Of a stretch of DNA of 64,000 nucleotides, positions 1-64,000 are shown in pieces. Below the pieces are notes generated by a model. It was not told where the DNA came from. It worked only from the letters and a program-made list of their open reading frames with translations, and ran no database searches. This DNA is from Fibrobacter sp. (GTDB lineage: Bacteria > Fibrobacterota > Fibrobacteria > Fibrobacterales > Fibrobacteraceae). Each line of letters begins with the position of its first letter. Within the stretch, counting starts at the first letter, position 1. Location of the stretch: assembly GCA_024398965.1 (NCBI GenBank), contig JAKSIF010000005.1, positions 62,001-126,000 on the forward strand, given 5' to 3'. The position numbers and the translations under genes were made by a program.

Positions 1-455
1 ACACGGATCAGACCGCCGCGGGCACGGGCTTCGTCGCGGTACTTGGTCTTGAACTGGTACAGCATGAAGGGCAGCTGCTTGTAGCTGTTCAGCACGTAGC
101 GGGCCATATCGGTCATGGCTTCTTCGTGGGTCATGGCCAGCACCATGTTGTGGTTGTTACGGTCCTTAAAACGGAGAAGTTCTTCGCCGATGGCCTGGTA
201 ACGGCCAGATTCGCTCCACAGGTCTGCGGTCTGGACCACGGGCAGGTCCACTTCGATACCGCCGATCTTGTTCATTTCTTCACGAACGATGTTGGTAATC
301 TTCTGGATCACGCGGTAGCCGATAGGCATCATGGAGTAGATACCGGTAGAAACAGGCTTGATATAGCCGCCACGCATCAGGAAGATGTGGCTGGGCATAG
401 TTGCGTCGCTGGGCGTTTCGCGGAGCGTGACATAGAAGTACTTAGAGAGTTTCAT
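1..455 (-). CDS. proS: Prolyl-tRNA synthetase, N-terminal part (cut by window edge)
   Basis: This gene charges tRNA-Pro with proline in the cytoplasm. Only the first 151 codons lie in the window; the gene continues past the left edge. The translation starts MKLSKYFYVTLRETPSDA, the usual opening of the long bacterial ProS type. It carries the class II loop THEEA near residue 109 and the motif 2 stretch YRDEARARGGLIR at the cut end, where most ProS read RDEIRPRFGVMR. The start is the ATG complementary to 453-455, preceded on the minus strand by a purine-rich AGGAAAG. It is divergent from the next gene, with about 105 bp between them. The family assignment is secure; nothing can be said of the editing or anticodon-binding domains. 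Confidence 0.93.
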   Translation of the reverse strand, partial: MKLSKYFYVTLRETPSDATMPSHIFLMRGGYIKPVSTGIYSMMPIGYRVIQKITNIVREEMNKIGGIEVDLPVVQTADLWSESGRYQAIGEELLRFKDRNNHNMVLAMTHEEAMTDMARYVLNSYKQLPFMLYQFKTKYRDEARARGGLIR

Positions 456-561
456 TTTTCTTTCCTTTTGACGAGCCCGGTAAACAGGGCCCACCTATTA
501 AATTCGAGGGATAATTTAGAAAAAAGTAGGGCGACACATCAAATTTTGTATCTTATGGGAT

Positions 562-1896
562 ATGGAATTCGTTGATAAACTTCGTGAAAAGCCCCTTGTA
601 AAAAAAATTGAAAAGTTCTTCCCCGCCATAGCCTTTCTTGGCGGTTTCGGGTGGGACTCAATTACCCTGGGCATGTCCATCGACGATAGCGACCTGGTAT
701 TTCTCCTGGCGTACTACACCGGCGCCCTGATTCTTGTTGTACTTCTGTCTGCAAGGCTTGAACATCCCGAAGGCTGGACAGCGGAACGCATCATGGCCGC
801 AGCCGCCGCAAGGCCTCAAAAGCAGGCACCGAAACAAGAAGCTAAACAACCACCAAGGCAACCCACCACAAAGATCGGCAACGCAGCCTCCACCGCGGCA
901 TCAACAGTCGCAAATGCAGCCACCTCCGCAGCCTCATCCGTCGCAAGCGCCGCAGACAAGCTGGCAGAAAAAGTTGGACTCGAAAAAACAGCCATTCCCG
1001 AGAACGCCATCGTTGTAGAGCACCACTTTTTAGATCGCGAATGGTCCCCCGTCTGGAAGGATCGTTTTACCTGGGCATTGCAGTTCTTCTTCGGCGGTAT
1101 TTCCAGCGCACTTGTAGTCTGCTACTTCAAAAGTAGCGGTTCCCTAGCATCGCTCATTCTTGTTATTTTGTTAGCAATGCTTCTGGTGGGTAACGAATTC
1201 CTCAAGAAGCATTACGAAAGCTTCGGCCTGAACCTCACCATGTTCTGCCTCCTTGGAACCATGGTACTTAACTTCACCATTCCCCACCTGGTTCACAGCA
1301 TCGGATTTGGATGGTTCTTCCTGAGTACCATGCTGTCCTTCGGGGTTTGCGCCCTGATATGGAAAATCTCCCGACGAACCAAGAAGGTTCTGATTGCGCC
1401 GGCCGTCATCAGCGTGTTATTGATTGTTGCCTACCTGATGAACTGGGTCCCGCCGGTGCCTCTTGTTCTTAAGCAGCAGATGGCTTGCCAGAACTTCGAC
1501 AAGGAAACATACACCTGCGATATCGACGCACCCAGCTTTCTACAAAAGGTGGGGCTAAAGTCTCCCACGGTCCACCGGATGGACGGAAACGAAGTCTACT
1601 TCCTCTCCTCCGTCTACGCCCCGGCAAAGCTGAAAGCGGAGCTGGAATACCGCTGGTACTACCAGGAACCCTCCACCGGAAAGTACAAACTGACAGACAA
1701 GATATCCTCTAGCCGCATGACCATTAATGGCGGCCGCGAGTCTGGTTTCCGAAGCTTCTCCAAGAAGAAGAACGTTCCACCCGGAATCTACCGCGTGGAA
1801 ACCGCATACAAAAATGGAGCCGTTATCGGCTCCAGTGCATTCGAAGTATTTGAAGGCGCCCCTGAAAACGGATTCGTCAGGGACACCCTCCGCTAA
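562..1896 (+). CDS. Multi-spanning membrane protein with C-terminal DUF2914-type domain
   Basis: A 444-aa membrane protein of unknown role. Residues 20-65 form one or two hydrophobic segments. Residues 75-155 are a low-complexity linker rich in Pro/Gln/Lys and then Ala/Ser/Thr. Residues 170-310 contain about six further membrane segments. The last 100 residues resemble the DUF2914 domain: an RWYYQE start, then GGRESGFRSF, a VPPGIYRVE stretch and a final GSSAFEVF strand. That domain is recurrent at the C-terminus of bacterial membrane proteins, without a known reaction. The gene converges on the esterase gene with only 2 bp between stop codons and no clear terminator. The start ATG at 562 gives the first hydrophobic segment a short basic leader. 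Confidence 0.8.
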   Translation: MEFVDKLREKPLVKKIEKFFPAIAFLGGFGWDSITLGMSIDDSDLVFLLAYYTGALILVVLLSARLEHPEGWTAERIMAAAAARPQKQAPKQEAKQPPRQPTTKIGNAASTAASTVANAATSAASSVASAADKLAEKVGLEKTAIPENAIVVEHHFLDREWSPVWKDRFTWALQFFFGGISSALVVCYFKSSGSLASLILVILLAMLLVGNEFLKKHYESFGLNLTMFCLLGTMVLNFTIPHLVHSIGFGWFFLSTMLSFGVCALIWKISRRTKKVLIAPAVISVLLIVAYLMNWVPPVPLVLKQQMACQNFDKETYTCDIDAPSFLQKVGLKSPTVHRMDGNEVYFLSSVYAPAKLKAELEYRWYYQEPSTGKYKLTDKISSSRMTINGGRESGFRSFSKKKNVPPGIYRVETAYKNGAVIGSSAFEVFEGAPENGFVRDTLR

Positions 1897-1898
1897 TC

Positions 1899-3296
1899 TT
1901 ATTTTCTAATGCCGAACTTGATGGCGCGTTCGCCCTGAACCTTCAGGACGTATACGCCGTTGTTCAAGACATTCAGTTCCACAGTATTGCCAGCAGAAGC
2001 AACGCCGTTCATAACGGCACGGCCACGCAGGTCAACCACCACGTACTTCAGGTTAGAACCGCGGCTCACGCTAAAGCTCAGGTTGTTTTCGCCCATGTGT
2101 ACGGCAGCAGCACGAGTCAACATCACAGCCGGATTCTTCACGACGCCGGCAGGGCCCTGGGTCAGGTTATAAAGAAAATCAAATACACGCTTTTGGACTT
2201 CCTTTGCGTACTTGGGATCGTCATCGTAGAATTCATGCTTGACGCCTTCCACAAAGTAGGTTTCGTGTTCAATCTTCTTTGCAGTCAAGAGAGAATCAAT
2301 GACGTAGCTACCATAAAGAGTGGGAGCGTGCAAATCAAGACCGATTGCTGCAATGGATGCTGCAGTACTGGGCATCAGGTTTGTCAATACACCAGCCACG
2401 TTGCTCAGGGGGCGACCCGTCTTGAAGTAAACCGTACCGTCGTCAGTGCCATGAATCAAAAGCACCGGAGTCTCGTTGTCGCCAATCATATCCAAGTTGT
2501 GAACAGCACCCCACAGGGATGCGGCGCCATTGGCGCGGGAATCAGTACCGGGTTCGCCGTATTCATCAAGAGCGCCTAGCAAAGGTTCCTTCTCAATGTA
2601 GGACGGGAAATCCTTCTCGGAGGAAGCATAGATGTTTTCAAGGCTGAGGATTGCACCAGCGCTGTTACCAATCAGGTAGATACGACCGGGATTGATTCCC
2701 AGGGATTCTACATTCTTGCGAGCAAAGCGAACGGCGGCGCGGATATCCTGAACGCCACGATACACAGAGCGGGCAAAGTTAGCGCTATCAATAGAAAGCT
2801 GACAGGTCTTATCCAGGATGGGGCATTCCTTGCCTTCCAAGGTCACGCCAAGGCGATATTCCAGAGACATGACCACGTAACCGCGAGCAGCCAGGGAATC
2901 GCAATAGCCAACAGTCTTCTGGGACTTGTCGTCCTTATGGCCGGCAACAAATGCTCCACCATGGGAAACGATAACCATGGGGCGATCAGTCACCGTATCC
3001 TTCTTGGGCATGTACACATCCACAAGGATAGACTTGTTCTTGGTTTTGCTTTCGCTGCTGTAGAAATAAGCGACCGTGCCATCACCCTTCACATCGGAAA
3101 CCTTTTCCAGGGCTTCGGTAATAAAATGGGTTTCACTGAGATGCGGAACGTCTTGAGCAATGGGCCAATCCTTGGTCACTTCCACTTCGAACATTCTGTC
3201 TTTGTAACGTTCTGCAGCACCGGCAACAGAGGCAAGCAAGGCAAGCACCGACAAAGCGACTGCTACGCAACGCATAGTAGCGAATTTTTGTTTCAT
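1899..3296 (-). CDS. Secreted alpha/beta-hydrolase (esterase/lipase) with C-terminal sorting-type domain
   Basis: A 465-aa exported carboxylesterase-like enzyme. The chosen start is the ATG at 3294-3296, because it has a good ribosome site (GAAGGAGA) and opens a signal peptide (MKQKFATMRCVAVALSVLAL, ending near AGA). Longer in-frame starts would place 67 unlikely residues before it. Hydrolase signatures are an HGGAFVAGH oxyanion loop, the nucleophile elbow GNSAGA, an acid region HGTDDGT and a histidine in VKHEFYD. The final 60 residues (VVVDLRGRAV, then NNGVYVLKV) look like the beta-sandwich tail used for type IX secretion or surface attachment in Bacteroidota and Fibrobacterota. The substrate is unknown; plant-wall ester or acyl-sugar cleavage is only a lifestyle inference. 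Divergent from aguB. Confidence 0.82.
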   Translation of the reverse strand: MKQKFATMRCVAVALSVLALLASVAGAAERYKDRMFEVEVTKDWPIAQDVPHLSETHFITEALEKVSDVKGDGTVAYFYSSESKTKNKSILVDVYMPKKDTVTDRPMVIVSHGGAFVAGHKDDKSQKTVGYCDSLAARGYVVMSLEYRLGVTLEGKECPILDKTCQLSIDSANFARSVYRGVQDIRAAVRFARKNVESLGINPGRIYLIGNSAGAILSLENIYASSEKDFPSYIEKEPLLGALDEYGEPGTDSRANGAASLWGAVHNLDMIGDNETPVLLIHGTDDGTVYFKTGRPLSNVAGVLTNLMPSTAASIAAIGLDLHAPTLYGSYVIDSLLTAKKIEHETYFVEGVKHEFYDDDPKYAKEVQKRVFDFLYNLTQGPAGVVKNPAVMLTRAAAVHMGENNLSFSVSRGSNLKYVVVDLRGRAVMNGVASAGNTVELNVLNNGVYVLKVQGERAIKFGIRK

Positions 3297-3357
3297 ATTT
3301 TCTCCTTCTAGAAAATTCCGGACGGATAATATAGACAAATTTTCTAAATTTATTTGC

Positions 3358-4221
3358 ATGAAGAAAATCAAGACCGCAACTTTGCAAGGCAAGTGGACTG
3401 GCGACACCAAGTCCAACAATGAATGGTACAAGGCCGAAGCCCTCAAGCTGAAAGGCCAGGGAATCGACATCCTCGTTCTCCCGGAAATGTTCCACACACC
3501 TTATTTCCCCTTTGAAGAAAACGCAGACTTCTTCGATATGGCAATCGAAAAAGACGACGTAATCGTGAAGGAATGGCAGGACATTGCCCGCGAATTAGGC
3601 GCAGTAGTGGTTTTCCCCTTCTTCGAGAAGCGCGCCCGCGGAATCTATCACAACTCCGCCTTCGTGTTTGAACGTGACGGAAGCATCGCAGGTCTCTACC
3701 GCAAGAGCCACATTCCCGACGACCCCGCCTTCTACGAGAAGTACTATTTTATTCCCGGCGACACCGGCTTTGAGCCCATCAAGACTTCTGCCGGTAAGAT
3801 TGGCGTTCTGATTTGCTGGGACCAGTGGTTCCCCGAAGCAGCCCGCATCATGAGCCTGAAGGGCGCAGACCTGCTGATCTACCCCACCGCTATCGGCTGG
3901 ATGAAATCCGAACCCGCAGAACTTTACCCCCGCCAGCAGGACAGCTGGACTACCGTCATGCGTGGCCACGCCATCGCAAACCGCACCTTCGTGCTTTCAG
4001 CAAACCGCATCGGTACCGAAGGGGAACTGACCTTCTGGGGAACAAGCTTTGTGGCAGCCCCCGATGGCTACCTCATCAAGAAATGCGACACGGACTTCCT
4101 GGGCGCATCCATTGTGGAAATCGATCTGGGCGAAACCGAATTCAATCGCCGCTGGTGGCCCCATTTCCGTGACCGCCGCGTGGATTTGTACGGTGATATC
4201 TTGAAAATCTGGTGCGACTAG
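3358..4221 (+). CDS. aguB: N-carbamoylputrescine amidohydrolase (nitrilase superfamily)
   Basis: A 287-aa carbon-nitrogen hydrolase expected to convert N-carbamoylputrescine to putrescine, CO2 and ammonia. The Glu-Lys-Cys triad is visible as E43 (LPEMFHTPYF), K117 (YRKSHIPDDP) and C154 (LICWDQWFPEAAR). Length and the closing RRWWPHFRDRR region fit AguB rather than a general amidase. The agmatine deiminase gene lies directly downstream, which supports the two-step agmatine-to-putrescine route. The pair is separated by 131 bp holding a repeat element. The start ATG sits only 61 bp from the divergent esterase start. Confidence 0.92.
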   Translation: MKKIKTATLQGKWTGDTKSNNEWYKAEALKLKGQGIDILVLPEMFHTPYFPFEENADFFDMAIEKDDVIVKEWQDIARELGAVVVFPFFEKRARGIYHNSAFVFERDGSIAGLYRKSHIPDDPAFYEKYYFIPGDTGFEPIKTSAGKIGVLICWDQWFPEAARIMSLKGADLLIYPTAIGWMKSEPAELYPRQQDSWTTVMRGHAIANRTFVLSANRIGTEGELTFWGTSFVAAPDGYLIKKCDTDFLGASIVEIDLGETEFNRRWWPHFRDRRVDLYGDILKIWCD

Positions 4222-4228
4222 GAAATTA

Positions 4229-4343
4229 ACAATGAAAAATGAAGGATGAAAAATGATATTAATGGCGCTTCGCGCTTCATTATAGAGGACTCCTCGCTTC
4301 GATTATTTCATTCTTAATTTTTCACATTTCATCTTTCATTTAA
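4229..4343. repeat. Inverted-repeat element between aguB and aguA
   Basis: The left arm (about 4230-4255) is built from AATGAAAAATGAAGGATGAA. The right arm (about 4308-4342) is the approximate reverse complement. A short GC-richer middle contains GCGCTTCGCGC. It is non-coding and looks like a small mobile or REP-like element sitting inside the agu operon. Transcripts crossing it could fold into a long stem. Confidence 0.6.
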
Positions 4344-4352
4344 AGAGTATTT

Positions 4353-5387
4353 ATGGCAACCGCAAAGAACAACACATTGCGTTATCCTGCAGAATGGGAA
4401 GAACAGGCGGCAACTTGGCTCGCCTTCCCCCACAACAAGAAGAACTGGTACGGCGAACGCGGTGAAAAGATTCGCAAGTTCTACATCAACCTGATCCAGA
4501 CCATCAGCGAATTCCAGCCGGTGAACGTGCTGATCCCTTCCAAGAATTTCTTGACCTTTGACGAAAAGTTGGCCTTGGCCGACCGCCCCTTCCCGGTAAG
4601 CGTCATCTTCCTCAAGACCAACGACATCTGGATCCGTGACTATGGTCCGTTCTTCATGAAGAAGGGCGACAAGACCGTTATTTCCCAGACCCAGTTCAAC
4701 GCCTGGGGCGCCAAGTTCCCTCCCTGGAATCACGACGACAAGATTCCCGAAACCATCGCGGAAGCCTTTGGCTACAAGATGGACAAGAGTGTTCCCTACA
4801 TCTTTGAAGGCGGCGCCATCGAAGTCAACGGCGACGGTCTGGGCATCACCACTCTGGACTGTCTCATCGGCAAGAACCGCAATGCAGAAAAGGACCTGAC
4901 CAAAGTCATCAAGGCACTTTGCAACGCATTCGGCCTCAAGTCCCTATTGATCCTCCCCCACGGTCTCCACGGCGACCACACCGACGGACACATCGACAAC
5001 GTGGCCCGCTTTGTCACCAAGGATCGCGTGGTCATGTGCTGGGAAGAAAGCAAGAAGAGTCCCAACACACCCATACTCGCCGAGGCAAAGCACCTGATTG
5101 AAGAATTCATGAAGGCTCACTACGGCAAGAAGGCCAAGGTGGACACCCTCCCCATGCCGCCCCAGCGCGTTCTTGAAGACGGCCAGATTCTTCCGGCCAG
5201 CTACATGAACTACATCCACGTGAACGGCGCCCTCATCTTCCCCAAGTACAAGAGCCCGAAGGACGCTGTCGCACAGAAGTATTTCGAAAGCGTATTCCCC
5301 AAGTTGAAGGTTATCGGCATCGACTGCCGCACCGTCATTGAGGAAGGCGGTAGCCTGCACTGCATGAGCAAGCACGAAAGTAAGTAA
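4353..5387 (+). CDS. aguA: Agmatine deiminase
   Basis: A 344-aa guanidino-group-modifying enzyme that hydrolyses agmatine to N-carbamoylputrescine and ammonia, feeding AguB. Family landmarks are WIRDYGPFF near residue 95, the FEGGAIEVNGDG block near residue 150, the HGDHTDGHIDN block with catalytic His/Asp near residue 210, and the terminal nucleophile Cys in EEGGSLHCMSKHE (C337). It starts at ATG 4353, just after the repeat element, and ends in front of a strong terminator. The two genes together imply putrescine synthesis from arginine via agmatine. No arginine decarboxylase is in the window. Confidence 0.95.
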   Translation: MATAKNNTLRYPAEWEEQAATWLAFPHNKKNWYGERGEKIRKFYINLIQTISEFQPVNVLIPSKNFLTFDEKLALADRPFPVSVIFLKTNDIWIRDYGPFFMKKGDKTVISQTQFNAWGAKFPPWNHDDKIPETIAEAFGYKMDKSVPYIFEGGAIEVNGDGLGITTLDCLIGKNRNAEKDLTKVIKALCNAFGLKSLLILPHGLHGDHTDGHIDNVARFVTKDRVVMCWEESKKSPNTPILAEAKHLIEEFMKAHYGKKAKVDTLPMPPQRVLEDGQILPASYMNYIHVNGALIFPKYKSPKDAVAQKYFESVFPKLKVIGIDCRTVIEEGGSLHCMSKHESK

Positions 5388-5431
5388 ACGAAAAACCGCT
5401 TTTCTAACCAGCGTTCGTTCTGTTTTAAGTA

Positions 5432-5463
5432 AAAAAACGTCCCGAAATTTCGGGGCGTTTTTT
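5432..5463. terminator. Bidirectional rho-independent terminator after aguA
   Basis: The stem ACGTCCCG / CGGGGCGT around AAATTT is flanked by an A-run on the left and a T-run on the right. It can end aguA transcripts and, on the other strand, those of the Mur ligase gene. Confidence 0.85.
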
Positions 5464-5555
5464 GATATTCGCTTTATTCTGTTTACAGATGAGCCTCACT
5501 CTCGCCTGCGACGGATTGTCGATACGAGTCGCCTACGGCTCACGGCATGAGCGCC

Positions 5556-6983
5556 CTACTTGCTTTCCAGCATTTTCTGCACGCTCTGGGCGAACTTTTC
5601 CAGAGACGGGTCGCGGGCGCCCATGAGCAAGATGGTATCGCCGGGCTTGGCGTCGGCCACCATGGCGGCGGCGCATTCATTGCGGTTCGCGATGTAGATG
5701 GCGTCGGAGTGCTTGTTAATCAAATCGTTAACTAAGTCGCCAGCGGAAATATCGCGGGTCACGGTACCGCCAGCGTAGTAGATTTCGCTGAAGTACATAC
5801 GGTCGTTGGAACCAGCGCCAATTTCTGCACCAGGGTTGCGCAGAGCCTTGTTGATAAATTCCACCAGGTCGTTGCGCAGGAAACGTGTGGGGCCAAAGCC
5901 GTGGGGCTGGAACCAGGCAAGTACGCGGCCAGAGGTAAAGCCCTGGGCGCTCTTGATGCTGGCAGAAATCTTTGCAGGATTATGGGCGAAGTCATCCACC
6001 AGAGTCACGCCGTTGAAGGTGCCAAGAATCTGATGGCGGCGGAACACGCCCGGGAAGGAGCTGAGGGCGTCCGCGCAAGTCCTAAGACTTACGCCGGCCT
6101 GCAACGCGGCAGCGGTTGCAGCCAGGGCATTTTCCATATTGTGGCGGCCCGGCATAGGCACGGTAAACTTCACCAGTTCATTGTTGTGACGGCAGCGGAA
6201 AACAATTGCCGGGCCATCCGTGCGGAAGTCAATGCCCTGGACGCCCACATAGCTTTCGGTGCCGAAGTCGTTGTGACGATCCTGGCTGAAAGGCTTTGCC
6301 AGCGGGTGAGCGTCATTCACAATCAAAGTCTTGCCGTTATTCAAAATGTTGTCGCGGAACTTGCCGAAGATTTCCTGCAGTTCGCTCATTTCCTTGTGAT
6401 CTTTGTCCACATTCAGGATGAGGCCAACTTCGGGTTCGTAACGGACCAACGTTCCATCGCTTTCGTCAGCTTCAACCACAAGCCATTCGCCCTTGCCGCT
6501 GACAGCATTACCGATCTTGCCTTCCTTCTGGAGGTTCACAAGGCCTGCGCCGGTCATTACAGAGGGCTGCAATCCGGCGTACTGCAAAATGTGGTAAATC
6601 ATGGCAGTCACAGTAGACTTGCCGCTGGTGCCGCTAACCGCAATGGTCTTTGCTTCCTTGGAAATCTTGGCCAGCATTTCGCTGCGGTGCATCACCTTCA
6701 CACCAAGTTCCTTGGCACGCTTCAGATCCGGATTGGTATCTTCGATGGCGGTACTGACCACAACGGCGGAAAGATCCGCAGTTACACCAGAGCCGTCTTG
6801 GGCGAAGCACTTGATACCGCACTCTTCCAGCTGTTCCATAACCCGGGGCTTCTCGCAGTTGCCTGCAAGATATTCACCAAACTGACGATCAGAACCGCGA
6901 ACTTCAACACCGCGGCCCACCAAGTACTGACCGATGGCACTCATGCCAACACCAGCAACACCGATAAAGAAATAAGAAGACAT
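5556..6983 (-). CDS. Mur ligase family protein, MurC/Mpl type
   Basis: A 475-aa ATP-dependent ligase acting on UDP-N-acetylmuramate in peptidoglycan synthesis or recycling. The N-terminal Rossmann motif FIGVAGVGMSAIGQ (residues 6-19) is typical of MurC and Mpl. The P-loop SGTSGKST is at 117-124, EADESDG at 171-177 and a DDFAHNP motif lies in the C-terminal half. MurC joins L-Ala to UDP-MurNAc, while Mpl joins a recycled tripeptide; the sequence alone does not separate them. The ATG at 6981-6983 is chosen over the upstream alternative start at 7016 because it begins directly at the Rossmann strand. It lies downstream of the RluA gene across an AT-rich inverted repeat. Confidence 0.85.
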   Translation of the reverse strand: MSSYFFIGVAGVGMSAIGQYLVGRGVEVRGSDRQFGEYLAGNCEKPRVMEQLEECGIKCFAQDGSGVTADLSAVVVSTAIEDTNPDLKRAKELGVKVMHRSEMLAKISKEAKTIAVSGTSGKSTVTAMIYHILQYAGLQPSVMTGAGLVNLQKEGKIGNAVSGKGEWLVVEADESDGTLVRYEPEVGLILNVDKDHKEMSELQEIFGKFRDNILNNGKTLIVNDAHPLAKPFSQDRHNDFGTESYVGVQGIDFRTDGPAIVFRCRHNNELVKFTVPMPGRHNMENALAATAAALQAGVSLRTCADALSSFPGVFRRHQILGTFNGVTLVDDFAHNPAKISASIKSAQGFTSGRVLAWFQPHGFGPTRFLRNDLVEFINKALRNPGAEIGAGSNDRMYFSEIYYAGGTVTRDISAGDLVNDLINKHSDAIYIANRNECAAAMVADAKPGDTILLMGARDPSLEKFAQSVQKMLESK

Positions 6984-7055
6984 AATAATTGATGATTGAC
7001 AGTTAACAATGAACAATTAATAACGTCGTTGCTTTATTCATTGTTAATTGTTCAT
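6984..7055. repeat. AT-rich inverted repeat between rluA-type and mur-type genes
   Basis: The arms GTTAACAATGAACAATTAAT and its approximate reverse complement face each other around CGTCGTTGC. The composition resembles the element at 4229-4343, suggesting one dispersed family of ATGAA-rich inverted repeats. Confidence 0.55.
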
Positions 7056-8348
7056 TTATAAAAGGTTCGGGTCAATTGTGGGTTCGTAACCGGGTTCAAC
7101 GAAGTCTTCAGCAGCAATGCCCTTGCGGCGGGCGGCCTTCATCTGCTTGATGAGCTTACGTTCTGCAGCCTTGGCCTTGCGGGCGGCAGCACGTTCCTTA
7201 CGTTCTGCCAGGCGCTGAGCACGAGTCTTACGTTCCTTGTAGGGAGCAGCCTCTTCCGGAGTGATGGCCAGGATTTCATCGCTTGCGTATTCATCGAAGT
7301 AATCATCGCCATCATCTTCAAAACGCATTTCCGGGTCCAGTTCACGGAACGCAGTATCGTCTTCAACATCAAACTTGGGAGCGTCTTCGGGACATTCCTT
7401 CTTCAACAGCTTCAGGACCTTGTCGAAAGGCTTTTCCAGAGGAACCTTGAACTTCATCTTCTTTCCCGTGGTCGGATGAATCAGTTCAATCTTCACAGCC
7501 TGCAACAGCTGGGCGGGCGCGATTTCCAAAACCTTCTCGGCGTATTCACGCATCAAGGGAGACACGCGATTAATGCAACCTTCACGTCCATCGTACAGCG
7601 GGTCACCAACAACAGGATGACCCATGTAGCGGCTATGCACGCGAATCTGATGGGTACGGCCAGACTCCAACTGTAGTTCCAGCAAAGTAGCGAAGTTGAA
7701 GAACTTCTTGGCAGTATAGTGCGTACGGCTTTCCTTACCGCCGCTGACCACAGCCATCTTCAAGCGATTCTTGGGATTGCGACCGATGGGAGCATCGATA
7801 GTACCTTCCAAGTCACGAACATGGCCCCACACCAATGCATTATAAGTACGATGCAAAGTGCGGGTTTCCAGCTGGTGAGCCAAGTGACGGTGTGCGTTAT
7901 CGTTCTTTGCCACCACCATAAGACCCGGAGTATCCTTGTCCAAGCGATGAACAATACCTGGGCGCAGCGCACCATTCACCGTAGAAAGATTTTCCTTGAA
8001 GTGGTACAGCAAGCCGTTGGCCAAGGTTCCATCCTTCACGCCATTACCCGGATGAACCACCAGGTTGCGGGGCTTATTGATCACCACAATGTCGTCATCT
8101 TCGTAAACGATATCCAGAGGAATTTCCTGAGGTTCCAGGGTGCTTGCTTCCTTTTCGGGAATTTCGCCACAGACCACCACCATGCCCGTTTCTACACGGA
8201 AGTTCTTGGGAGTGGCCACCCCACCCACCTTCACCTCGCCGGCAGCGATCATCTTCTGCACGTCGGTGCGGGACACATTTTCAAGAACGCTCGTCAAAAA
8301 CTTGTCGATACGTTCACCATTCTTCTTTTCGTCTACAAGATAATTCAT
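7056..8348 (-). CDS. RluA-family pseudouridine synthase with long charged C-terminal tail
   Basis: A 430-aa RNA-modifying enzyme that isomerises uridine to pseudouridine, most likely in 23S rRNA. Residues 1-65 form an S4 RNA-binding domain (GERIDKFLTSVL). The RluA catalytic core follows, with INKPRNLVVHPGNG and HRLDKDTPGLMVV, in which D137 is the expected nucleophile. Beyond about residue 300 there is an unusual tail, first acidic (DDGDDYFDEY) and then strongly basic (KERAAARKAKAAERKLIKQM). Ordinary RluD is about 320 aa, so the tail adds roughly 110 residues. The ATG at 8346-8348 matches the S4 domain start better than a TTG at 8372. It follows the nuclease-like gene closely. Confidence 0.88.
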   Translation of the reverse strand: MNYLVDEKKNGERIDKFLTSVLENVSRTDVQKMIAAGEVKVGGVATPKNFRVETGMVVVCGEIPEKEASTLEPQEIPLDIVYEDDDIVVINKPRNLVVHPGNGVKDGTLANGLLYHFKENLSTVNGALRPGIVHRLDKDTPGLMVVAKNDNAHRHLAHQLETRTLHRTYNALVWGHVRDLEGTIDAPIGRNPKNRLKMAVVSGGKESRTHYTAKKFFNFATLLELQLESGRTHQIRVHSRYMGHPVVGDPLYDGREGCINRVSPLMREYAEKVLEIAPAQLLQAVKIELIHPTTGKKMKFKVPLEKPFDKVLKLLKKECPEDAPKFDVEDDTAFRELDPEMRFEDDGDDYFDEYASDEILAITPEEAAPYKERKTRAQRLAERKERAAARKAKAAERKLIKQMKAARRKGIAAEDFVEPGYEPTIDPNLL

Positions 8349-8368
8349 ACATGTAAAAAATAGAAAAA

Positions 8369-9184
8369 TCAAACCAAGTAATGTTCGGCAATCTTTTTCA
8401 CCATGGACGAATTAAGCGGCAACGATTTGGTTTCCATTGAACAAATCAAATTATCACCAAAATAGTACCCGGCGTTTTGGTAATGACGAAGTCTTTCGAT
8501 AGCCTTGCAGGCATATTCCTCCTGCCCCATCATACCAAGATGTTCCCATATATATTCCTTCCCGGTTCGTTTGTTCAAGCATGTAAAATCAGGATGCACG
8601 GTTCCCATCCCGCGAATTTTCAGCGGTTGTTCGTAACGAAAGGGAATTTTCATATAAGACAACGTATCGGCAATCATCATTTCCGACTTGGACCGAACGA
8701 AGAATCCCATGGACGTTTGAATCTTTGCGCCATCTTCCTCAAACGGTTTCCTCTCGTATTCAACATTTTGCCATCGTTCCGCAAAATCCGAAAGGCCAAG
8801 CCTAAACGGATTGACTACATCTCTACGCCCTTCCAGGAGATTTTCATAAACGCCATCAAGATCAGTCTTTTCCATCTTGGCCAACAGCGCATTCAATGAG
8901 CCTCTTACTTTCGCAATTTCTGCTAACAGCTTTTCATCATACGCTTTTTGTGCCAGCCTGCAAGCATCGGTGAAATGTTTGCCATCAAGATACGTTCCGT
9001 TGGAATACTTCCCCTTCACTAAATAATAGCGAGGAAGCTTATTTGGTCCCTGTTGCATTATTCGCAATCGACCTTTGGGCGCATTTTTCACAGCCGCAAG
9101 CTTTTCTTGATACAATTCGTTCAGCATTGAAACCTGAGACTTCAGGCTATTGCAAAATTCCGCAGACAGTAAACGTTCAGCCAT
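8369..9184 (-). CDS. Conserved protein with a PD-(D/E)XK-like core
   Basis: A 271-aa protein of unknown role. Residues 10-120 are helical and charged. Residues 162-220 show the order RSKSEMMIADTL, a central FRYEQPL, HPDFTCL and YIWEHLGM, which fits a restriction-endonuclease-like fold with E168, D199 and E214 as metal ligands. The C-terminal part (RHYQNAGYY, then MVKKIAEHYL) completes a family I know only as uncharacterised. The start at 9182-9184 has a GAAGGAGA ribosome site, while the longer frame to 9250 lacks one. The upstream side holds the first TAGGACTAA array. Nuclease activity is an inference from motif order; the last motif lacks the usual Lys. Confidence 0.7.
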   Translation of the reverse strand: MAERLLSAEFCNSLKSQVSMLNELYQEKLAAVKNAPKGRLRIMQQGPNKLPRYYLVKGKYSNGTYLDGKHFTDACRLAQKAYDEKLLAEIAKVRGSLNALLAKMEKTDLDGVYENLLEGRRDVVNPFRLGLSDFAERWQNVEYERKPFEEDGAKIQTSMGFFVRSKSEMMIADTLSYMKIPFRYEQPLKIRGMGTVHPDFTCLNKRTGKEYIWEHLGMMGQEEYACKAIERLRHYQNAGYYFGDNLICSMETKSLPLNSSMVKKIAEHYLV

Positions 9185-9347
9185 AGATAATCTCCTTCTA
9201 AGTAAACAACAAGATAAACCAATCGCAGGCAATATCTCAAATTCCAACATTTCGAACTAGGATTTCGCACAAATTGCATCATTTTGCAATCAGTTGTTTA
9301 CATGGAATTGGCTAGGCAACCCCATTTGAGCGATTCGCCTTTGTTTT

Positions 9348-9646
9348 TAGGACTATTTTGGGGAGAATGTTCAATTAGTCCTAGTAAAATTGCGGTTTAC
9401 GACGCTGCCATAGGACTAATTTTTCCCACAACACCTTTTAGTACTAGCATTTCGCATAAATCGCCCCTCAAAGGAGCTTTTTCATAGGACTAAATCTCAC
9501 GCCCCCGCGCTCTAGTCCTAAGCCCCAGCGAAAAAAAGCGCAAAACGTAGGACTAATTACAAACACCGCAAACATTAGTCCTAGCGCATCCGTAGCACAA
9601 GTAAAAAAAATAGGACTAATAACCGACACTTCGATTATTAGTCCTA
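9348..9646. repeat. Helically spaced array of five inverted TAGGACTAA / TTAGTCCTA pairs (array P)
   Basis: This fills most of the 555-bp stretch between the nuclease-like gene and lspA. Forward half-sites start at 9348, 9411, 9485, 9548 and 9611. Reverse half-sites start at 9375, 9438, 9512, 9575 and 9638. Every forward-reverse pair is offset by exactly 27 bp with an 18-bp spacer of unrelated sequence. Pair-to-pair distances are 63, 74, 63 and 63 bp, near 6, 7, 6 and 6 turns of B-DNA. Seven of ten half-sites are perfect; the others have one change (9348 site last base, 9438 site TTAGTACTA, 9512 site CTAGTCCTA). The spacers do not match each other, unlike ordinary tandem repeats. No open reading frame of note is present. 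A binding site array for an unidentified protein is the simplest reading. Confidence 0.9.
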
Positions 9647-9739
9647 AAATGTTTATCAAACGACTGCAGACGAATTTTAAACGAACATCAAACGTGCATC
9701 AGATCGTCAAACATCCTTTTAACAACGTTTGGGCAGCAG

Positions 9740-10324
9740 CTATTCAGCCTTACCTACCTCAGCTTTCGCTTCCTTCTCAGCCTTTTCCTCTTCCTTGATC
9801 TGCTTATGCAGTTTCTTCAAGATCACAGGAGAAAGTATCACCAGGGCAACGCCTACAGTCACAAAGGAATCCGCCACATTGAAGGTGGGGAAACGAGTCA
9901 TAATAAAGTCAGGGAAATCGCAGTCGATAAAGTCTACAACCATCTGCAGGCGCATGCGGTCGATGAAGTTGCCTACGGCACCGCCCATAATCATGACAAC
10001 GCCCATACGGCTCAAGTAGTCGCGCTTATCAATACTCCTGTAGAACCAAACAAGCACAACAGAGGCAACGATGGACAAAAGCAGGAAAAAGAGCCAAGGC
10101 GGCAAGAAGGGCATCAGGTCCTGAGGGCGACTGCTGAAGGCGGCACCCTTGTTGAACACCAGCTGAAAGCGGGCCAGTTCTCCAATCACATTGATGACCT
10201 CGTGATTGGGCGCGCCCGTTTCGTTGGTAAAACGAGCCAAGGCCCACAGCTTTGTGAGCTGGTCAGACACAATGCTGAAAATAATGATGGCGATATGGAA
10301 TGGCAATTTGTTATAAAATTTCAT
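9740..10324 (-). CDS. lspA: Lipoprotein signal peptidase (signal peptidase II)
   Basis: A 194-aa inner-membrane aspartyl protease that removes signal peptides from diacylglyceryl-modified prolipoproteins. Four membrane segments are visible. The two catalytic aspartates are D122 in GNFIDRM and D152 in FNVADS, and a conserved Asn lies in LVFNKGAAF. The C-terminus carries an extra Lys/Glu/Ala-rich tail of about 25 residues (KQIKEEEKAEKEAKAEV) absent from most LspA. Its start overlaps the stop of the squalene synthase gene by one base, so the two are probably translationally coupled. Confidence 0.95.
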   Translation of the reverse strand: MKFYNKLPFHIAIIIFSIVSDQLTKLWALARFTNETGAPNHEVINVIGELARFQLVFNKGAAFSSRPQDLMPFLPPWLFFLLLSIVASVVLVWFYRSIDKRDYLSRMGVVMIMGGAVGNFIDRMRLQMVVDFIDCDFPDFIMTRFPTFNVADSFVTVGVALVILSPVILKKLHKQIKEEEKAEKEAKAEVGKAE

Positions 10325-11445
10325 TAGGAACGAACCTCACCAAACTTCTTATCGATCCACTTGTCGCTGTAGAAATGCTTCATGGTGGACTTCACAATTT
10401 CCTTCACCGTGTCGCGGGTAATTTTCACCTTCTTGTCGCTGGCGAAGATCGACGAACCGTCGCCAATAAGCTTCATGTTCTCCGCGGCCATGAACAGCGG
10501 CCACAGGCAGAACAGTCGGGTGCGCATCTTGACGTTGGGAATCAACTTGGTGTAGGCGATGGCGTCTTCTAGATGTTTCCACGTCTTCTGAACCAGTTCA
10601 TTCATCACGGCGGCGCGACGCTTTTCGAAATCAGCGCGTTCGCCCGCGGCGTCAGCTGCAGCCAGGCGTCCGCCATCAAACATATCGTAGCTATGTTCGA
10701 ATCCGTACCTGCGGCAGATTTCCTCGGGGACGAAGCAGACCCTACGTTCGGAGTCTTCGCGGCAGTCCTTCACGATGTTGGCCACCTGAAGTGCCAGACC
10801 GAAGCTTACGTCCAGCTTCTGCATCTGGGCCTTGCGGGCATCCCCAATAAGGCAGGTGTCTGCAGCAAACAAGTGCGTCAGGAGCTTCCCGACGATACCC
10901 GCCACATAGTAGCAGTATTCATCCAGCTCCGCCACGCTTTCAAGCGTAAACCATCCGGAACTGAGGGCGGCCTCCTGGCGCTTGGCAAACTTCGCCATGC
11001 CGCCGCACATCTCGATCGTCACATCACGAACAGGAGCCGCATACACCTCCGGCAGTTCCTTCAACAGCGGGACCACCGCATGAGTATGCAAGCACAAGTC
11101 AAAGTAGGGCTCAGTCCCGCGGGCCCGCCATCCAGCAGGCAGCGCTTCCTCGAAAGCGCTAACGTCCTCCTCGCGCAGTTCCGCCGTCCTAAAAATCTTC
11201 GCAAACTTGTCCAGCAGAACTTCCTTCTCCGACGCAGTCATGTCCGGATCGTCTTCCACCGTATCCGCAATGCGCAGATACAGGTAGGCAAGCAGAATGC
11301 TCTTGTGCAACTTGCCCTTGAGAACATTGATGTTCAGGGCGAACGTGCGGGAAACCTGCAGCAAAATCTCTTCGGCGTAATTCCATGCCTTCTTTCCAGT
11401 CAGCACAGACTCGCCCATCCCAACCTGATCCAAAATATTAGCCAT
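10324..11445 (-). CDS. Squalene/phytoene synthase family enzyme
   Basis: A 373-aa head-to-head prenyl synthase. The first Asp-rich motif DTVEDD is at 61-66 and the second, DCREDSERR, at 227-235, followed by VCFVPEE. YCYYVAGIVGKLLTHLF at 178-194 is a squalene synthase hallmark. Two farnesyl diphosphates would give squalene, or two geranylgeranyl diphosphates phytoene; length and the YCYYVAG stretch favour squalene. The ATG at 11443-11445 overlaps the stop of the upstream membrane protein gene, and the 3' end overlaps lspA, so all three form one operon. No squalene cyclase, desaturase or HpnC/E partner is in the window, so the end product is unknown. Confidence 0.88.
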   Translation of the reverse strand: MANILDQVGMGESVLTGKKAWNYAEEILLQVSRTFALNINVLKGKLHKSILLAYLYLRIADTVEDDPDMTASEKEVLLDKFAKIFRTAELREEDVSAFEEALPAGWRARGTEPYFDLCLHTHAVVPLLKELPEVYAAPVRDVTIEMCGGMAKFAKRQEAALSSGWFTLESVAELDEYCYYVAGIVGKLLTHLFAADTCLIGDARKAQMQKLDVSFGLALQVANIVKDCREDSERRVCFVPEEICRRYGFEHSYDMFDGGRLAAADAAGERADFEKRRAAVMNELVQKTWKHLEDAIAYTKLIPNVKMRTRLFCLWPLFMAAENMKLIGDGSSIFASDKKVKITRDTVKEIVKSTMKHFYSDKWIDKKFGEVRS

Positions 11446-11998
11446 ACATGGTCTCCGCATAAACGTCGCGAGGGATCTTCTTGGTCCTGGCCATGGCATT
11501 CACATACTTCCACAAACGGCCGTGGGCCTCGGCATTTTTCAGCTTCTTGGTAAAGCTCCAGATAGTCTGGTTATGCACATCCATCTCATTTCTGAAATTA
11601 CCCTTGATTTCGGTCTTGTAACGGACCTTACGGTACTCCAAGAAATAAGCGGACTGGAACAAATCTCCGATTTTCTTGTTGGCCACCTTGCACATGACCA
11701 CGCCCACAATCAAAAACACGGGGCAAACCGCCAAACCCAGGTACCATTCCTCCGTGGTCCAGCGATAAACCACCCAAATGGCGGGAACTGCAGAGAAAAT
11801 TGCCATGACCAGGGTAAAAAACACGTCAAAAAAGACGATTTGGCCCCCAAACTTGGGAACGAAAGCCCATTTTTTACCCTTTCTCATCTGTTTCTTGAGA
11901 TAAGTGGGGTAAGAAACCCTATAAAACCAGAAAAAAAGGCCCACCCAAAAAAGCACGGGCGTCCAAAACCAATAGTCCATAGTAGGCAGAATATCCAT
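11438..11998 (-). CDS. Small membrane protein, unknown function
   Basis: A 186-aa protein that I do not recognise. Hydrophobic segments occur near residues 8-27, 50-75 and 82-105. The rest is basic and soluble (SAYFLEYRKVRYKTEIKGN, ending TKKIPRDVYAETMYG). It is first in an operon with squalene synthase and lspA and overlaps the former by 8 bp, suggesting a membrane-linked role. The ATG at 11996-11998 is used; MDYWFW six residues in is an alternative start. It is divergent from dnaA across 267 bp. Confidence 0.7.
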   Translation of the reverse strand: MDILPTMDYWFWTPVLFWVGLFFWFYRVSYPTYLKKQMRKGKKWAFVPKFGGQIVFFDVFFTLVMAIFSAVPAIWVVYRWTTEEWYLGLAVCPVFLIVGVVMCKVANKKIGDLFQSAYFLEYRKVRYKTEIKGNFRNEMDVHNQTIWSFTKKLKNAEAHGRLWKYVNAMARTKKIPRDVYAETMYG

Positions 11999-12034
11999 AA
12001 CATACCAAATTTAGGAAAATCCAGGCGCACCATC

Positions 12035-12241
12035 TTATCAACAATCCCCAAAGCGGGGCAAATTGCCCTTTTTAGACCAAAAACACCAATTTTCAACAAA
12101 CTCGCTTTTGCAACCCGTTGAATATCAAATAGTTACGAACAATGTAAACTTTTATTTTACACAATCTTTTGCACCTTTTGGGCAAAACTTATCAACAGTC
12201 TCTCGTAAATTTGTTACATTTGATAACCTAATTGTTGATAG
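12035..12241. promoter_or_regulatory. Cluster of DnaA-box-like sites upstream of dnaA
   Basis: TTATCAACA occurs at 12035-12043 and 12189-12197. A reverse-strand relative TGTTGATAG is at 12233-12241 and ATTTGATAA at 12219-12227. They differ from the classic TTATCCACA by the same central base. The surrounding sequence is AT-rich. This is a plausible dnaA autoregulatory region or part of an origin; the sequence does not decide between them. Confidence 0.5.
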
Positions 12242-12265
12242 ATTTTAGACGGCAAAGGAATCAAG

Positions 12266-13591
12266 ATGCAAGTTGAATGGGAAAGATGTTTGAACTACCT
12301 CCGCGGAATGCTCTCCGACACGGTTTACAAGACCTATTTCGCTCAGACCAAGTTGACAAACCTTACAACAGGTCACGCCATCGTTACCATTCCCGCCGGC
12401 CTAGACACCGCTGTCTACTCCGCCTATAAGGAACTGATTCGCCTCGGCTGGAAAGAAGCCACCCACGACGAATCCCCCATCGAGTTCGAGTTCCAGCAGC
12501 AGGAATCTATCCCGCAGCCCATGGTGAATTCCCAGAACACCTTCAAGGACTTTATCAAGCCCAGCGTTCCCCTGTCCGGCAGTTTCCGCTTCGAGAACTT
12601 CGTGCCCGGCGACAAGGCCCAGCTGGCATTCAACGCAGCCCTCGCTGTAGCCCGCAATCCCGACGGCACCCAGTACAACCCGCTGTTCATCTACGGTTCC
12701 AGCGGCTTGGGCAAGACCCACCTGCTGCAGGCCATCGGTAACTACATCCTGGAAGAAGACCCCGCCAAGCGCGTGTGCTACCTGACTTCCGAAGACTTTT
12801 CCCAGCAGTACATGAAGTGCCTGCGTGAACAGCGCATCACCGAAATGTCCGACTTCTACCGTAACGAAGTAGACATCCTGCTGATCGACGATATCCAGAA
12901 CTGGACCGGCAAGTACGAAACCCAGAACGAATTCTTCCTGATTTTCAACGCACTGCACCAGGCCGGCAAGCAGATCGTGCTTACCTCCGACGCACCCGCC
13001 GCCGAAGTCAAGAACCTTTCCGACCGCTTGGTGAGCCGTTTCGCATGGGGCCTTACGGTAGACATCCAGCCGCCCGACGTAGAAACCCGCGAAGCTATTC
13101 TCCACAAGAAGGCCGAAGAACGTCACCTTGAAATCAGTGACGAAGTTCTGCATTATCTTGCCGAAAGCATCGCAAGTAACGTCCGTTGCCTGGAAAGCGC
13201 CATCATCAAGCTCACGCTTCAGTCCAGCTTGCTGAACCACGATATCGACATGAGCATTGCACAGAAGGTTGTGGCCGAAATCGCCCCGACGCTCCGCCGC
13301 CGCGTAAGCCTCGACGCAGTGCTCCATACCGTCTCCAAGCACTACGAAGTGCCCGAAGCAAAGCTTATCGAATCCGGACGCGGTACCAAGGAAATTTCCA
13401 AGGCACGCCAGGTCGCCATGTTCCTGATGCGCGAATGCTCCCCCATCAGCCTCCAGAGCATCGGCTCCCGCTTCGGCGGTAAGGACCACTCTACCGTAGT
13501 TCACGCCATCAAGAGCGTGAAGAAGGAAATGGAAACCGACCCCAGCTTCGCCCGCTTAATCGAAAGCCTTAAGAACAGCATTCATGATTAA
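12266..13591 (+). CDS. dnaA: Chromosomal replication initiator protein DnaA
   Basis: A 441-aa AAA+ ATPase that binds DnaA boxes and opens the origin. Domain I spans residues 1-75, with a short linker at about 80-105. The AAA+ core begins FRFENFVPGDKAQLAFNAAL. Walker A is YGSSGLGKTHLL (K150), Walker B is ILLIDDIQ near 204-211 and the sensor region is IVLTSDAPAAEV. Domain IV ends with the helix-turn-helix signature FGGKDHSTVVHAIKSV, which contacts the DnaA box. The linker is shorter than in E. coli. The gene is transcribed away from the lspA operon and is followed by array Q rather than by dnaN, so the common dnaA-dnaN-recF order is absent here. Confidence 0.97.
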   Translation: MQVEWERCLNYLRGMLSDTVYKTYFAQTKLTNLTTGHAIVTIPAGLDTAVYSAYKELIRLGWKEATHDESPIEFEFQQQESIPQPMVNSQNTFKDFIKPSVPLSGSFRFENFVPGDKAQLAFNAALAVARNPDGTQYNPLFIYGSSGLGKTHLLQAIGNYILEEDPAKRVCYLTSEDFSQQYMKCLREQRITEMSDFYRNEVDILLIDDIQNWTGKYETQNEFFLIFNALHQAGKQIVLTSDAPAAEVKNLSDRLVSRFAWGLTVDIQPPDVETREAILHKKAEERHLEISDEVLHYLAESIASNVRCLESAIIKLTLQSSLLNHDIDMSIAQKVVAEIAPTLRRRVSLDAVLHTVSKHYEVPEAKLIESGRGTKEISKARQVAMFLMRECSPISLQSIGSRFGGKDHSTVVHAIKSVKKEMETDPSFARLIESLKNSIHD

Positions 13592-13634
13592 ATCTTTTTG
13601 ACGAGCCCGTTTGATGCGGCCGTTATGCCAATTT

Positions 13635-13921
13635 TAGGACTAAAAGGATGATGTACGCCTTTTAGTCCTACTTTTTTATACAAAGTAACGCGTTTTTGGG
13701 GTGTTTTCTGGGGAAAATTAGGACTAATCTTCGGGGTGGTGGTTTTTAGTCCTAGATTTTTCAGACAAAGTAACAAAAATTGCTGTAAATTTCTTAAAAA
13801 TCTAGGACTAATCTGCGTGGGCACAACTTTTAGTCCTACACACAGCGAATACAACAGCCCAAAATTACCCGGTGGGTACAAAAAATAGGACTAAACCCGT
13901 CGTTGCGAGGTTTTAGTCCTA
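13635..13921. repeat. Second helically spaced array of four inverted TAGGACTAA / TTAGTCCTA pairs (array Q)
   Basis: This occupies the 396-bp convergent gap between dnaA and the MORN-like gene. Forward half-sites start at 13635, 13719, 13803 and 13886. Reverse half-sites start at 13662, 13746, 13830 and 13913. All eight are perfect 9-mers and all pairs are again offset by exactly 27 bp. Pairs are 84, 84 and 83 bp apart, close to 8 helical turns. Two units also share ACAAAGTAAC just after the pair (13680 and 13765), so this array probably grew by duplication. No promoter-like arrangement is expected in a convergent gap, which argues against simple transcriptional control. Confidence 0.92.
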
Positions 13922-13987
13922 ACTTGAGCCAATTTCGCGTTTATTCTGAGCGACCAACCAGCCTATTAAGCGGCTAACCGACCGAGC

Positions 13988-15664
13988 CTACTTTTTCTTT
14001 TTGCTTTTCTTGTCGGCTTTGGCCTTACCTTTAGCCTTGGCTGATTTTTCCGAGCCAGCCTTAGGGGCGGCGGTATTGTCTGCGGAGGCGGCATTATCTG
14101 CAGTGGCGCTATTGCCTGCAGCGGCGGCATTGCCAACAGCTGCACCATCTCCGGCAGCCTTGGCAGAATCTGCTGCAACAGCAGCCTTCTCGGCGGCAAC
14201 AGCCTCTTCCTCGGCCTTGGCGGCGGTCTCCTCGGCGCGCTTCAGATCTTGCTGGGCAACAGCAAGAATTTCCTGAGCCTTCTTGACTTCGGCCTTAGCC
14301 TTCTCGGACTTTTCGCGGGCAACACGCGCAATCTCGTGGGGGTCGCGGGCAATGGAATCCAGCACCGGGTCGGGGCAGTTCATATCAAGGCCGCCCTTGC
14401 TGCCGTTATAGCATTCCATCTTACCCTGGAATACGCCCATCTTGTAGGCGCCCCACTGGCGCTTCTTGACTCGTTCCGTATAGCAGAGAGTTGCGCCGGG
14501 CATCCAGTCGTAGCAGGTATCCTGAACAGACCAGAAGGTCACCACGCCGTTAGGCAGGCCCTCGTGGAACACGCCACCGAACTCGCCGAAGTCCACAAAG
14601 CCTTCAAGCTTGCCGGCAGCAAAAGTCAGGTTCACATTCTTCTTCTTGAACGGGTTGTGAATCACGGTACGGCCGTGGAGACCGCCGCGCTTTACAGAGA
14701 ACTCGGCCATCAAGAAGCCCTTGTCGCTGAACATCTTGACGTTACCATCCACATAACCCTGCTTGTAAGGCACTTCGAGATGCTTAAAGTAGTACGTGGA
14801 ATTATTAACTCCATCATAAACACTGGACTTGTAGAAAGTCGAAACACCTTCGCGCATACCGTTCTTATAGTTAGATGTCCACAGCACCTGGCCCCACTTC
14901 TTGTCTTGGCGGGTCGGGTACGTGGGGTCGTTCATGTAGCCGATTTCCTCGCCGCTCAGCAAGCCCTGTGCGTCCACATGTCGCACGTTCTCCTTGTAGC
15001 CGTTAAAAGCAAAGCCCGTCAGCTCGCCACCGTCGAGGCAGCGCACGTCGCTATAGTCCGTAAAGCGGCCCATGGCCTCGGGAATCAGCTTCTTCGGCAG
15101 GCCCGAAACGCTGAACACGCCAGAACTATTACGTTCCCCCGCCGGATCCGCATCCGGGCGGCCGTGCACGTTCAAGAAGCAAGTGATATCGCGGGCGCGA
15201 TCCGCACGCTTGTTAAAGTATTCGCCAAAGGGAGTCATCTCCCAGCCTTCGTCAAAGCCAAGAGGTACAACGCCGGCCATAGGGTGGCCGTCTACAAAGT
15301 CAGACAAGGCAAAGCTGGTCTGCCGCACATTGTCCATGCACTGCTGCAGGGCGTTTCCGTTATCGCAGGAACCGTCGGCGCAAGAAATCAGGCGGGGCTT
15401 GGGCAGTTCGTACACGCGGGTAATCTGCTTGGGCTCGTCGTTACCGCGCCAGCCAAAGCCGCCCTTCTCGCGAACCTTGAAACATCCACAAACAGCATCG
15501 CTGTCGATCTTGGCCCCAATGCGGGCACGTTCCGCAGGCACAATGCTTGCAGCCTTCTCAAGCCAGCAGTCAAAGTACTCGAAATGGTTCACATCCTGGG
15601 CCATGGCCTGGCCGCCCAACACGGCGCCAAAAACCAGCACAGCAAGACTCTTTGCAAACTTCAT
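13988..15664 (-). CDS. Exported protein with MORN/YwqK-like repeats and Ala/Lys-rich coiled tail
   Basis: A 558-aa protein. MKFAKSLAVLVFGAVLGGQA, followed by AMA-QD, is a clear signal peptide and fixes the start at 15662-15664; the longer frame would run into galE. The middle contains repeated Gly-rich strands such as GYVDGNVKMFSDKGFLMAEF, NYKNGMREGVSTFYK and GEFGGVFHEGLPNGVVTFW, which resemble MORN-type or YwqK-type repeats. Many cysteines sit in the first half. From about residue 445 the chain becomes a charged coiled coil, then an Ala/Asp/Asn-rich linker and a terminal lysine cluster ending KKSKKKK. The role is unknown; a periplasmic or surface structural protein is possible. Its start is 5 bp past the galE stop. 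Confidence 0.72.
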   Translation of the reverse strand: MKFAKSLAVLVFGAVLGGQAMAQDVNHFEYFDCWLEKAASIVPAERARIGAKIDSDAVCGCFKVREKGGFGWRGNDEPKQITRVYELPKPRLISCADGSCDNGNALQQCMDNVRQTSFALSDFVDGHPMAGVVPLGFDEGWEMTPFGEYFNKRADRARDITCFLNVHGRPDADPAGERNSSGVFSVSGLPKKLIPEAMGRFTDYSDVRCLDGGELTGFAFNGYKENVRHVDAQGLLSGEEIGYMNDPTYPTRQDKKWGQVLWTSNYKNGMREGVSTFYKSSVYDGVNNSTYYFKHLEVPYKQGYVDGNVKMFSDKGFLMAEFSVKRGGLHGRTVIHNPFKKKNVNLTFAAGKLEGFVDFGEFGGVFHEGLPNGVVTFWSVQDTCYDWMPGATLCYTERVKKRQWGAYKMGVFQGKMECYNGSKGGLDMNCPDPVLDSIARDPHEIARVAREKSEKAKAEVKKAQEILAVAQQDLKRAEETAAKAEEEAVAAEKAAVAADSAKAAGDGAAVGNAAAAGNSATADNAASADNTAAPKAGSEKSAKAKGKAKADKKSKKKK

Positions 15665-15669
15665 AAAAC

Positions 15670-16686
15670 CTATCCCTCGTAACCCTTGGGGTTGTTCTTC
15701 TGCCAGTTCCAGGAATCGCGGCACATCTCCTCGATACCGTACTTGGCTTCCCAGCCCAGCTCGGCCTTGGCCTTGGCAGGGTCGCAATAGCAGGTAGCAA
15801 TGTCACCCGGGCGGCGGGGCTTAATGCTGTAGGGCACCTTTACGCCGTTCACCTTCTCGAAGGCATGCACAACGTCGAGCACGCTATAACCGTGGCCCGT
15901 ACCCAGGTTGTACACGGCAAGGCCGCACTTACGCTCGATAGCCTGCAGCGCGCACACGTGGCCGGCAGCCAAGTCGCACACATGAATATAGTCGCGAACG
16001 CCCGTTCCATCGGGAGTATCGTAGTCGTTGCCGAACACGCCCAGCTCCTTGCGCATGCCCACCGCAGTCTGGGTAATGTAGGGCATCAGGTTGTTGGGAA
16101 TGCCGTTGGGATTTTCGCCAATGCGGCCGCTCTGGTGAGCACCGATGGGGTTAAAGTAGCGCAGCAGCACCACGTTCCATTCCGGGTCGGCCTTCTGCAC
16201 ATCGCTCAACACCTCTTCAAGCATAGACTTGGTCTTGCCGTAAGGATTGGTGCACTCGCCCTTGGGGCAAGCCTCGGTAATGGGAATCACAGCCGGATTG
16301 CCGTACACCGTTGCAGAAGAAGAGAAAATAATGTTCTTGCAGCCGTTCTTGCGCATGGTATCCACCAGCACGAAGGTGGCGTTCATGTTGTTCTCGTAGT
16401 ATTCCAGGGGCTTTGCAACAGACTCGCCCACAGCCTTGAGACCAGCAAAGTGAATGCAGGCGTCGATCTTGTATTGCTTAAACACCTTGTCCATGGCCTC
16501 GGCGTCGCGCACGTCGGCCTTTACAAAAGGAACCGGCTTGCCGATAATCTCGGAAACACGGCGGAGAGATTCCTGGCTGGAGTTCACCAAGTTGTCCACC
16601 ACCACAACGGAATGGCCGGCCTTGTCCAGCTCAATGATCGTATGGCTACCAATGTAGCCCGCACCACCGCACAAAAGAATCTGCAT
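15670..16686 (-). CDS. galE: UDP-glucose 4-epimerase
   Basis: A 338-aa short-chain dehydrogenase/reductase that interconverts UDP-glucose and UDP-galactose, and often the N-acetyl forms. The NAD-binding GGAGYIGSHT is at residues 6-15. The catalytic Ser lies in SSSATVYG near 122-129 and the Tyr-Lys pair in YGKTK near 148. The C-terminal substrate region RRPGDIATCYCDP is typical. It supplies galactose-type sugars to the adjacent glycan region. Full length; start at 16684-16686. A terminator of the upstream dehydratase gene lies just before it. Confidence 0.95.
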   Translation of the reverse strand: MQILLCGGAGYIGSHTIIELDKAGHSVVVVDNLVNSSQESLRRVSEIIGKPVPFVKADVRDAEAMDKVFKQYKIDACIHFAGLKAVGESVAKPLEYYENNMNATFVLVDTMRKNGCKNIIFSSSATVYGNPAVIPITEACPKGECTNPYGKTKSMLEEVLSDVQKADPEWNVVLLRYFNPIGAHQSGRIGENPNGIPNNLMPYITQTAVGMRKELGVFGNDYDTPDGTGVRDYIHVCDLAAGHVCALQAIERKCGLAVYNLGTGHGYSVLDVVHAFEKVNGVKVPYSIKPRRPGDIATCYCDPAKAKAELGWEAKYGIEEMCRDSWNWQKNNPKGYEG

Positions 16687-16723
16687 AATAAAAATCCTTA
16701 TATTAATCGCTTCTAAATCTAAA

Positions 16724-16757
16724 TAAAAAAAAAGAAGCCCATCTTTATGAGCTTCTC
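16724..16757 (-). terminator. Terminator after the dehydratase gene
   Basis: Read on the minus strand, AGAAGCTCAT loops back to ATGGGCTTCT and is followed by a long T-run. It separates the dehydratase gene from galE. Confidence 0.8.
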
Positions 16758-16778
16758 TCTTATAGGCAGAAAAACCTA

Positions 16779-18719
16779 TTATCCAATAACTTTTTTGTTG
16801 AAAGCCTCTGGAGTCGTAAATGTCGGCACAATTTTACGTAAAGCGGCAATGGCAACCTCATCCTTATTTTCATTAGCCGCATTTTTCAATTCCCAAAGCT
16901 GATTTATAAAATCAGAGTGAATTTCAATCTGCTTTCCAATGAAAATTAGCTTATTTTTTGTTTTCTCCAAGCCTTCCTCGTTCATCAGAAGTTCTTCCTT
17001 GATTTTTTCACCAGGACGAAGACCCGTAAACTTGATTTCTACATCCTTGTAAGGAACCTTACCGTACATACGAATCAAGTTTTCTGCCAGGGTGACAATC
17101 TTTACAGGCTGTCCCATATCAAGAACAAAAATTTCACCGCCCTTGGCAAGACTTGCGGCCTCCAGAACCAAGCTCACAGCCTCAGGAATAGTCATAAAAT
17201 AACGGATGATATCCGGATGAGTCACAGTAACAGGCTTTCCCTGCTCAATCTGACGTTTGAACAAAGGAATCACAGAGCCATTACTGCCAAGAACATTTCC
17301 AAAGCGTGTCGTCACAAATTCAGTAGAGCTCCCCTCCTGCTGGGCAAGATACTGAACAATCATTTCACAGCAACGCTTACTTGCCCCCATCACGTTAGTG
17401 GGGTTCACCGCTTTATCGGTACTAATCATTACAAACTTGCCCACATTATGCTGCAAGGCAAGAGTTGCCATGTTAAACGTGCCAATTACGTTGTTCTTAA
17501 TAGCCTCCATAGGGTTGTTTTCCATCAAGGGTACGTGCTTATGAGCAGCAGCATGGAAAACAACATCCGGAGTATGCTTCTTGAAAATTTCATTCATTCG
17601 GAAGTAGTCACGAACACTGGCAATCACTGTAACCAAATCCAGCCTAGAGCCATACTCCATCACCAATTCCTGCTGAATTTCATAGGCATTATTCTCGTAA
17701 ATGTCTACAATAATGACCTGCTTCGGATTGTACTTTGCAATCTGGCGCACAAGTTCACTACCAATACTGCCACCACCACCCGATACCATGCAAACCTTGC
17801 CCTGGATAAAATTACGGATATCTGCATTATTGAACTTGATAGCCTCTCGTCCAAGCAGATCCTCGACTTTAATATCTCTAATCTGGTTAACGAAATTAGT
17901 AGAGCCATCGCCAATACCCGATGCGTCAAGAAGGCTGCCCACAAAGGGCAACACCTTAACCGGCAAGCCGGTCTTGCCACAAATGTCGAGAATGGCACGG
18001 CGGTCTGCCGGGGGGCAGCTGGGAATGGCAAACACAATCTGCTCGATACGTTCGTGCTTGGCGATTTCGGGAATGCGGCTGGTACCACCGGCCACCACCA
18101 CATCGTGCATAAAGGTTCCCAGCTTCTGGCGATCGTCATCCACAATGCAAACCGGGTAAATCTTGCTGGCCAAGGAATCCTCGTTGTGGCCATCCCTAGT
18201 ACGGCTGTTGCGGATTTCGCGAAGCAAAATATCGCATGCGGAGCCAGCGCCAACAATCAAGGTACGCTTGACCTCGGCTTCCTTGTGACCCGTTTCTACC
18301 AAGGTCACAAAAGTGTCCTTGAACAGCACGCGGAAAAGGCAAATGCCCGCAGAGGCTATGATAGCGTGCAGGATAGCAAATTCCCAGAACAGGTCTCCAC
18401 GAATAATAAAGATAAGGAACGCAGCAACGGCAATACCCGCTACTGTACCGTAAGCACAAATCAGGTAATCCTTTTTGCCAAAGTAACGCCACAGCTTGTT
18501 GTAGGCGCCAAAGAACAGCAAGGTACTGAAGCAGCAGAATATGCTAACCAAAAAGACAATCAGCAAGTCGCCACGGCCAATGCGGTCAGCAAACAACGGC
18601 AGCGGAAAGTTCGAGATCAAACCGGATACACCCACGATAAAGGCATCGGTCAAGGCCAACACCCTTTTGCGCATCCTAAAACTGCTAAACAATTCCTTCA
18701 GTTTGTTCATACCAAACAT
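16779..18719 (-). CDS. Membrane-bound nucleotide-sugar 4,6-dehydratase (PglF/CapD/FlaA1 type)
   Basis: A 646-aa enzyme expected to turn UDP-GlcNAc into the 4-keto-6-deoxy sugar that is the first intermediate of bacillosamine and other 4-amino sugars. Residues 15-115 form four membrane helices. Residues about 140-265 form a CoA-binding-like Rossmann domain. A dehydratase domain follows, starting VSGGGGSIGSELVRQI, with STDKAVNPTNVMGASK, where Met replaces the usual catalytic Tyr as in PglF relatives. FTGLRPGEKIKEEL near the end is characteristic of the family. It is the first gene after the Wzc kinase in the same direction. Together with the aminotransferase at 40586 and the phosphoglycosyl transferase at 38457 it could build a Pgl-type initiating sugar. 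Confidence 0.9.
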   Translation of the reverse strand: MFGMNKLKELFSSFRMRKRVLALTDAFIVGVSGLISNFPLPLFADRIGRGDLLIVFLVSIFCCFSTLLFFGAYNKLWRYFGKKDYLICAYGTVAGIAVAAFLIFIIRGDLFWEFAILHAIIASAGICLFRVLFKDTFVTLVETGHKEAEVKRTLIVGAGSACDILLREIRNSRTRDGHNEDSLASKIYPVCIVDDDRQKLGTFMHDVVVAGGTSRIPEIAKHERIEQIVFAIPSCPPADRRAILDICGKTGLPVKVLPFVGSLLDASGIGDGSTNFVNQIRDIKVEDLLGREAIKFNNADIRNFIQGKVCMVSGGGGSIGSELVRQIAKYNPKQVIIVDIYENNAYEIQQELVMEYGSRLDLVTVIASVRDYFRMNEIFKKHTPDVVFHAAAHKHVPLMENNPMEAIKNNVIGTFNMATLALQHNVGKFVMISTDKAVNPTNVMGASKRCCEMIVQYLAQQEGSSTEFVTTRFGNVLGSNGSVIPLFKRQIEQGKPVTVTHPDIIRYFMTIPEAVSLVLEAASLAKGGEIFVLDMGQPVKIVTLAENLIRMYGKVPYKDVEIKFTGLRPGEKIKEELLMNEEGLEKTKNKLIFIGKQIEIHSDFINQLWELKNAANENKDEVAIAALRKIVPTFTTPEAFNKKVIG

Positions 18720-18743
18720 TCCCTACAACAAACAACTACAGAA

Positions 18744-20897
18744 TTATCGACGGCGCTTGTAGTAGCCGTACTGGCCATAGTAACCGTATTCGCGGTAAGA
18801 ACCTTCGCGTTCGCAGTGGTTCATTACAAAGGCCTTGGGAGCTTCGCTCAAACGGTCGATCTTGTTCAGGGCTTCCTTCACCTGGTCCATGGAATGGCGG
18901 CCATAGTGGAGCACATACAGAGCAAAGTCCACCAAGGGCAGAATCAGTTCTGTATCGGCAACAAGGCTAATGGGCGGAGTATCCACCACAACAACGTCGA
19001 ACTTGGACTTGGCTTCTTCAAGAAGATTGCCAAAGGTATCGCCATGGAGCAAGTCGGTAGGAGCCTGTTTGGCATGGCCTGCACCGATTACGTAAAGCCC
19101 CTGCATTTCGGATTCGGCAATAGCCTCGTCAAGAGTGTACATGCCAGCAAGGGTCTCGGCCAAGCCGTGAGAGTTCTTGCTGTGAACCACGCCACGACGC
19201 ATGTCGGCATCGATCAAGAGCACCTTCTTGCCGGAATTTGCAAAGAGGGCAGCAAGGTTCTTGGAGATAAAGGACTTACCTACCCCAGCCACAAGGCCCG
19301 CCACCATGATAACAGGCTTTTCGGAGTTCAGGGAGAATTCCACTGCGGTGAACAAGCTGCGCAGGGCTTCACTGGCGGCATCTTCGGGTGAATGAACCAC
19401 CAGAGGGAGTTCTCGCATACGGCGGCGGCGCTTAAGAGCCTTGTTTCCGGATTCAGGAATCTTGGCGTAAACGCTAACGCAGGTTTCGCGTTCCACTTCA
19501 AGGGGATTGCGCACACCGTTCTTGAGCATGCGGATCAGGAACACCAGCAGCACACCCACCATCAAGGAGGCAGCAACGGAGCAAATCAAAATGTTAGCCT
19601 TCTTGGGCTTGGTCTGTACAGGGTCTTCAACAGCGTAGTCAACCACACGCACGGTACCCACTTCACCGGCACGAACCACCTGCAGCTGCTGGATGTTGTT
19701 CAGCATGGAGGTGTAAAGTGCATTGTTCACAGCCACTTCTTCCTGCAGGCTCAAAATTTCCTGCTGGGTCAAAGGCATCTTTGCGGCAGAAGACTTCAAC
19801 TTGGCCAATTCACCGCGAACCTTGTTCTGCTGCTTTACGATGGTCTGAACAGAAGGATGTTCATTCTTGAAAAGTCGGGTGGCTTCCTGGCGGCGCTGTT
19901 CCAAGGCCAGCAACTGCATATTCAGGTTCTGTTCCTTTTCGAGATGAGCCCTAGTTTCGCCGGACATGTCCACGGAACCAACGCTGTGGCGGTAATCAGC
20001 CAATTTCTTTTCGGCGGAATCAAGCTTTGCCTTAATACCGGGGAGCTGAGCTTCGAGGAATCCCAGTGTCTTTTCTGCTTCGGCACTGCGCATTTCGATG
20101 TTCTGACGCAAATACACATTAGCCACGGTATTCAAGATAGAGGAAGCACGGTCCGGATAGCGGTGAGAGAAGTTGATGCCAATAACACCGGTCTGCTTGC
20201 CCTGTTCGGCAACCTTAAGAGACCTAGCCAAGGCTCGAGCAGCCTTCAACGGAGATGTAGAAGAAAGAGCGAACTTCTGGCCGGGCTTGCCCTTAATCTT
20301 ATTTACCAGGATACTTACAGAATCACCCTCGTAAACGGCAAAGGCCTCGACGCCCACCTCGCCACTCAGGATTTTCTTACCATCGGGGCTGAACATGTCG
20401 TAGGTATTTTCATCGGTAATTGTTGCAGTCCAGCCACCACGGTTTTCCACGGGCAGAGTCAGCCCACCAAGGTCCATACGGCCTTCGCGGTGGGTAATAC
20501 GTTCCATAAAACCAATGGGAGTTGCGTTATAGCAAAGGGCTTCGGCATCTACCACGTAGCTAAGCACCTTTCGGCTCTTGATCACCGGGATTTCGGCATC
20601 GGCAGGGCTAGCCATTTCGAGAAGCATACCCATCTCGCCCATGGCGCGGCCGGCCTTGTTACCCTTAACATCCAACTTGAGCAAGGCATCGCTGCTGTAC
20701 TGGGGGCGAATCCAGTTGCCCATGAAAACGCCAATGCCTGCACCAATCAGTGCAAAAAACAGCAGAAGAAAACGACGCTTCCACAGAATGGCAATTGCAT
20801 CGATAAGGGTGATTGTATCGGCAGGCTTTACACCCTGCAAGGCGGCAAGGTTGATTGTAGCTGCGGCGGGAGCGGTGTTTTGATTGTTTTCTTTCAT
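18744..20897 (-). CDS. wzc: Polysaccharide co-polymerase / BY-kinase (Wzc type)
   Basis: A 717-aa inner-membrane chain-length regulator and autophosphorylating tyrosine kinase. Membrane helix 1 is near residues 35-52. A periplasmic Wzz-like domain with long coiled coils spans about 200-400 and helix 2 is near 425-445. The cytoplasmic kinase has a variant Walker A (GLVAGVGKSF), Walker A' (LLIDADMRRG) and Walker B (VVVDTPP). The C-terminus is a tyrosine cluster, YREYGYYGQYGYYKRRR, the expected autophosphorylation tail. In related systems its phosphorylation cycle controls export of high-mass polysaccharide. The gene lies between the RiPP-like operon and the dehydratase gene. Confidence 0.93.
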   Translation of the reverse strand: MKENNQNTAPAAATINLAALQGVKPADTITLIDAIAILWKRRFLLLFFALIGAGIGVFMGNWIRPQYSSDALLKLDVKGNKAGRAMGEMGMLLEMASPADAEIPVIKSRKVLSYVVDAEALCYNATPIGFMERITHREGRMDLGGLTLPVENRGGWTATITDENTYDMFSPDGKKILSGEVGVEAFAVYEGDSVSILVNKIKGKPGQKFALSSTSPLKAARALARSLKVAEQGKQTGVIGINFSHRYPDRASSILNTVANVYLRQNIEMRSAEAEKTLGFLEAQLPGIKAKLDSAEKKLADYRHSVGSVDMSGETRAHLEKEQNLNMQLLALEQRRQEATRLFKNEHPSVQTIVKQQNKVRGELAKLKSSAAKMPLTQQEILSLQEEVAVNNALYTSMLNNIQQLQVVRAGEVGTVRVVDYAVEDPVQTKPKKANILICSVAASLMVGVLLVFLIRMLKNGVRNPLEVERETCVSVYAKIPESGNKALKRRRRMRELPLVVHSPEDAASEALRSLFTAVEFSLNSEKPVIMVAGLVAGVGKSFISKNLAALFANSGKKVLLIDADMRRGVVHSKNSHGLAETLAGMYTLDEAIAESEMQGLYVIGAGHAKQAPTDLLHGDTFGNLLEEAKSKFDVVVVDTPPISLVADTELILPLVDFALYVLHYGRHSMDQVKEALNKIDRLSEAPKAFVMNHCEREGSYREYGYYGQYGYYKRRR

Positions 20898-20957
20898 CTA
20901 AAAATCGTATTCTAAAATTTACAATTAAAAGATAGAATATTGTAAGTTTTTTACATA

Positions 20958-20979
20958 CAAAAAAAAGCCCCAAAAGGGC
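20958..20979 (-). terminator. Terminator after the ABC exporter gene
   Basis: On the minus strand GCCC-TTTT-GGGGC is followed by eight T residues. It closes the RiPP-like operon before wzc. Confidence 0.75.
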
Positions 20980-20994
20980 AATTCTTTGGCTTTT

Positions 20995-22584
20995 TCACGC
21001 CAAAATGAGACGTTCGTCACACTGTTCACCCACCACGGAACGGTGGGTTATCAAGATAAAGGTCTTGTGGGGGAACTCCGCAAAAAGGCGGCGGTAAAGT
21101 TCAGCCTCGGTGGATTCGTCCAGCGCGGAGCTGATTTCATCCAGGAGCATCACGGAACCCTCGCGCAAAAGGCCGCGGGCAATGGCGATTCTCTGGGCCT
21201 GACCTTCGCTCAAGCCAAGGCCACGCTCGCCCAGTTCCGTATCAAGGCCCTGGGGCAAATCCATCACAAAGTCTGCACAGGCCGTATGGATGGCACGTTC
21301 CAGCTCGGCATCGGTTGCCTCGGGCTTTGCAATCAACAAGTTGCTGCGAATGGTTCCGCTCATCAGGGAATTTCCCTGAGGAACCAGCACAAGATTTAAT
21401 TTATCTGCAACAACGTTGCCAGATTCAGGCTGGGCAAAGCCGAGAATCAAGCGGAACAAAGTAGTCTTTCCAATGCCGGTCTCCCCCATAATCGCAGTCT
21501 TGCTGCCCGGTTTAAACTCGTGGGAGAAATTCTCAAGGATTTTTCGATCGGAATGGGGATACTTAAAGGTAACGTCGGAAAAGCGGACCAGCCCGGGCTG
21601 CGCGAGTTGGGATTGCTCGGGGTGAAGCGCGGATTGGGACTGCGCGCCCAGTTCCTCCAGTCGGTCGATGCTGGCGGTTGCATGGATAAAGTCGGGCGCC
21701 ATGTTCAGCATACTGAAAATAGGCTGCTGAATCTGGCCAACCAACTGCAAGAAACTGGTCATAACACCGAAGGTAATCGCCCCGCTCCTAAGGCCCAGAC
21801 CGCCCCAGATAAAGGCAAGAATGTAGCCCAGTCCAAAAACGGAGCCCAGCAGGAATCGGGTCAAGGTCGTAAAACGGGCGCGACGCAAAACGTTGCCCTG
21901 CAGCCCGCGCTGCAAGCTGTTCAGGGTGCCGCTCATCCAGGATTCACTATCCAGGGAACGAAGGACCTCGTTGTGCTCCACTGACTCCTGCACATGCACC
22001 TGAACGCGGCTTTCGTCCTTACGAATCTGGAGCGTCATGTTCTTGAGCCTGTGGGCGATAAGCTTACCCAACACCATTACCGCCGGCGAAAGCAGCAGCA
22101 ACAACCAGGCAAGGCGCGGGTCGAACCAGCGCATCATCAAGAACGCACCCACCAGCTGGATCATGGTTACCATCATCTGGGGAATGTCGGAGGTAGCCAC
22201 ATCGCTTACAGTCTCGATGTCCTTGAACAACCTGGATGTAACGTCGCCGGAATGAAGACGTTCGTCGCCATAGAGGTTTGTCTTGAAAAGTTTTCTGTAG
22301 ATTTCCAGGCGAAGCTCGTTGGTCTTGCGGACAGAGGCCGACACAATAAGGTAAAAGCCCGCCTGTCTAAAGATTACGCCGCCAACAACAGCAAGCACAA
22401 GCAGTGCAATATTCTTAACGATATCTTCGCTGGATCCGGTATGTATGGTAACGTCGATGAATTCCTTGCTTAGCCACACCACGGACAGCCCAAGGGCTAC
22501 CTGGGCTATGCCCACCAGGACGCGCAAGGCAATGCTTGCCCGCGCACCTGCCGTGTTGCGCCAAAGCCAGGCTACGTACTTCAT
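20995..22584 (-). CDS. ABC exporter, fused membrane and ATPase domains
   Basis: A 529-aa half-transporter of the MsbA/peptide-exporter class. Residues 15-290 carry about six membrane helices. The ATPase domain has Walker A MGETGIGKTT, signature LGLSEGQAQR and Walker B VMLLDEISSALDE. No N-terminal C39 peptidase domain is present, so any leader removal must come from another protein. The start ATG overlaps the stop of the PqqD-like gene by four bases, tying it to the kinase, protease and precursor genes upstream. In this setting peptide export is the most economical role; lipid or glycan export cannot be excluded. Confidence 0.88.
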   Translation of the reverse strand: MKYVAWLWRNTAGARASIALRVLVGIAQVALGLSVVWLSKEFIDVTIHTGSSEDIVKNIALLVLAVVGGVIFRQAGFYLIVSASVRKTNELRLEIYRKLFKTNLYGDERLHSGDVTSRLFKDIETVSDVATSDIPQMMVTMIQLVGAFLMMRWFDPRLAWLLLLLSPAVMVLGKLIAHRLKNMTLQIRKDESRVQVHVQESVEHNEVLRSLDSESWMSGTLNSLQRGLQGNVLRRARFTTLTRFLLGSVFGLGYILAFIWGGLGLRSGAITFGVMTSFLQLVGQIQQPIFSMLNMAPDFIHATASIDRLEELGAQSQSALHPEQSQLAQPGLVRFSDVTFKYPHSDRKILENFSHEFKPGSKTAIMGETGIGKTTLFRLILGFAQPESGNVVADKLNLVLVPQGNSLMSGTIRSNLLIAKPEATDAELERAIHTACADFVMDLPQGLDTELGERGLGLSEGQAQRIAIARGLLREGSVMLLDEISSALDESTEAELYRRLFAEFPHKTFILITHRSVVGEQCDERLILA

Positions 22585-22850
22585 TCGATAACGTTAACCT
22601 TCTGCCATTCGGCAACAATGCCCGCCACGTCGGCCTCGGCCTGTTCCGTAGTCACATTATATTCCTGGCAAAGCGCTGCGGCGAGACTTTGCACTGTAAA
22701 TTCGCCTGCGGCTTCGGCAGCCTTCCAAAGCCACGCCGCCGTTTCGTTAAGGCAAAGCAAACGCCCAAAGTCCAGCGCCCCAAGGCCCTCGCCCATGATT
22801 ACCTGTTCGCCACAGACTTCACGCAATACAAATCCGCTCTTGATTTTCAT
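22581..22850 (-). CDS. PqqD-family peptide-binding protein (RiPP recognition element)
   Basis: An 89-aa single-domain protein matching the PqqD fold: an N-terminal beta region (FVLREVCGEQVIMG), then LLCLNETAAWLWKAAEA, then the helical FTVQSLAAALCQEYNV and AEADVAGIVAEW. The NETAAWLW block is the family hallmark. PqqD-like proteins grip leader peptides of ribosomal natural products and present them to modifying enzymes. It overlaps both neighbours by ATGA, so it is translated in step with the protease and the exporter. A standalone PqqD next to an HPr-kinase-like protein is also known from exopolysaccharide-linked loci and from lasso peptide clusters. Confidence 0.88.
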   Translation of the reverse strand: MKIKSGFVLREVCGEQVIMGEGLGALDFGRLLCLNETAAWLWKAAEAAGEFTVQSLAAALCQEYNVTTEQAEADVAGIVAEWQKVNVIE

Positions 22851-23323
22851 ACAAGCTTTACCTTTTCTAAGACTCTATAAAACAAAAGTAACCATTTTCT
22901 GACAGGCTGCAGGCGGCCCCATAGCCGGGCAGCAGCGCATCGAGGGCCCGAATAGAGATCGTGACGACGGCCCTTGGCATCTACCACATGGGTTGCCACG
23001 GCCTTGATTCCGGCAATGTCGCAGTACTCGCGGCCAGCAAGGTTGCCATCGCCCATAAGGGTCACGCGATCGCCATCAACTGCTACTACACGATGAACAA
23101 CGTAATGATTTTTTCGGCCAGCCCAACCCACGCCATCGGCGGAATCGGCAAGGGCAAGCACAACCTGCCCCACCCAGACTTTTTCGGGCTTTTGGAGTAC
23201 AACACTTTCGCGACTGCCGATAATGAAAGGCAACATGCTACGGCCCCTCACAGGGAACGTAACCGAAACGCCCTCACCCACCAGGCGGACAGCCTCCTCG
23301 ATGATGGTAATATCGCCAACCAT
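22847..23323 (-). CDS. Signal-peptidase-like S24/S26 family protease
   Basis: A 158-aa protein with the serine-protease core of the LexA/signal peptidase clan. FPVRGRSMLPFI near residues 23-34 contains the catalytic Ser. The second motif reads HYVVHRVVAVDGD, with His where bacterial type I signal peptidases use Lys; this resembles the Ser-His arrangement of SipW and eukaryotic signal peptidases. A third motif, LMGDGNLAG, follows. No clear N-terminal membrane anchor is visible, but the basic C-terminal part (KWLLLFYRVLEKVKLV) could bind the membrane. It lies 3 bp after the kinase gene and overlaps pqqD. It is a good candidate leader peptidase for the nearby small peptide. Confidence 0.8.
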   Translation of the reverse strand: MVGDITIIEEAVRLVGEGVSVTFPVRGRSMLPFIIGSRESVVLQKPEKVWVGQVVLALADSADGVGWAGRKNHYVVHRVVAVDGDRVTLMGDGNLAGREYCDIAGIKAVATHVVDAKGRRHDLYSGPRCAAARLWGRLQPVRKWLLLFYRVLEKVKLV

Positions 23324-23326
23324 TTT

Positions 23327-24295
23327 CTAATCTCTTTGCGAACCGCCGTTTTCTGCCGAGGCAGGTACATTGGCAATTTTGGAGGCAGGAACGTCGCCGG
23401 CAATGGTCCTATTACAAAGTTCCGCGGCAGCCTGGTCAGGAAGACACTTCAAATAAAACGCAGGAACATTCTGGGCTAAGGCATTTTCAGTTTTGTGTAG
23501 ACCATCAGCAATAGCCTTGTCCCAACGCTTGCCCGAAATGCTGGGCACCAGAACCGCATAAGCCATAAGCCCGTTCAAACGAGAAATCTCGTTTGCCGGG
23601 GCCTGTTCCAACTGGACCACAGCCCCCAACGGCATTTGCAGATTCTTGTAGCACGGGGTCTTGCCGCTCCACGGGGAACCGTAAATCACGGCACCGTCTT
23701 CATACAGGCGCACAACCGGATTGTCGTCGTTCACCAGCTCCGTACCAGCAATATGCTTGAGCCACAGGCGGGCATGAGTACTCTTGCCCGTACCGCTCTT
23801 GCCAAGGAACATATAGCCCTTGCCCTGGTAGCTTACCACAGCACCATGGAACAGAGCCGTATTCTTATTTGCGGTCGCAAGCGCGAACATGATCATGAGG
23901 GCATTGTCCAGGGCGAACTTCGGCGAGTCGTCGTTTACATACAACGTTCCACAAGAATAACTGTTGGTACAAACCAGCACACCGGCAGAAACCCTACCGT
24001 GGAAGAACTCAAAGACAGAATCGCCATTGGCGGTATGACCGCAGACAATCTCCTGGCCCTCATCGTCCTGGGTAATCTCTACATCAAAATCCCGCGGCGG
24101 CTCTCCATCGCAAATTTCAAGAGAGAACACCAACGCAGGCTTTTCCGATTCAGCCGCGGACTGCCCCGCCGGCTGCCCCGCAGACACGAAAAAGGGCGCA
24201 TAGTTGTCCATGAGCCCTTTAAAAATTTCAGCCTGGGCACCTTTCTGCACACAAACAGAAAAGCAATGCCCGGCAACTTTGTAAATAGATTCCAC
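23327..24295 (-). CDS. HPr-kinase-like P-loop kinase of a RiPP-type cluster
   Basis: A 322-aa protein similar to the HPr kinase C-terminal domain used by lasso peptide tailoring kinases. The P-loop is FLGKSGTGKSTHA, followed by LVNDDNPVVRLY with the paired Asp and YGSPWSGKTPCY, all typical of this kinase fold. Real HPr kinase would have an N-terminal HprK_N domain; here the N-terminus starts IYKVAGHCFSV, as in natural-product relatives. I chose the GTG complementary to 24293-24295, four bases after the stop of the precursor-like gene; ATG starts at 24349 or 24364 would overlap it in another frame. The likely target is a Ser or Thr of the small upstream peptide, by analogy only. Confidence 0.8.
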   Translation of the reverse strand: MESIYKVAGHCFSVCVQKGAQAEIFKGLMDNYAPFFVSAGQPAGQSAAESEKPALVFSLEICDGEPPRDFDVEITQDDEGQEIVCGHTANGDSVFEFFHGRVSAGVLVCTNSYSCGTLYVNDDSPKFALDNALMIMFALATANKNTALFHGAVVSYQGKGYMFLGKSGTGKSTHARLWLKHIAGTELVNDDNPVVRLYEDGAVIYGSPWSGKTPCYKNLQMPLGAVVQLEQAPANEISRLNGLMAYAVLVPSISGKRWDKAIADGLHKTENALAQNVPAFYLKCLPDQAAAELCNRTIAGDVPASKIANVPASAENGGSQRD

Positions 24296-24299
24296 TAGA

Positions 24300-24461
24300 C
24301 TAAGCCTGGCGGTTCTTGTCCTGACGGTTAAAGAAACCGAATTCGTCATCGTATTCGGTAGCATCGGGACAGTCAGAGAAACCAGAGCAAGACAGCAAAC
24401 TCATCTGGGACTTCATGTCCAGGATGTTCATCTTCGGAGCTTTATATTCTTTCTTAATCAT
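24300..24461 (-). CDS. Small precursor-like peptide (53 aa)
   Basis: A small gene encoding 53 aa. It starts MIKKEYKAPKMNILDMKSQM, then SLLSCSGFSDCPDATEYDDE, then FGFFNRQDKNRQA. The ribosome site GTAGGAG stands 7 bases before the ATG at 24459-24461. It lies 9 bp after the secreted-protein gene and directly before the kinase gene. The basic N-terminal half (KEYKAPKM) resembles leader regions of small Bacteroidota peptides. The C-terminal half is acidic and has two Cys, several Ser/Thr and an aromatic FGFF. Position and shape suggest a ribosomally made precursor acted on by the kinase, protease, PqqD and exporter. No maturation step is proven. Confidence 0.72.
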   Translation of the reverse strand: MIKKEYKAPKMNILDMKSQMSLLSCSGFSDCPDATEYDDEFGFFNRQDKNRQA

Positions 24462-24470
24462 ATTCAACTC

Positions 24471-25418
24471 CTACTTGACAATGACCTTCTGGCCCATGTG
24501 ATAGTAAGTACCCTTAACAGTCGGCTTATGGTCGAGCATACGACCCTTAAGGTCGAACCAACGGTCCTGCATGGTTACAGCACCAGTGGAGGTATTCATG
24601 CGGCCAATAGCCATGGGCTTGCCTTCTTCATTCAGGAATTCGACATCGATAGAAGACGGAAGTTCTTCAATAGAGGCAATTTCGTTGGAAGCCAGGGCGG
24701 TACGCTTAGCACCGGCAGTGGCGTTCTTGTTGTAGTACAGGTAAGCACGAAGGGGCTTGATAGAAGCACCGGCCTTACCCTTTACGAACTGACCTTCGGT
24801 AACGTTGATGTCGGGCCTGTTCTTGCCGGCAAAGCCAAAGATGCAGCCCAGGTCGGGATCACCTTCAGCCCACTTCTTGTATTCGTAGGTTCCGTGGAAT
24901 TCCCAATTGCCGAAAGCAACCTTCTTGATACCCTCGGAAGTATTGAAGGTAACCTGCTTGCTGCTGCACTGGGAATCGTTCTTCTTAAGAACCAGTTTTT
25001 CATCATGGGGGACCATGATGTAGGGTGTATTGGCTTCGAGAGGGTCCACGTTCTGCTGAGCGTAAGCCTTCCACGGACCGCCGTCCCAATCCTTTTTAAT
25101 ATCGACAACTCTAAAAAGCTGGAAACCAGAGAAGCAGCCAAAGGGAGAGGTAAAGGGGACTACAATGGTCTGGATTGCCTGACCGGCGGCATTATGATCT
25201 TCGGGAACGTAACCAGGAGCGCCCTTACGAACGTAGACGACCTCGTCTACAACAACATCTTCGGGAATATCGATAGTCTCGGTGGATTCGCCATCAATCG
25301 TGGCAACAACCTTGCCATCAACTTCTTCAATGGAAATACCACCATACTGGGTAGCAGCCTGAGCACCCACAAATCCGGCAATACCGGCAAACAATGTAGC
25401 TTTAAGAGCGTTATTCAT
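24471..25418 (-). CDS. Secreted protein with C-terminal sorting-like motif
   Basis: A 315-aa exported protein of unknown role. Residues 1-21 (MNNALKATLFAGIAGFVGAQ) form a signal peptide. The mature part contains beta-rich regions (VVVPFTSPFGCFSGFQLF, then EANTPYIMVPHDEKLVLKK). The last 30 residues (DRWFDLKGRMLDHKP, then GTYYHMGQKVIVK) match the short FDL-GR / G-Y-Y / K-I-K ending common on surface proteins of Bacteroidota and Fibrobacterota. It begins a tight gene string that continues with the precursor-like peptide 9 bp downstream, so it may be its partner or carrier. A weak promoter-like TGACAA / TATATT arrangement lies just upstream at 25422-25452. Confidence 0.72.
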   Translation of the reverse strand: MNNALKATLFAGIAGFVGAQAATQYGGISIEEVDGKVVATIDGESTETIDIPEDVVVDEVVYVRKGAPGYVPEDHNAAGQAIQTIVVPFTSPFGCFSGFQLFRVVDIKKDWDGGPWKAYAQQNVDPLEANTPYIMVPHDEKLVLKKNDSQCSSKQVTFNTSEGIKKVAFGNWEFHGTYEYKKWAEGDPDLGCIFGFAGKNRPDINVTEGQFVKGKAGASIKPLRAYLYYNKNATAGAKRTALASNEIASIEELPSSIDVEFLNEEGKPMAIGRMNTSTGAVTMQDRWFDLKGRMLDHKPTVKGTYYHMGQKVIVK

Positions 25419-25532
25419 GATAATATAACCTACATCTTAAAAAAACTTGTCACAAATTTAAAAATTTACAAAGAACTTGCAAGTAACATACGTCACAAAA
25501 ATCACTCAAAAATCAGATTTTTGGGCAAATTT

Positions 25533-26636
25533 TCACATTTTCTCCATGTCATCAGCCATCTTAAGGCGTTTTGGAATGTAAAAAACAAAGCCTACAACCA
25601 TGAAAAAAAGCTGCCACGCAACTTCTACAAAATCAAAGGAGAGCATTTTCAAGAGGCGAACCTTGTTACGCAACCACCAAACAAAGACAGACCGGCCTCT
25701 CCTATCGAAATGACGTTCAAAGTCGCCCGAAGCAAACGCCTCGTCTAAAAGAGCGCGGCCACGACGTTCATCCGGAGGGCACACAAAATATTCCGGTTCC
25801 AAGCCCAACATTTCATGAAGAGCCCACATCAGGGCCCCTGCGGTATGTTTCAAGCCCAAGTCGGCAAGATGGTTACCAAATTCAGAACGTTCAGCCTTTG
25901 TAGACGACTTAAGCAAAAAGAAATAGTCCACAAGCTGCCGCAAGCCTATTCCCAAGGTTAGAAAATGCCTTTGAATGTGGGAAAGCTGCATCGCCATAGC
26001 AAACGTCATTGTCGGAACATTAAAGCGCCCTTCTTTTAAGGTCGTTTCGCAAGAAGGAACATGCACGAGCTCCCCTTCCAGGAATTTCTGCAACCGCCGA
26101 TTGGAAAAGGGATTCCTGTTGCCAGAGCAAGCCTTAAAATGAATTTCCACTGGCACCAAGAAGTGTTTGGGCGCAAGCTGTGCATCATGTTCCCCGACCG
26201 TCATGCCATCTTGCAGGCCAAGTTTTTTTATCAGTTCAAGAGTTTCTTCTCGGGATCCATCTATCCAGATATCGACATCACTAGACTGCCTAAGTTCTGG
26301 GTCAGGATACAGAACACCATTTGCACAACCCTTCAGGATAACGCTGCGGCGCCCCTGCTCCGCAAAAAGCCTTGTCAACTCCGATGAAATTTCAGACATT
26401 TTCTTGCCAAGGCCGCGGATACGTTCCGTTTCAAAAGACCATCGAAAGACCAATTCCATTGGCGGCCTTAAATCCGCGGGCAATCGTTCCACCCCGGAAT
26501 AAAAAATCCCCAGCATCGATTGCTTTACAGCAAAATCAAACAACTCCAGCCATTCAGCCGGGGAAAGTTTATCCTGAACATCTGGGATAAGCTTCAAGCT
26601 AAATTGAAGAAAGTTGTTGATTTTTTTATTAATCAT
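25533..26636 (-). CDS. Nucleotidyltransferase family protein (NTP_transf_5 type)
   Basis: A 367-aa protein of the uncharacterised nucleotidyltransferase family often found beside PqqD, HPr-kinase-like and exopolysaccharide genes. The core reads SVILKGCANGVLYPDPELRQ, then SSDVDIWIDG, the Ser-x-Asp-x-Asp metal site of nucleotidyltransferases. PVEIHFKACSG is a third acidic strand. The C-terminal half is helical (MAMQLSHIQRHFLTLGIGLR), typical of the family, and ends with a hydrophobic segment (FVEVAWQLFFMVVGFVFY). The ATG at 26634-26636 is preferred over a TTG at 26651. In some lasso clusters such genes accompany the kinase and extend phosphorylation. Confidence 0.82.
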   Translation of the reverse strand: MINKKINNFLQFSLKLIPDVQDKLSPAEWLELFDFAVKQSMLGIFYSGVERLPADLRPPMELVFRWSFETERIRGLGKKMSEISSELTRLFAEQGRRSVILKGCANGVLYPDPELRQSSDVDIWIDGSREETLELIKKLGLQDGMTVGEHDAQLAPKHFLVPVEIHFKACSGNRNPFSNRRLQKFLEGELVHVPSCETTLKEGRFNVPTMTFAMAMQLSHIQRHFLTLGIGLRQLVDYFFLLKSSTKAERSEFGNHLADLGLKHTAGALMWALHEMLGLEPEYFVCPPDERRGRALLDEAFASGDFERHFDRRGRSVFVWWLRNKVRLLKMLSFDFVEVAWQLFFMVVGFVFYIPKRLKMADDMEKM

Positions 26637-26673
26637 GATCGTTTTTTTCAAATTAAATCAAAAAAAAATTAAG

Positions 26674-28080
26674 CTAAAGCTTCCGACGATTTTTTATTCG
26701 ACAAATAATATTTTTCAAATAATGCCGATGAACAAAAAGAAAAGTCATGTATACAAGCAAATACAGCAAAAATCCACTAAAGCCGTCAATAAACCATGTT
26801 GAACAAACAAAGCAAGCAATCATAAACGATTCTATAATCAAACCTTTTACAAATGACAGTTGCATTTTCTTAGAAAGGAAAAACTCACCCAACGATGTTC
26901 GAAACGCAAATATTATCAAAATAGCAAAAACCGCATAAGTCAAATTCTCCAAGAGGAATATGCTCGTCCATGTCAAAACGGCGCTCAACACAAGAGTTAA
27001 AAGATTCGTAAAAAAGATCTTTTTTTCCATTCTAAGTGTTTTTAAGTACGTTTCAACAAGCATACTGAGTTTTCCTTCATAAAAGCATATAGGGAACAGT
27101 ATCGCCATATATTTCAAACAATCGGCATAACTTGGCAACCAGTATGTCAAAAAGACATACAGGGGATAATAGGCAAATAAGATCCCAAACGTGAAAAGCA
27201 TCAGTCCCACTTTCATTTCACGATAAATTTCCGAATACTTTGATTCATCAATTCTCCGCAAAGTAGGAAGTAAAACCATAGATACAGAACGGATAAACAC
27301 CATAACAAGATTAGAGATTGTCAAGGTTAGAGATATTTTACCAAAAGTAGACACATCCCATTTACGTTCTATAGACCAACGAACCAGTCCTAAAATAAGT
27401 AGACTCGCAATATTTGCAAACATCAGTTTTGATCCAACGCAAATATTTTCATAAACCTCTTTTAAGACCTTCTTTGAAACAGAAATCTTTAGTGAAATTT
27501 GATCTCGACATTGAAAGATTCCATAACACATGGAAACAAACTTTCCAAACAAATCCGCAGCTATAACAAGGGCAAAACTATCTAAGCCAACAAACACAAT
27601 TAGCAACGAACCAAAACCAAAACAAGCTCGTTCAATCATAATCAGGAAAGAATATTCCTTGATTCGATTAGTCGCTTGCAGCACATATTGCAAAAAAGTT
27701 TTGGGCATTAAAAAAAGAATGCATAAACCTATTAAGGTAAATACAACCGTTTTCTCTGTCGTGGGGGCAAATTTCAAAGCGCAAATGCAGAATAAGATGC
27801 TAAAGGCACTTTCAAAAAGACAGAATATCCCAAACTGGGACTGAAAAAGTTTTTTATCTAACGACTCGTAATAAGCGCCACCATACCGCAGATATATTCC
27901 ATCAGCCCAACCAAAATGCAGAAAACCAGTATAGTTGATATAAAAAAGGTATAACTGAAAGAAACCGTAATTTTCTACGCCTAAGGCCTTTGGAACAAAA
28001 AAGGCAACAAACACAGAAACCAGCAAACAAACAATGTTGGACAGAAACGTGTAAGATATGTTTTTAAGGACAGAAGGCAT
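26674..28080 (-). CDS. wzx: Oligosaccharide flippase (Wzx/MATE-like)
   Basis: A 468-aa polytopic protein with about 12-14 membrane helices and a polysaccharide-biosynthesis N-terminus (NISYTFLSNIVCLLVSVFVA, then FFVPKALGVENYGFFQLY). It would flip lipid-linked repeat units across the inner membrane. It is 10 bp downstream of the Wzy-like gene. The run of genes from here to 31.3 kb is clearly more AT-rich than its flanks, with many Lys/Asn/Ile codons, suggesting horizontal acquisition of this glycan cassette. Confidence 0.85.
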   Translation of the reverse strand: MPSVLKNISYTFLSNIVCLLVSVFVAFFVPKALGVENYGFFQLYLFYINYTGFLHFGWADGIYLRYGGAYYESLDKKLFQSQFGIFCLFESAFSILFCICALKFAPTTEKTVVFTLIGLCILFLMPKTFLQYVLQATNRIKEYSFLIMIERACFGFGSLLIVFVGLDSFALVIAADLFGKFVSMCYGIFQCRDQISLKISVSKKVLKEVYENICVGSKLMFANIASLLILGLVRWSIERKWDVSTFGKISLTLTISNLVMVFIRSVSMVLLPTLRRIDESKYSEIYREMKVGLMLFTFGILFAYYPLYVFLTYWLPSYADCLKYMAILFPICFYEGKLSMLVETYLKTLRMEKKIFFTNLLTLVLSAVLTWTSIFLLENLTYAVFAILIIFAFRTSLGEFFLSKKMQLSFVKGLIIESFMIACFVCSTWFIDGFSGFLLYLLVYMTFLFVHRHYLKNIICRIKNRRKL

Positions 28081-28090
28081 AATCTAGCAG

Positions 28091-29305
28091 CTATCTCTCT
28101 TTTACTAACAACACAGGACTAGTTAAAGCAAGTACGAAAATAAAACGTTGAAGCCATAATGAAAAACGAGAAAAGAAAATATCATCAAAAAAGAAATAAG
28201 CAATGGGAGTCATCATAACCGAAAGCAGAACAACAAAAAAAATTTCTTTTGTTTCTACAACCTTTTTGTACATAAACCCATAAAATATACCCATAACAAA
28301 AAATACAAAATACACCCACATCATGCCAAAATCTCGAAAAACCCAACCAACCGCAGTATACACATTCGATTTAGCACCATTCAAATACAGAAACGGAGAA
28401 ATCGTTTCAACAACTTCAACATCAGGAAACAGCGAAGACAACACCGCGCAAATAAATCTAAATGTGTACTTTCCATAACCAAATTCTTGAATATTATCAA
28501 ACAAATACAAGAAATTCAAAGTTGGATTGATGAAATAACTAGAAAAAAGATATTGAAGTTTTTCAAAATCACTCAAATGAGCATACGTTGTTGCAAACTT
28601 ATCAAGCGATGAATATCCCCATATAAAAAACATCAAAACCAACATCACCGTTGAAAATACTAGTATTTTCTTATTAGACACTTCTTTTACAAATACATAG
28701 ATGTAAACCAATGCTATTAACAGTAAAAACCACCCACCTCTAGAAGAGAATAATAAAATCGACATGGTCGGCGGCAACATAAATAAAATATTGTTGCGAT
28801 TTTCAGAAGAGGGATTATAGGTAAAAATTCCAACAGATACCATAAAAATTATGGGAATCAGGTTCAAAAAAATCACGGAAATTCCACTTTCAAACAAGTC
28901 ATTTTCATTCATGCAATAAATCATAGTCTGCCAAATTGAGGCGGAACGCACATTTAATTCGCTCCAACATTTGGCAATAGTTATTGCAGAAAACACATAC
29001 ATTGAAATAATTAGCGGAATCCTTATAATTGGATTCCACGCATATTTCTGACATCTCCAAAAACTTGTAGAAAAACGATTATATGTAAAAAATTTAAACC
29101 CAACGAAAAAAGAAACGAAACATATGAAAAACAAACCCATTCGCCAATCATCAGAAAAAGACAACGGCATAAAAATCAAAACAAAAATGTACTGCATAAG
29201 CCAAATACCACCAGCCAATACTAATGGACTAGCAAGATTTCTGACTATTTTGAAATCCAAAAAAAGGAACAACAAAATTCCTATTACGCAGGCTAAAGAA
29301 ATCAT
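28091..29305 (-). CDS. wzy: O-antigen polymerase-like protein (Wzy type)
   Basis: A 404-aa membrane protein with about 11 hydrophobic segments and no strong enzyme motif, the usual picture for Wzy polymerases that join repeat units at the periplasmic face. A larger polar loop around residues 240-290 (EFGYGKYTFRFICAVLSSLF) resembles the oligosaccharide repeat unit polymerase family. It is AT-rich like its neighbours. Its start overlaps the preceding gene by ATGA, and the flippase follows 10 bp later. Confidence 0.75.
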   Translation of the reverse strand: MISLACVIGILLFLFLDFKIVRNLASPLVLAGGIWLMQYIFVLIFMPLSFSDDWRMGLFFICFVSFFVGFKFFTYNRFSTSFWRCQKYAWNPIIRIPLIISMYVFSAITIAKCWSELNVRSASIWQTMIYCMNENDLFESGISVIFLNLIPIIFMVSVGIFTYNPSSENRNNILFMLPPTMSILLFSSRGGWFLLLIALVYIYVFVKEVSNKKILVFSTVMLVLMFFIWGYSSLDKFATTYAHLSDFEKLQYLFSSYFINPTLNFLYLFDNIQEFGYGKYTFRFICAVLSSLFPDVEVVETISPFLYLNGAKSNVYTAVGWVFRDFGMMWVYFVFFVMGIFYGFMYKKVVETKEIFFVVLLSVMMTPIAYFFFDDIFFSRFSLWLQRFIFVLALTSPVLLVKER

Positions 29306-30213
29306 TTATCTTCTAAAAAATTTTTAAGCCAGCTTGCAAAATCATATTGTTCAATAAACATATCAGAACTATGATCATAGGGAGATAAGACAAAATCTTT
29401 CAAATCTTTCAGTTCTCTTTTTCCTAAAATAAATACATTATTCTCATTGTAAAACGATTCATTCGCGGCGCTTTCATTGTTTGTAATCAATTTTTTTTGT
29501 AGAAAAAGGGATTCCATCTGGCGAGCAGTCGCCCCAACTTGTCCAGGACGAACAACTTCAAGCAAAGCTTTACTTTTAACATTTTGTTCAAGTAATTCGT
29601 TGTAATCAACCGATTTTGATTTTAAAGATTCAGGAATTCCTTGATGCAGGGGATATACAATTCTGAACAAGCATCTAAGTCCCATCTTTGTAAATTCATT
29701 GTACAACGACACCAGTGTTTCGCCTCTACCGGAATCACTACCACAGAAAAAAACGTCTTGTTCTGTTTCTTTTGTATTTTTCACCAATGTTTTAAAGTAA
29801 TATTGGTGATTAAATTTCATTCCATACTTTAAACAATCATTTGGATCAAACGACCAAAATTCACAATTTCCCTTCACTTTTTTGGGGTTAGTAGAAGAAT
29901 TAACTATATTCCAATACCACGCAATCACTTTTGCTTTAGGGTTCAGTTTGTTTATATAAAGAGGCAAGTCTAGCGTCATACGAGTCATGTGGACGATAAT
30001 GACATCACTTTTTTTTGCCAATTCTACCCATTTTTTTGAATACCACACCGATACAAATGGTATATGAAATTGCATCCATAAGCGTCGTATCCCACGCAAA
30101 AATTTGTTCACTTTATAAAAAGGAAGATAGGCAGGAACGTCATATTTCGCCCATTCCGATGTGGCAAAATTGCCAATCATATTTTGAGTCAATAGTAAAA
30201 AAGTCTTTTCCAT
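29302..30213 (-). CDS. Putative glycosyltransferase of the glycan cassette
   Basis: A 303-aa protein that I can place only by context and weak signals. The central DVFFCGSDSGRGETLVSLYN resembles the nucleotide-side region of GT-B glycosyltransferases, and RQMESLFLQKKLITNN is typical of their C-terminal end. The ATG at 30211-30213 (MEKTFLLLTQNM) is preferred to the upstream start at 30252, because it lies 5 bp after the previous stop. It overlaps wzy. Confidence 0.6.
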   Translation of the reverse strand: MEKTFLLLTQNMIGNFATSEWAKYDVPAYLPFYKVNKFLRGIRRLWMQFHIPFVSVWYSKKWVELAKKSDVIIVHMTRMTLDLPLYINKLNPKAKVIAWYWNIVNSSTNPKKVKGNCEFWSFDPNDCLKYGMKFNHQYYFKTLVKNTKETEQDVFFCGSDSGRGETLVSLYNEFTKMGLRCLFRIVYPLHQGIPESLKSKSVDYNELLEQNVKSKALLEVVRPGQVGATARQMESLFLQKKLITNNESAANESFYNENNVFILGKRELKDLKDFVLSPYDHSSDMFIEQYDFASWLKNFLEDK

Positions 30214-30218
30214 ACAAT

Positions 30219-31316
30219 TCATTTCAACTTTAGGTAAAAGTTTTGCAACCATTCCGAAGTCGTTTTTATATCATATCCTTCAGTAATTATATTGTCTCGC
30301 ATATTCATTCGTTCTGAAGTTTCACACGAATCCAACATGCGATCAACCCAAACATCCATAGGAGCCTCTAAAGAAAGATATTCAATAAGATTTGACACCT
30401 TAGCCTCTCTAGGAACCCTATCTGAGCAAATCGTTTTCAATCCTGCAGCCTGAGCTTCAACAGCAACAATACCCAAACCTTCAAATAAAGAAGGGAAAAT
30501 AAACAAGTCCATGGCAGAAAGTATACTTGGGATATCGGACCGAGCCCCCGTAAAACGAACACAACCACTCAGCCCCAAAGAATCAACCTTATTCTTTAGG
30601 AAATTTTCAAGTTTTCCTACACCAACAATTATTAGTACAGAATTTGGATATTTTTGGTAAAATTTTGCAAAGACATCAATAACAAAGGATTGATTTTTTT
30701 GTTCTGTTAAACGACCTATATTTCCAACTACAAATTCTCCATCCAAAGAGAATTCCTTTCTAATTAAAGCTCTCTTTTCTTCCGAATAGATATATTGTTG
30801 AGAATCTATGGCATTTTTCAGTACAGTAAACGACGATTTTCCATAAATCCATTGTCCGGCATCTTCAGAACATGCAAATCGATAATCAGATGTTTTTGAC
30901 AAGCGATTAATAAACGGTTTACGCAACAAGGTTTTCAACGACAAAATGGGAGATTTTGTCGCATGGGAATGTCCAATACAAACCAAACCGAATTCATGAG
31001 CAACATCAAAGAATACGGATGCTATTGTAAAAAGATGCCCATGCACAACTTTGTATTCAGGGTGATCTTTGAAAAAATTTCTCCACCATTTTTTATACTT
31101 AAAAATGTTATAAATTTTAAAGTTTGGTGCAGAAAAAATGCGACCACCTAATGAAATAATTTCATCGTCATAAGCACATTTTTCACCCGTATGCTTTACA
31201 AAATCAAATTGAATCTTTGACCTATCAACATTCCTATATAGATTCATTATCATGGTTTCAGAGCCACCACGATTCAACGCTCCAAAAACTTGAAGTATTC
31301 GTATTGGACTAGTCAA
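30219..31316 (-). CDS. Glycosyltransferase family 4 protein
   Basis: A 365-aa GT-B glycosyltransferase. The N-terminal strand is RILQVFGALNRGGSETMIMN, with the GG-E acceptor loop. The C-terminal domain has VVGNIGRLTEQKNQ, VGVGKLENFLK and the donor-binding FPSLFEGLGIVAVEAQAAGL with the E-x7-E motif. The protein would transfer a sugar to the lipid-linked repeat unit in the cytoplasm. The start is a TTG complementary to 31314-31316 with AGAGGA nearby upstream; no better ATG is in frame. Confidence 0.88.
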   Translation of the reverse strand: MTSPIRILQVFGALNRGGSETMIMNLYRNVDRSKIQFDFVKHTGEKCAYDDEIISLGGRIFSAPNFKIYNIFKYKKWWRNFFKDHPEYKVVHGHLFTIASVFFDVAHEFGLVCIGHSHATKSPILSLKTLLRKPFINRLSKTSDYRFACSEDAGQWIYGKSSFTVLKNAIDSQQYIYSEEKRALIRKEFSLDGEFVVGNIGRLTEQKNQSFVIDVFAKFYQKYPNSVLIIVGVGKLENFLKNKVDSLGLSGCVRFTGARSDIPSILSAMDLFIFPSLFEGLGIVAVEAQAAGLKTICSDRVPREAKVSNLIEYLSLEAPMDVWVDRMLDSCETSERMNMRDNIITEGYDIKTTSEWLQNFYLKLK

Positions 31317-31336
31317 AATTTCATTTCCTCTTTGAC

Positions 31337-32227
31337 TTAAACACAGAAAAATCTTCCAAAGTCAAAATCAGCTTCATCCGGGGTATATTGAACGTAACCA
31401 CTCCACGGATAGAATGTCAACTCACCAAAATAAATCTTGCCAGAAATATTATACAGGTCAACACGAACAAACGGAAAATCTTCTGACAATTTTGAAGCAA
31501 TTTTAATCATTTCATCAAAATTATCTGGTTTTGGAATATCGTAATCAGCCTGAGGACAATCACTGGACACATTCAACGGATCCCAATTGGCTGTATAAAA
31601 ATTACGTTTATGGCCAATATAACGATCAACATCCACAACCAAATATTCTGGTTTTCCATTAAAGCAGAATATTTTATAGTCATTCACTCCAGCATCAGGA
31701 TTATCCGTATTAACCAAGAGTTCTTCAACAATAATTCCAGGCATCAAACCACTATAAGCCCATTCTCGGCCTAAAGTTTTTTTCACCGGATGTTTTGGCA
31801 AAATCAATTTTTGTTTAAGCAGATCATAATCAAGTGTTGATTTATCCGAGCAGACAACCACATTCATTCCCCCACCACCATGAGTTGTCTTGATAACAAA
31901 ACTCTTTGGCAATTTTTCAAAATCAATTTTATCGACAGAACTAAAGTATCCATACAAGTCAACAAGAATATTCTTCAAGCCCTTAGATTCCACAAATTGT
32001 CGAACAAGGAACTTATCAACACATTGATGCATTACCGGATTTCTATAATTCAGCTTATACCACTGCACTTTCTCAGTAAAGCGCAAAGGCTTTTTCAAAT
32101 TCAATGATCGATGTAGCTTGACACGATATTGAAACCGAAGCATCAAAGAATCAGGAATAAATTGAAGAATATTTAGAATCTTTCTGCGCAAGCTTGCGCT
32201 TTTTATCAGCTTCTTATAACCATCCAT
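31337..32227 (-). CDS. TupA-like ATP-grasp protein
   Basis: A 296-aa member of the TupA-like ATP-grasp family. FTEKVQWYKLNYRNP and VDKFLVRQFVESKGL form the N-terminal part. FVIKTTHGGGGMNVV is the ATP-binding Gly-rich loop. VDLYNISGKIYFGELTFYPWSG is the closing metal-binding strand. Relatives in polysaccharide loci are thought to ligate amino acids or similar groups to sugars, as proposed for teichuronopeptide synthesis; the substrate here is unknown. It abuts the next glycosyltransferase gene with no gap. Confidence 0.85.
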   Translation of the reverse strand: MDGYKKLIKSASLRRKILNILQFIPDSLMLRFQYRVKLHRSLNLKKPLRFTEKVQWYKLNYRNPVMHQCVDKFLVRQFVESKGLKNILVDLYGYFSSVDKIDFEKLPKSFVIKTTHGGGGMNVVVCSDKSTLDYDLLKQKLILPKHPVKKTLGREWAYSGLMPGIIVEELLVNTDNPDAGVNDYKIFCFNGKPEYLVVDVDRYIGHKRNFYTANWDPLNVSSDCPQADYDIPKPDNFDEMIKIASKLSEDFPFVRVDLYNISGKIYFGELTFYPWSGYVQYTPDEADFDFGRFFCV

Positions 32228-33310
32228 TTAACAACCAACTTCCTTCAAATACGCATCAACAACAATCTGGCGATCAAATTCCTTTTCAACCTTAAGGCGA
32301 CCGGCCTCCCCCATTTTCTTGCGGTCTTCCCATGAAAGTTGAAGGAACTTTTCAATTTTTTCAATCAAATCCTGAGAATCCCGTTGCTTTACAACAAAAC
32401 CATTCACGCCATCATCGATCACTTCTCGGCAACCACTTCGATCCGTGGTAATAATAGGCCTTGCGCATGCACTACTTTCAAGCAAAACGTTACTCAAGCC
32501 TTCCGGGTAAAAAGTCGGATGCACGGTGCAATGGCTCAATTTTTGAATTTCGCGAACATCCCGGACCATGCCATGATAGATGATAGTTCCATCCTTTACA
32601 AGATCATCCAGTTTTCCCTGGTACTCAGCCTCACAGTATCCGCAAACATGGAATTTTACGTTTTGATATTTCTTTGAAATATATTGTGCCGCTTCCAAAT
32701 ATTGATCGATACCCTTTTGGCGCATAATTCTGCTAATAAAGACGAAATTGACGTTTTCTTCACCAGGATACGGAAGTGGGGAGAAATGCTTAAGATTTAC
32801 TCCACTGCCGGGAATCAATTCACTACAGGGGCCAACGACATTATGCCTAAGCATAAAATCACGGTTTTCGGAATTCTGAAAAAAGACCTTTTGAGCCTTG
32901 CGTAAACCTGTCTTATACAAGGCGAGGGTAATCTTCTGAAGTAGGCCTCCATTTTCAACTGCAGAACCTAAGCCCGTCACATTGGCCACATAAGGCACGC
33001 CACAGATTTGACAAGCATATCCACCGTAGACATTCGGCTTTATCGTATAAGTGAATACAATATCCGGTCTAACAGACCTTATAATTGACCTATATCTAGC
33101 CAACAATTTTAAATCAGTCAACGGATTGACTCCATGCCTCGAAACAGGGGTTTCTATGAATTTGCACCCCATCTGTTCCATTTCTTTGACAAAGTCACCA
33201 TTTGGCACAGACAGGATCACTTCGTGCCCTGAAGCAAGCAAGGCGCTTAACAACTCGCCCCTAAACTTATACAATCCTGTCGGTTTATTTGCCAAAATAA
33301 GAACTTTCAT
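32228..33310 (-). CDS. Glycosyltransferase family 4 protein (PglA/WbnK-like)
   Basis: A 360-aa GT-B enzyme starting MKVLILANKPTGLYKFRGEL. It includes RPDIVFTYTIKPNVYGGYAC and VTGLGSAVENGG, features of the group that adds the second sugar to an undecaprenyl-linked amino sugar. The donor site is HPTFYPEGLSNVLLESSACA with the E-x7-E motif. Base composition is closer to the chromosome than that of the genes downstream, so it may belong to the older core of the locus. It follows the GNAT gene by 12 bp. Confidence 0.9.
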   Translation of the reverse strand: MKVLILANKPTGLYKFRGELLSALLASGHEVILSVPNGDFVKEMEQMGCKFIETPVSRHGVNPLTDLKLLARYRSIIRSVRPDIVFTYTIKPNVYGGYACQICGVPYVANVTGLGSAVENGGLLQKITLALYKTGLRKAQKVFFQNSENRDFMLRHNVVGPCSELIPGSGVNLKHFSPLPYPGEENVNFVFISRIMRQKGIDQYLEAAQYISKKYQNVKFHVCGYCEAEYQGKLDDLVKDGTIIYHGMVRDVREIQKLSHCTVHPTFYPEGLSNVLLESSACARPIITTDRSGCREVIDDGVNGFVVKQRDSQDLIEKIEKFLQLSWEDRKKMGEAGRLKVEKEFDRQIVVDAYLKEVGC

Positions 33311-33322
33311 AACAAGGACATC

Positions 33323-33913
33323 CTACTTCTTCGGCAGATACTCGATGTAGTAATAGCCATTATCCAATGTTCTTTGGATTTTGACTTCATTCACAGCCTT
33401 GGACGACGCCATGGAAGCATAGTTTTCAGGAGCAATGGTTCCGAACATCCGAACATGAAGAGCTACGGCAATCTCGGTCATAATCTTGCCCATAAGTTTA
33501 GCAATGCCCTTTCCCTGCCAGCGATAGTCAACAATCTTGCCCCTAAAGCAGTTTCCGTTCATAAAGCAGCGGAGGAAGAAGTAGCCAACCACCGTATCGC
33601 CACTTTTGACGATAAAGGTCAAGAAAGACTTACACCGAGCAATCTGGTGAAGAGATTGGCGATCGAGTCCGTGAGGCTTGAAAAACTCGTAGGCCTCCTT
33701 GGGCTGGTCTTCAAAAAACTTGGCCAAATCCTCCACATCACTAGGCTCGACAAGCTTAATTTGGTAATCCTTGGAATTACGTTCCAGGATCTCCGGAATT
33801 TGCTTTAAGCCGTTGCGATGCTGCAACACAAACACCATCGAGTTACCCCATTCGATGGCATTCCATATGCACGAGCATTTGTCCTTTACAATATGCGCTA
33901 TTTCGTAAAGCAA
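33323..33913 (-). CDS. GNAT-family N-acetyltransferase
   Basis: A protein of up to 196 aa. The acetyl-CoA site is seen in FRGKIVDYRWQGKGIAKLM, matching the R/Q-x-x-G-x-G/A loop of GNAT enzymes. It could acetylate the 4-amino sugar made by the aminotransferase at 40586, as WecD or PseH do in other pathways; this is inferred from location. The start is uncertain: the frame opens with a TTG complementary to 33911-33913, while an internal ATG at 33836-33838 would give 171 aa. Confidence 0.75.
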   Translation of the reverse strand: MLYEIAHIVKDKCSCIWNAIEWGNSMVFVLQHRNGLKQIPEILERNSKDYQIKLVEPSDVEDLAKFFEDQPKEAYEFFKPHGLDRQSLHQIARCKSFLTFIVKSGDTVVGYFFLRCFMNGNCFRGKIVDYRWQGKGIAKLMGKIMTEIAVALHVRMFGTIAPENYASMASSKAVNEVKIQRTLDNGYYYIEYLPKK

Positions 33914-34045
33914 TTTTTCAACACTTCCCTATATTATTTATTGACTTAAATTTACATTTTCGAGTCGAAATCATCAAAGCAGAACGATAAAATACGCGGC
34001 ATAGACCGTCCAAAATGGACGATTATAGGAAGAAAATCAAAAAAA

Positions 34046-34067
34046 CTCCCGGCCGCTAGGTCGGGAG
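34046..34067 (-). terminator. Terminator hairpin of Rpn unit 1
   Basis: The hairpin CTCCCGGCC-GCTA-GGTCGGGAG; on the minus strand it is followed by a T-run. The same hairpin occurs at 34496, 35629 and, altered, at 36764, always just behind an Rpn-type gene. Confidence 0.8.
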
Positions 34068-34091
34068 CTTCGAAATTTATTTGCCGGGAGG

Positions 34092-34478
34092 TTACGACTT
34101 TTGCATTTCCGCCTGAATTTCTAGCACGCGTTCTACGGAGACGCTATTGTAAGAGGCAATATCTTGCACAGAAAGTTTTTTACCTTTCAGCGCCTTGATA
34201 ATCGCTGCGCGAGAAACGGACTCTGTTACGGATGCGGTAACAGAAGCTGTAACAGAGGCTGTAGTTTCTTCGATAGCCTCTTCACGGATGGCATCTGCCA
34301 CAGTCTTATACGGGGGTCTCACAAAATCCATTTTCAGAATCTCCTTGAATTCACTATGAATCCATCCATTCAAATATACATCCATTTGACGAAGAATGTC
34401 AAGGGAATCTTCTTTGGGAAGTTCTGTATGCACTCTATCGACAATATGACTGAACGATGCCCGGTTTGCAAGCATCAT
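34092..34478 (-). pseudogene. Rpn-family C-terminal-only copy with Ala-Ser-Val-Thr repeat tail (unit 1)
   Basis: An open frame of 128 codons matching only the C-terminal third of the full Rpn proteins at 34542 and 35675 (ANRASFSHIVDRVHTELPKE, then LRQMDVYLNGW). The nuclease core is missing. The DNA before it still carries a fragment of the upstream region, joined at a short TGATG-type repeat, which indicates an internal deletion. Its tail differs from the full copies: three in-frame ASVT repeats (12-bp units) followed by SVSRAAIIKALKGKKLS, then VSVERVLEIQAEMQKS. It may be a relic, or an expressed C-terminal protein that modulates the full-length nuclease. Confidence 0.7.
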
Positions 34479-34495
34479 CCCCTTGAACGGAAAAA

Positions 34496-34517
34496 CTCCC
34501 GGCCGCTAGGTCGGGAG
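34496..34517 (-). terminator. Terminator hairpin of Rpn unit 2
   Basis: The same CTCCCGGCC / GGTCGGGAG stem behind the Rpn gene at 34542, with a short T-run on the minus strand. Confidence 0.8.
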
Positions 34518-34541
34518 CTTCGAAATTTATTTGCCGGAGTT

Positions 34542-35441
34542 TTACGATTTTTGCATTTCCGCCTGAATTTCATGGATGCGATCTTCGGTGAGCCCAGAGA
34601 ATTCAATGATTTCTTCCATAGGCTTATTCTTGGCAAGCATCTTTCGGGCGGTTTCCACGGCATGACTTTCTACGCCTTCGTCAAACCGGACATCGCCAAC
34701 GGTTCTGTAATTAGGTCGAATAAAGTCCATTTTAAATGCCTCCATGAAATTTTGGAAAACCCATCCATTCAAATATACATCCATTTGACGAAGAATGTCA
34801 AGGGACTCTTCTTTGGGAAGTTCTGTATGCACTCTATCGACAATATGACTGAACGATGCCCGGTTTGCATCAGGGGCTCGAGCGTACTTCAACGAGCAAA
34901 TGAGCGCTGCAAGCCGTGGCCCGAATTTTTCAACAGCCTCGTCTGACACATCTTCTACATCAAGCATCATCCCTTTGAACGGAAGCATAAACTTCTGAAA
35001 CTCTTTTGGATAGGCGGCGACCTCTTTAGTCAAGGGGTTCCAGATTTCCCTACCGTTGTAAAGAATGATTGCGATGGAAGGAATTCCCTTACCTGCATTT
35101 TCCGCCATGTGTTCAAACATCAGGTGATAATTGTACTTGCGGAGCTGCATCATCACACCGTCGTCGGGGTATGACTTGTGTTCCAGCAAAAATCCTACGC
35201 TGAGCTGAACAGGACTTCCAAGGGAATTTTTCAGCTTGGCAAGGAACGCGAGATCTGCATAACCGATGGTTTCCGTGTTGCTGTAATCCCCGGGAATGCG
35301 AACAAAGGAATTTTCGTCAAGAAGATCGACGACATTCTTTAATTCGTTGTCGACGGTTGTAAGGTAGTGGACCAGTTCCAAAAATGTTGGAACATGGGAA
35401 AGAACTCCCCTGCAAAAGGAGTCGTGAAGTTTTTTATTCAT
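34542..35441 (-). CDS. Rpn-family PD-(D/E)XK nuclease (first identical copy)
   Basis: A 299-aa protein of the Rpn / Transposase_31 family, linked to recombination-promoting DNase activity and, in recent work, to phage defence. The core is GYADLAFLAKLKN with the first Asp, then FLLEHKSYPD with the E-x-K pair, then a helical MMQLRKYNYHLMFEH. The C-terminal part contains MDVYLNGWVFQNFMEAFKMD and a tail ending MEEIIEFSGLTEDRIHEIQ. The ATG at 35439-35441 (MNKKLHDSFCRGVL) is used. It is identical in protein sequence to the gene at 35675. Despite the family name, no transposon ends are visible. Confidence 0.88.
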   Translation of the reverse strand: MNKKLHDSFCRGVLSHVPTFLELVHYLTTVDNELKNVVDLLDENSFVRIPGDYSNTETIGYADLAFLAKLKNSLGSPVQLSVGFLLEHKSYPDDGVMMQLRKYNYHLMFEHMAENAGKGIPSIAIILYNGREIWNPLTKEVAAYPKEFQKFMLPFKGMMLDVEDVSDEAVEKFGPRLAALICSLKYARAPDANRASFSHIVDRVHTELPKEESLDILRQMDVYLNGWVFQNFMEAFKMDFIRPNYRTVGDVRFDEGVESHAVETARKMLAKNKPMEEIIEFSGLTEDRIHEIQAEMQKS

Positions 35442-35628
35442 TATAGACCTTGGCAAGTATTTGCCAAACAGCGTTCATATAACAAAAGAAGAATCGCCTA
35501 GACTGGGCCGAATCCTGCGAGCTAATTCTTATCTGCAAAAAGACGCGCAGAGAAAAAGAATCGCCAGATATAAAAAAGCATTGATGTTGCAATGCAGCTG
35601 CAAATATACAAATTTTTATCGAAAAAAA

Positions 35629-35650
35629 CTCCCGGCCGCTAGGTCGGGAG
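35629..35650 (-). terminator. Terminator hairpin of Rpn unit 3
   Basis: An identical hairpin to that at 34496, exactly 1133 bp away, behind the second full Rpn gene. Confidence 0.8.
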
Positions 35651-35674
35651 CTTCGAAATTTATTTGCCGGAGTT

Positions 35675-36574
35675 TTACGATTTTTGCATTTCCGCCTGAA
35701 TTTCATGGATGCGATCTTCGGTGAGCCCAGAGAATTCAATGATTTCTTCCATAGGCTTATTCTTGGCAAGCATCTTTCGGGCGGTTTCCACGGCATGACT
35801 TTCTACGCCTTCGTCAAACCGGACATCGCCAACGGTTCTGTAATTAGGTCGAATAAAGTCCATTTTAAATGCCTCCATGAAATTTTGGAAAACCCATCCA
35901 TTCAAATATACATCCATTTGACGAAGAATGTCAAGGGACTCTTCTTTGGGAAGTTCTGTATGCACTCTATCGACAATATGACTGAACGATGCCCGGTTTG
36001 CATCAGGGGCTCGAGCGTACTTCAACGAGCAAATGAGCGCTGCAAGCCGTGGCCCGAATTTTTCAACAGCCTCGTCTGACACATCTTCTACATCAAGCAT
36101 CATCCCTTTGAACGGAAGCATAAACTTCTGAAACTCTTTTGGATAGGCGGCGACCTCTTTAGTCAAGGGGTTCCAGATTTCCCTACCGTTGTAAAGAATG
36201 ATTGCGATGGAAGGAATTCCCTTACCTGCATTTTCCGCCATGTGTTCAAACATCAGGTGATAATTGTACTTGCGGAGCTGCATCATCACACCGTCGTCGG
36301 GGTATGACTTGTGTTCCAGCAAAAATCCTACGCTGAGCTGAACAGGACTTCCAAGGGAATTTTTCAGCTTGGCAAGGAACGCGAGATCTGCATAACCGAT
36401 GGTTTCCGTGTTGCTGTAATCCCCGGGAATGCGAACAAAGGAATTTTCGTCAAGAAGATCGACGACATTCTTTAATTCGTTGTCGACGGTTGTAAGGTAG
36501 TGGACCAGTTCCAAAAATGTTGGAACATGGGAAAGAACTCCCCTGCAAAAGGAGTCGTGAAGTTTTTTATTCAT
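35675..36574 (-). CDS. Rpn-family PD-(D/E)XK nuclease (second identical copy)
   Basis: 299 aa, identical to the protein of 34542-35441, including the YADLAF and LLEHKSYPD nuclease motifs and the same C-terminal tail. It has its own upstream region and terminator. With the flanking C-terminal-only copies this makes a four-member local Rpn cluster in the middle of the glycan region. Gene conversion between units is likely, given that the constant ending EIQAEMQKS and the hairpin are shared by all members. Confidence 0.88.
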   Translation of the reverse strand: MNKKLHDSFCRGVLSHVPTFLELVHYLTTVDNELKNVVDLLDENSFVRIPGDYSNTETIGYADLAFLAKLKNSLGSPVQLSVGFLLEHKSYPDDGVMMQLRKYNYHLMFEHMAENAGKGIPSIAIILYNGREIWNPLTKEVAAYPKEFQKFMLPFKGMMLDVEDVSDEAVEKFGPRLAALICSLKYARAPDANRASFSHIVDRVHTELPKEESLDILRQMDVYLNGWVFQNFMEAFKMDFIRPNYRTVGDVRFDEGVESHAVETARKMLAKNKPMEEIIEFSGLTEDRIHEIQAEMQKS

Positions 36575-36763
36575 TATAGACCTTGGCAAGTATTTGCCAA
36601 ACAGCGTTCATATAACAAAAGAAGAATCGCCTAGACTGGGCCGAATCCTGCGAGCTAATTCTTATCTGCAAAAAGACGCGCAGAGAAAAAGAATCGCCAG
36701 ATATAAAAAAGCATTGATGTTGCAATGCAGCAGCAAATATACAAATTTTTATCGCAAAAAAAA

Positions 36764-36785
36764 CTCCCGGCCAAATGGTCGGGAG
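36764..36785 (-). terminator. Altered terminator hairpin of Rpn unit 4
   Basis: CTCCCGGCC-AAAT-GGTCGGGAG: the same stem as the other units with a different loop. Confidence 0.75.
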
Positions 36786-36809
36786 CTTCGAAATTTATTT
36801 GCTGGTTTT

Positions 36810-37091
36810 TTACGACTTTTGCATTTCCGCCTGAATTTCTAGCACGCGTTCTACGGAGACGCTGTTATCCTCGGCAATTTCCTGCAAAGTCAGTTTGCCT
36901 CGTATGAGAGCCTTGATAATCGCTGCGCGAGAAACGGACTCTGTTACGGATGCGGTAACAGAAGCTGTAGTTTCTTCGATAGCTTCTTCGCGGATGGCAT
37001 CTGCCACAGTCTTATACGGGGGTCTCACAAAATCCACTTTCAGAATCTCCTTGCATTCGCTACGAATCCAACCATTACAATATACATCCAT
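36810..37091 (-). pseudogene. Rpn-family C-terminal-only remnant (unit 4)
   Basis: An open frame of about 93 codons from the ATG at 37089-37091 (MDVYCNGWIRSECKEI). It has the same alternative tail as unit 1 but only two ASVT repeats instead of three, and IRGKLTLQEIAEDN in place of KGKKLSVQDIASYN. The upstream DNA (to about 37190) is a decayed Rpn sequence without an intact frame. A further scrap at 37199-37262 resembles the tail of the full copies (CCAGAGAGTCCAGAAAATTC). So this is the worn end of the array, possibly still able to make a short C-terminal protein. Confidence 0.65.
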
Positions 37092-37328
37092 TTGATGCAC
37101 CAAGTCAAGGGTTCTCTCTGTAAAACCAGTTCCCTTGAGGCGGAAAAGTCATTTACGAGAGATGTTCGGCCTGCAAGATTCAGTTTGATTTTTCAAACCA
37201 GAGAGTCCAGAAAATTCAACAATTTCTTCCATGGGCTTATTCTTGGCAAGAACTTTGCTAAGCAGTTCTTTTATATAACTATACAAAATTGAATTATATT
37301 TTGATTACTCCAAAAGGAATAAATTCCC

Positions 37329-38396
37329 ATGTGTAATTTTTACCGCGAAGCCATTGCCGCCTTAAACTGGAACAAAGCCATCGTCATTGGGCACAAGACA
37401 CCCGATGGCGATTCCGTGATGTCGGCCCTCGCCTACGCCCATCTGATGCAGCAACTGGGCTACGAAGCAACTGCCAAAATGGCAGGGAAAGCGAACAACG
37501 AGACGGTTTACGCGGCCAAGGCATTCAACCTTGAATTACCCGAAATCTTGAACAACGTTGAGGCACAGGCTCCGTTGATTCTTGTAGACCACAGTGACTA
37601 CGCGCAGGCTATCGATGGCGCAAGGGACGCGAGAATCCTTCAGGTCATCGACCATCACGGCATTGGCGACATCACTGAGTCCAAGTTGCTTTACGCCAAG
37701 TACATGCCCGTGGGTTCCACCTGCAGCATCGTCTATACCAGCTATAGGGAACTGAACGTTGAGATTACGCCGTTCGTCGCCAGGATTCTACTCGCGGGCA
37801 TCTTGTCCGACACGCTGAATCATGCCAAGGTCACCTGCACTTCTGTAGACCGAGCCATTTATAACGAACTTGTAAAGATCCTTGCTGACGACGAAAACGT
37901 TCCCTTCGAAAACGAGCTTTTGAAAATCAACGGCATCTATAAAGAGATGTTCAAGGCTGCCAAAAATTTTGATGGCATGACCGACGAGGAAATTTTCAAT
38001 TCCGACGCCAAGGATTATGAAATTGCCGGACTGCGATTCCGCCTTGGGAGTCTGGATTGGAACGACGAATCATCCATTGACTCGTTCAACCAAAGAATGC
38101 TTTCGGTGATGCAAGAGATCGTTAGGCGCGAATCCTCGAACGCCCCCTACCACATGGCTTTCTGCCGAGTGGGATTCAAGGAAACGTCCTACATTCTATA
38201 TTGCGGAAGCGAAATTCTAGACAAAGACGGGAATCAAAGCGAAATTCTGGGAAGAAGCGAAACTTGCCAAGGCATTGCCGAACGAGCATTCGGGCAATCG
38301 ATTCTGCCGGGCGTTATTTTCTGCCAGCGCAGGCTTAGCCGCAAGTTGGACGTCGTGCCGATGCTTACTGCAGCCATCGAAGAAAAGCGTAGCTAG
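37329..38396 (+). CDS. ppaC: Manganese-dependent inorganic pyrophosphatase-like DHH protein
   Basis: A 355-aa DHH-DHHA2 phosphoesterase. The N-terminal metal motifs are IGHKTPDGDSVMSALAYAH, LVDHSDYAQ and VIDHHGIGD. VGSTCSIVYTSY and LAGILSDTLNHAKVTCTS match family II pyrophosphatases. The C-terminal DHHA2 domain ends with RRLSRKLDVVPML, comparable to the SRKKQ substrate-binding stretch. It would hydrolyse pyrophosphate to phosphate, pulling biosynthetic reactions forward. It is slightly longer than the usual 310 aa. An NrnA-like nanoRNase is the main alternative, but the SRK motif favours the pyrophosphatase. It is the only plus-strand gene between dnaA and 39 kb. Confidence 0.82.
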   Translation: MCNFYREAIAALNWNKAIVIGHKTPDGDSVMSALAYAHLMQQLGYEATAKMAGKANNETVYAAKAFNLELPEILNNVEAQAPLILVDHSDYAQAIDGARDARILQVIDHHGIGDITESKLLYAKYMPVGSTCSIVYTSYRELNVEITPFVARILLAGILSDTLNHAKVTCTSVDRAIYNELVKILADDENVPFENELLKINGIYKEMFKAAKNFDGMTDEEIFNSDAKDYEIAGLRFRLGSLDWNDESSIDSFNQRMLSVMQEIVRRESSNAPYHMAFCRVGFKETSYILYCGSEILDKDGNQSEILGRSETCQGIAERAFGQSILPGVIFCQRRLSRKLDVVPMLTAAIEEKRS

Positions 38397-38456
38397 TCCG
38401 CTCGTCGTGACGCTAGTCTGCACTGTGTTACATTAGTTAGCACAGCGTCGCGTAAA

Positions 38457-39143
38457 TCAGCAGGATTCTGCAATCAGTTTCTTTGCAAGCTTCTGGCCTT
38501 CGTCGTATTCGGTTTGGCTGATGCGGCCAGACGCAAGCAGATAATCCCCCAAATCCGTTGCCGTATCGCAATCTTCTTCAGTGATGTCTGCGCGCTTAAT
38601 GAAAGCCTTGTTCAAGGTGGTAAGGATAATTTTCACGTCACCGAAGAAGGTAATGTTTTCGATGTACTGAAGGTCGTAATCAATCTTTGCTTCCCAAGTG
38701 ATGGCGTTTCGGCCGCTAACCTGAGCAAGACCGCTAAGGCCCTGACGCACGGTGTGTCGCTTACGCTGCGCGGGTGTCATGAACACCATGTCGCGAACCA
38801 ACTGAGGGCGCGGTCCGATAACAGCCATGTCGCCCTTCAATATGTTAAAGAGTTCCGGCAGTTCGTCCAAACTGGTGCTACGCAGGAACTTTCCATAACT
38901 GGTGAGGCGCACGTCATCGGGGAGCAAGTTTCCCTGGGAATCGCGGGCGTTGGTCATGGTGCGAAACTTCACTAGTTTGAAAATACGTTCGTTCTTGCCC
39001 GGACGAGGCTGAGTAAAGAAGGGATTGCCCTTCATCTTGATGGCCCCAACCACAATCAAGAACAGCAGAAGAGGGCTCAAACAAATTATTGCAGCCAAAG
39101 CACAGAAAAAGTCAATGATTCGCTTAAAGAAATTCTTGTACAT
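38457..39143 (-). CDS. Phosphoglycosyl transferase (PglC/WcaJ-type sugar transferase)
   Basis: A 228-aa monotopic enzyme that transfers a phospho-sugar from a UDP-sugar to undecaprenyl phosphate, the committing step of glycan assembly. MYKNFFKRIIDFFCALAAII begins with the reentrant membrane helix; the ATG at 39141-39143 is chosen for that reason. FFTQPRPGKNERIFKLVKFR, STSLDELPELFNILKGDM with the catalytic Asp-Glu, and GPRPQLVRDMVF are family blocks. The C-terminal extra 40 residues (EEDCDTATDLGDYLLASGRI) are uncommon. Its short form lacks the N-terminal membrane domain of WcaJ, resembling PglC. Confidence 0.93.
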   Translation of the reverse strand: MYKNFFKRIIDFFCALAAIICLSPLLLFLIVVGAIKMKGNPFFTQPRPGKNERIFKLVKFRTMTNARDSQGNLLPDDVRLTSYGKFLRSTSLDELPELFNILKGDMAVIGPRPQLVRDMVFMTPAQRKRHTVRQGLSGLAQVSGRNAITWEAKIDYDLQYIENITFFGDVKIILTTLNKAFIKRADITEEDCDTATDLGDYLLASGRISQTEYDEGQKLAKKLIAESC

Positions 39144-39288
39144 CAACACAAATATAGATAATTCGTGGAAATTAATCAAAAAAGCGCCTTCCCGGTTGTA
39201 AGAAAATGGTAAGTTATTCATTTCGTTTGTAAGTAATTTTTATTGTATCTTTGCGCCGAAAAGAATCATTACAAACAAACGAGATATC

Positions 39289-40548
39289 ATGAAGAAGTTC
39301 TCTTTCGGCTTAAAGTCCGCCCTGGCCTTGGCTATGGTTATTCCCGGAGCAGCAATTGCCGGCGGCCTCACCCACAACACCAACCAGTCTGCGCACTTCA
39401 TCCGCAACGTGGCCCGCGACGCCAGCACTGACGTAGATGCTGTCTACGCAAACCCTGCAGGAACGGCCTTCTTCGAAAAAACATGGAACGTGTCCCTGAA
39501 CACTCAGACTGTCTGGCAGAGCCGCATCATTAACACCACGTTCGCTACCGGCGCAAAGAAGGAATACGAAGGCGAGGCCTTCGTCCCCAGCATGCCTAGC
39601 CTTCTTGCCGCCTGGCACCACAATAATGTAACCGTATCCGGAGCATTCACCATCGCAGGCGGCGGCGGAACCGTCACTTACGACGATGGCCTCCCCATGT
39701 TTGACGCATTCACCCTCGCCAACCCTCTTACCCCGGGCAAACTGCTTAGCGACCTGGGCGGAAGTGCAGATCTGGAAGGTTCCAGCTACATCTTCGGTTT
39801 CACCCTGGGTGGAGCCTACAAGTTCATGGAATACTTCTCCGGCTACGTGGGCGCACGATTCAACTACGCCACCAACAACTACAAGGTGAACGCCGACTTG
39901 TCTACCTTGGGTATGGGCAAGGCCAAGATGGACGTAGACCAGACCGGCTTCGGCGTCACTCCGATTCTGAGCGTCGACTTTAAGTACAAGCGTTTGACCG
40001 CGGCTGCAAAGTTCGAGTACCGCACCCGCCTGGAACTGGAGAACGATACCAAGGACATGCCCAAGGTTCTTGCCAGCAGCTTCGAGAATTATGCCGACGG
40101 CGTAAAGACCGATGCTGACATGCCCAGCTATTTGTCCCTCGGTCTGCAATACGAATTTATCGACGGCCTCCGCGGATCCTTGGGTTACCACAGGTTCTTT
40201 GATGCCGCCGCCAACTACGCCAACGGTGCTGAAAAATATCTGGACGGCACCAACGAAATGCTGGTTGGCATGGAATGGGATTTCCTGAATCGCTGGACTG
40301 TTAGCGCAGGCGCTCAGTTCTCCCGCATTGGCGTGAGCGACAAGTACCTGACAGAAATGAACATGAACGTAGACGCCAACAGTTACGGCGGCGGCCTCGC
40401 CTTCCGTGCCACCGACTGGCTGCGAATCAACGCCGGCTACTTCCACAGCTTCTACTACGAATGGAAGGGCGACAAGGAAGCCTACGGCAAGAACAACTAC
40501 GACCGAGAAAACCAGATTGTGGCCTTGGGCGTGGATCTGAGCTTCTAA
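39289..40548 (+). CDS. OmpP1/FadL-family outer membrane protein
   Basis: A 419-aa predicted beta-barrel for uptake of hydrophobic compounds. The signal peptide is MKKFSFGLKSALALAMVIPG, followed by AAIAGG. The N-terminal hatch region TNQSAHFIRNVARDASTDVD, followed by AVYANPAG, is the FadL hallmark. Alternating beta strands fill the rest, and the chain ends in an aromatic residue (GVDLSF), as barrels do. It is transcribed alone between two glycan genes on the other strand and ends at a strong terminator. Confidence 0.88.
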   Translation: MKKFSFGLKSALALAMVIPGAAIAGGLTHNTNQSAHFIRNVARDASTDVDAVYANPAGTAFFEKTWNVSLNTQTVWQSRIINTTFATGAKKEYEGEAFVPSMPSLLAAWHHNNVTVSGAFTIAGGGGTVTYDDGLPMFDAFTLANPLTPGKLLSDLGGSADLEGSSYIFGFTLGGAYKFMEYFSGYVGARFNYATNNYKVNADLSTLGMGKAKMDVDQTGFGVTPILSVDFKYKRLTAAAKFEYRTRLELENDTKDMPKVLASSFENYADGVKTDADMPSYLSLGLQYEFIDGLRGSLGYHRFFDAAANYANGAEKYLDGTNEMLVGMEWDFLNRWTVSAGAQFSRIGVSDKYLTEMNMNVDANSYGGGLAFRATDWLRINAGYFHSFYYEWKGDKEAYGKNNYDRENQIVALGVDLSF

Positions 40549-40566
40549 AAGAAGATTACTTTATGC

Positions 40567-40600
40567 AAAAAAGGAAGTTGAGCAATCAACTTCCCTTTTT
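40567..40600. terminator. Bidirectional terminator that includes the aminotransferase stop codon
   Basis: The stem AAGGAAGTTGA-GCAA-TCAACTTCCCTT has A and T runs on both sides. On the minus strand the last codons (KKGS) and the TGA of the aminotransferase gene lie in one arm. Confidence 0.88.
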
Positions 40601-41881
40601 TATCAGCCAAATTTTGATTTGCTCAAAGCAATCACGAATAATCGCGATGATCGCATCCTGCTGTTCCGGGGTCATCTTGTTGTCACTAGGGAGGCAAAGT
40701 CCACGAGCAAAGATATCAGCGCCAACATCTTCAACAGATCCATCGATGTAGGCATTGGTACGAGCACGGCCATTTCCCTGTGCAGTAATGAACGCATGAC
40801 TGCGATAGATAGGCTGCATATGCATAGGTTTCCACACTGGGCGACCTTCTGCATTCATTGCAGCAATCTTTTCCAAGATTTCTGTAGGACAACTCTTGCC
40901 TTTCTCGTGAATATACAAGGCATCCGTTTCACCACGGACCTGCTTGCACATGGCTTCCTTGTCAATAATCATACAGCTGAGCCAGAAGTTCGGTTCACTA
41001 TTCTTTTCATCATAAGGATTCATCTGAACAGGAAGTCCCTTGAAGCCTTCCTTGTATCGCATGTAAATAGCCTTCTTCTGAGAAATATGCTCTTCGAGAT
41101 AAGGCATCTGGCCACGAACAACGCCAGCAATCACGTTGCTCATGCGATAGTTGAAGCCAACTTCTTCATGTTGATACCAGTTGGCGGCTTCGCGACTCTG
41201 GGTACTCCATTTACGAACCTTTTCAGCATCATCCTTCGAATCGGTAAGGAACATGCCGCCAGCACTTCCTGTAATGATCTTGTTGCCATTAAAGCTAATG
41301 GCATTGAAATCGCCAAAGGTTCCAGTCTGCCTACCCTTATAGGAAGCGCCAAAGCTTTCTGCAGCATCTTCAATAATTAGCGCATTATGGCGACGGCAAA
41401 TCTCGCGAATTTCATCTACCTTGGCAGGAGTTCCATACAAATGGACCAAGACAACTAAACGGACCTCAGGATAGATTTCAAAAGCTTTTTCGAGCGCAAC
41501 GGGGTCCATGTTCCAAGTATCACGCTCCGTATCGATGAAAACAGCCTCGCCATTCTCATAGGCGATGGGATTCACCGTAGCATCAAAAGTCATGTCGCTG
41601 CAAAAAACCTTGCGCCCCTTGAGGCTACCCTCGCCCACCTTGGGCATTCCGTAAAGGGCCTCGCCGGCCAGCTTTGCACAAAGATGAAGAGCAGCTGTGC
41701 CAGCACTTAAGGCAACAGCATATTTGCAGCCAACCTTTTCAGCAACAAGACGTTCCGTTTCATTGATGTTTGCGCCAACGGTACTCATCCAGTTAGTTTC
41801 ATAAGCTTCCTGAACGAACTTAATTTCATCACCATGCATGGTGGGACTAGACAACCAAACTTTTTTCTCAAAACGTTGCAT
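40586..41881 (-). CDS. DegT/DnrJ/EryC1-type sugar aminotransferase (PglE-like)
   Basis: A 431-aa PLP enzyme expected to aminate a 4-keto-6-deoxy nucleotide sugar, the product of the dehydratase at 16779. SAGTAALHLCAKLAGEAL binds the cofactor phosphate, IEDAAESFGASYKG contains the Asp that contacts the pyridine and FNGNKIITGSAGG contains the Schiff-base Lys. The ATG at 41879-41881 (MQRFEKKVWLSSPTMHGDE) is used. A C-terminal insert around residues 330-390 contains a redundant METHIONINE-HIS stretch (WKPMHMQPIYRS) typical of the pyridoxal aminotransferases that act on UDP-sugars. It ends inside a bidirectional terminator. Confidence 0.9.
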   Translation of the reverse strand: MQRFEKKVWLSSPTMHGDEIKFVQEAYETNWMSTVGANINETERLVAEKVGCKYAVALSAGTAALHLCAKLAGEALYGMPKVGEGSLKGRKVFCSDMTFDATVNPIAYENGEAVFIDTERDTWNMDPVALEKAFEIYPEVRLVVLVHLYGTPAKVDEIREICRRHNALIIEDAAESFGASYKGRQTGTFGDFNAISFNGNKIITGSAGGMFLTDSKDDAEKVRKWSTQSREAANWYQHEEVGFNYRMSNVIAGVVRGQMPYLEEHISQKKAIYMRYKEGFKGLPVQMNPYDEKNSEPNFWLSCMIIDKEAMCKQVRGETDALYIHEKGKSCPTEILEKIAAMNAEGRPVWKPMHMQPIYRSHAFITAQGNGRARTNAYIDGSVEDVGADIFARGLCLPSDNKMTPEQQDAIIAIIRDCFEQIKIWLIKKGS

Positions 41882-41984
41882 AAGAAAACCCGTAAAACAC
41901 ACTAGTGTTAAATTCTATCTGTCCATAACTTAGTAAAAAACAAGGCGAACATTCTGTAATCAAGGGCACATGTCCATATTTTAA

Positions 41985-42020
41985 AAGAAAAATACCCCCC
42001 GTCTTGTAACGGGGAGTATT
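41985..42020 (-). terminator. Terminator after ddh
   Basis: On the minus strand AATACTCCCCGT and ACGGGGGGTATT pair around TACAAG, followed by TTTTCTTTT. Confidence 0.78.
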
Positions 42021-42064
42021 TCAAAAAAGCCAGGCTAACGCGGCCACGAGGCTGCGCGGAACTC

Positions 42065-43048
42065 TTACAGCAAGTGTGCGCGGAGTTCTTCGCCGCTCTG
42101 TTCGCTCAGGTATGCAGGAGGAACATCGAGAACGGTGAAGCAACCGGTCTTGCCTTCAGCCTTCATGCGAAGTGCTGCGCGGGCAAACGCGATCACTGCA
42201 GCAGTAGTGAATTCCGGATTGGAGTCCAGCTTCAGGCTGTATTCGATCACGTGGGTGTGTTCGTTGTTCATGCCGGTCTTGCCGGTACGAATCACGAAAC
42301 CACCGTGAGCGAGACCGCTGTGGTTTGCATTGAATTCTTCTTCGCTGATGAAGTTTACGGTGGTGTCGTATTCATCGAAGTAGTTCTTCATGGTCTTGAT
42401 TTCGTTTTCGACGTAGGCTGCATCTGCGCCTTCTTCAAGAACCACATAGCAAAGGCGGGTGTGCTTCTGACGGGTGGTCAGTTCAGGCATGGAACCGCTA
42501 CGGACAGCTTCAAGAGCTTCCGGAACCGGGCAGGTGTACTGCTTGGCGTTCTTCACGCCCTTGATGCGGCGGACAGCGTCGGAGTGACCCTGAGAAACGC
42601 CCTTGCCCCAGAAGGTGTAATCCTTGCCATCAGGGAGGATTGCGTTTGCATAGACGCGGTTCAGGGAGAACATACCCGGATCCCAACCCACGGAGATCAT
42701 GGCAATCTTGCCTGCAGCCTTGGCGGCAGCATCAACGTTTGCAAAGTGAGTAGGAATGTTGGCGTGGGTGTCGAAAGTATCGATAACGTTGAACTTGGCA
42801 GCCATTTCCGGAGTCATCTTGGGAAGGTCAGTAGCGCTACCGCCGCAGATCACCAGCATGTCGATCTTGTCGGCCCACTTTTCGATTTCAGAGACGTTGA
42901 GAACGGGAATGTTCGGGGTCTGAATCTTGACAGTAGCGGGATCACGACGGGTGAACACTGCAACCAGTTCCATGTCCTTAGTCTTCTTGACTGCGCATTC
43001 GATGCCGCGGCCCAAGTTACCATAACCGAGAATAGCGATTTTTGCCAT
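42065..43048 (-). CDS. ddh: meso-Diaminopimelate dehydrogenase
   Basis: A 327-aa NADPH-dependent enzyme that reductively aminates tetrahydrodipicolinate directly to meso-diaminopimelate for lysine and peptidoglycan. The Rossmann motif is ILGYGNLGRGIECAV. FDTHANIPTHF, SVGWDPGMFSLNRVY and FWGKGVSQGHSDAVRRIKGV are diagnostic of Ddh. The length equals the family norm. It is a single-gene unit with its own terminator. The upstream 337 bp hold two kinds of palindrome (43184-43241 and 43297-43369). Confidence 0.96.
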   Translation of the reverse strand: MAKIAILGYGNLGRGIECAVKKTKDMELVAVFTRRDPATVKIQTPNIPVLNVSEIEKWADKIDMLVICGGSATDLPKMTPEMAAKFNVIDTFDTHANIPTHFANVDAAAKAAGKIAMISVGWDPGMFSLNRVYANAILPDGKDYTFWGKGVSQGHSDAVRRIKGVKNAKQYTCPVPEALEAVRSGSMPELTTRQKHTRLCYVVLEEGADAAYVENEIKTMKNYFDEYDTTVNFISEEEFNANHSGLAHGGFVIRTGKTGMNNEHTHVIEYSLKLDSNPEFTTAAVIAFARAALRMKAEGKTGCFTVLDVPPAYLSEQSGEELRAHLL

Positions 43049-43183
43049 AATAAAGGTCCTTATAGGGGGCTTTTTGAGAGTTTATTTTAAATTTTTCAGT
43101 GGGAAAAATAACAAAGAGTGAAAAACAAAACTACAAGTTTTTTGCCTATTTTTACGAGAGAAAAGGCATTTTTCGGCATTTTC

Positions 43184-43241
43184 TTTACATTTTGTGTAAA
43201 AATCAACGTTTTTACACTTTTTGTTTTACAATTTTTGTAAA
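43184..43241. promoter_or_regulatory. Paired TTTACA-N5-TGTAAA palindromes upstream of ddh
   Basis: Perfect palindromic half-sites stand at 43184-43200 and 43225-43241, 41 bp apart (about four helical turns). A lone TTTACA lies between them at 43211. They are 136-193 bp upstream of the ddh start. They look like operators for a dimeric regulator; the regulator is unknown. Confidence 0.45.
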
Positions 43242-43296
43242 TCCAGAATTTACCGTTTTCCAAGCATCTTTTGCAAAAAAATGATTTTCAGCGCTT

Positions 43297-43369
43297 GTTA
43301 ACGATTTCGTTAACCAATCATGGCGAAATTCCATCAAAAACCAACGCATTAGTTAACGATTTGATTAAC
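43297..43369. promoter_or_regulatory. Two copies of an 18-bp GTTAAC palindrome between dut and ddh
   Basis: GTTAACGATTTCGTTAAC at 43297-43314 is a perfect inverted repeat. GTTAACGATTTGATTAAC at 43352-43369 is the same with two changes, 55 bp away. The outer bases CGCTTGTTAA (43292) and TTAACAAGCG (43365) add a longer inverted repeat around both. The function is unknown. The rest of the 337-bp gap is AT-rich and shows no gene. Confidence 0.5.
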
Positions 43370-43385
43370 AAGCGTTGCAGCAAGA

Positions 43386-43823
43386 TTATTTAACGCCGGT
43401 GCTGCCAAAGCCGCCGCGGTCTTTGTCATTGAGATCGCCTTCTTCAAATTCCAGAGTAGGCTGGATTTCCATGATGCGGAACTGGGCTATGCGGGAGCCT
43501 TTTTCGATGGTCACGTCTTCGGTGGCGTACACCGGCATTTTCCACCAGTCGCCCTTGCCACAGTAGCTGGAATCTACCACGCCTACGGAATTGGTCTGCA
43601 GGATCTTAAAGTTCTTGAAGGTGGAACTGCGAGGAGCCAGGTGTGCCTCGTAGCCCTCGGGCAACTTCATGGCTACCCCTAGGTGGATCAGCTTGAACTC
43701 GCCCTTCTTGAGGGTCACAGTTTCTGCCGCACTCAGGTCGATCCAGTCGGACTTTCCGCCCACATACGTAAGGCGCGGGATGGTGTCGTCAAGATATTGG
43801 ATGGTGATTTTCTTTGAAGCCAT
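43386..43823 (-). CDS. dut: dUTP diphosphatase
   Basis: A 145-aa trimeric dUTPase-fold protein that hydrolyses dUTP to dUMP. Motif 3 is visible as NSVGVVDSSYCGKGDWW (usually G-V-I-D-x-x-Y-x-G), with HLAPRSSTFKNFKILQTN ahead of it (motif 2), RIAQFRIM (motif 4) and the flexible Gly-rich tail RGGFGSTG (motif 5). The ATG at 43821-43823 (MASKKITIQYLDD) is preferred to the upstream start. The tRNA methyltransferase gene lies upstream on the same strand, 42 bp away. Confidence 0.93.
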   Translation of the reverse strand: MASKKITIQYLDDTIPRLTYVGGKSDWIDLSAAETVTLKKGEFKLIHLGVAMKLPEGYEAHLAPRSSTFKNFKILQTNSVGVVDSSYCGKGDWWKMPVYATEDVTIEKGSRIAQFRIMEIQPTLEFEEGDLNDKDRGGFGSTGVK

Positions 43824-43865
43824 GTTTTCCCCTGGATTCTTCACTTCGTTCAGAATGACGTGTTT

Positions 43866-44669
43866 TTACTTATCCGCAGATTCCGAATTTTCAACGGAGG
43901 TTGCTTCTGCGGCTTTTGCGGCAGCAGCCTTGGCGCGGTCTTCGGCCTGTTCCAAGCGGGCGGGCTTTCCGGCGACGTTACGAAGCAAGCCGAACAAGGC
44001 GCTCAGTTCGTTGCGGGTGGGGTGCAGGCGCTGGAGCAAGGTATTCAGGAAGTTGTCGCGCCAGGCCTGGTCGTGGTACTGACCTGTCAAATAGCGGTCC
44101 AGGAATTTCTTGAAGCCGTTGATCTGGTCGATGGTGGCGGGCTGGGTTTCGCAGGCTCCCTTGGAGCCGCGCTTGGCACGGCCTTCGCCGTTGGCAAGCG
44201 CTCCCGAACGGCAAAGTTCGTACAGCGAAACAGAAACTGCCTGACCCAAGTTCAAGCTCATGAGGCCCGGTACCGGAATTTCGCACTGGTAGGTGCAAGC
44301 GTTCACTTCTTCAAGAGCGAGGCCGCAGGATTCGCGACCGTACACCAAGGCGATGGTTCCGTCATCCGGCAACATGTCAGACAAGTCGGGCACCATGCAA
44401 TGCTTGATAGCGCTACCGAAAATGCGGCGGCTGAAGGCTACTGCGCAAGAGCAATCGCCGATAGCTTCCTGGAAGGAATGGACGATGGTCGCCTTGTCCA
44501 GAATGTCGTGGCTGTTGGCTGCAGTGTGGTAGGAATTTTCGATGACCTTGTTGCGCTTGGGGTAAACAATGTACAGTTCATCCAAGGCGTAGCAATGCAT
44601 GGCGCGGGCCACGAAGCCCACGTTGTGAGGATGTTCCGGTTCAACTAAGACAACTCTAAATTTTCGCAT
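43866..44669 (-). CDS. trmJ: tRNA/rRNA 2'-O-methyltransferase of the SPOUT class (TrmJ-like)
   Basis: A 267-aa knotted methyltransferase. VVLVEPEHPHNVGFVARAM is the N-terminal motif 1. IALVYGRESCGLALEEVNAC is motif 2. CEIPVPGLMSLNLGQAVSVSLYEL is motif 3, which binds S-adenosylmethionine in the trefoil knot. TrmJ methylates position 32 of some tRNAs. The C-terminal extension is rich in Ala/Lys/Glu. The assignment to TrmJ rather than another SpoU member rests on the PEHPHNVG opening. Confidence 0.87.
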   Translation of the reverse strand: MRKFRVVLVEPEHPHNVGFVARAMHCYALDELYIVYPKRNKVIENSYHTAANSHDILDKATIVHSFQEAIGDCSCAVAFSRRIFGSAIKHCMVPDLSDMLPDDGTIALVYGRESCGLALEEVNACTYQCEIPVPGLMSLNLGQAVSVSLYELCRSGALANGEGRAKRGSKGACETQPATIDQINGFKKFLDRYLTGQYHDQAWRDNFLNTLLQRLHPTRNELSALFGLLRNVAGKPARLEQAEDRAKAAAAKAAEATSVENSESADK

Positions 44670-44713
44670 TTTCTTCCTTTAATTCTAAACGTTCTAGATC
44701 CTTCGTCGCTTCG

Positions 44714-44828
44714 CTCCTCAGGATGATACTGAAGGCTTACTCCTCAGGATGACACAGAAGGCTTACTCCTCAGGATGACTCTGAAGGTTCGCTCCTCTGG
44801 ACGACACAGTATAATCGCTCAGGATGAC
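44714..44828. repeat. Tandem 26-bp repeat, four units plus a partial unit
   Basis: The units CTCCTCAGGATGA-CTGAAGGCTTA start at 44714, 44740, 44766 and 44792, exactly 26 bp apart, with a fifth partial unit (CTCAGGATGAC) at 44818. The core CAGGATGAC is shared with the dispersed repeats near 54 kb and at 62.36 kb. No gene is seen. Confidence 0.85.
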
Positions 44829-44835
44829 ACCGGGG

Positions 44836-45771
44836 TCAAATCTTCCAGCTAAAATCTTTTCCGCGGATTTCGTTTTGCACCACTTCGCCTTCCGCAAGGT
44901 CAGCGCCCGCGAACACGATAGAGCGATTCTTGCCACTTACCGTCAAGCGGTCATCCTGCCAGGAATCTACACCCAGTTCAGCCAAGCGGGCGGCGGTAGC
45001 ATTCCACAAGCCCTCGGGCGAACCCATGTCAATCCAGGTGGCATCCATCTGGCTCATGTCTACAAAGGGCGGGCGGCCTGCGGCAATTTCCTGTTTCCAG
45101 AATTCACGGATGTCAAACTCCCCATCGGCAATGCGGGCCAGAGCCTCGTCGCTGTAATAGGAAACTCCCGAGAACGTAGCGGCAGCCCCCACTTCAGAAC
45201 CAAAGCGGCCAGCCACACCCACCAGGCGACCTTCCCCATCCACACGGAAAGTATTCACCTTCGGGAAATCCACTGCCAGCAAGGCAACGCCCGGCGCAGT
45301 ACTCTCCGGAGAGTCGGCGACAGAACCATTCTGTGCGCCCGCAGCAAATGCACGTTTCGCATTTTCTACAAACTTTTTCAAGTCAAAACTGCAGTAGGCG
45401 TCGCCGTTCATAATCAAGAGTCCACCGCGGTATCCTTCTCGCCAAATACGTTTTAAGGGTCCTGCCGTTCCTAAAATTTCCGGTTCCACCCAGACCTTTT
45501 CAAAGCCAAGGCGTTCCCCTTCGGCCACAACCTGTTCAGCCAAATAGTGGGCATTAGCATGAAGACGAACCCCTGCGCAGTCCTTATCAGAAGCCATTGC
45601 TGCATCATCAACAATCGCCCTAGCCTTAATGACCTGCTGCTCTAGGATACTCTTGTCCACCACAGGAACCAAGGGCTTCGGCACATCGTTGGTCAAGGGA
45701 CGTAGTCTTGTTCCCAAACCAGCCGCCAAAATCAAGACGTTCAATTTATTGGATTTATCGTTTTCCATCAT
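44836..45771 (-). CDS. Sugar-phosphate nucleotidyltransferase
   Basis: A 311-aa GT-A-like pyrophosphorylase that activates a sugar 1-phosphate. The nucleotide-binding signature is LILAAGLGTRLRPLTNDVPK, followed by PLVPVVDKSILEQQV. GTAGPLKRIW and LIMNGDAYCSFDL provide the metal and sugar sites. Related enzymes include MurU (MurNAc-1-P uridylyltransferase) and HddC or mannose-1-phosphate guanylyltransferases; the substrate cannot be told from sequence. The C-terminal part lacks a left-handed beta helix. It is a single gene between the 26-bp repeat and a barrel protein gene. Confidence 0.85.
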   Translation of the reverse strand: MMENDKSNKLNVLILAAGLGTRLRPLTNDVPKPLVPVVDKSILEQQVIKARAIVDDAAMASDKDCAGVRLHANAHYLAEQVVAEGERLGFEKVWVEPEILGTAGPLKRIWREGYRGGLLIMNGDAYCSFDLKKFVENAKRAFAAGAQNGSVADSPESTAPGVALLAVDFPKVNTFRVDGEGRLVGVAGRFGSEVGAAATFSGVSYYSDEALARIADGEFDIREFWKQEIAAGRPPFVDMSQMDATWIDMGSPEGLWNATAARLAELGVDSWQDDRLTVSGKNRSIVFAGADLAEGEVVQNEIRGKDFSWKI

Positions 45772-45849
45772 TTACAAAAATAGAAAACCTCACCCTAAGA
45801 CTAGGCTCCAAATTTCACAGGGGCCTTTAAATTACGACGAACTTCAAAA

Positions 45850-46866
45850 CTAGAACTTATGATTCCAGCTCAGAGCAATTCGATAGAAGAACCATTCTCG
45901 GCCGGTCTTTACCAACAGCGGTTCCTCATCGGCTTTTTCGTGTTTGGTCGCAAAGCTTCGCTCCCCCTCAACAGTGTAGAGAGTAGTCAAAGAATTCGTT
46001 TCATTCAATTTAAAACTCATAAGGAGACTCAAGTCGATCCACATGAAATCGCCATCGAAAGTACGGCCAACTTTTCCATAGTCGGCGGGATCATAGTGAC
46101 CGTAGAACTCGCCCATGACACCAACCATATTCAGCACCAGGGGCATCTGGTAACCAAGAACACCTGTTACAGAATATTGCCAGCCGTTGGCGCAGCCAGG
46201 AAACACCTGCCACTCCCAAATTTCACCATCATCCACGCCTGTTATGCCCTGATAAATCCACTTGTACGAAGCCACCATTACCACATGGCTCCAATCACCC
46301 TCAATCAAGGCTCCCGTATCAAACTGGAATGTAGCCGAGGCCCAGTAATCATAATAGTAGTGAGCAAAGGGTGTCAGGGATTCGTATTCCGCCTTCTTGA
46401 AATTGTACTTGCTCATGCCATCAAATCCAAGAGGATTCCAGCCGGAACCAATGGACGCACCCGCACCAAAAACCAAGAAAGGAACAGGCGTAAAGTCAAC
46501 GCCCAACTTGGGTCGCAAGGAAACAGGTGAAAGTTCCAAGGCTCCAGTCAATTCGACATTGGCGCCACTAAGCAACCAGTGTGAGCCCAAGGGTGTGGGC
46601 AACGTATACGTGGCATTAAAGGTAGTCAAGGCCTTGGCGCCGTCGAAGGGACTTGCCACCGAAGCAAAGTGATCATTCCCCGTTTCAATTTTTCGTTCAA
46701 CATAACTGGCCGCCAGGGTTGTAAGAGAAAAGGACCAATCAGAAGCAGATGCATCGGAAGGATTTTCCGCAGATTCCTGAGCCAATACATTTTGTGTAAA
46801 TAAAGATACAAGGAGGATCGCAAAAAAAGTTGCACCCCTTAAAGAAAAAACATTTTGACAAGCCAT
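45850..46866 (-). CDS. Predicted outer-membrane beta-barrel protein, unknown function
   Basis: A 338-aa exported protein. MACQNVFSLRGATFFAILLV, followed by SLFTQNVLAQ, is a signal peptide, so the ATG at 46864-46866 is used instead of the longer frame. Long amphipathic strands (WSFSLTTLAASYVERKIE, WASATFQFDTGALIEGDW, WIDLSLLMSFKLNETN) and a C-terminal aromatic end (ALSWNHKF) suggest a barrel. No family was recognised. It is divergent from the DUF748 gene with 84 bp between starts. Confidence 0.72.
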   Translation of the reverse strand: MACQNVFSLRGATFFAILLVSLFTQNVLAQESAENPSDASASDWSFSLTTLAASYVERKIETGNDHFASVASPFDGAKALTTFNATYTLPTPLGSHWLLSGANVELTGALELSPVSLRPKLGVDFTPVPFLVFGAGASIGSGWNPLGFDGMSKYNFKKAEYESLTPFAHYYYDYWASATFQFDTGALIEGDWSHVVMVASYKWIYQGITGVDDGEIWEWQVFPGCANGWQYSVTGVLGYQMPLVLNMVGVMGEFYGHYDPADYGKVGRTFDGDFMWIDLSLLMSFKLNETNSLTTLYTVEGERSFATKHEKADEEPLLVKTGREWFFYRIALSWNHKF

Positions 46867-46950
46867 ACAATTCACCACTTTTCCATGAAATAATATAATA
46901 ATCATTTTTGTCTGTTTTGGTTCTCGTATCAACTTTCTATTTTTAGAGCC

Positions 46951-49326
46951 ATGAAGAAACGTTATATCGCCCTCATCATTCTCGCGGTACTTTTCGTCAT
47001 CGTAATTGCCGCATTGAAAATTGCACCTTCAGTCGCCAAGGACTACGTGGTTGACCATTCCGAGGAATTGATTGGCCGCAAGATGAAGATCGAAAGCATT
47101 AGCTTCAGTCCTCTTACCTTTACCGTTTCCGTAGACGGGTTCGCCATTTACGAACAGGACGGAGCAACGCCCTTTGTCGCCTTCGACAAGTTCCGCATCA
47201 ACGTGAACCCAACTCGTTTGATTTCAAAGGAAATCAGCGTCAGCGAAATCTACCTGAAGGGTTTGTACACCCAGGTGGTTCAGGACGGAGACCGTTTCAA
47301 CTTCAGCGACATTCTGGATAAGTTTGCCGCCGCCGACAGCACCGCAGATTCCGCCGCGGTAGATAGTGCCGCAGTGGCCGACACCGTGGCTGTTGCCGAC
47401 AGCGCTTCCGTGGACAGCGCCGACGCCAACAAGCCCATGAACCTGGACCCTTCCGAAGCAATCGGTTTCAGTGTAGCCATCGAAAACATCGTTCTTGAAA
47501 AGGGCAATATCATCTATCAAGATCGCAAGGTGGGCTCCAAGTTCCACATCCAGGATTTTTCCCTGGGTATTCCCGCAGTCTACTTCAACAACAAGGCTAC
47601 AGACATCGGTCTGAACTTGAAGTTTGCTGACGGCGGAGACTTGGGCGTCAAGGTCAGTTTCAACATGCGGAACCAGGACTTCGACGTTTCAGTGGCTCTG
47701 AACCAGTTTGCCCTGGCATGCGTCAAGCCCTACATGAACGACTTCATCAACTACAAGGATTTCAGTGGCGCCCTGAGCGTCAACCTGAACGTAAACGGAA
47801 ACGTCAATGACGTTTTGGCATCCAACGTCAAGGGTACCGTTGGCCTGGACAGCATCGTGCTGACAGAAGTCTCCGAAAAGACCATCGGCGTGAACCACGT
47901 TGGCGTCGGTATCGCCAAGGCAAACCTGAACGAAATGAATTTCGAAGTGGATTCCGTCATTGTCGACGGAGCCTTCGCCCACCTGGATTTGTACAAGGGC
48001 GGCAAGACCAATATCGACGTACTGCTGAATCCCAAGGGCAACACAGCAGAAGTGGATTCCACGGACTCCACCACAGCAGCCCTCAATAACGCCACCGTAA
48101 CGGAAACCCCTGCAGAAGTCGCCAAGGCGGATTCATCCGAAGCCAAGCCGGCTGAAGCAACGACAGACAAGGCCGCCGAAAAACAGAAGCCTCTAAAGTT
48201 CGTTCTGCATCAGCTTTTGGTAAAGAACACCTCCGTTTCCGCCAACGACAACACCATCAAGAAGCCCTTCAACTACAAGGTCAGCGGCATTACCGTCAAC
48301 GGAAGCAACATCAACTTTGACACCCCCTGCACAGTCAATGTAAGCGCAGCCTTCCCCGAGGGCGGCAGCCTCTCCGTAAAGTACAAGGGAGCTCTTTCCG
48401 ACATGAGCACCATGGACGCCTACATCAGCGTCAAGAACCTGGCCCTGAAGCATTTCAGCCCCTACAGCTATCACTTTACCGGCTACCCCATCAGCTCCGG
48501 CACCATGGCCTTCGCCAGCGACAACAAGATTAACAAGTACGAGCTAGACAGCAAGAACACCATCGACATCTACAACATCGACGTGGCAGACAAGGATCCC
48601 AACGCAGACCCGGAATTCACCGTTCCCATGAAGGTTGGCCTGTACATCCTTAAGGACAAGGATGACAAGATCCAGTTTGATGTTCCGGTGAAGGGCAACC
48701 TGCAGGATCCGGAATTCTCCTACCTGAAGATTGTATGGAAGACCGTGATGAACCTGCTGGTAAAGGTAGCCCTCTCTCCGTTGAAGATTGTGGGTAACGT
48801 TGCCAACAGCGGAGCAAGCGCCGTGGGCCTTGACCTAGGCAAGAACGACGAAATCGTCATCGACCCGCTGAACAACGTACTGGAAAGCGAGCACTACGCC
48901 AAGGCAAGCAAGATGGTTTCCGCCCTAGCCAAGGACCCGAAACTCAAGATGAACTTTGTTCAGAGTTTCAACATGAAGAAGACTGTTGAGGCCTACAAAA
49001 CCCGCAAGCTGAAAACCGATTTCTACAAGCAGAGCCAAGGCAAGACAACCTTGAACGAGCTTGACGAAAAGAGCATCATCGCCATCGATGACAAGGACAG
49101 CGCCTATGTAGCCTACGCTGCAGCAAATGCCTCCAAGCTGGACCGCAAGACCCTGGAAGCAGAAATCCTTGAAATGGCCAAGAAGCGCAACCAGGATTTG
49201 CTCAAGACCTTGCAGCAGCAAAGCGGTGTCACCAAGAAGAACGTTACCGTGGAAACCGCTCCCCGTAGCGAACTGGTAAACCACAAGGGCAAGGCAATGT
49301 ACAAGGTACAGATTGACGTCCAATAA
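46951..49326 (+). CDS. DUF748 / AsmA-like envelope protein
   Basis: A 791-aa protein anchored by one N-terminal helix (residues 5-26, YIALIILAVLFVIVIAALKI). The following SFSPLTFTVSVDGFAIYEQ and LISKEISVSEIYLKGLYTQV are typical of DUF748, an AsmA/TamB-related repeat family that forms lipid-conducting or lipid-homeostasis structures between the membranes. Two Ala/Asp/Ser-rich low-complexity stretches lie near residues 128-155 and 370-410. The C-terminal region (LGKNDEIVIDPLNN) again fits DUF748. A strong terminator follows. Function in envelope biogenesis is inferred from the family. Confidence 0.85.
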   Translation: MKKRYIALIILAVLFVIVIAALKIAPSVAKDYVVDHSEELIGRKMKIESISFSPLTFTVSVDGFAIYEQDGATPFVAFDKFRINVNPTRLISKEISVSEIYLKGLYTQVVQDGDRFNFSDILDKFAAADSTADSAAVDSAAVADTVAVADSASVDSADANKPMNLDPSEAIGFSVAIENIVLEKGNIIYQDRKVGSKFHIQDFSLGIPAVYFNNKATDIGLNLKFADGGDLGVKVSFNMRNQDFDVSVALNQFALACVKPYMNDFINYKDFSGALSVNLNVNGNVNDVLASNVKGTVGLDSIVLTEVSEKTIGVNHVGVGIAKANLNEMNFEVDSVIVDGAFAHLDLYKGGKTNIDVLLNPKGNTAEVDSTDSTTAALNNATVTETPAEVAKADSSEAKPAEATTDKAAEKQKPLKFVLHQLLVKNTSVSANDNTIKKPFNYKVSGITVNGSNINFDTPCTVNVSAAFPEGGSLSVKYKGALSDMSTMDAYISVKNLALKHFSPYSYHFTGYPISSGTMAFASDNKINKYELDSKNTIDIYNIDVADKDPNADPEFTVPMKVGLYILKDKDDKIQFDVPVKGNLQDPEFSYLKIVWKTVMNLLVKVALSPLKIVGNVANSGASAVGLDLGKNDEIVIDPLNNVLESEHYAKASKMVSALAKDPKLKMNFVQSFNMKKTVEAYKTRKLKTDFYKQSQGKTTLNELDEKSIIAIDDKDSAYVAYAAANASKLDRKTLEAEILEMAKKRNQDLLKTLQQQSGVTKKNVTVETAPRSELVNHKGKAMYKVQIDVQ

Positions 49327-49372
49327 TTCCTGACCGACGCAAACCGCACCTCGTCATATTTCAATCGAATAC

Positions 49373-49402
49373 AAAAAACGTCCCCGAAAAGGGACGTTTT
49401 TC
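49373..49402. terminator. Terminator after the DUF748 gene
   Basis: ACGTCCC-CGAAAA-GGGACGT with A and T runs on both sides; it also serves the convergent FIST gene. Confidence 0.88.
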
Positions 49403-49490
49403 TTTTTGCATTTTCGACAGCGAATTATTGCAAACTTCGACGCGGATGGTTCGTCGCGGATGTTTTGTCGCGGATGGTTTGTCGCAGAAA

Positions 49491-50789
49491 TCAGCGGGTT
49501 TCGTTGAAATGGCGCTTATAGGCATCCAGCTGTTTGTTCAGTTCATCAACCTCGGCAGAAGTTTCACGAATGAAGGTCGCCATGCGGGCTGCCAGAGGAA
49601 GCTTGGACGTCTTGATTTCTTGCTTTCTATACGCGGAAGCCTGCAAGCCCTTGCCGTATCCCTCGCGCATGGCAGCCACCACCAGCGTGATGTTATGCTG
49701 ATTCAGGTGGCCCTTTTCCCTCAGGAACTCCCCATGGGAGAAAAATCCGGAGGAGCCTGCAATATGCTTGAACGGTTGGATTTCAAGAGTTGAATCCTGG
49801 CCCGTCCAAAAAGCCTTACGTGCGGCACAGTCAAAAATATGAAGCACATCGGGATTCATCTTCTTGATCTTTTCGCTTTCCTGCTGGATGGAATCCACAA
49901 TGGTCAGAGGTTCACCATAGGACAGGCTAATGACGGAACCAACCTCCACGTCAGAGCTCATGGTCAAGGAACCATCGGGATTACTGGCGGCAGGGGCACG
50001 CACAATGCTTGTTCCGTTATGCTCGTACAAAATCGGGAAATCCAACGCATTGTAGAAGAAGTTTTCGTCGTTCTGGATGCCAAGATACTTGCGGTAAATT
50101 TCGTAAGCAGGCACACCCCCAAGTTCATACAAAGTGCTCCCCTCGGCCTTGGTCACCAGGAAGTGCCTACCGATGGATTTCCATCCGCTGATCTTAAGGG
50201 ATTCCACATAGAATTCATCTCCACCAAAGAACAGAATCAGCAGGCCTTTGCTGTTAAAGCCCCCTTCGGAGGAAAAAACGCAACTCTTGGAACTGGTTAT
50301 GTCGGGAGAGCAGACTATGGCTCCGAACATCTGGATTTCGGGAGCAAGGCCATCCATGCCTTCGCAAAAACTGGTAGTAGATTCCGCAGAGATGGTATGG
50401 TACATCTCGATGGCCTTTACCCAGGGATGGTTCTTTGATTCAGCAACAATCTGCTTGGCAATATCGCAGGAGGGAGCAGAGCCCAAGTCGTACTGGAACA
50501 GCTTAAAGCGGGTAGAATCCTTCTCGAAGATGGTGGCCGTCACAGAAATCTCGGCGGCGCCGTCACAATCCACGATATTTCCGCTGGTGGAATTGCCAAA
50601 CCAGGGTGTACCAGGGAACATCTCCTCAATGGCATTCCACACCGGCTGAAGTTTCTGTTCGTCGAGGACTACGGAATGAATCTGAAAGTACAGACGGGTC
50701 GGATCCACGGAACCCAACTCGGCCTTAAGCACAAAAAGTGCCCTCTTGAAATCATCAACGTTTGTAAAGGAAAAATTCTTGACTTTCAT
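49491..50789 (-). CDS. FIST-domain sensory protein
   Basis: A 432-aa cytoplasmic protein with FIST_N and FIST_C domains, thought to sense small ligands such as amino acids. FIST_N includes TPWFGNSTSGNIVDCDGAAE. FIST_C includes EHNGTSIVRAPAASNPDGSL and SSGFFSHGEFLREKGHLNQH. The last 35 residues form a coiled coil (SAEVDELNKQLDAYKRHF). In other bacteria such a coil continues into GGDEF or kinase output domains, which are absent here, so this looks like a standalone sensor that could signal to a partner such as the hybrid kinase at 59134. Confidence 0.85.
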   Translation of the reverse strand: MKVKNFSFTNVDDFKRALFVLKAELGSVDPTRLYFQIHSVVLDEQKLQPVWNAIEEMFPGTPWFGNSTSGNIVDCDGAAEISVTATIFEKDSTRFKLFQYDLGSAPSCDIAKQIVAESKNHPWVKAIEMYHTISAESTTSFCEGMDGLAPEIQMFGAIVCSPDITSSKSCVFSSEGGFNSKGLLILFFGGDEFYVESLKISGWKSIGRHFLVTKAEGSTLYELGGVPAYEIYRKYLGIQNDENFFYNALDFPILYEHNGTSIVRAPAASNPDGSLTMSSDVEVGSVISLSYGEPLTIVDSIQQESEKIKKMNPDVLHIFDCAARKAFWTGQDSTLEIQPFKHIAGSSGFFSHGEFLREKGHLNQHNITLVVAAMREGYGKGLQASAYRKQEIKTSKLPLAARMATFIRETSAEVDELNKQLDAYKRHFNETR

Positions 50790-50863
50790 TCGACTATCCT
50801 AACCTCAACACTATTTTACTTGAATATACAATCAAATTACAGAATAAAGTCATTTTTACACAT

Positions 50864-50897
50864 AAAAAAATCCCGGCGTCTTAAAAACGTCGGGATT
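50864..50897 (-). terminator. Terminator after thiC
   Basis: AAATCCCGGCGT / ACGTCGGGATTT around CTTAAAA; on the minus strand a T-run follows. Confidence 0.82.
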
Positions 50898-50923
50898 TGT
50901 TAGCGGCTCCGTTTTACCAAGGA

Positions 50924-52726
<1,803 letters not shown>

Positions 52727-52798
52727 TTCATATTTTAAAGATAGCATAAATAAAGGTTAGAATTTGGTCAATTCCTATATATTTTGTATTTTTAAAGT

Positions 52799-53008
52799 AT
52801 GAAAGAAAAATTTCAAAAGATTTGGGGCTGGACCCTCACCTATCTTAAATCCTTGAACTGGATTGTCCTATTGGGCATTGCGGCATTCTGCATCGCCCTT
52901 GCTGTAATCAACAACATCCGTCTGGGCGACCCCAGAGCCAGCGACGCCAAGTCCGTCGAATGGATTGGAACCCAGGACGTTCTTGAAAAGCCCGCGGAGG
53001 TACTCTAA
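52799..53008 (+). CDS. Small single-span membrane protein
   Basis: 69 aa with one hydrophobic helix (residues 20-40, NWIVLLGIAAFCIALAVINN). The rest is charged, ending DVLEKPAEVL. I do not recognise it. Its stop overlaps the start of the MauE-like gene by one base (TAATG), so it is likely a coupled partner. Confidence 0.65.
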   Translation: MKEKFQKIWGWTLTYLKSLNWIVLLGIAAFCIALAVINNIRLGDPRASDAKSVEWIGTQDVLEKPAEVL

Positions 53009-53700
53009 TGACCTGCGCCTGCTGCAAAAAGACTGTTTTCTCCGCCGCACTGCTTTTGGTGGCATCCGTCCTCGTGGCTATCGGCGTTGCAGAAATTTCC
53101 TTCCCGGAATCCTTCCTTACCTTTACGGACCAGGACTGGCTTATTGACTTGTGGCCCAAGGCATACCGCTACAACATTCACGTTGGCCTTGGCGCCATCG
53201 TGATTGCAACCGGGCTTTGCGTTCCTGCTTACAGACTGCAGAAGGATTTTGCCATCCGCGCCCTGGAAACCTTGTTCCGCGTGGGTATCGGCGGCATGTT
53301 CATCTTCGCCAGCATCTACAAGATTCAGGACCCACACCAGTTTGCAACCCTGGTTGCGCAGTACCAGTTCTTCTCTGCACTGCATGTGGATTTCGCCAAC
53401 AACTTCTTCGCCCTGGTCTATCCCCAGTTTGAGCTGTGGTTCGGCTTGGCCATGATCTTTACCCCCTTCGTCAAGGAAAGTGCTTTCGCCATCTTCTGGA
53501 TGTTCGTAAGCTTTATCATCGCTCTGGCATGGGCCCTGTGGAACGACCTGGGAATCACCTGCGGTTGCTTTGAACTGGAAGGCGCTCAGGACAAGGCGGA
53601 AGCCTGGACCAGCCTGATCCGCGATTTGATTCTGATCTGGCCTACCCTGTGGCTTGCATTCCGCAAGAACAAGAGCCTCATCGGCGTCTGGAAGAAATAG
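53008..53700 (+). CDS. MauE/DoxX-like membrane protein
   Basis: A 230-aa membrane protein. Four to six helices are visible. FRVGIGGMFIFASIYKIQDP is the typical DoxX/MauE entry helix, and the closing GITCGCFELEG carries the paired Cys seen in MauE-type proteins linked to disulfide or redox maturation. The N-terminus MTCACCKKTVFSAALL adds a further Cys cluster (C-x-C-C). The substrate is unknown; redox tailoring of an exported protein is an inference. The small membrane protein upstream is translationally coupled. It ends directly before a repeat-rich stretch. Confidence 0.78.
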   Translation: MTCACCKKTVFSAALLLVASVLVAIGVAEISFPESFLTFTDQDWLIDLWPKAYRYNIHVGLGAIVIATGLCVPAYRLQKDFAIRALETLFRVGIGGMFIFASIYKIQDPHQFATLVAQYQFFSALHVDFANNFFALVYPQFELWFGLAMIFTPFVKESAFAIFWMFVSFIIALAWALWNDLGITCGCFELEGAQDKAEAWTSLIRDLILIWPTLWLAFRKNKSLIGVWKK

Positions 53701-53765
53701 TTTCTACCGGGTGCAAGGCCCCGATAGGAAGACGTCACATCCATGTCATGAAGCATCGAGTTTCG

Positions 53766-53858
53766 TAACGTCATCCTGGAGCCTCGAAGAGGCGATAGGA
53801 TCCAAAGGACTTAAGACTTCATAACGTCATCCTGGAGCCTCGAAGAGGCGATAGGATC
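53766..53858. repeat. Two direct copies of a REP-like element (minus orientation)
   Basis: CGTCATCCTGGAGCCTCGAA, followed by GAGGCGATAGGATCC, occurs at about 53768 and again at about 53825. The inner CCTCGAAGAGG is an imperfect palindrome. The same family in the opposite orientation lies at 54239-54496. Confidence 0.85.
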
Positions 53859-53861
53859 CTA

Positions 53862-53889
53862 AAGACTTCTCCACAGAGAAGTCTTTTTT
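53862..53889. terminator. Terminator after the MauE-like gene
   Basis: AAGACTTCTC-CACA-GAGAAGTCTT with a T-run. It covers the stop codon of the convergent GIY-YIG gene. Confidence 0.85.
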
Positions 53890-54175
53890 ACAACAAGAAA
53901 AATAAATCTCGCCATTCAGGATTAACAGACTCTATCAAATCAATCTTTTTGCGTCGCACCAGATTCTTCAAGGATTTTTCTCTCGCTATAGCAAATCGAA
54001 TTCCTGAGAATTCTTCAAAATACCCTAGCTTATCAACTCCATATTTTTGAGTAAAGCCTTTAAACGTCTTATTCTTGTGTTGAGATATTCTCTTCTTAAG
54101 GTTACTGGTGACACCAATATACAATGTTCCATTTCTTTTATTGAATAAGATGTATGTGTATGATTTATCCTGCAT
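53888..54175 (-). CDS. Small GIY-YIG nuclease-domain protein
   Basis: A 95-aa single-domain protein of the UvrC-N / YhbQ type. The defining motif reads TYILFNKRNGTLYIGVTSNL, followed by KKRISQHKN (GIY-YIG with V in place of a later residue, R as catalytic). IAREKSLKNLVRRKKIDLIE supplies the conserved Glu region. The ATG at 54173-54175 starts the domain. The gene is enclosed by REP-like repeats on both sides. Whether it moves those repeats, or merely sits between them, is open. Confidence 0.85.
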   Translation of the reverse strand: MQDKSYTYILFNKRNGTLYIGVTSNLKKRISQHKNKTFKGFTQKYGVDKLGYFEEFSGIRFAIAREKSLKNLVRRKKIDLIESVNPEWRDLFFLL

Positions 54176-54238
54176 TTCTAGCCTCCTAATGATGCTGAGA
54201 AAGATACACATATTCAAATGTCATATTTAGACATTTTT

Positions 54239-54496
54239 GATCCTATCGGGGCGGAGCCCCTCCAGGATGACGTGTGTAGTTTACGTTTCTGATTCCTATC
54301 GGAGCTTATTCTTTTTCGTCATTCTGGAACGGAACGTAGTGGAGTGATAGGATCTATGGACATTGTTTTGGATCCTATCGGGTGCAGGGCACCCTCCAGG
54401 ATGACGTATGCGGAACCATCCAGGATGACGTGTGGCGAGATGTATCTGGGAAATCACTTTGGTTCCTATCGGGGCGGAGCCCCTCCAGGATGACGT
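54239..54496. repeat. Cluster of REP-like elements near the GIY-YIG gene
   Basis: GATCCTATCGGGGCGGAGCC, followed by CCTCCAGGATGACG, occurs at 54239-54272. Similar copies are at about 54369-54405 (with GGGTGCAGGGCACCC) and 54463-54496. An opposite-strand copy is at about 54318-54355, with partial ones at 54293 and 54416. Each has a GC-rich palindromic core with CCTATCGGG at one end and CCAGGATGACG at the other. The gap between 54176 and 54510 holds little else. Confidence 0.85.
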
Positions 54497-54510
54497 TTAG
54501 CGAGATGTAT

Positions 54511-55680
54511 CTAGGAAATCACTTCGGTTTCTACCGGGTGCAAGGCAGCCAAGACGCGTTTCGAGAATTCTTCCATGGAGCAGCGGGACAGTAGTTCCGC
54601 TGCTTTTTCTTCGTCCACAACCTTTTCTCCGGCGAGAACGCGGTCGACAACCTTGGCGTAGGCTTCTGCGTCTGTAGGCGGATCAATGAGGGGGCAGACT
54701 CCCTCCAGATTTTCCTTGACCGCAGATGTGGCGGCGCCCAACGCAGGTGTGCCACAGCTTAACGCCTCCAGCGGCGGCAGGCCGAAACCTTCCAGAAGGC
54801 TGGGGTAAACCATCAAGTCACTATGGCGGTAGAAGTCGCGAAGTTCCTCGGCGTTGAACTGGCTGAAATGAAAAACGTTCAGCAGTTTCTTAGCGTTAAT
54901 GATTTCGCGATGACGTTCAGAAAACTTTCCCACACGAACGAATGCTACATCAGGGCGAAGCCTTGCAATCTCGAAGTAGGTTTCGATATTCTTGCGAGGT
55001 TCATCAAGACTCACATTCAGACACATGCCATCGTAATTGCGCATGCCGTACTTGCGACGGAACGCCTTTTTTTCTTCTGGCGTAATGGGCGTTTCGGGCT
55101 TGCAGAACAGGGCACTGTCAATGGGGCATCCGATGACAGTGCCAGGCGCATTGGCCATACGGGGGCCGAAATGAGAAGCAGCCTCCCCGCGGGTCCATTC
55201 CGAATTATAGACAAACGAATCCGCCTTGACCGTAGGCTTGATGTAGAACATGTTCAACAGCTTGAACTTGACGCTGCCCGGATAAAGAGTCTCGGCGAAG
55301 GTATCGTGAACAAACATCACAGTCTTTGCCTGGGAACCAGCTGCACTTTTGGCTGCACCAATCAGGAATCCCAGTTCCGGACGGATAAAGAAAATAGTGT
55401 CGGGCTGAACCTGACGAATCACTTTTTTCAAAGGATTGCGGAACGAAATGAATCCGGTGTACAGGGACTTGGCCCACACTTCATGGGACGTATACAGCGA
55501 AGAGTCCACCACTTGCTTGGCCCCCTCGGCAGTCTTCTCGGGATCCGGGAAAAACTTGGGAGTCTTGAGCCAAAGCACATGGGCTTCAAAAGTTCCAGCC
55601 ACGGCCTTAATCAAGTTCAAGGTCAACCGGCCAAAGCTGGTACATTCATTCTTGTCGCAAATAAAAAGGATTTTCTTCAC
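54511..55680 (-). CDS. Glycosyltransferase family 4 protein
   Basis: A 389-aa GT-B enzyme. CLNVSLDEPRKNIETYFEIA and VYPSLLEGFGLPPLEALSCG are the donor-binding elements, the second with the E-x7-E motif. The start is a GTG complementary to 55678-55680. The last residues (ALHPVETEVIS) are encoded by DNA related to the neighbouring REP-like repeat (TTTCTACCGGGTGCAAGGC, also found at 53701), so the repeat appears to have replaced the original 3' end. It is divergent from a second glycosyltransferase gene. Confidence 0.88.
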   Translation of the reverse strand: MKKILFICDKNECTSFGRLTLNLIKAVAGTFEAHVLWLKTPKFFPDPEKTAEGAKQVVDSSLYTSHEVWAKSLYTGFISFRNPLKKVIRQVQPDTIFFIRPELGFLIGAAKSAAGSQAKTVMFVHDTFAETLYPGSVKFKLLNMFYIKPTVKADSFVYNSEWTRGEAASHFGPRMANAPGTVIGCPIDSALFCKPETPITPEEKKAFRRKYGMRNYDGMCLNVSLDEPRKNIETYFEIARLRPDVAFVRVGKFSERHREIINAKKLLNVFHFSQFNAEELRDFYRHSDLMVYPSLLEGFGLPPLEALSCGTPALGAATSAVKENLEGVCPLIDPPTDAEAYAKVVDRVLAGEKVVDEEKAAELLSRCSMEEFSKRVLAALHPVETEVIS

Positions 55681-55722
55681 ATCATCAATTATAAAAAAAT
55701 CAATATTTATATATTGTAGCCC

Positions 55723-56706
55723 ATGGCAAAGCTTTGCGTAGTAATGGCAACCTATAATGGAGAAAAGTATCTAGGTCAGATGCTGGATTCTCTTGTTGCC
55801 CAGACAAGGCCCGCCGAAAAGATTATCGTGGTAGACGACGGTTCCAAGGATTCTTCCGTTTCCATTCTTGAAAGCTACAAGGAAAAACTCCCCCTGGATA
55901 TCTTCGTTTCACCCAAGAACCAGGGACACAGAGCCGCATTTTCAAAGTCCCTGGAAATGGCCCGGGACTACTTCGGTAAGGAACTGAAACCTGATGAAGA
56001 AGGGTTCATCGCCCTGGCCGACCAAGACGACATCTGGCTCCCCCGAAAACACGAAATTCTCTTGAATGAAATGGAGAAGGCGGATACAAACGGAACCTGC
56101 CCCGACATGGTCTTTGGCGACGCCCAGGTCATTGACGGAGAAGGCAAGGTATTTGCAGAATCCTGGAGGAAACTGGACCACATTCCCGAAAGTCTGACCC
56201 TGCGAGCCCTTATGACCGGATTTACAAACGTTACCGGCTGCATGGTCATGTTCAGGTCTAGCCTCCTTGGCGACGTTCTGCCCATTCCCGTAGATGTTCC
56301 CGTACACGATCAATGGATTACTTTCTGCGCTGCGGCAAGAAACGGATACCGTTCCATCAAGGAACCCGTCATCCAGTACCGCATTCACAACCAGAATGCC
56401 ATCGGCCTTGGCCACAGCCATACCTGGACGGGTAACCTGAAGCTTAACCTGCAGTGGGCAAAGATGCTGACCCAGGTTCCCCATTTTGAAAAGCTGAGCA
56501 AGGCCGACCAGGATTTCCTGACCACCTACGTCAGCTATACGGAAACGCGACTGTCCCGCTACTTCCTGCCGTCCTACGTTTTATGGGTAGCAAGGAATGC
56601 CCGCAGTCTTTTCCCCCACATCGAGAGCAAACTGAAGTTTATTCCCCTGGTGGCCTACGGTATTGTGGGCGCACCTTTCGCTACGAAATTCCTAGGCAAA
56701 AGCTAG
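55723..56706 (+). CDS. Glycosyltransferase family 2 protein
   Basis: A 327-aa GT-A enzyme. VVMATYNGEKYLGQMLDSLV opens the fold, IIVVDDGSKDSS binds the nucleotide and ALADQDDIWLPRK contains the D-x-D-type metal site. Similar proteins transfer rhamnose or other deoxysugars in O-antigen synthesis. It forms an operon with the next glycosyltransferase and the Wzi-like protein (gaps of 15 bp, then an overlap). Confidence 0.9.
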   Translation: MAKLCVVMATYNGEKYLGQMLDSLVAQTRPAEKIIVVDDGSKDSSVSILESYKEKLPLDIFVSPKNQGHRAAFSKSLEMARDYFGKELKPDEEGFIALADQDDIWLPRKHEILLNEMEKADTNGTCPDMVFGDAQVIDGEGKVFAESWRKLDHIPESLTLRALMTGFTNVTGCMVMFRSSLLGDVLPIPVDVPVHDQWITFCAAARNGYRSIKEPVIQYRIHNQNAIGLGHSHTWTGNLKLNLQWAKMLTQVPHFEKLSKADQDFLTTYVSYTETRLSRYFLPSYVLWVARNARSLFPHIESKLKFIPLVAYGIVGAPFATKFLGKS

Positions 56707-56721
56707 GTTCCCGAGGTTACT

Positions 56722-57612
56722 GTGAACGTTCAAGCCGTACTGGTAAACTTCAGGAACGAGGCAAAGACCATCAACTGCCTTAGGGCCCTTGAAAGAGGGA
56801 CCGTCAAGCCCCGCCGTGTATTCGTGGTAGACAATTCCTGCACCGAAACCTCCAGGGCAGCCTTCCTTAAGGAAAGCTTTGATCTGGACGTGGAATGGAT
56901 CTGGAATGTTGCAAACCTAGGTTTTGCCGCCGGATGCAACCAGGGCATTAGACGTTCCATGGAGGAGACGCCCGACGATTACGTCTGGCTGTTGAACAAC
57001 GATACGGAACCGACGCCCACCGCGCTGGAGAACCTGCTGAAAAAAGCGGAACAGACCGGCGCAGGCATAACGGGTTCCGCCATCTACGATTCCAACGGGA
57101 ATTTCTCTGGCGGCGTCGGGCTTGTACATCCCAAGTTCGCTTCCGTCAAGCGCGGCAGTCTGCAGCAGCCGGAACGTTTCGACTACATCGAAGGTTCTTC
57201 CTTCCTGATTTCGCCTCAGTGTCTAGCCAAGATCGGCCCCCTCAGCGAAGACTACTTCCTGTACTTCGAAGAAAGCGACTACTGTCTCAAGGCAAAAAAG
57301 GCAGGGCTTACCCTGGCTTGGGCAACCGACAGCGTGATTACCCATCACATAGGCTCCAGTACCGGCAGCGAAATCCGTAAGGGCGGCGTTCCCTTCTTCA
57401 TCGACTGCCTGATGATCCGTAACCGCATTCACTTCGCAAGATCCAACGGCTTCCCTGCCTACGGTATTTTCGTAGGGCTGCTGATTAGCCTGGGCCTCCG
57501 TCTAAAGCGCGGGCAGTTCAATCGTGTGGTGACCATCCTAAGGATTATTTCATCACGAAACGCCTTCAGGAATTTTATCATAAAGAACGGTGGTTTCTAT
57601 GACCATGTTTAA
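56722..57612 (+). CDS. Glycosyltransferase family 2 protein (rhamnosyltransferase-like)
   Basis: A 296-aa GT-A enzyme. VQAVLVNFRNEAKTINCLRA, RVFVVDNSCTE and DYVWLLNNDTEPTP are the donor and metal elements. DYFLYFEESDYCLKAKKAGL is the acceptor/catalytic block typical of the WbbL group. It starts with GTG at 56722 behind GAGG. Its end overlaps the Wzi-like gene by 14 bp. Confidence 0.9.
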   Translation: MNVQAVLVNFRNEAKTINCLRALERGTVKPRRVFVVDNSCTETSRAAFLKESFDLDVEWIWNVANLGFAAGCNQGIRRSMEETPDDYVWLLNNDTEPTPTALENLLKKAEQTGAGITGSAIYDSNGNFSGGVGLVHPKFASVKRGSLQQPERFDYIEGSSFLISPQCLAKIGPLSEDYFLYFEESDYCLKAKKAGLTLAWATDSVITHHIGSSTGSEIRKGGVPFFIDCLMIRNRIHFARSNGFPAYGIFVGLLISLGLRLKRGQFNRVVTILRIISSRNAFRNFIIKNGGFYDHV

Positions 57613-59080
57613 GAAAAGTTTTTTCAAGTTTGTATGTTCGGCCGCCGCCTTCGCAGGCATCTCCGTCGGGTTTCTTTCCAATCCGGCCCAGGCCCACATT
57701 TCCTTTGAAAACGCCGACAAGAACCATCAGGTGAACATTCATGGCCAGCTGGTGGACTCCGTGGCCGTTACCAACTTCGGGAACATTCCCGGGCAGAATA
57801 ACGCCCCCACCCATTATGACAATTCCATGTCTGTCCGTCTTTTTCTGGATGGCCACTTTACCAGCCGCTTGAATTTTGACGCCAGGGTAAAGATCCACAC
57901 GGACTACACCAACCGCGACATCGCAGACCATTTCTACAATCCTAACGAAGGCCTTCCCTACAACAAGCAAAGCGACACCAAGCGAACTTGGGACTTGTTC
58001 GGCGCCAACGTTAACTACGACCTGGACGCGGTCAAGCTGCTGGCCGGCTTTGACTACCTGGCCTGGGGCCCCGCCCGACGAAACCACGTGATACTGCGCG
58101 GCGAACAAAACAACTACAGGCCCTGGCAAGATTCCACCAGCCGTATTCACGAAGCCGCTCCCACGCCTTATTTCGGTTACCAGTTCGAGATCGGCCCGGT
58201 GGTTTATACCCAGTACGGCATGAAGCTTTTCGAGAAGAAGAACTTCGGCAAGTATCTGCACGCCCATCGTCTAGACCTGAGCCTGCCGGCAAAGATCACC
58301 CTAGGGCTTTCCGAGACATCCCTATACGGCTCTACCGTTGAACCCGCCGGAAGCAATCCTAACATGGACGCAGACAGCAGCGGTCGCGACTTTGAGTGGG
58401 CCTACATGATACCCTTCATTCCCTACGTCTTCCAGGAGCACCTGCAGGGCGACCAGGACAACATCTCGCTGTCGTTTGACCTTAGCGTCAAGACCATTCC
58501 CCATTGGGAATTCTACGGAGAACTGATGTGGGACGACATGAAGTCACCCACCAGCATGTTTGACGATTCCTGGTGGGGCAACAAGTGGGCGGCCTCCGTC
58601 GGCGTAGCCCGCGACAGCATCCGTCTGGGAAGTACTTACTGGAACTGGTATACGGAATATACCCGCGTAGAGCCCTGGGTCTACACACATCATAAGGGTG
58701 GCGCCTATACTTACGCCAGCTACACAAAGAGTTTGGGTACAGACCTTGGTCCCAATAGCCAGGAACTCTACGCCGAATTAAGCGGAGCCTATACCTTCAA
58801 GACCGGATTCCTCAAGGACGCCTTCCTCAAGGGAACGCTCCACGGAAGCGCCGTAGCCAAGGACACCGCCTTCGGCGGCAACATTGCAGACATCCACACT
58901 CCCGAAAGCGCCACCGACAAGAAGTTCCTGGATGACGCCACCACCTTGAACTATGTGGAACTGGGAGGAAACCTGGAATTCGCCCCACGCCGCTGGATGA
59001 CAATCCGCGCAGGATATTCTCGTTATTTCGGCGACTACGAAGGATACCGCGCAACTGCAGTCGGCACCCTACAATACTAA
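57599..59080 (+). CDS. Wzi-like capsule assembly outer-membrane protein
   Basis: A 493-aa predicted barrel related to the capsule assembly Wzi family, which attaches polysaccharide to the outer surface. MTMFKKSFFKFVCSAAAFAG, followed by ISVGFLSNPAQA, is a signal peptide, which supports the ATG at 57599 over the GTG at 57590. FDYLAWGPARRNHVILRGEQ is the conserved WGPG-like region. YSRYFGDYEG and the terminal GTLQY are barrel-end features. It is coupled to the two preceding glycosyltransferases, so this small operon probably modifies or anchors a surface glycan. Confidence 0.8.
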   Translation: MTMFKKSFFKFVCSAAAFAGISVGFLSNPAQAHISFENADKNHQVNIHGQLVDSVAVTNFGNIPGQNNAPTHYDNSMSVRLFLDGHFTSRLNFDARVKIHTDYTNRDIADHFYNPNEGLPYNKQSDTKRTWDLFGANVNYDLDAVKLLAGFDYLAWGPARRNHVILRGEQNNYRPWQDSTSRIHEAAPTPYFGYQFEIGPVVYTQYGMKLFEKKNFGKYLHAHRLDLSLPAKITLGLSETSLYGSTVEPAGSNPNMDADSSGRDFEWAYMIPFIPYVFQEHLQGDQDNISLSFDLSVKTIPHWEFYGELMWDDMKSPTSMFDDSWWGNKWAASVGVARDSIRLGSTYWNWYTEYTRVEPWVYTHHKGGAYTYASYTKSLGTDLGPNSQELYAELSGAYTFKTGFLKDAFLKGTLHGSAVAKDTAFGGNIADIHTPESATDKKFLDDATTLNYVELGGNLEFAPRRWMTIRAGYSRYFGDYEGYRATAVGTLQY

Positions 59081-59083
59081 GTC

Positions 59084-59113
59084 AAAAAGTCCTGAAATCT
59101 CAGGACTTTTTTT
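59084..59113. terminator. Terminator between the Wzi-like and kinase genes
   Basis: AAGTCCTGA-AATC-TCAGGACTT, flanked by A-rich and T-rich runs; it serves both convergent genes. Confidence 0.88.
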
Positions 59114-59133
59114 ACGACTTTTCAAACCTTTTC

Positions 59134-61407
59134 TTAGGACTTTGAAAACACGGTTCTAAGAACCGTCAGCAGGTTTTCGAGTTTAATGGGCTTTGCCACA
59201 TGGCCGTCCATTCCGTAGGAGAAGGCTAGTTTCTTGTCTTCTTCGAAGGCGTTGGCGGTCATAGCCACAATGGGAACCAAGGCCAGAGACCTGTCGGAGA
59301 AATCACGAATTCTGCGGGTTGCCTCATAGCCATCCATTACAGGCATCTGAACATCCATCAAGACCAGGTCGTAATAGCCGCCACCTCGTTCAAGCAACTT
59401 GTCGCAGGCAACCAAGCCGTTTTCGGCAAGTTCAATTGTGGCTCCGGTATCCTTGAGCAAATGCTGAGCGAAAACCTGGTTCATGTGGTTGTCTTCCACA
59501 AGAAGCACCTTCTTTCCCTTCAGAAGATTCATGTCTTCAACGGACAGATTTTTGCTAGCCTCAACAGGCTCATTCTTTTCGTCGGGAGTATTCTCTCCAA
59601 TTCTGAAGTTCAGCTGGACATTGAATACAGTACCAACATCAAGGGCACTGTTCACCTCGATGGTTCCCGCCATCATGTCCACCAGATTCTTGGTAATGCT
59701 CATGCCAAGACCCGTTCCCTGGATGCCGCTGACCGTACTGGTCTGTTCACGTTCAAAGGGCTGGAAGATCAGCTTCAGGAATTCCTCGCTCATGCCAAGG
59801 CCCGTATCGCGAACCTTGATTTCAAAGGATGCAAATCCCGGTACCGGAGAGAAACGTTCCTTGACCTTAAAATCAACCTTGCCACCTTCCCTATTGAACT
59901 TGATTGCGTTGCTAAGCAAGTTAAGCAAAATCTGCATCAGGCGCTGCTTATCGCAAATAACCTTGTCGTGCTTGACATCTTCAAAACGAACACTCAGTTC
60001 CAGCTGCTTTGCAAGAATATCTTCGGCAATAATGGTCTTTAACTCATCTGCAATTTCCTGCAAGGATTCAACCTTGGTAGACAGCTTGATTTTTCCACTT
60101 TCGATGCGGCTCATATCGAGGACATCATCAATCAACGACAGCAGGTAACTACTTGATGTAGAAATCTTGGTCAGGTAATCGCCTACAACCGTCTGGTCAT
60201 CAATGTGATTTCTGGCCAGGCCCGTAAATCCGATAATCGCGTTCATGGGAGTACGGATGTCATGGCTTACATTGTTCAGGAAGGTGGTCTTGGCCTTATT
60301 TGCGGACTGGGCTGCAGACAGAGCCTTCTGCAACTTATCCATCTGTTCCAGTTCCTTCAGCTTTTCATCATTGATAGTCTTGGTCGCAAAAATGACATGC
60401 TTCAAAGGAGCATCAGGACTTTCCTCAAGATCCTTCACTGCAATAAAGTAGGCTTCCGCCCATTCGTATTCGTTACGGTTATCCAGAACCAGGGTAGACT
60501 GGAACTGTGAGGCAATAATGGGAGAAACACGCAGACGCTCCTCAAGGGTATTAAAGTCCATGAACTTGAAGAAATCAGCACGATGTTCCGCACGGACCTT
60601 GTTGTATCCAAAGAAGGTAATCCGTTCCACGGCGTCTCCTTCAGAGCCAATTACGTCTCTAACGACCTTGTTATTGGTCAGGCTGACAAAAGTCCTTTTT
60701 TCAATGTCCGCATAGTACAGCGAAGAAAAGACATTACCCAAGGACTGGAAAACAGCCATCTGCTCTTCGCGACTGTGAATGGATTTCTGTAAAGCTTCTT
60801 CAGCCTCCATTTTCTGCTTAATCACAAGATGGTTACTTGCTCGGATAGAAGAAAAGACGCAGCTCAATCCAATGCTTGCAATACCCCACACACAAACATT
60901 CAATACATCGACTCTAAATACGCGAGCATCCTTGTACATGTAGCAGAACAGTACGAAAATAATGCTCATGATAAAGGCCAAGGTCAAGCTTCTGACAGGG
61001 CGGTCAAAAAAGATAAGGGGAACAACGATAATAAGGATGATGAAAGCCAAGGCGTAGTTGCTCGTATCAAAGACAGAACCTAGCACGATGCCAAAGGCGT
61101 ACATGGTTGCAGCAAAGGTTACTATCAGGATATTTATAAGAGCCGGATGCTTGGAAGCAACAAACTTGGTTAGGCAAAAGATCCCTAGCTGCAAGATGCA
61201 CAGCATGCTGTAGGGCAAAACGTTCGCCACATAAACATCATCAAAGCAATACGTGTAAACAGCAAGAAGACCCATCAGTATGCAGACGACCGTAGAAAAA
61301 GCGGTCAGCAAGGAATGATTCTCCTTAAGGAAGCGATCTTCTACCTGCAGCCATTCATCCTTGGTCAAGCCAGCATAGATGAACGTATTCCACAATTTTT
61401 TCAACAT
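59134..61407 (-). CDS. Membrane hybrid histidine kinase with receiver domain
   Basis: A 757-aa sensor. Residues 30-190 form about six membrane helices. An intermediate region (about 220-350) may be a PAS-like domain. The H-box is FLNNVSHDIRTPMNAIIGFT with the phospho-His. The ATPase boxes are LLSNAIKFNREGG, DTGLGMS and GTGLGMSITKNLV. The C-terminal receiver has KVLLVEDNHMNQ, the phospho-Asp in VLMDVQMPVMDGYEA and a Lys in GHVAKPIKLENLL. No separate response regulator is adjacent. The ATG at 61405-61407 is used. Signal and output are unknown. Confidence 0.93.
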   Translation of the reverse strand: MLKKLWNTFIYAGLTKDEWLQVEDRFLKENHSLLTAFSTVVCILMGLLAVYTYCFDDVYVANVLPYSMLCILQLGIFCLTKFVASKHPALINILIVTFAATMYAFGIVLGSVFDTSNYALAFIILIIVVPLIFFDRPVRSLTLAFIMSIIFVLFCYMYKDARVFRVDVLNVCVWGIASIGLSCVFSSIRASNHLVIKQKMEAEEALQKSIHSREEQMAVFQSLGNVFSSLYYADIEKRTFVSLTNNKVVRDVIGSEGDAVERITFFGYNKVRAEHRADFFKFMDFNTLEERLRVSPIIASQFQSTLVLDNRNEYEWAEAYFIAVKDLEESPDAPLKHVIFATKTINDEKLKELEQMDKLQKALSAAQSANKAKTTFLNNVSHDIRTPMNAIIGFTGLARNHIDDQTVVGDYLTKISTSSSYLLSLIDDVLDMSRIESGKIKLSTKVESLQEIADELKTIIAEDILAKQLELSVRFEDVKHDKVICDKQRLMQILLNLLSNAIKFNREGGKVDFKVKERFSPVPGFASFEIKVRDTGLGMSEEFLKLIFQPFEREQTSTVSGIQGTGLGMSITKNLVDMMAGTIEVNSALDVGTVFNVQLNFRIGENTPDEKNEPVEASKNLSVEDMNLLKGKKVLLVEDNHMNQVFAQHLLKDTGATIELAENGLVACDKLLERGGGYYDLVLMDVQMPVMDGYEATRRIRDFSDRSLALVPIVAMTANAFEEDKKLAFSYGMDGHVAKPIKLENLLTVLRTVFSKS

Positions 61408-61452
61408 AACAAACCCCACTTACACAAATAAGAAATATATAACAATCGAAAT

Positions 61453-62340
61453 TTACTTCTTTTTTAAAGCTAAAAGAACCACCGAAGCCAAAATCAGCAT
61501 AATTCCAAGGACTATGCGCAAGGTCAATGATTCATCAAAAATCACCGTGCCAATAACCACAGCAGTCAATGGTTCCAAGGCACCCATAATCGCCGTAGGC
61601 GTAGAACCGACCAACTTTCCTGCCTTGGCCATAAACACCAGAGAGAGCACCGTTGGAACAAAGCCAAGCATTAAAGCCCACCCCCACTGGCTAGCAGACG
61701 TCAAGACCGGAGGTGTTCCGCTTCCCAAGGTTACAGAATACAACAACAGAAACATGAGGCAGAAAATCATGGCGTAAAAAGAAAGTTTTACCGCCCCCAT
61801 GTTCAGGCGCGCCTTGCTTACAATCACAATGTAAATGGCATACGCAAAAGATGAAGCTAGTACCAACAAAAGCCCCGTTGTATTGAGGACAGAGCCACCT
61901 TCACCGCCCTTGTAAAGTAACGCAATCCCTCCCAAGGATATGGCGATGGACAAAGCCGTAGTCAAGTTCAACTTTTCCTTAAAGAAAAGCCCCATGATCA
62001 AGGCGACTTCCAATGGATAAAGGAACAACAAGGTAGAGGCAAGGCCTGCATCCATGTAATTGAAGGATGCGTAAAGTGCCAAGGCGCAAACAGCAAAGAG
62101 AAAGCCGAGAACGGCAAGAACAGGAACCCCACGGCGTTCAACCTTGAAGCTCATGCGGTTTGCAAGCATCAACAGGAAAAGCAGGAATACGGCCGTCGCA
62201 AAACGGTAACACAGGACTGCTTCCGGAGTGAGTCCTTCACGATAAAGGAAGAGGGCTCCCAGAGGATTGGTGCCGTAGCAGATGGCGGCACCACAACCGT
62301 AGAGAATACCCTTTGCTTTACCTTGAGCCGATTCGATCAT
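61453..62340 (-). CDS. EamA/DMT-family transporter
   Basis: A protein of about 295 aa with ten hydrophobic helices in two EamA repeats. YGCGAAICYGTNPLGALFLY opens the first and FSYAIYIVIVSKARLNMGAV lies at the beginning of the second, which ends LGIMLILASVVLLALKKK. Such proteins export or import metabolites (amino acids, nucleotide precursors); the substrate is unknown. Starts at 62338-62340 and 62347-62349 are both possible. A single CCAGGATGACG repeat core lies just upstream. Confidence 0.87.
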   Translation of the reverse strand: MIESAQGKAKGILYGCGAAICYGTNPLGALFLYREGLTPEAVLCYRFATAVFLLFLLMLANRMSFKVERRGVPVLAVLGFLFAVCALALYASFNYMDAGLASTLLFLYPLEVALIMGLFFKEKLNLTTALSIAISLGGIALLYKGGEGGSVLNTTGLLLVLASSFAYAIYIVIVSKARLNMGAVKLSFYAMIFCLMFLLLYSVTLGSGTPPVLTSASQWGWALMLGFVPTVLSLVFMAKAGKLVGSTPTAIMGALEPLTAVVIGTVIFDESLTLRIVLGIMLILASVVLLALKKK

Positions 62341-62390
62341 GGATCCCATCACTCGCTTCGCTCGTTCCAGGATGACGTAAAAAACTACCC

Positions 62391-64000
62391 TTAGATTGCG
62401 AACTTGGTTGCATCGGCCAGCTGGACGCTCGCAATGCGGGAAATGCCCTTGATTTCCTGAGTCACACCGTAAAGCATATCGGCTTCGGCCATGGTACGCT
62501 TGTTATGGGTCACCACGATGAACAAGGTCTGCTTACTGAATTCGCGGAGGAGTGCCATGAAACGACCCACGTTGGCGTCGTCCAGAGGACCATCCACTTC
62601 GTCCAGCACGCAGTAGGGAGACGGCTTTTCCATGTAGATAGCGAACAGCAAGGCCGTAGCGGTCAAGGCGTGTTCACCACCAGACAGGGCCTTGATGCCG
62701 CGCATCTTCTTACCGGTGGGTCGAACGTTGATTTCGATGTCTGCATCTAGGATATCCATGGGTTTGCCCATTTCATCCACCTTTTCCACAAGGCTCATCT
62801 TGGTTTCGCCGTTCAGGAACAGCTTACTGAAGACAAACTGGAAGTTCTTCTGGATACGGCTGAAGGTTTCAAGATAGCGCTGACGGGCGATGTCATCCAG
62901 CTTGGTGATGGTACGGTCGAGAGAGGCGCGGGCACGATCGAGATCGTCGAACTGCTTTTCCACTTCCTCGAGACGCTTCTTTTCGTCTTCGTAGTTTTCC
63001 ATCACGTTGACATTGACAGGGCCCAGTTCCTTGATCTTGCCGCGGAGTTCACGGACTTCGCGATCGGCTTCGGGCTGGCTGTATTCCACACGTTCAACGT
63101 CTTCGGGATTGGCGAGATCTACAGACCATTCATTGGTGATGCGTTCCACCAGACGATCCAGGTTTGCCTGCAAGGCTTCCTGACGGCGGCCCACATCATT
63201 CAATTCCTTCATCTTTTCGATCATGTCGTCACGAAGGGTGTTTACTTCGGAGCGCCAGTCTTCGATATCGCCGGACACAAGTTCGTACTTCTCACGGGCA
63301 AGGTCACGCTGCTGTTCCAAGTCACGAAGTTCAGAATCCTTGCTCTGGATCTGGGTTTCCAGATCCCTGGAGTCTTCGTTGTTCTTGTCGATATTCTGGA
63401 GGTTGGTCTCGATTTCTGCATTGCGATTGCGGATGGAGTTTTCCAGGAATTCAATCTGTTCGGCAATACCACGAAGGCGGTTGGTATTCTGGGCAAGCTT
63501 TGCATTCTTGTCCTGAGCGGCGCGTTCCAGTTCGCGAACTTCTTCTTCCTTTTCGCGATACATGGTTTCCTGCTCGGACATTTGGTCGTTGACAGAGGAA
63601 TACTGTTCTTCTGCACGTTCCACGGCGGACTGGGCTTCGGCAAGTTCAGCATCGCTGTTCTTGGAATCCTCGGCAGCCTGAATCTTGGCCATGGCGTTCT
63701 GGACTTCAGCTTCCAACTGGTTCAGACGGCGCTCGCAGCTCAAGACCGTATTGTTATGGATTGCAACAGCGGAGTTAGCGCCACGCTGGGTTTCCTGCTG
63801 TTCTCGAATTTCATCTACGATGGATTCCAGCATCTGGACGTCTTCGTCCACAAGGTCCTGGAGGCGGCCGATTTCCTCAGTCTGGACTTCAACTTCAGCC
63901 AGCACGTTTTCAAGTAGGGCGTTAGCCTCGGCGATTTCGTTCTTGCGGGAAAGGGCGCCGGAGGTAGCCGCACCGCTACTGACAAGACCGCTGGTACGTA
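62391..64000 (-). CDS. smc: Chromosome segregation protein SMC, C-terminal half (cut by window edge)
   Basis: The visible 536 codons cover the end of the hinge (TSGALSRKNEIAE near the edge), the second long coiled coil and the C-terminal ATPase head. The head shows the ABC signature IKALSGGEHALTATALLFA and the Walker B / D-loop stretch YCVLDEVDGPLDDANVGRF. NVMENYEDEKKRLEEVEKQF is the conserved coil-to-head transition. SMC dimers with ScpAB load near the origin and compact and align the chromosome arms. The frame is open to the right edge, so an apparent start at 63905 is internal. It lies 50 bp upstream of the EamA gene. Confidence 0.94.
   Translation of the reverse strand, partial: RTSGLVSSGAATSGALSRKNEIAEANALLENVLAEVEVQTEEIGRLQDLVDEDVQMLESIVDEIREQQETQRGANSAVAIHNNTVLSCERRLNQLEAEVQNAMAKIQAAEDSKNSDAELAEAQSAVERAEEQYSSVNDQMSEQETMYREKEEEVRELERAAQDKNAKLAQNTNRLRGIAEQIEFLENSIRNRNAEIETNLQNIDKNNEDSRDLETQIQSKDSELRDLEQQRDLAREKYELVSGDIEDWRSEVNTLRDDMIEKMKELNDVGRRQEALQANLDRLVERITNEWSVDLANPEDVERVEYSQPEADREVRELRGKIKELGPVNVNVMENYEDEKKRLEEVEKQFDDLDRARASLDRTITKLDDIARQRYLETFSRIQKNFQFVFSKLFLNGETKMSLVEKVDEMGKPMDILDADIEINVRPTGKKMRGIKALSGGEHALTATALLFAIYMEKPSPYCVLDEVDGPLDDANVGRFMALLREFSKQTLFIVVTHNKRTMAEADMLYGVTQEIKGISRIASVQLADATKFAI

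Follow-up and report, generated by a model that had tools for sequence, protein, structure and literature searches.

In the genome of a Fibrobacter species (GenBank assembly GCA_024398965.1, contig JAKSIF010000005.1, positions 62,001 to 126,000), the convergent gap after dnaA carries four evenly spaced pairs of 9-mers, and a similar array lies on the other side of the gene. The question raised by this locus is what these repeats are and which of the neighbouring genes they belong to. The first-pass annotation of the window, i.e. the whole stretch of 64,000 nucleotides that was analysed, regarded a promoter operator as a poor description of the array after dnaA (array Q) and preferred chromosome organisation, replication control, or a fork/transcription barrier. 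The features considered here are as follows.

13635 to 13670, no strand assigned: array Q element 1, TAGGACTAA-N18-TTAGTCCTA, with a 13-bp hairpin stem and then a T-run, terminator-like for dnaA.
13719 to 13754, no strand assigned: array Q element 2.
13803 to 13838, no strand assigned: array Q element 3.
13886 to 13921, no strand assigned: array Q element 4, preceded by an A-run, a terminator-like hairpin for the minus-strand gene at 13988-15787.
13677 to 13687, minus strand: secondary motif ACAAAGTAAC (reverse TTACTTTGT) between Q elements 1 and 2, present again at about 13762-13772.
9348 to 9646, no strand assigned: array P, five elements between the 3' end of lspA and the nuclease ORF, upstream of the ORF start.
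8369 to 9250, minus strand: nuclease ORF with a predicted PD-(D/E)XK domain, 293 aa from the first ATG.
9184, minus strand: probable start of the nuclease ORF, an ATG chosen by homology, giving 271 aa.
12266 to 13591, plus strand: dnaA, a neighbour only.

All eight 9-mers of array Q are exact. TAGGACTAA begins at 13635, 13719, 13803, and 13886, and TTAGTCCTA at 13662, 13746, 13830, and 13913, so that the 27-bp offset between the arms and the element spacings of 84, 84, and 83 bp hold as first described. Since TAGGACTAA and TTAGTCCTA are reverse complements, each 'pair' forms a single inverted repeat of 36 bp, of which 18 bp are spacer. Array P had been reported to contain the same pairs; its five elements do show a similar geometry, with spacings of 63, 74, 63, and 63 bp, but only two of the five have perfect arms. 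A pattern with 8-mer arms was matched 26 times in the 3.59-Mb genome (151 contigs), while the reversed-pattern control was not matched at all; therefore, the pattern of array Q is not due to chance. Elements of the TAGGACTAA type (at least 26) are spread over about ten to a dozen places in this genome, the 9-mer alone occurs 67 times, mostly within arrays, and contig C15 has an additional, degenerate array of six elements. The other arrays have spacings of 53, 63, 64, 74, 84, 95, 105, and 157 bp, and most of them adjoin unrelated genes.

With two arrays within 4 kb of dnaA and DnaA-box-like TTATCAACA sites upstream of this gene (two exact and two with one mismatch, at 12035-12241), array Q might be taken for an origin, a dnaA element, or a fork-control element bracketing dnaA. 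However, the features of an oriC are absent from array Q: the cumulative GC skew, which had been proposed as a check, declines steadily across the window and does not switch at dnaA, and no DnaA-box-like site was found in array Q when it was scanned. In addition, sixty-one genomes of the genus were searched and 30 dnaA loci were fetched, the one in the window and those of 29 relatives; only the former has an array, and the arrays elsewhere lie near unrelated genes. The comparative, skew, and DnaA-box results together remove the case for array Q acting on dnaA, although dnaA may still adjoin the origin. A role in replication control or one specific to dnaA was therefore rejected, and we consider it extremely improbable. 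A second DnaA-family gene (G000:C14:30655-31752, 31% identity to the window dnaA) was also observed in this genome, and it is present in most other genomes of the genus. The part of the window from 26000 to 33000 is low in G+C, down to 0.33 compared with about 0.5 elsewhere, and is possibly acquired DNA.

From the comparison of gene neighbourhoods, it appears that the relevant neighbour of the arrays is the nuclease gene beside array P, 4 kb from array Q, and that dnaA is a bystander. Arrays with the same arms are found in a handful of other Fibrobacter genomes; the window genome and G043 have 32-33 loose matches to the TAGGACTAA-type pattern, and G010 has 12. A Clostridiales genome from goat omasum also shows this arrangement, with TAGGACTAA or TGGGACTAA as the arms. 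The protein encoded by the window ORF has homologues that adjoin arrays in G000, G010, G043, Fibrobacter succinogenes RUG11683, and the Clostridiales genome G080, and those in G010, RUG11683, and G080 stand directly beside an array of their own genome. Most other homologues have their own array no more than about 600 bp away, and its arms differ in sequence (ACATACTAA, GGCATATAA, GGTTACTAA, TGTCACTAA, ACCCACTAA, GCAGACCAA, TACGACTAA, ACCTATACA, GTCAGCTTG, and others). By a rule requiring at least three elements and a score of at least 6, an array was detected at 52 of 80 gene loci, a set that includes orthologues and whose loci are not all independent; of the negative controls, 29 dnaA loci scored 3 or less and shuffled sequences 0. 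In a separate Clostridiales sample, at least three elements were present at 14 of 30 gene loci (two of these loci had been seen before), and a slightly looser rule was passed by one of 45 unrelated loci. About a third or more of the gene loci have no detectable array at the thresholds used.

Members of the nuclease profile were found in 59 of the 168 Fibrobacterota genomes searched, nearly all of them from the genus Fibrobacter; in the order Clostridiales, 112 of 188 genomes have members, with a maximum of 13 in one genome. Some of these matches are to the nuclease domain within larger or different proteins. One Clostridiales locus (L202) has 14 elements with arm GTCAGCTTG, spaced by 51-52 bp, on the downstream side of the nuclease gene. 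Arrays with ACATACTAA arms are present in 18 of 80 genomes of the genus, with up to 33 copies per genome and none in the control. Among the ACATACTA-bearing genomes searched, 11 of 12 have a matching nuclease homologue, 65-99% identical, and four genomes (G009, G015, G036, and G041) have neither the array nor the matching nuclease. Two further genomes (G003 and G066) have a related gene and no exact ACATACTA copies, and the arms beside their genes differ. The one exception, G042, is a near-complete genome (contig C1) with two ACATACTAA elements and no nuclease homologue found, so that its elements stand alone without a gene; elements without the ACATACTA-type gene fit gene loss and at the same time weaken strict co-occurrence. 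Overall, the arrays are very probably the cognate sites of the nuclease.

If the protein reads the arms, the part of it that does so may be recognised from covariation. The distance between N-terminal halves correlates with the distance between arms (Mantel r = 0.54; 52 loci). In partial correlations over the same loci, the N-terminal half given the C-terminal half retains 0.33, while the reverse gives 0.005. Phylogeny is only partly controlled in the Mantel comparison, so that the correlation supports, but does not prove, a reading of the arm by the N-terminal half; the arm sequence appears to track the N-terminal half and not the nuclease half. Since array P lies upstream of the nuclease gene, as arrays do at many other nuclease genes, a putative autoregulation of the gene through array P is likely.

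The assignment of the C-terminal half to the PD-(D/E)XK superfamily is based on a motif and on consistency among several matches, with no single strong match among them. The ORF gave nothing significant against Pfam, NCBIfam, and PHROGs, and no match to the PDB by sequence. Residues E168, D199, E214, and H215 are invariant in 41 homologues, within the pattern RSKSE ... HPDF ... WEHxG; E-H-x-G stands where the lysine of E-x-K would be expected, and K166 is invariant nearby. The AlphaFold2 model, built from three sequences, is of low confidence (pLDDT 69, pTM 0.50). The best-ranked PDB matches by Foldseek include the PD-(D/E)XK enzymes Bax1, R2 retrotransposon endonuclease, DrdV, MunI, and Vsr, but every match is weak and none reaches E 0.001. 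By PADLOC, the window ORF matches PDC-S68 (E 5e-26), a protein of 1200 residues, but only in its C-terminal nuclease part. Thus, the conserved acidic core and the alpha/beta fold of the superfamily are represented here by the invariant residues, the PADLOC match, and the weak fold matches.

The likeness to PDC-S68, a defence candidate, might suggest an anti-phage or anti-plasmid nuclease, for which the chromosomal arrays would be a store or a regulatory sink. However, the match is confined to the nuclease part, and the sites are in the host genome, in many copies, and specific to the species. Nine relatives on viral contigs (L212-L220) carry the nuclease domain within helicase-like proteins of about 700-1150 aa, resembling PDC-S68; these are large fusion proteins that have only the nuclease domain in common with the window ORF. 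Viral contigs searched for the element pattern contained single scattered copies and no arrays. A defence function is thus improbable.

The geometry of the elements is conserved independently of their sequence. In relatives, the arm offset is 27 or 28 bp, and an offset of 28 is accompanied by a start-to-start spacing larger by 1 bp (64, 85, and 106 compared with 63, 84, and 105). Since the spacing rises with the offset, what is kept in phase is the gap between an element's end and the beginning of the following element (17, 27, 38, 48, 59, 69 bp, and so on). Across the paralogue families, whose arm sequences differ, the offset is 26-29 bp, and more than 20 arm sequences are found under one constant geometry. 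Gaps between elements of gene-adjacent arrays are about 17, 27, 38, 48, 59, 70, 81, 100, 111, 122, 132, 143, and 154 bp. Their phasing at 10.5 bp is strong (R = 0.87, p ~6e-29; n = 85, deduplicated by arm core and gap) and it holds on distinct gap values only (0.80, p ~8e-12; n = 40). It is not an artefact of detection, since the search constrained gaps only by a minimum separation. The array geometry that the annotation had emphasised is real, helically phased, and beyond simple copying. Instead of 9-mers kept and geometry lost, the opposite was found in relatives: the 9-mers change and the geometry is kept.

Within the elements, the arms are about 95% complementary across 8 positions, beyond which complementarity drops to chance level, so that it ends after 8-9 bp; the A/T content has one peak at the inner end of the arm and another, about 10 bp away, at the centre. 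This is the signature of a DNA-protein interaction rather than of a full hairpin, and the A/T profile looks like that of bent DNA with a protein holding one face; the phased gaps imply a cooperative complex. The 36-bp units, with a conserved frame and a variable interior, could alternatively be read as an RNA-guide array, in which the variable 18-nt spacers would act as guides; the units lie beside a nuclease gene, their transcripts are able to form hairpins, and in TIGR-Tas systems arrays with a locus-specific repeat sequence likewise lie beside the gene (PMC12045711). However, TIGR proteins have a Nop domain and guides flanked by box C/D, neither of which was found here, and no Cas or Nop domain of CRISPR-Cas or TIGR-Tas, or match to another RNA-guided family, was detected in the ORF by Pfam, NCBIfam, and PADLOC. 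The spacers tend to an A/T-rich centre with a periodicity of about 10 bp, and the gaps are phased to the DNA helix, which would be needless for RNA. The guide reading was rejected for these reasons and is hardly credible.

The distribution of the arrays suggests that they move. In one genome (G018), arrays at different places are about 73-89% identical in their best-aligned pieces, and thus look like copies of one unit in which the spacers have drifted while the arms and the spacing were kept. One convergent gap is filled by an array of about 250 bp in three genomes (G018, G054, and G061), and the array is absent from the other genomes aligned; this comparison gives presence or absence at one orthologous gap, without direction, and we infer a gain rather than a loss. 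No target-site duplication is evident in this single filled/empty comparison. At the same convergent gap (L330-L351), relatives have other short repeats, e.g. GAGATTGCGTCGCCC..GGTCTCGCAATGACG and GGAGATCCCCGC..GCGGGGATGACAG, so that this gap collects several kinds of intergenic repeat. Several loci have the order array-gene-array; there the two flanking arrays, about 240-310 bp long, repeat each other directly and in most cases share 70-95% identity. Such flanks fit recombination between arrays, which would also yield solo arrays such as Q. Judged from these comparisons, the nuclease-array system is probably mobile.

Arrays may also affect transcription. In convergent gaps, the outermost element sides that are first met by transcripts have longer T-runs than other sides (p = 0.003), and several outer elements, Q elements 1 and 4 among them, fold well below shuffled sequences. 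Therefore, the outer elements probably double as terminators. Of the fork or transcription barrier that had been proposed, the effect on transcription is plausible on this evidence, whereas the role in replication found no support; the judgement that a promoter operator poorly describes array Q stands. Arrays with TAGGACTAA arms are in convergent gaps in 16 of 26 cases, compared with 40 of 157 background gaps (the background includes the array gaps), and those with ACATACTAA arms in 7 of 20. Strict targeting of convergent gaps, which holds for the former and is weak for the latter, was therefore rejected. A secondary motif, CAAA[GC]TAA (reverse TTACTTTG), resembles a TAnnTTTG promoter box and occurs in several arm families, as well as at L169, L180, L190, L191, L243-L246, and L251-L261. 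Its distance from an element is often 6-7, 11, or about 20 bp, and it is about 2.3-fold enriched in arrays; as for its reading as a common promoter, it is enriched near arrays and its position is not constant.

The longer T-runs and the excess of TAGGACTAA arrays in convergent gaps over the background of about a quarter, together with the arrays upstream of many nuclease genes, as in autoregulation, and the cooperative complex implied by the phased gaps, would agree with a domesticated regulator, i.e. a protein that no longer cuts and whose arrays are kept by the host as operators, nucleoid anchors, or bidirectional terminators. Yet the catalytic residues are invariant in the 41 homologues, the positions of arrays vary between species (none of the 29 relatives has one at dnaA), and the ACATACTAA arrays show little of the convergent preference. 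The arms also vary freely among paralogues, and some of the genes are flanked on both sides by arrays in direct repeat. Domestication is therefore unlikely, though less so than the other alternatives.

In the explanation that we prefer, and hold to be probable from the sequence comparisons, array Q is a solo, gene-less array of putative cognate sites for the nuclease encoded at 8369-9250 on the minus strand, and part of a mobile nuclease-array system. The system would have two parts: the nuclease gene with the array beside it, and additional arrays of these sites dispersed through intergenic DNA. One arm of 8-9 bp would be recognised by the protein's N-terminal half, and two subunits would sit as a dimer on the inverted arms, 13-14 bp either side of the dyad. 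The PD-(D/E)XK domains would thereby be placed over the variable spacer of 18-19 bp, which is often A/T-rich at its centre, and may cut there. Whether the nuclease does cleave DNA we regard as a real possibility, slightly short of even. As neighbouring elements are on the same face of the helix, occupied elements would come together in a single larger complex. Where a break in one array is repaired from another, arrays would spread and could carry the gene with them, giving the array-gene-array order with direct repeats, and recombination between these repeats would leave solo arrays such as Q. A nuclease that cuts several chromosomal arrays should be toxic unless it is controlled.

Among known systems, the nearest arrangement is that of REPIN-RAYT, in which paired inverted short motifs with a spacer lie beside an enzyme gene and are dispersed as non-autonomous extragenic copies, and in which enzyme and repeat co-diversify (PMC3116915). 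As in that system, inverted pairs are dispersed extragenically here, with a cluster beside the enzyme gene. However, RAYT/TnpAREP belongs to the HuH/Y1 enzymes, and its substrates are single-stranded hairpins that carry a GTAG motif (PMC8266576), whereas the enzyme here is PD-(D/E)XK-like, the Pfam scan of the ORF gave no Y1 transposase match, the more than 20 arm sequences share no common GTAG, the arms are not full hairpins, and the elements are phased on the double helix.

Ends of Tn7-like transposons also consist of arrays of short binding sites that flank genes and are conserved with the protein (PMC8649781). Those are inverted-repeat arrays bound by TnsB, whereas the flanking arrays here are direct repeats and the sites are also dispersed as solo arrays. 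TnsA of Tn7-like transposons is likewise PD-(D/E)XK-like; in the loci read, neither TnsB nor TnsC was recognised beside the nuclease gene. Homing endonucleases are similar in that a gene is associated with its own target sites and may spread by break and repair. Unlike in those systems, the gene does not interrupt its target here: there are still arrays on one or both of its flanks and in many gene-free places, and there is no intron or intein. The direct-repeat flanks are compatible with copying of the gene into a cut recipient site. FokI/TALEN-like designs resemble the present elements in having two inverted sites around an unspecific spacer of TALEN-like length and a PD-(D/E)XK domain, but here there would be a natural, single, small protein with tandem phased sites and putative cleavage.

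No description of such a nuclease-array system was found in the full-text literature searched, which covers few subscription journals. A family that crosses phyla, with one repeat sequence per nuclease and one strict geometry, is thus apparently undescribed. There is about an even chance that Fibrobacter and Clostridiales harbour an undescribed class of mobile system, in which a small PD-(D/E)XK nuclease homes between phased arrays of its own sites, its recognition sequence being rewritten in each lineage while the geometry is fixed. For the annotation of such genomes, neighbouring genes alone are poor ground for calling arrays of this kind origin or operator sequences. If the explanation is true, the system would be an unrelated counterpart to REPIN-RAYT and to transposon ends, and would account for a class of puzzling phased repeats in gut and rumen genomes. 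It would also provide a natural nuclease with half-sites of 8-9 bp and a spacer of about 18 bp, a compact enzyme for which the array next to the gene would directly give the target sequence. Since at least 20 natural protein/target pairs are visible, the DNA-recognition code of the N-terminal half is directly testable.
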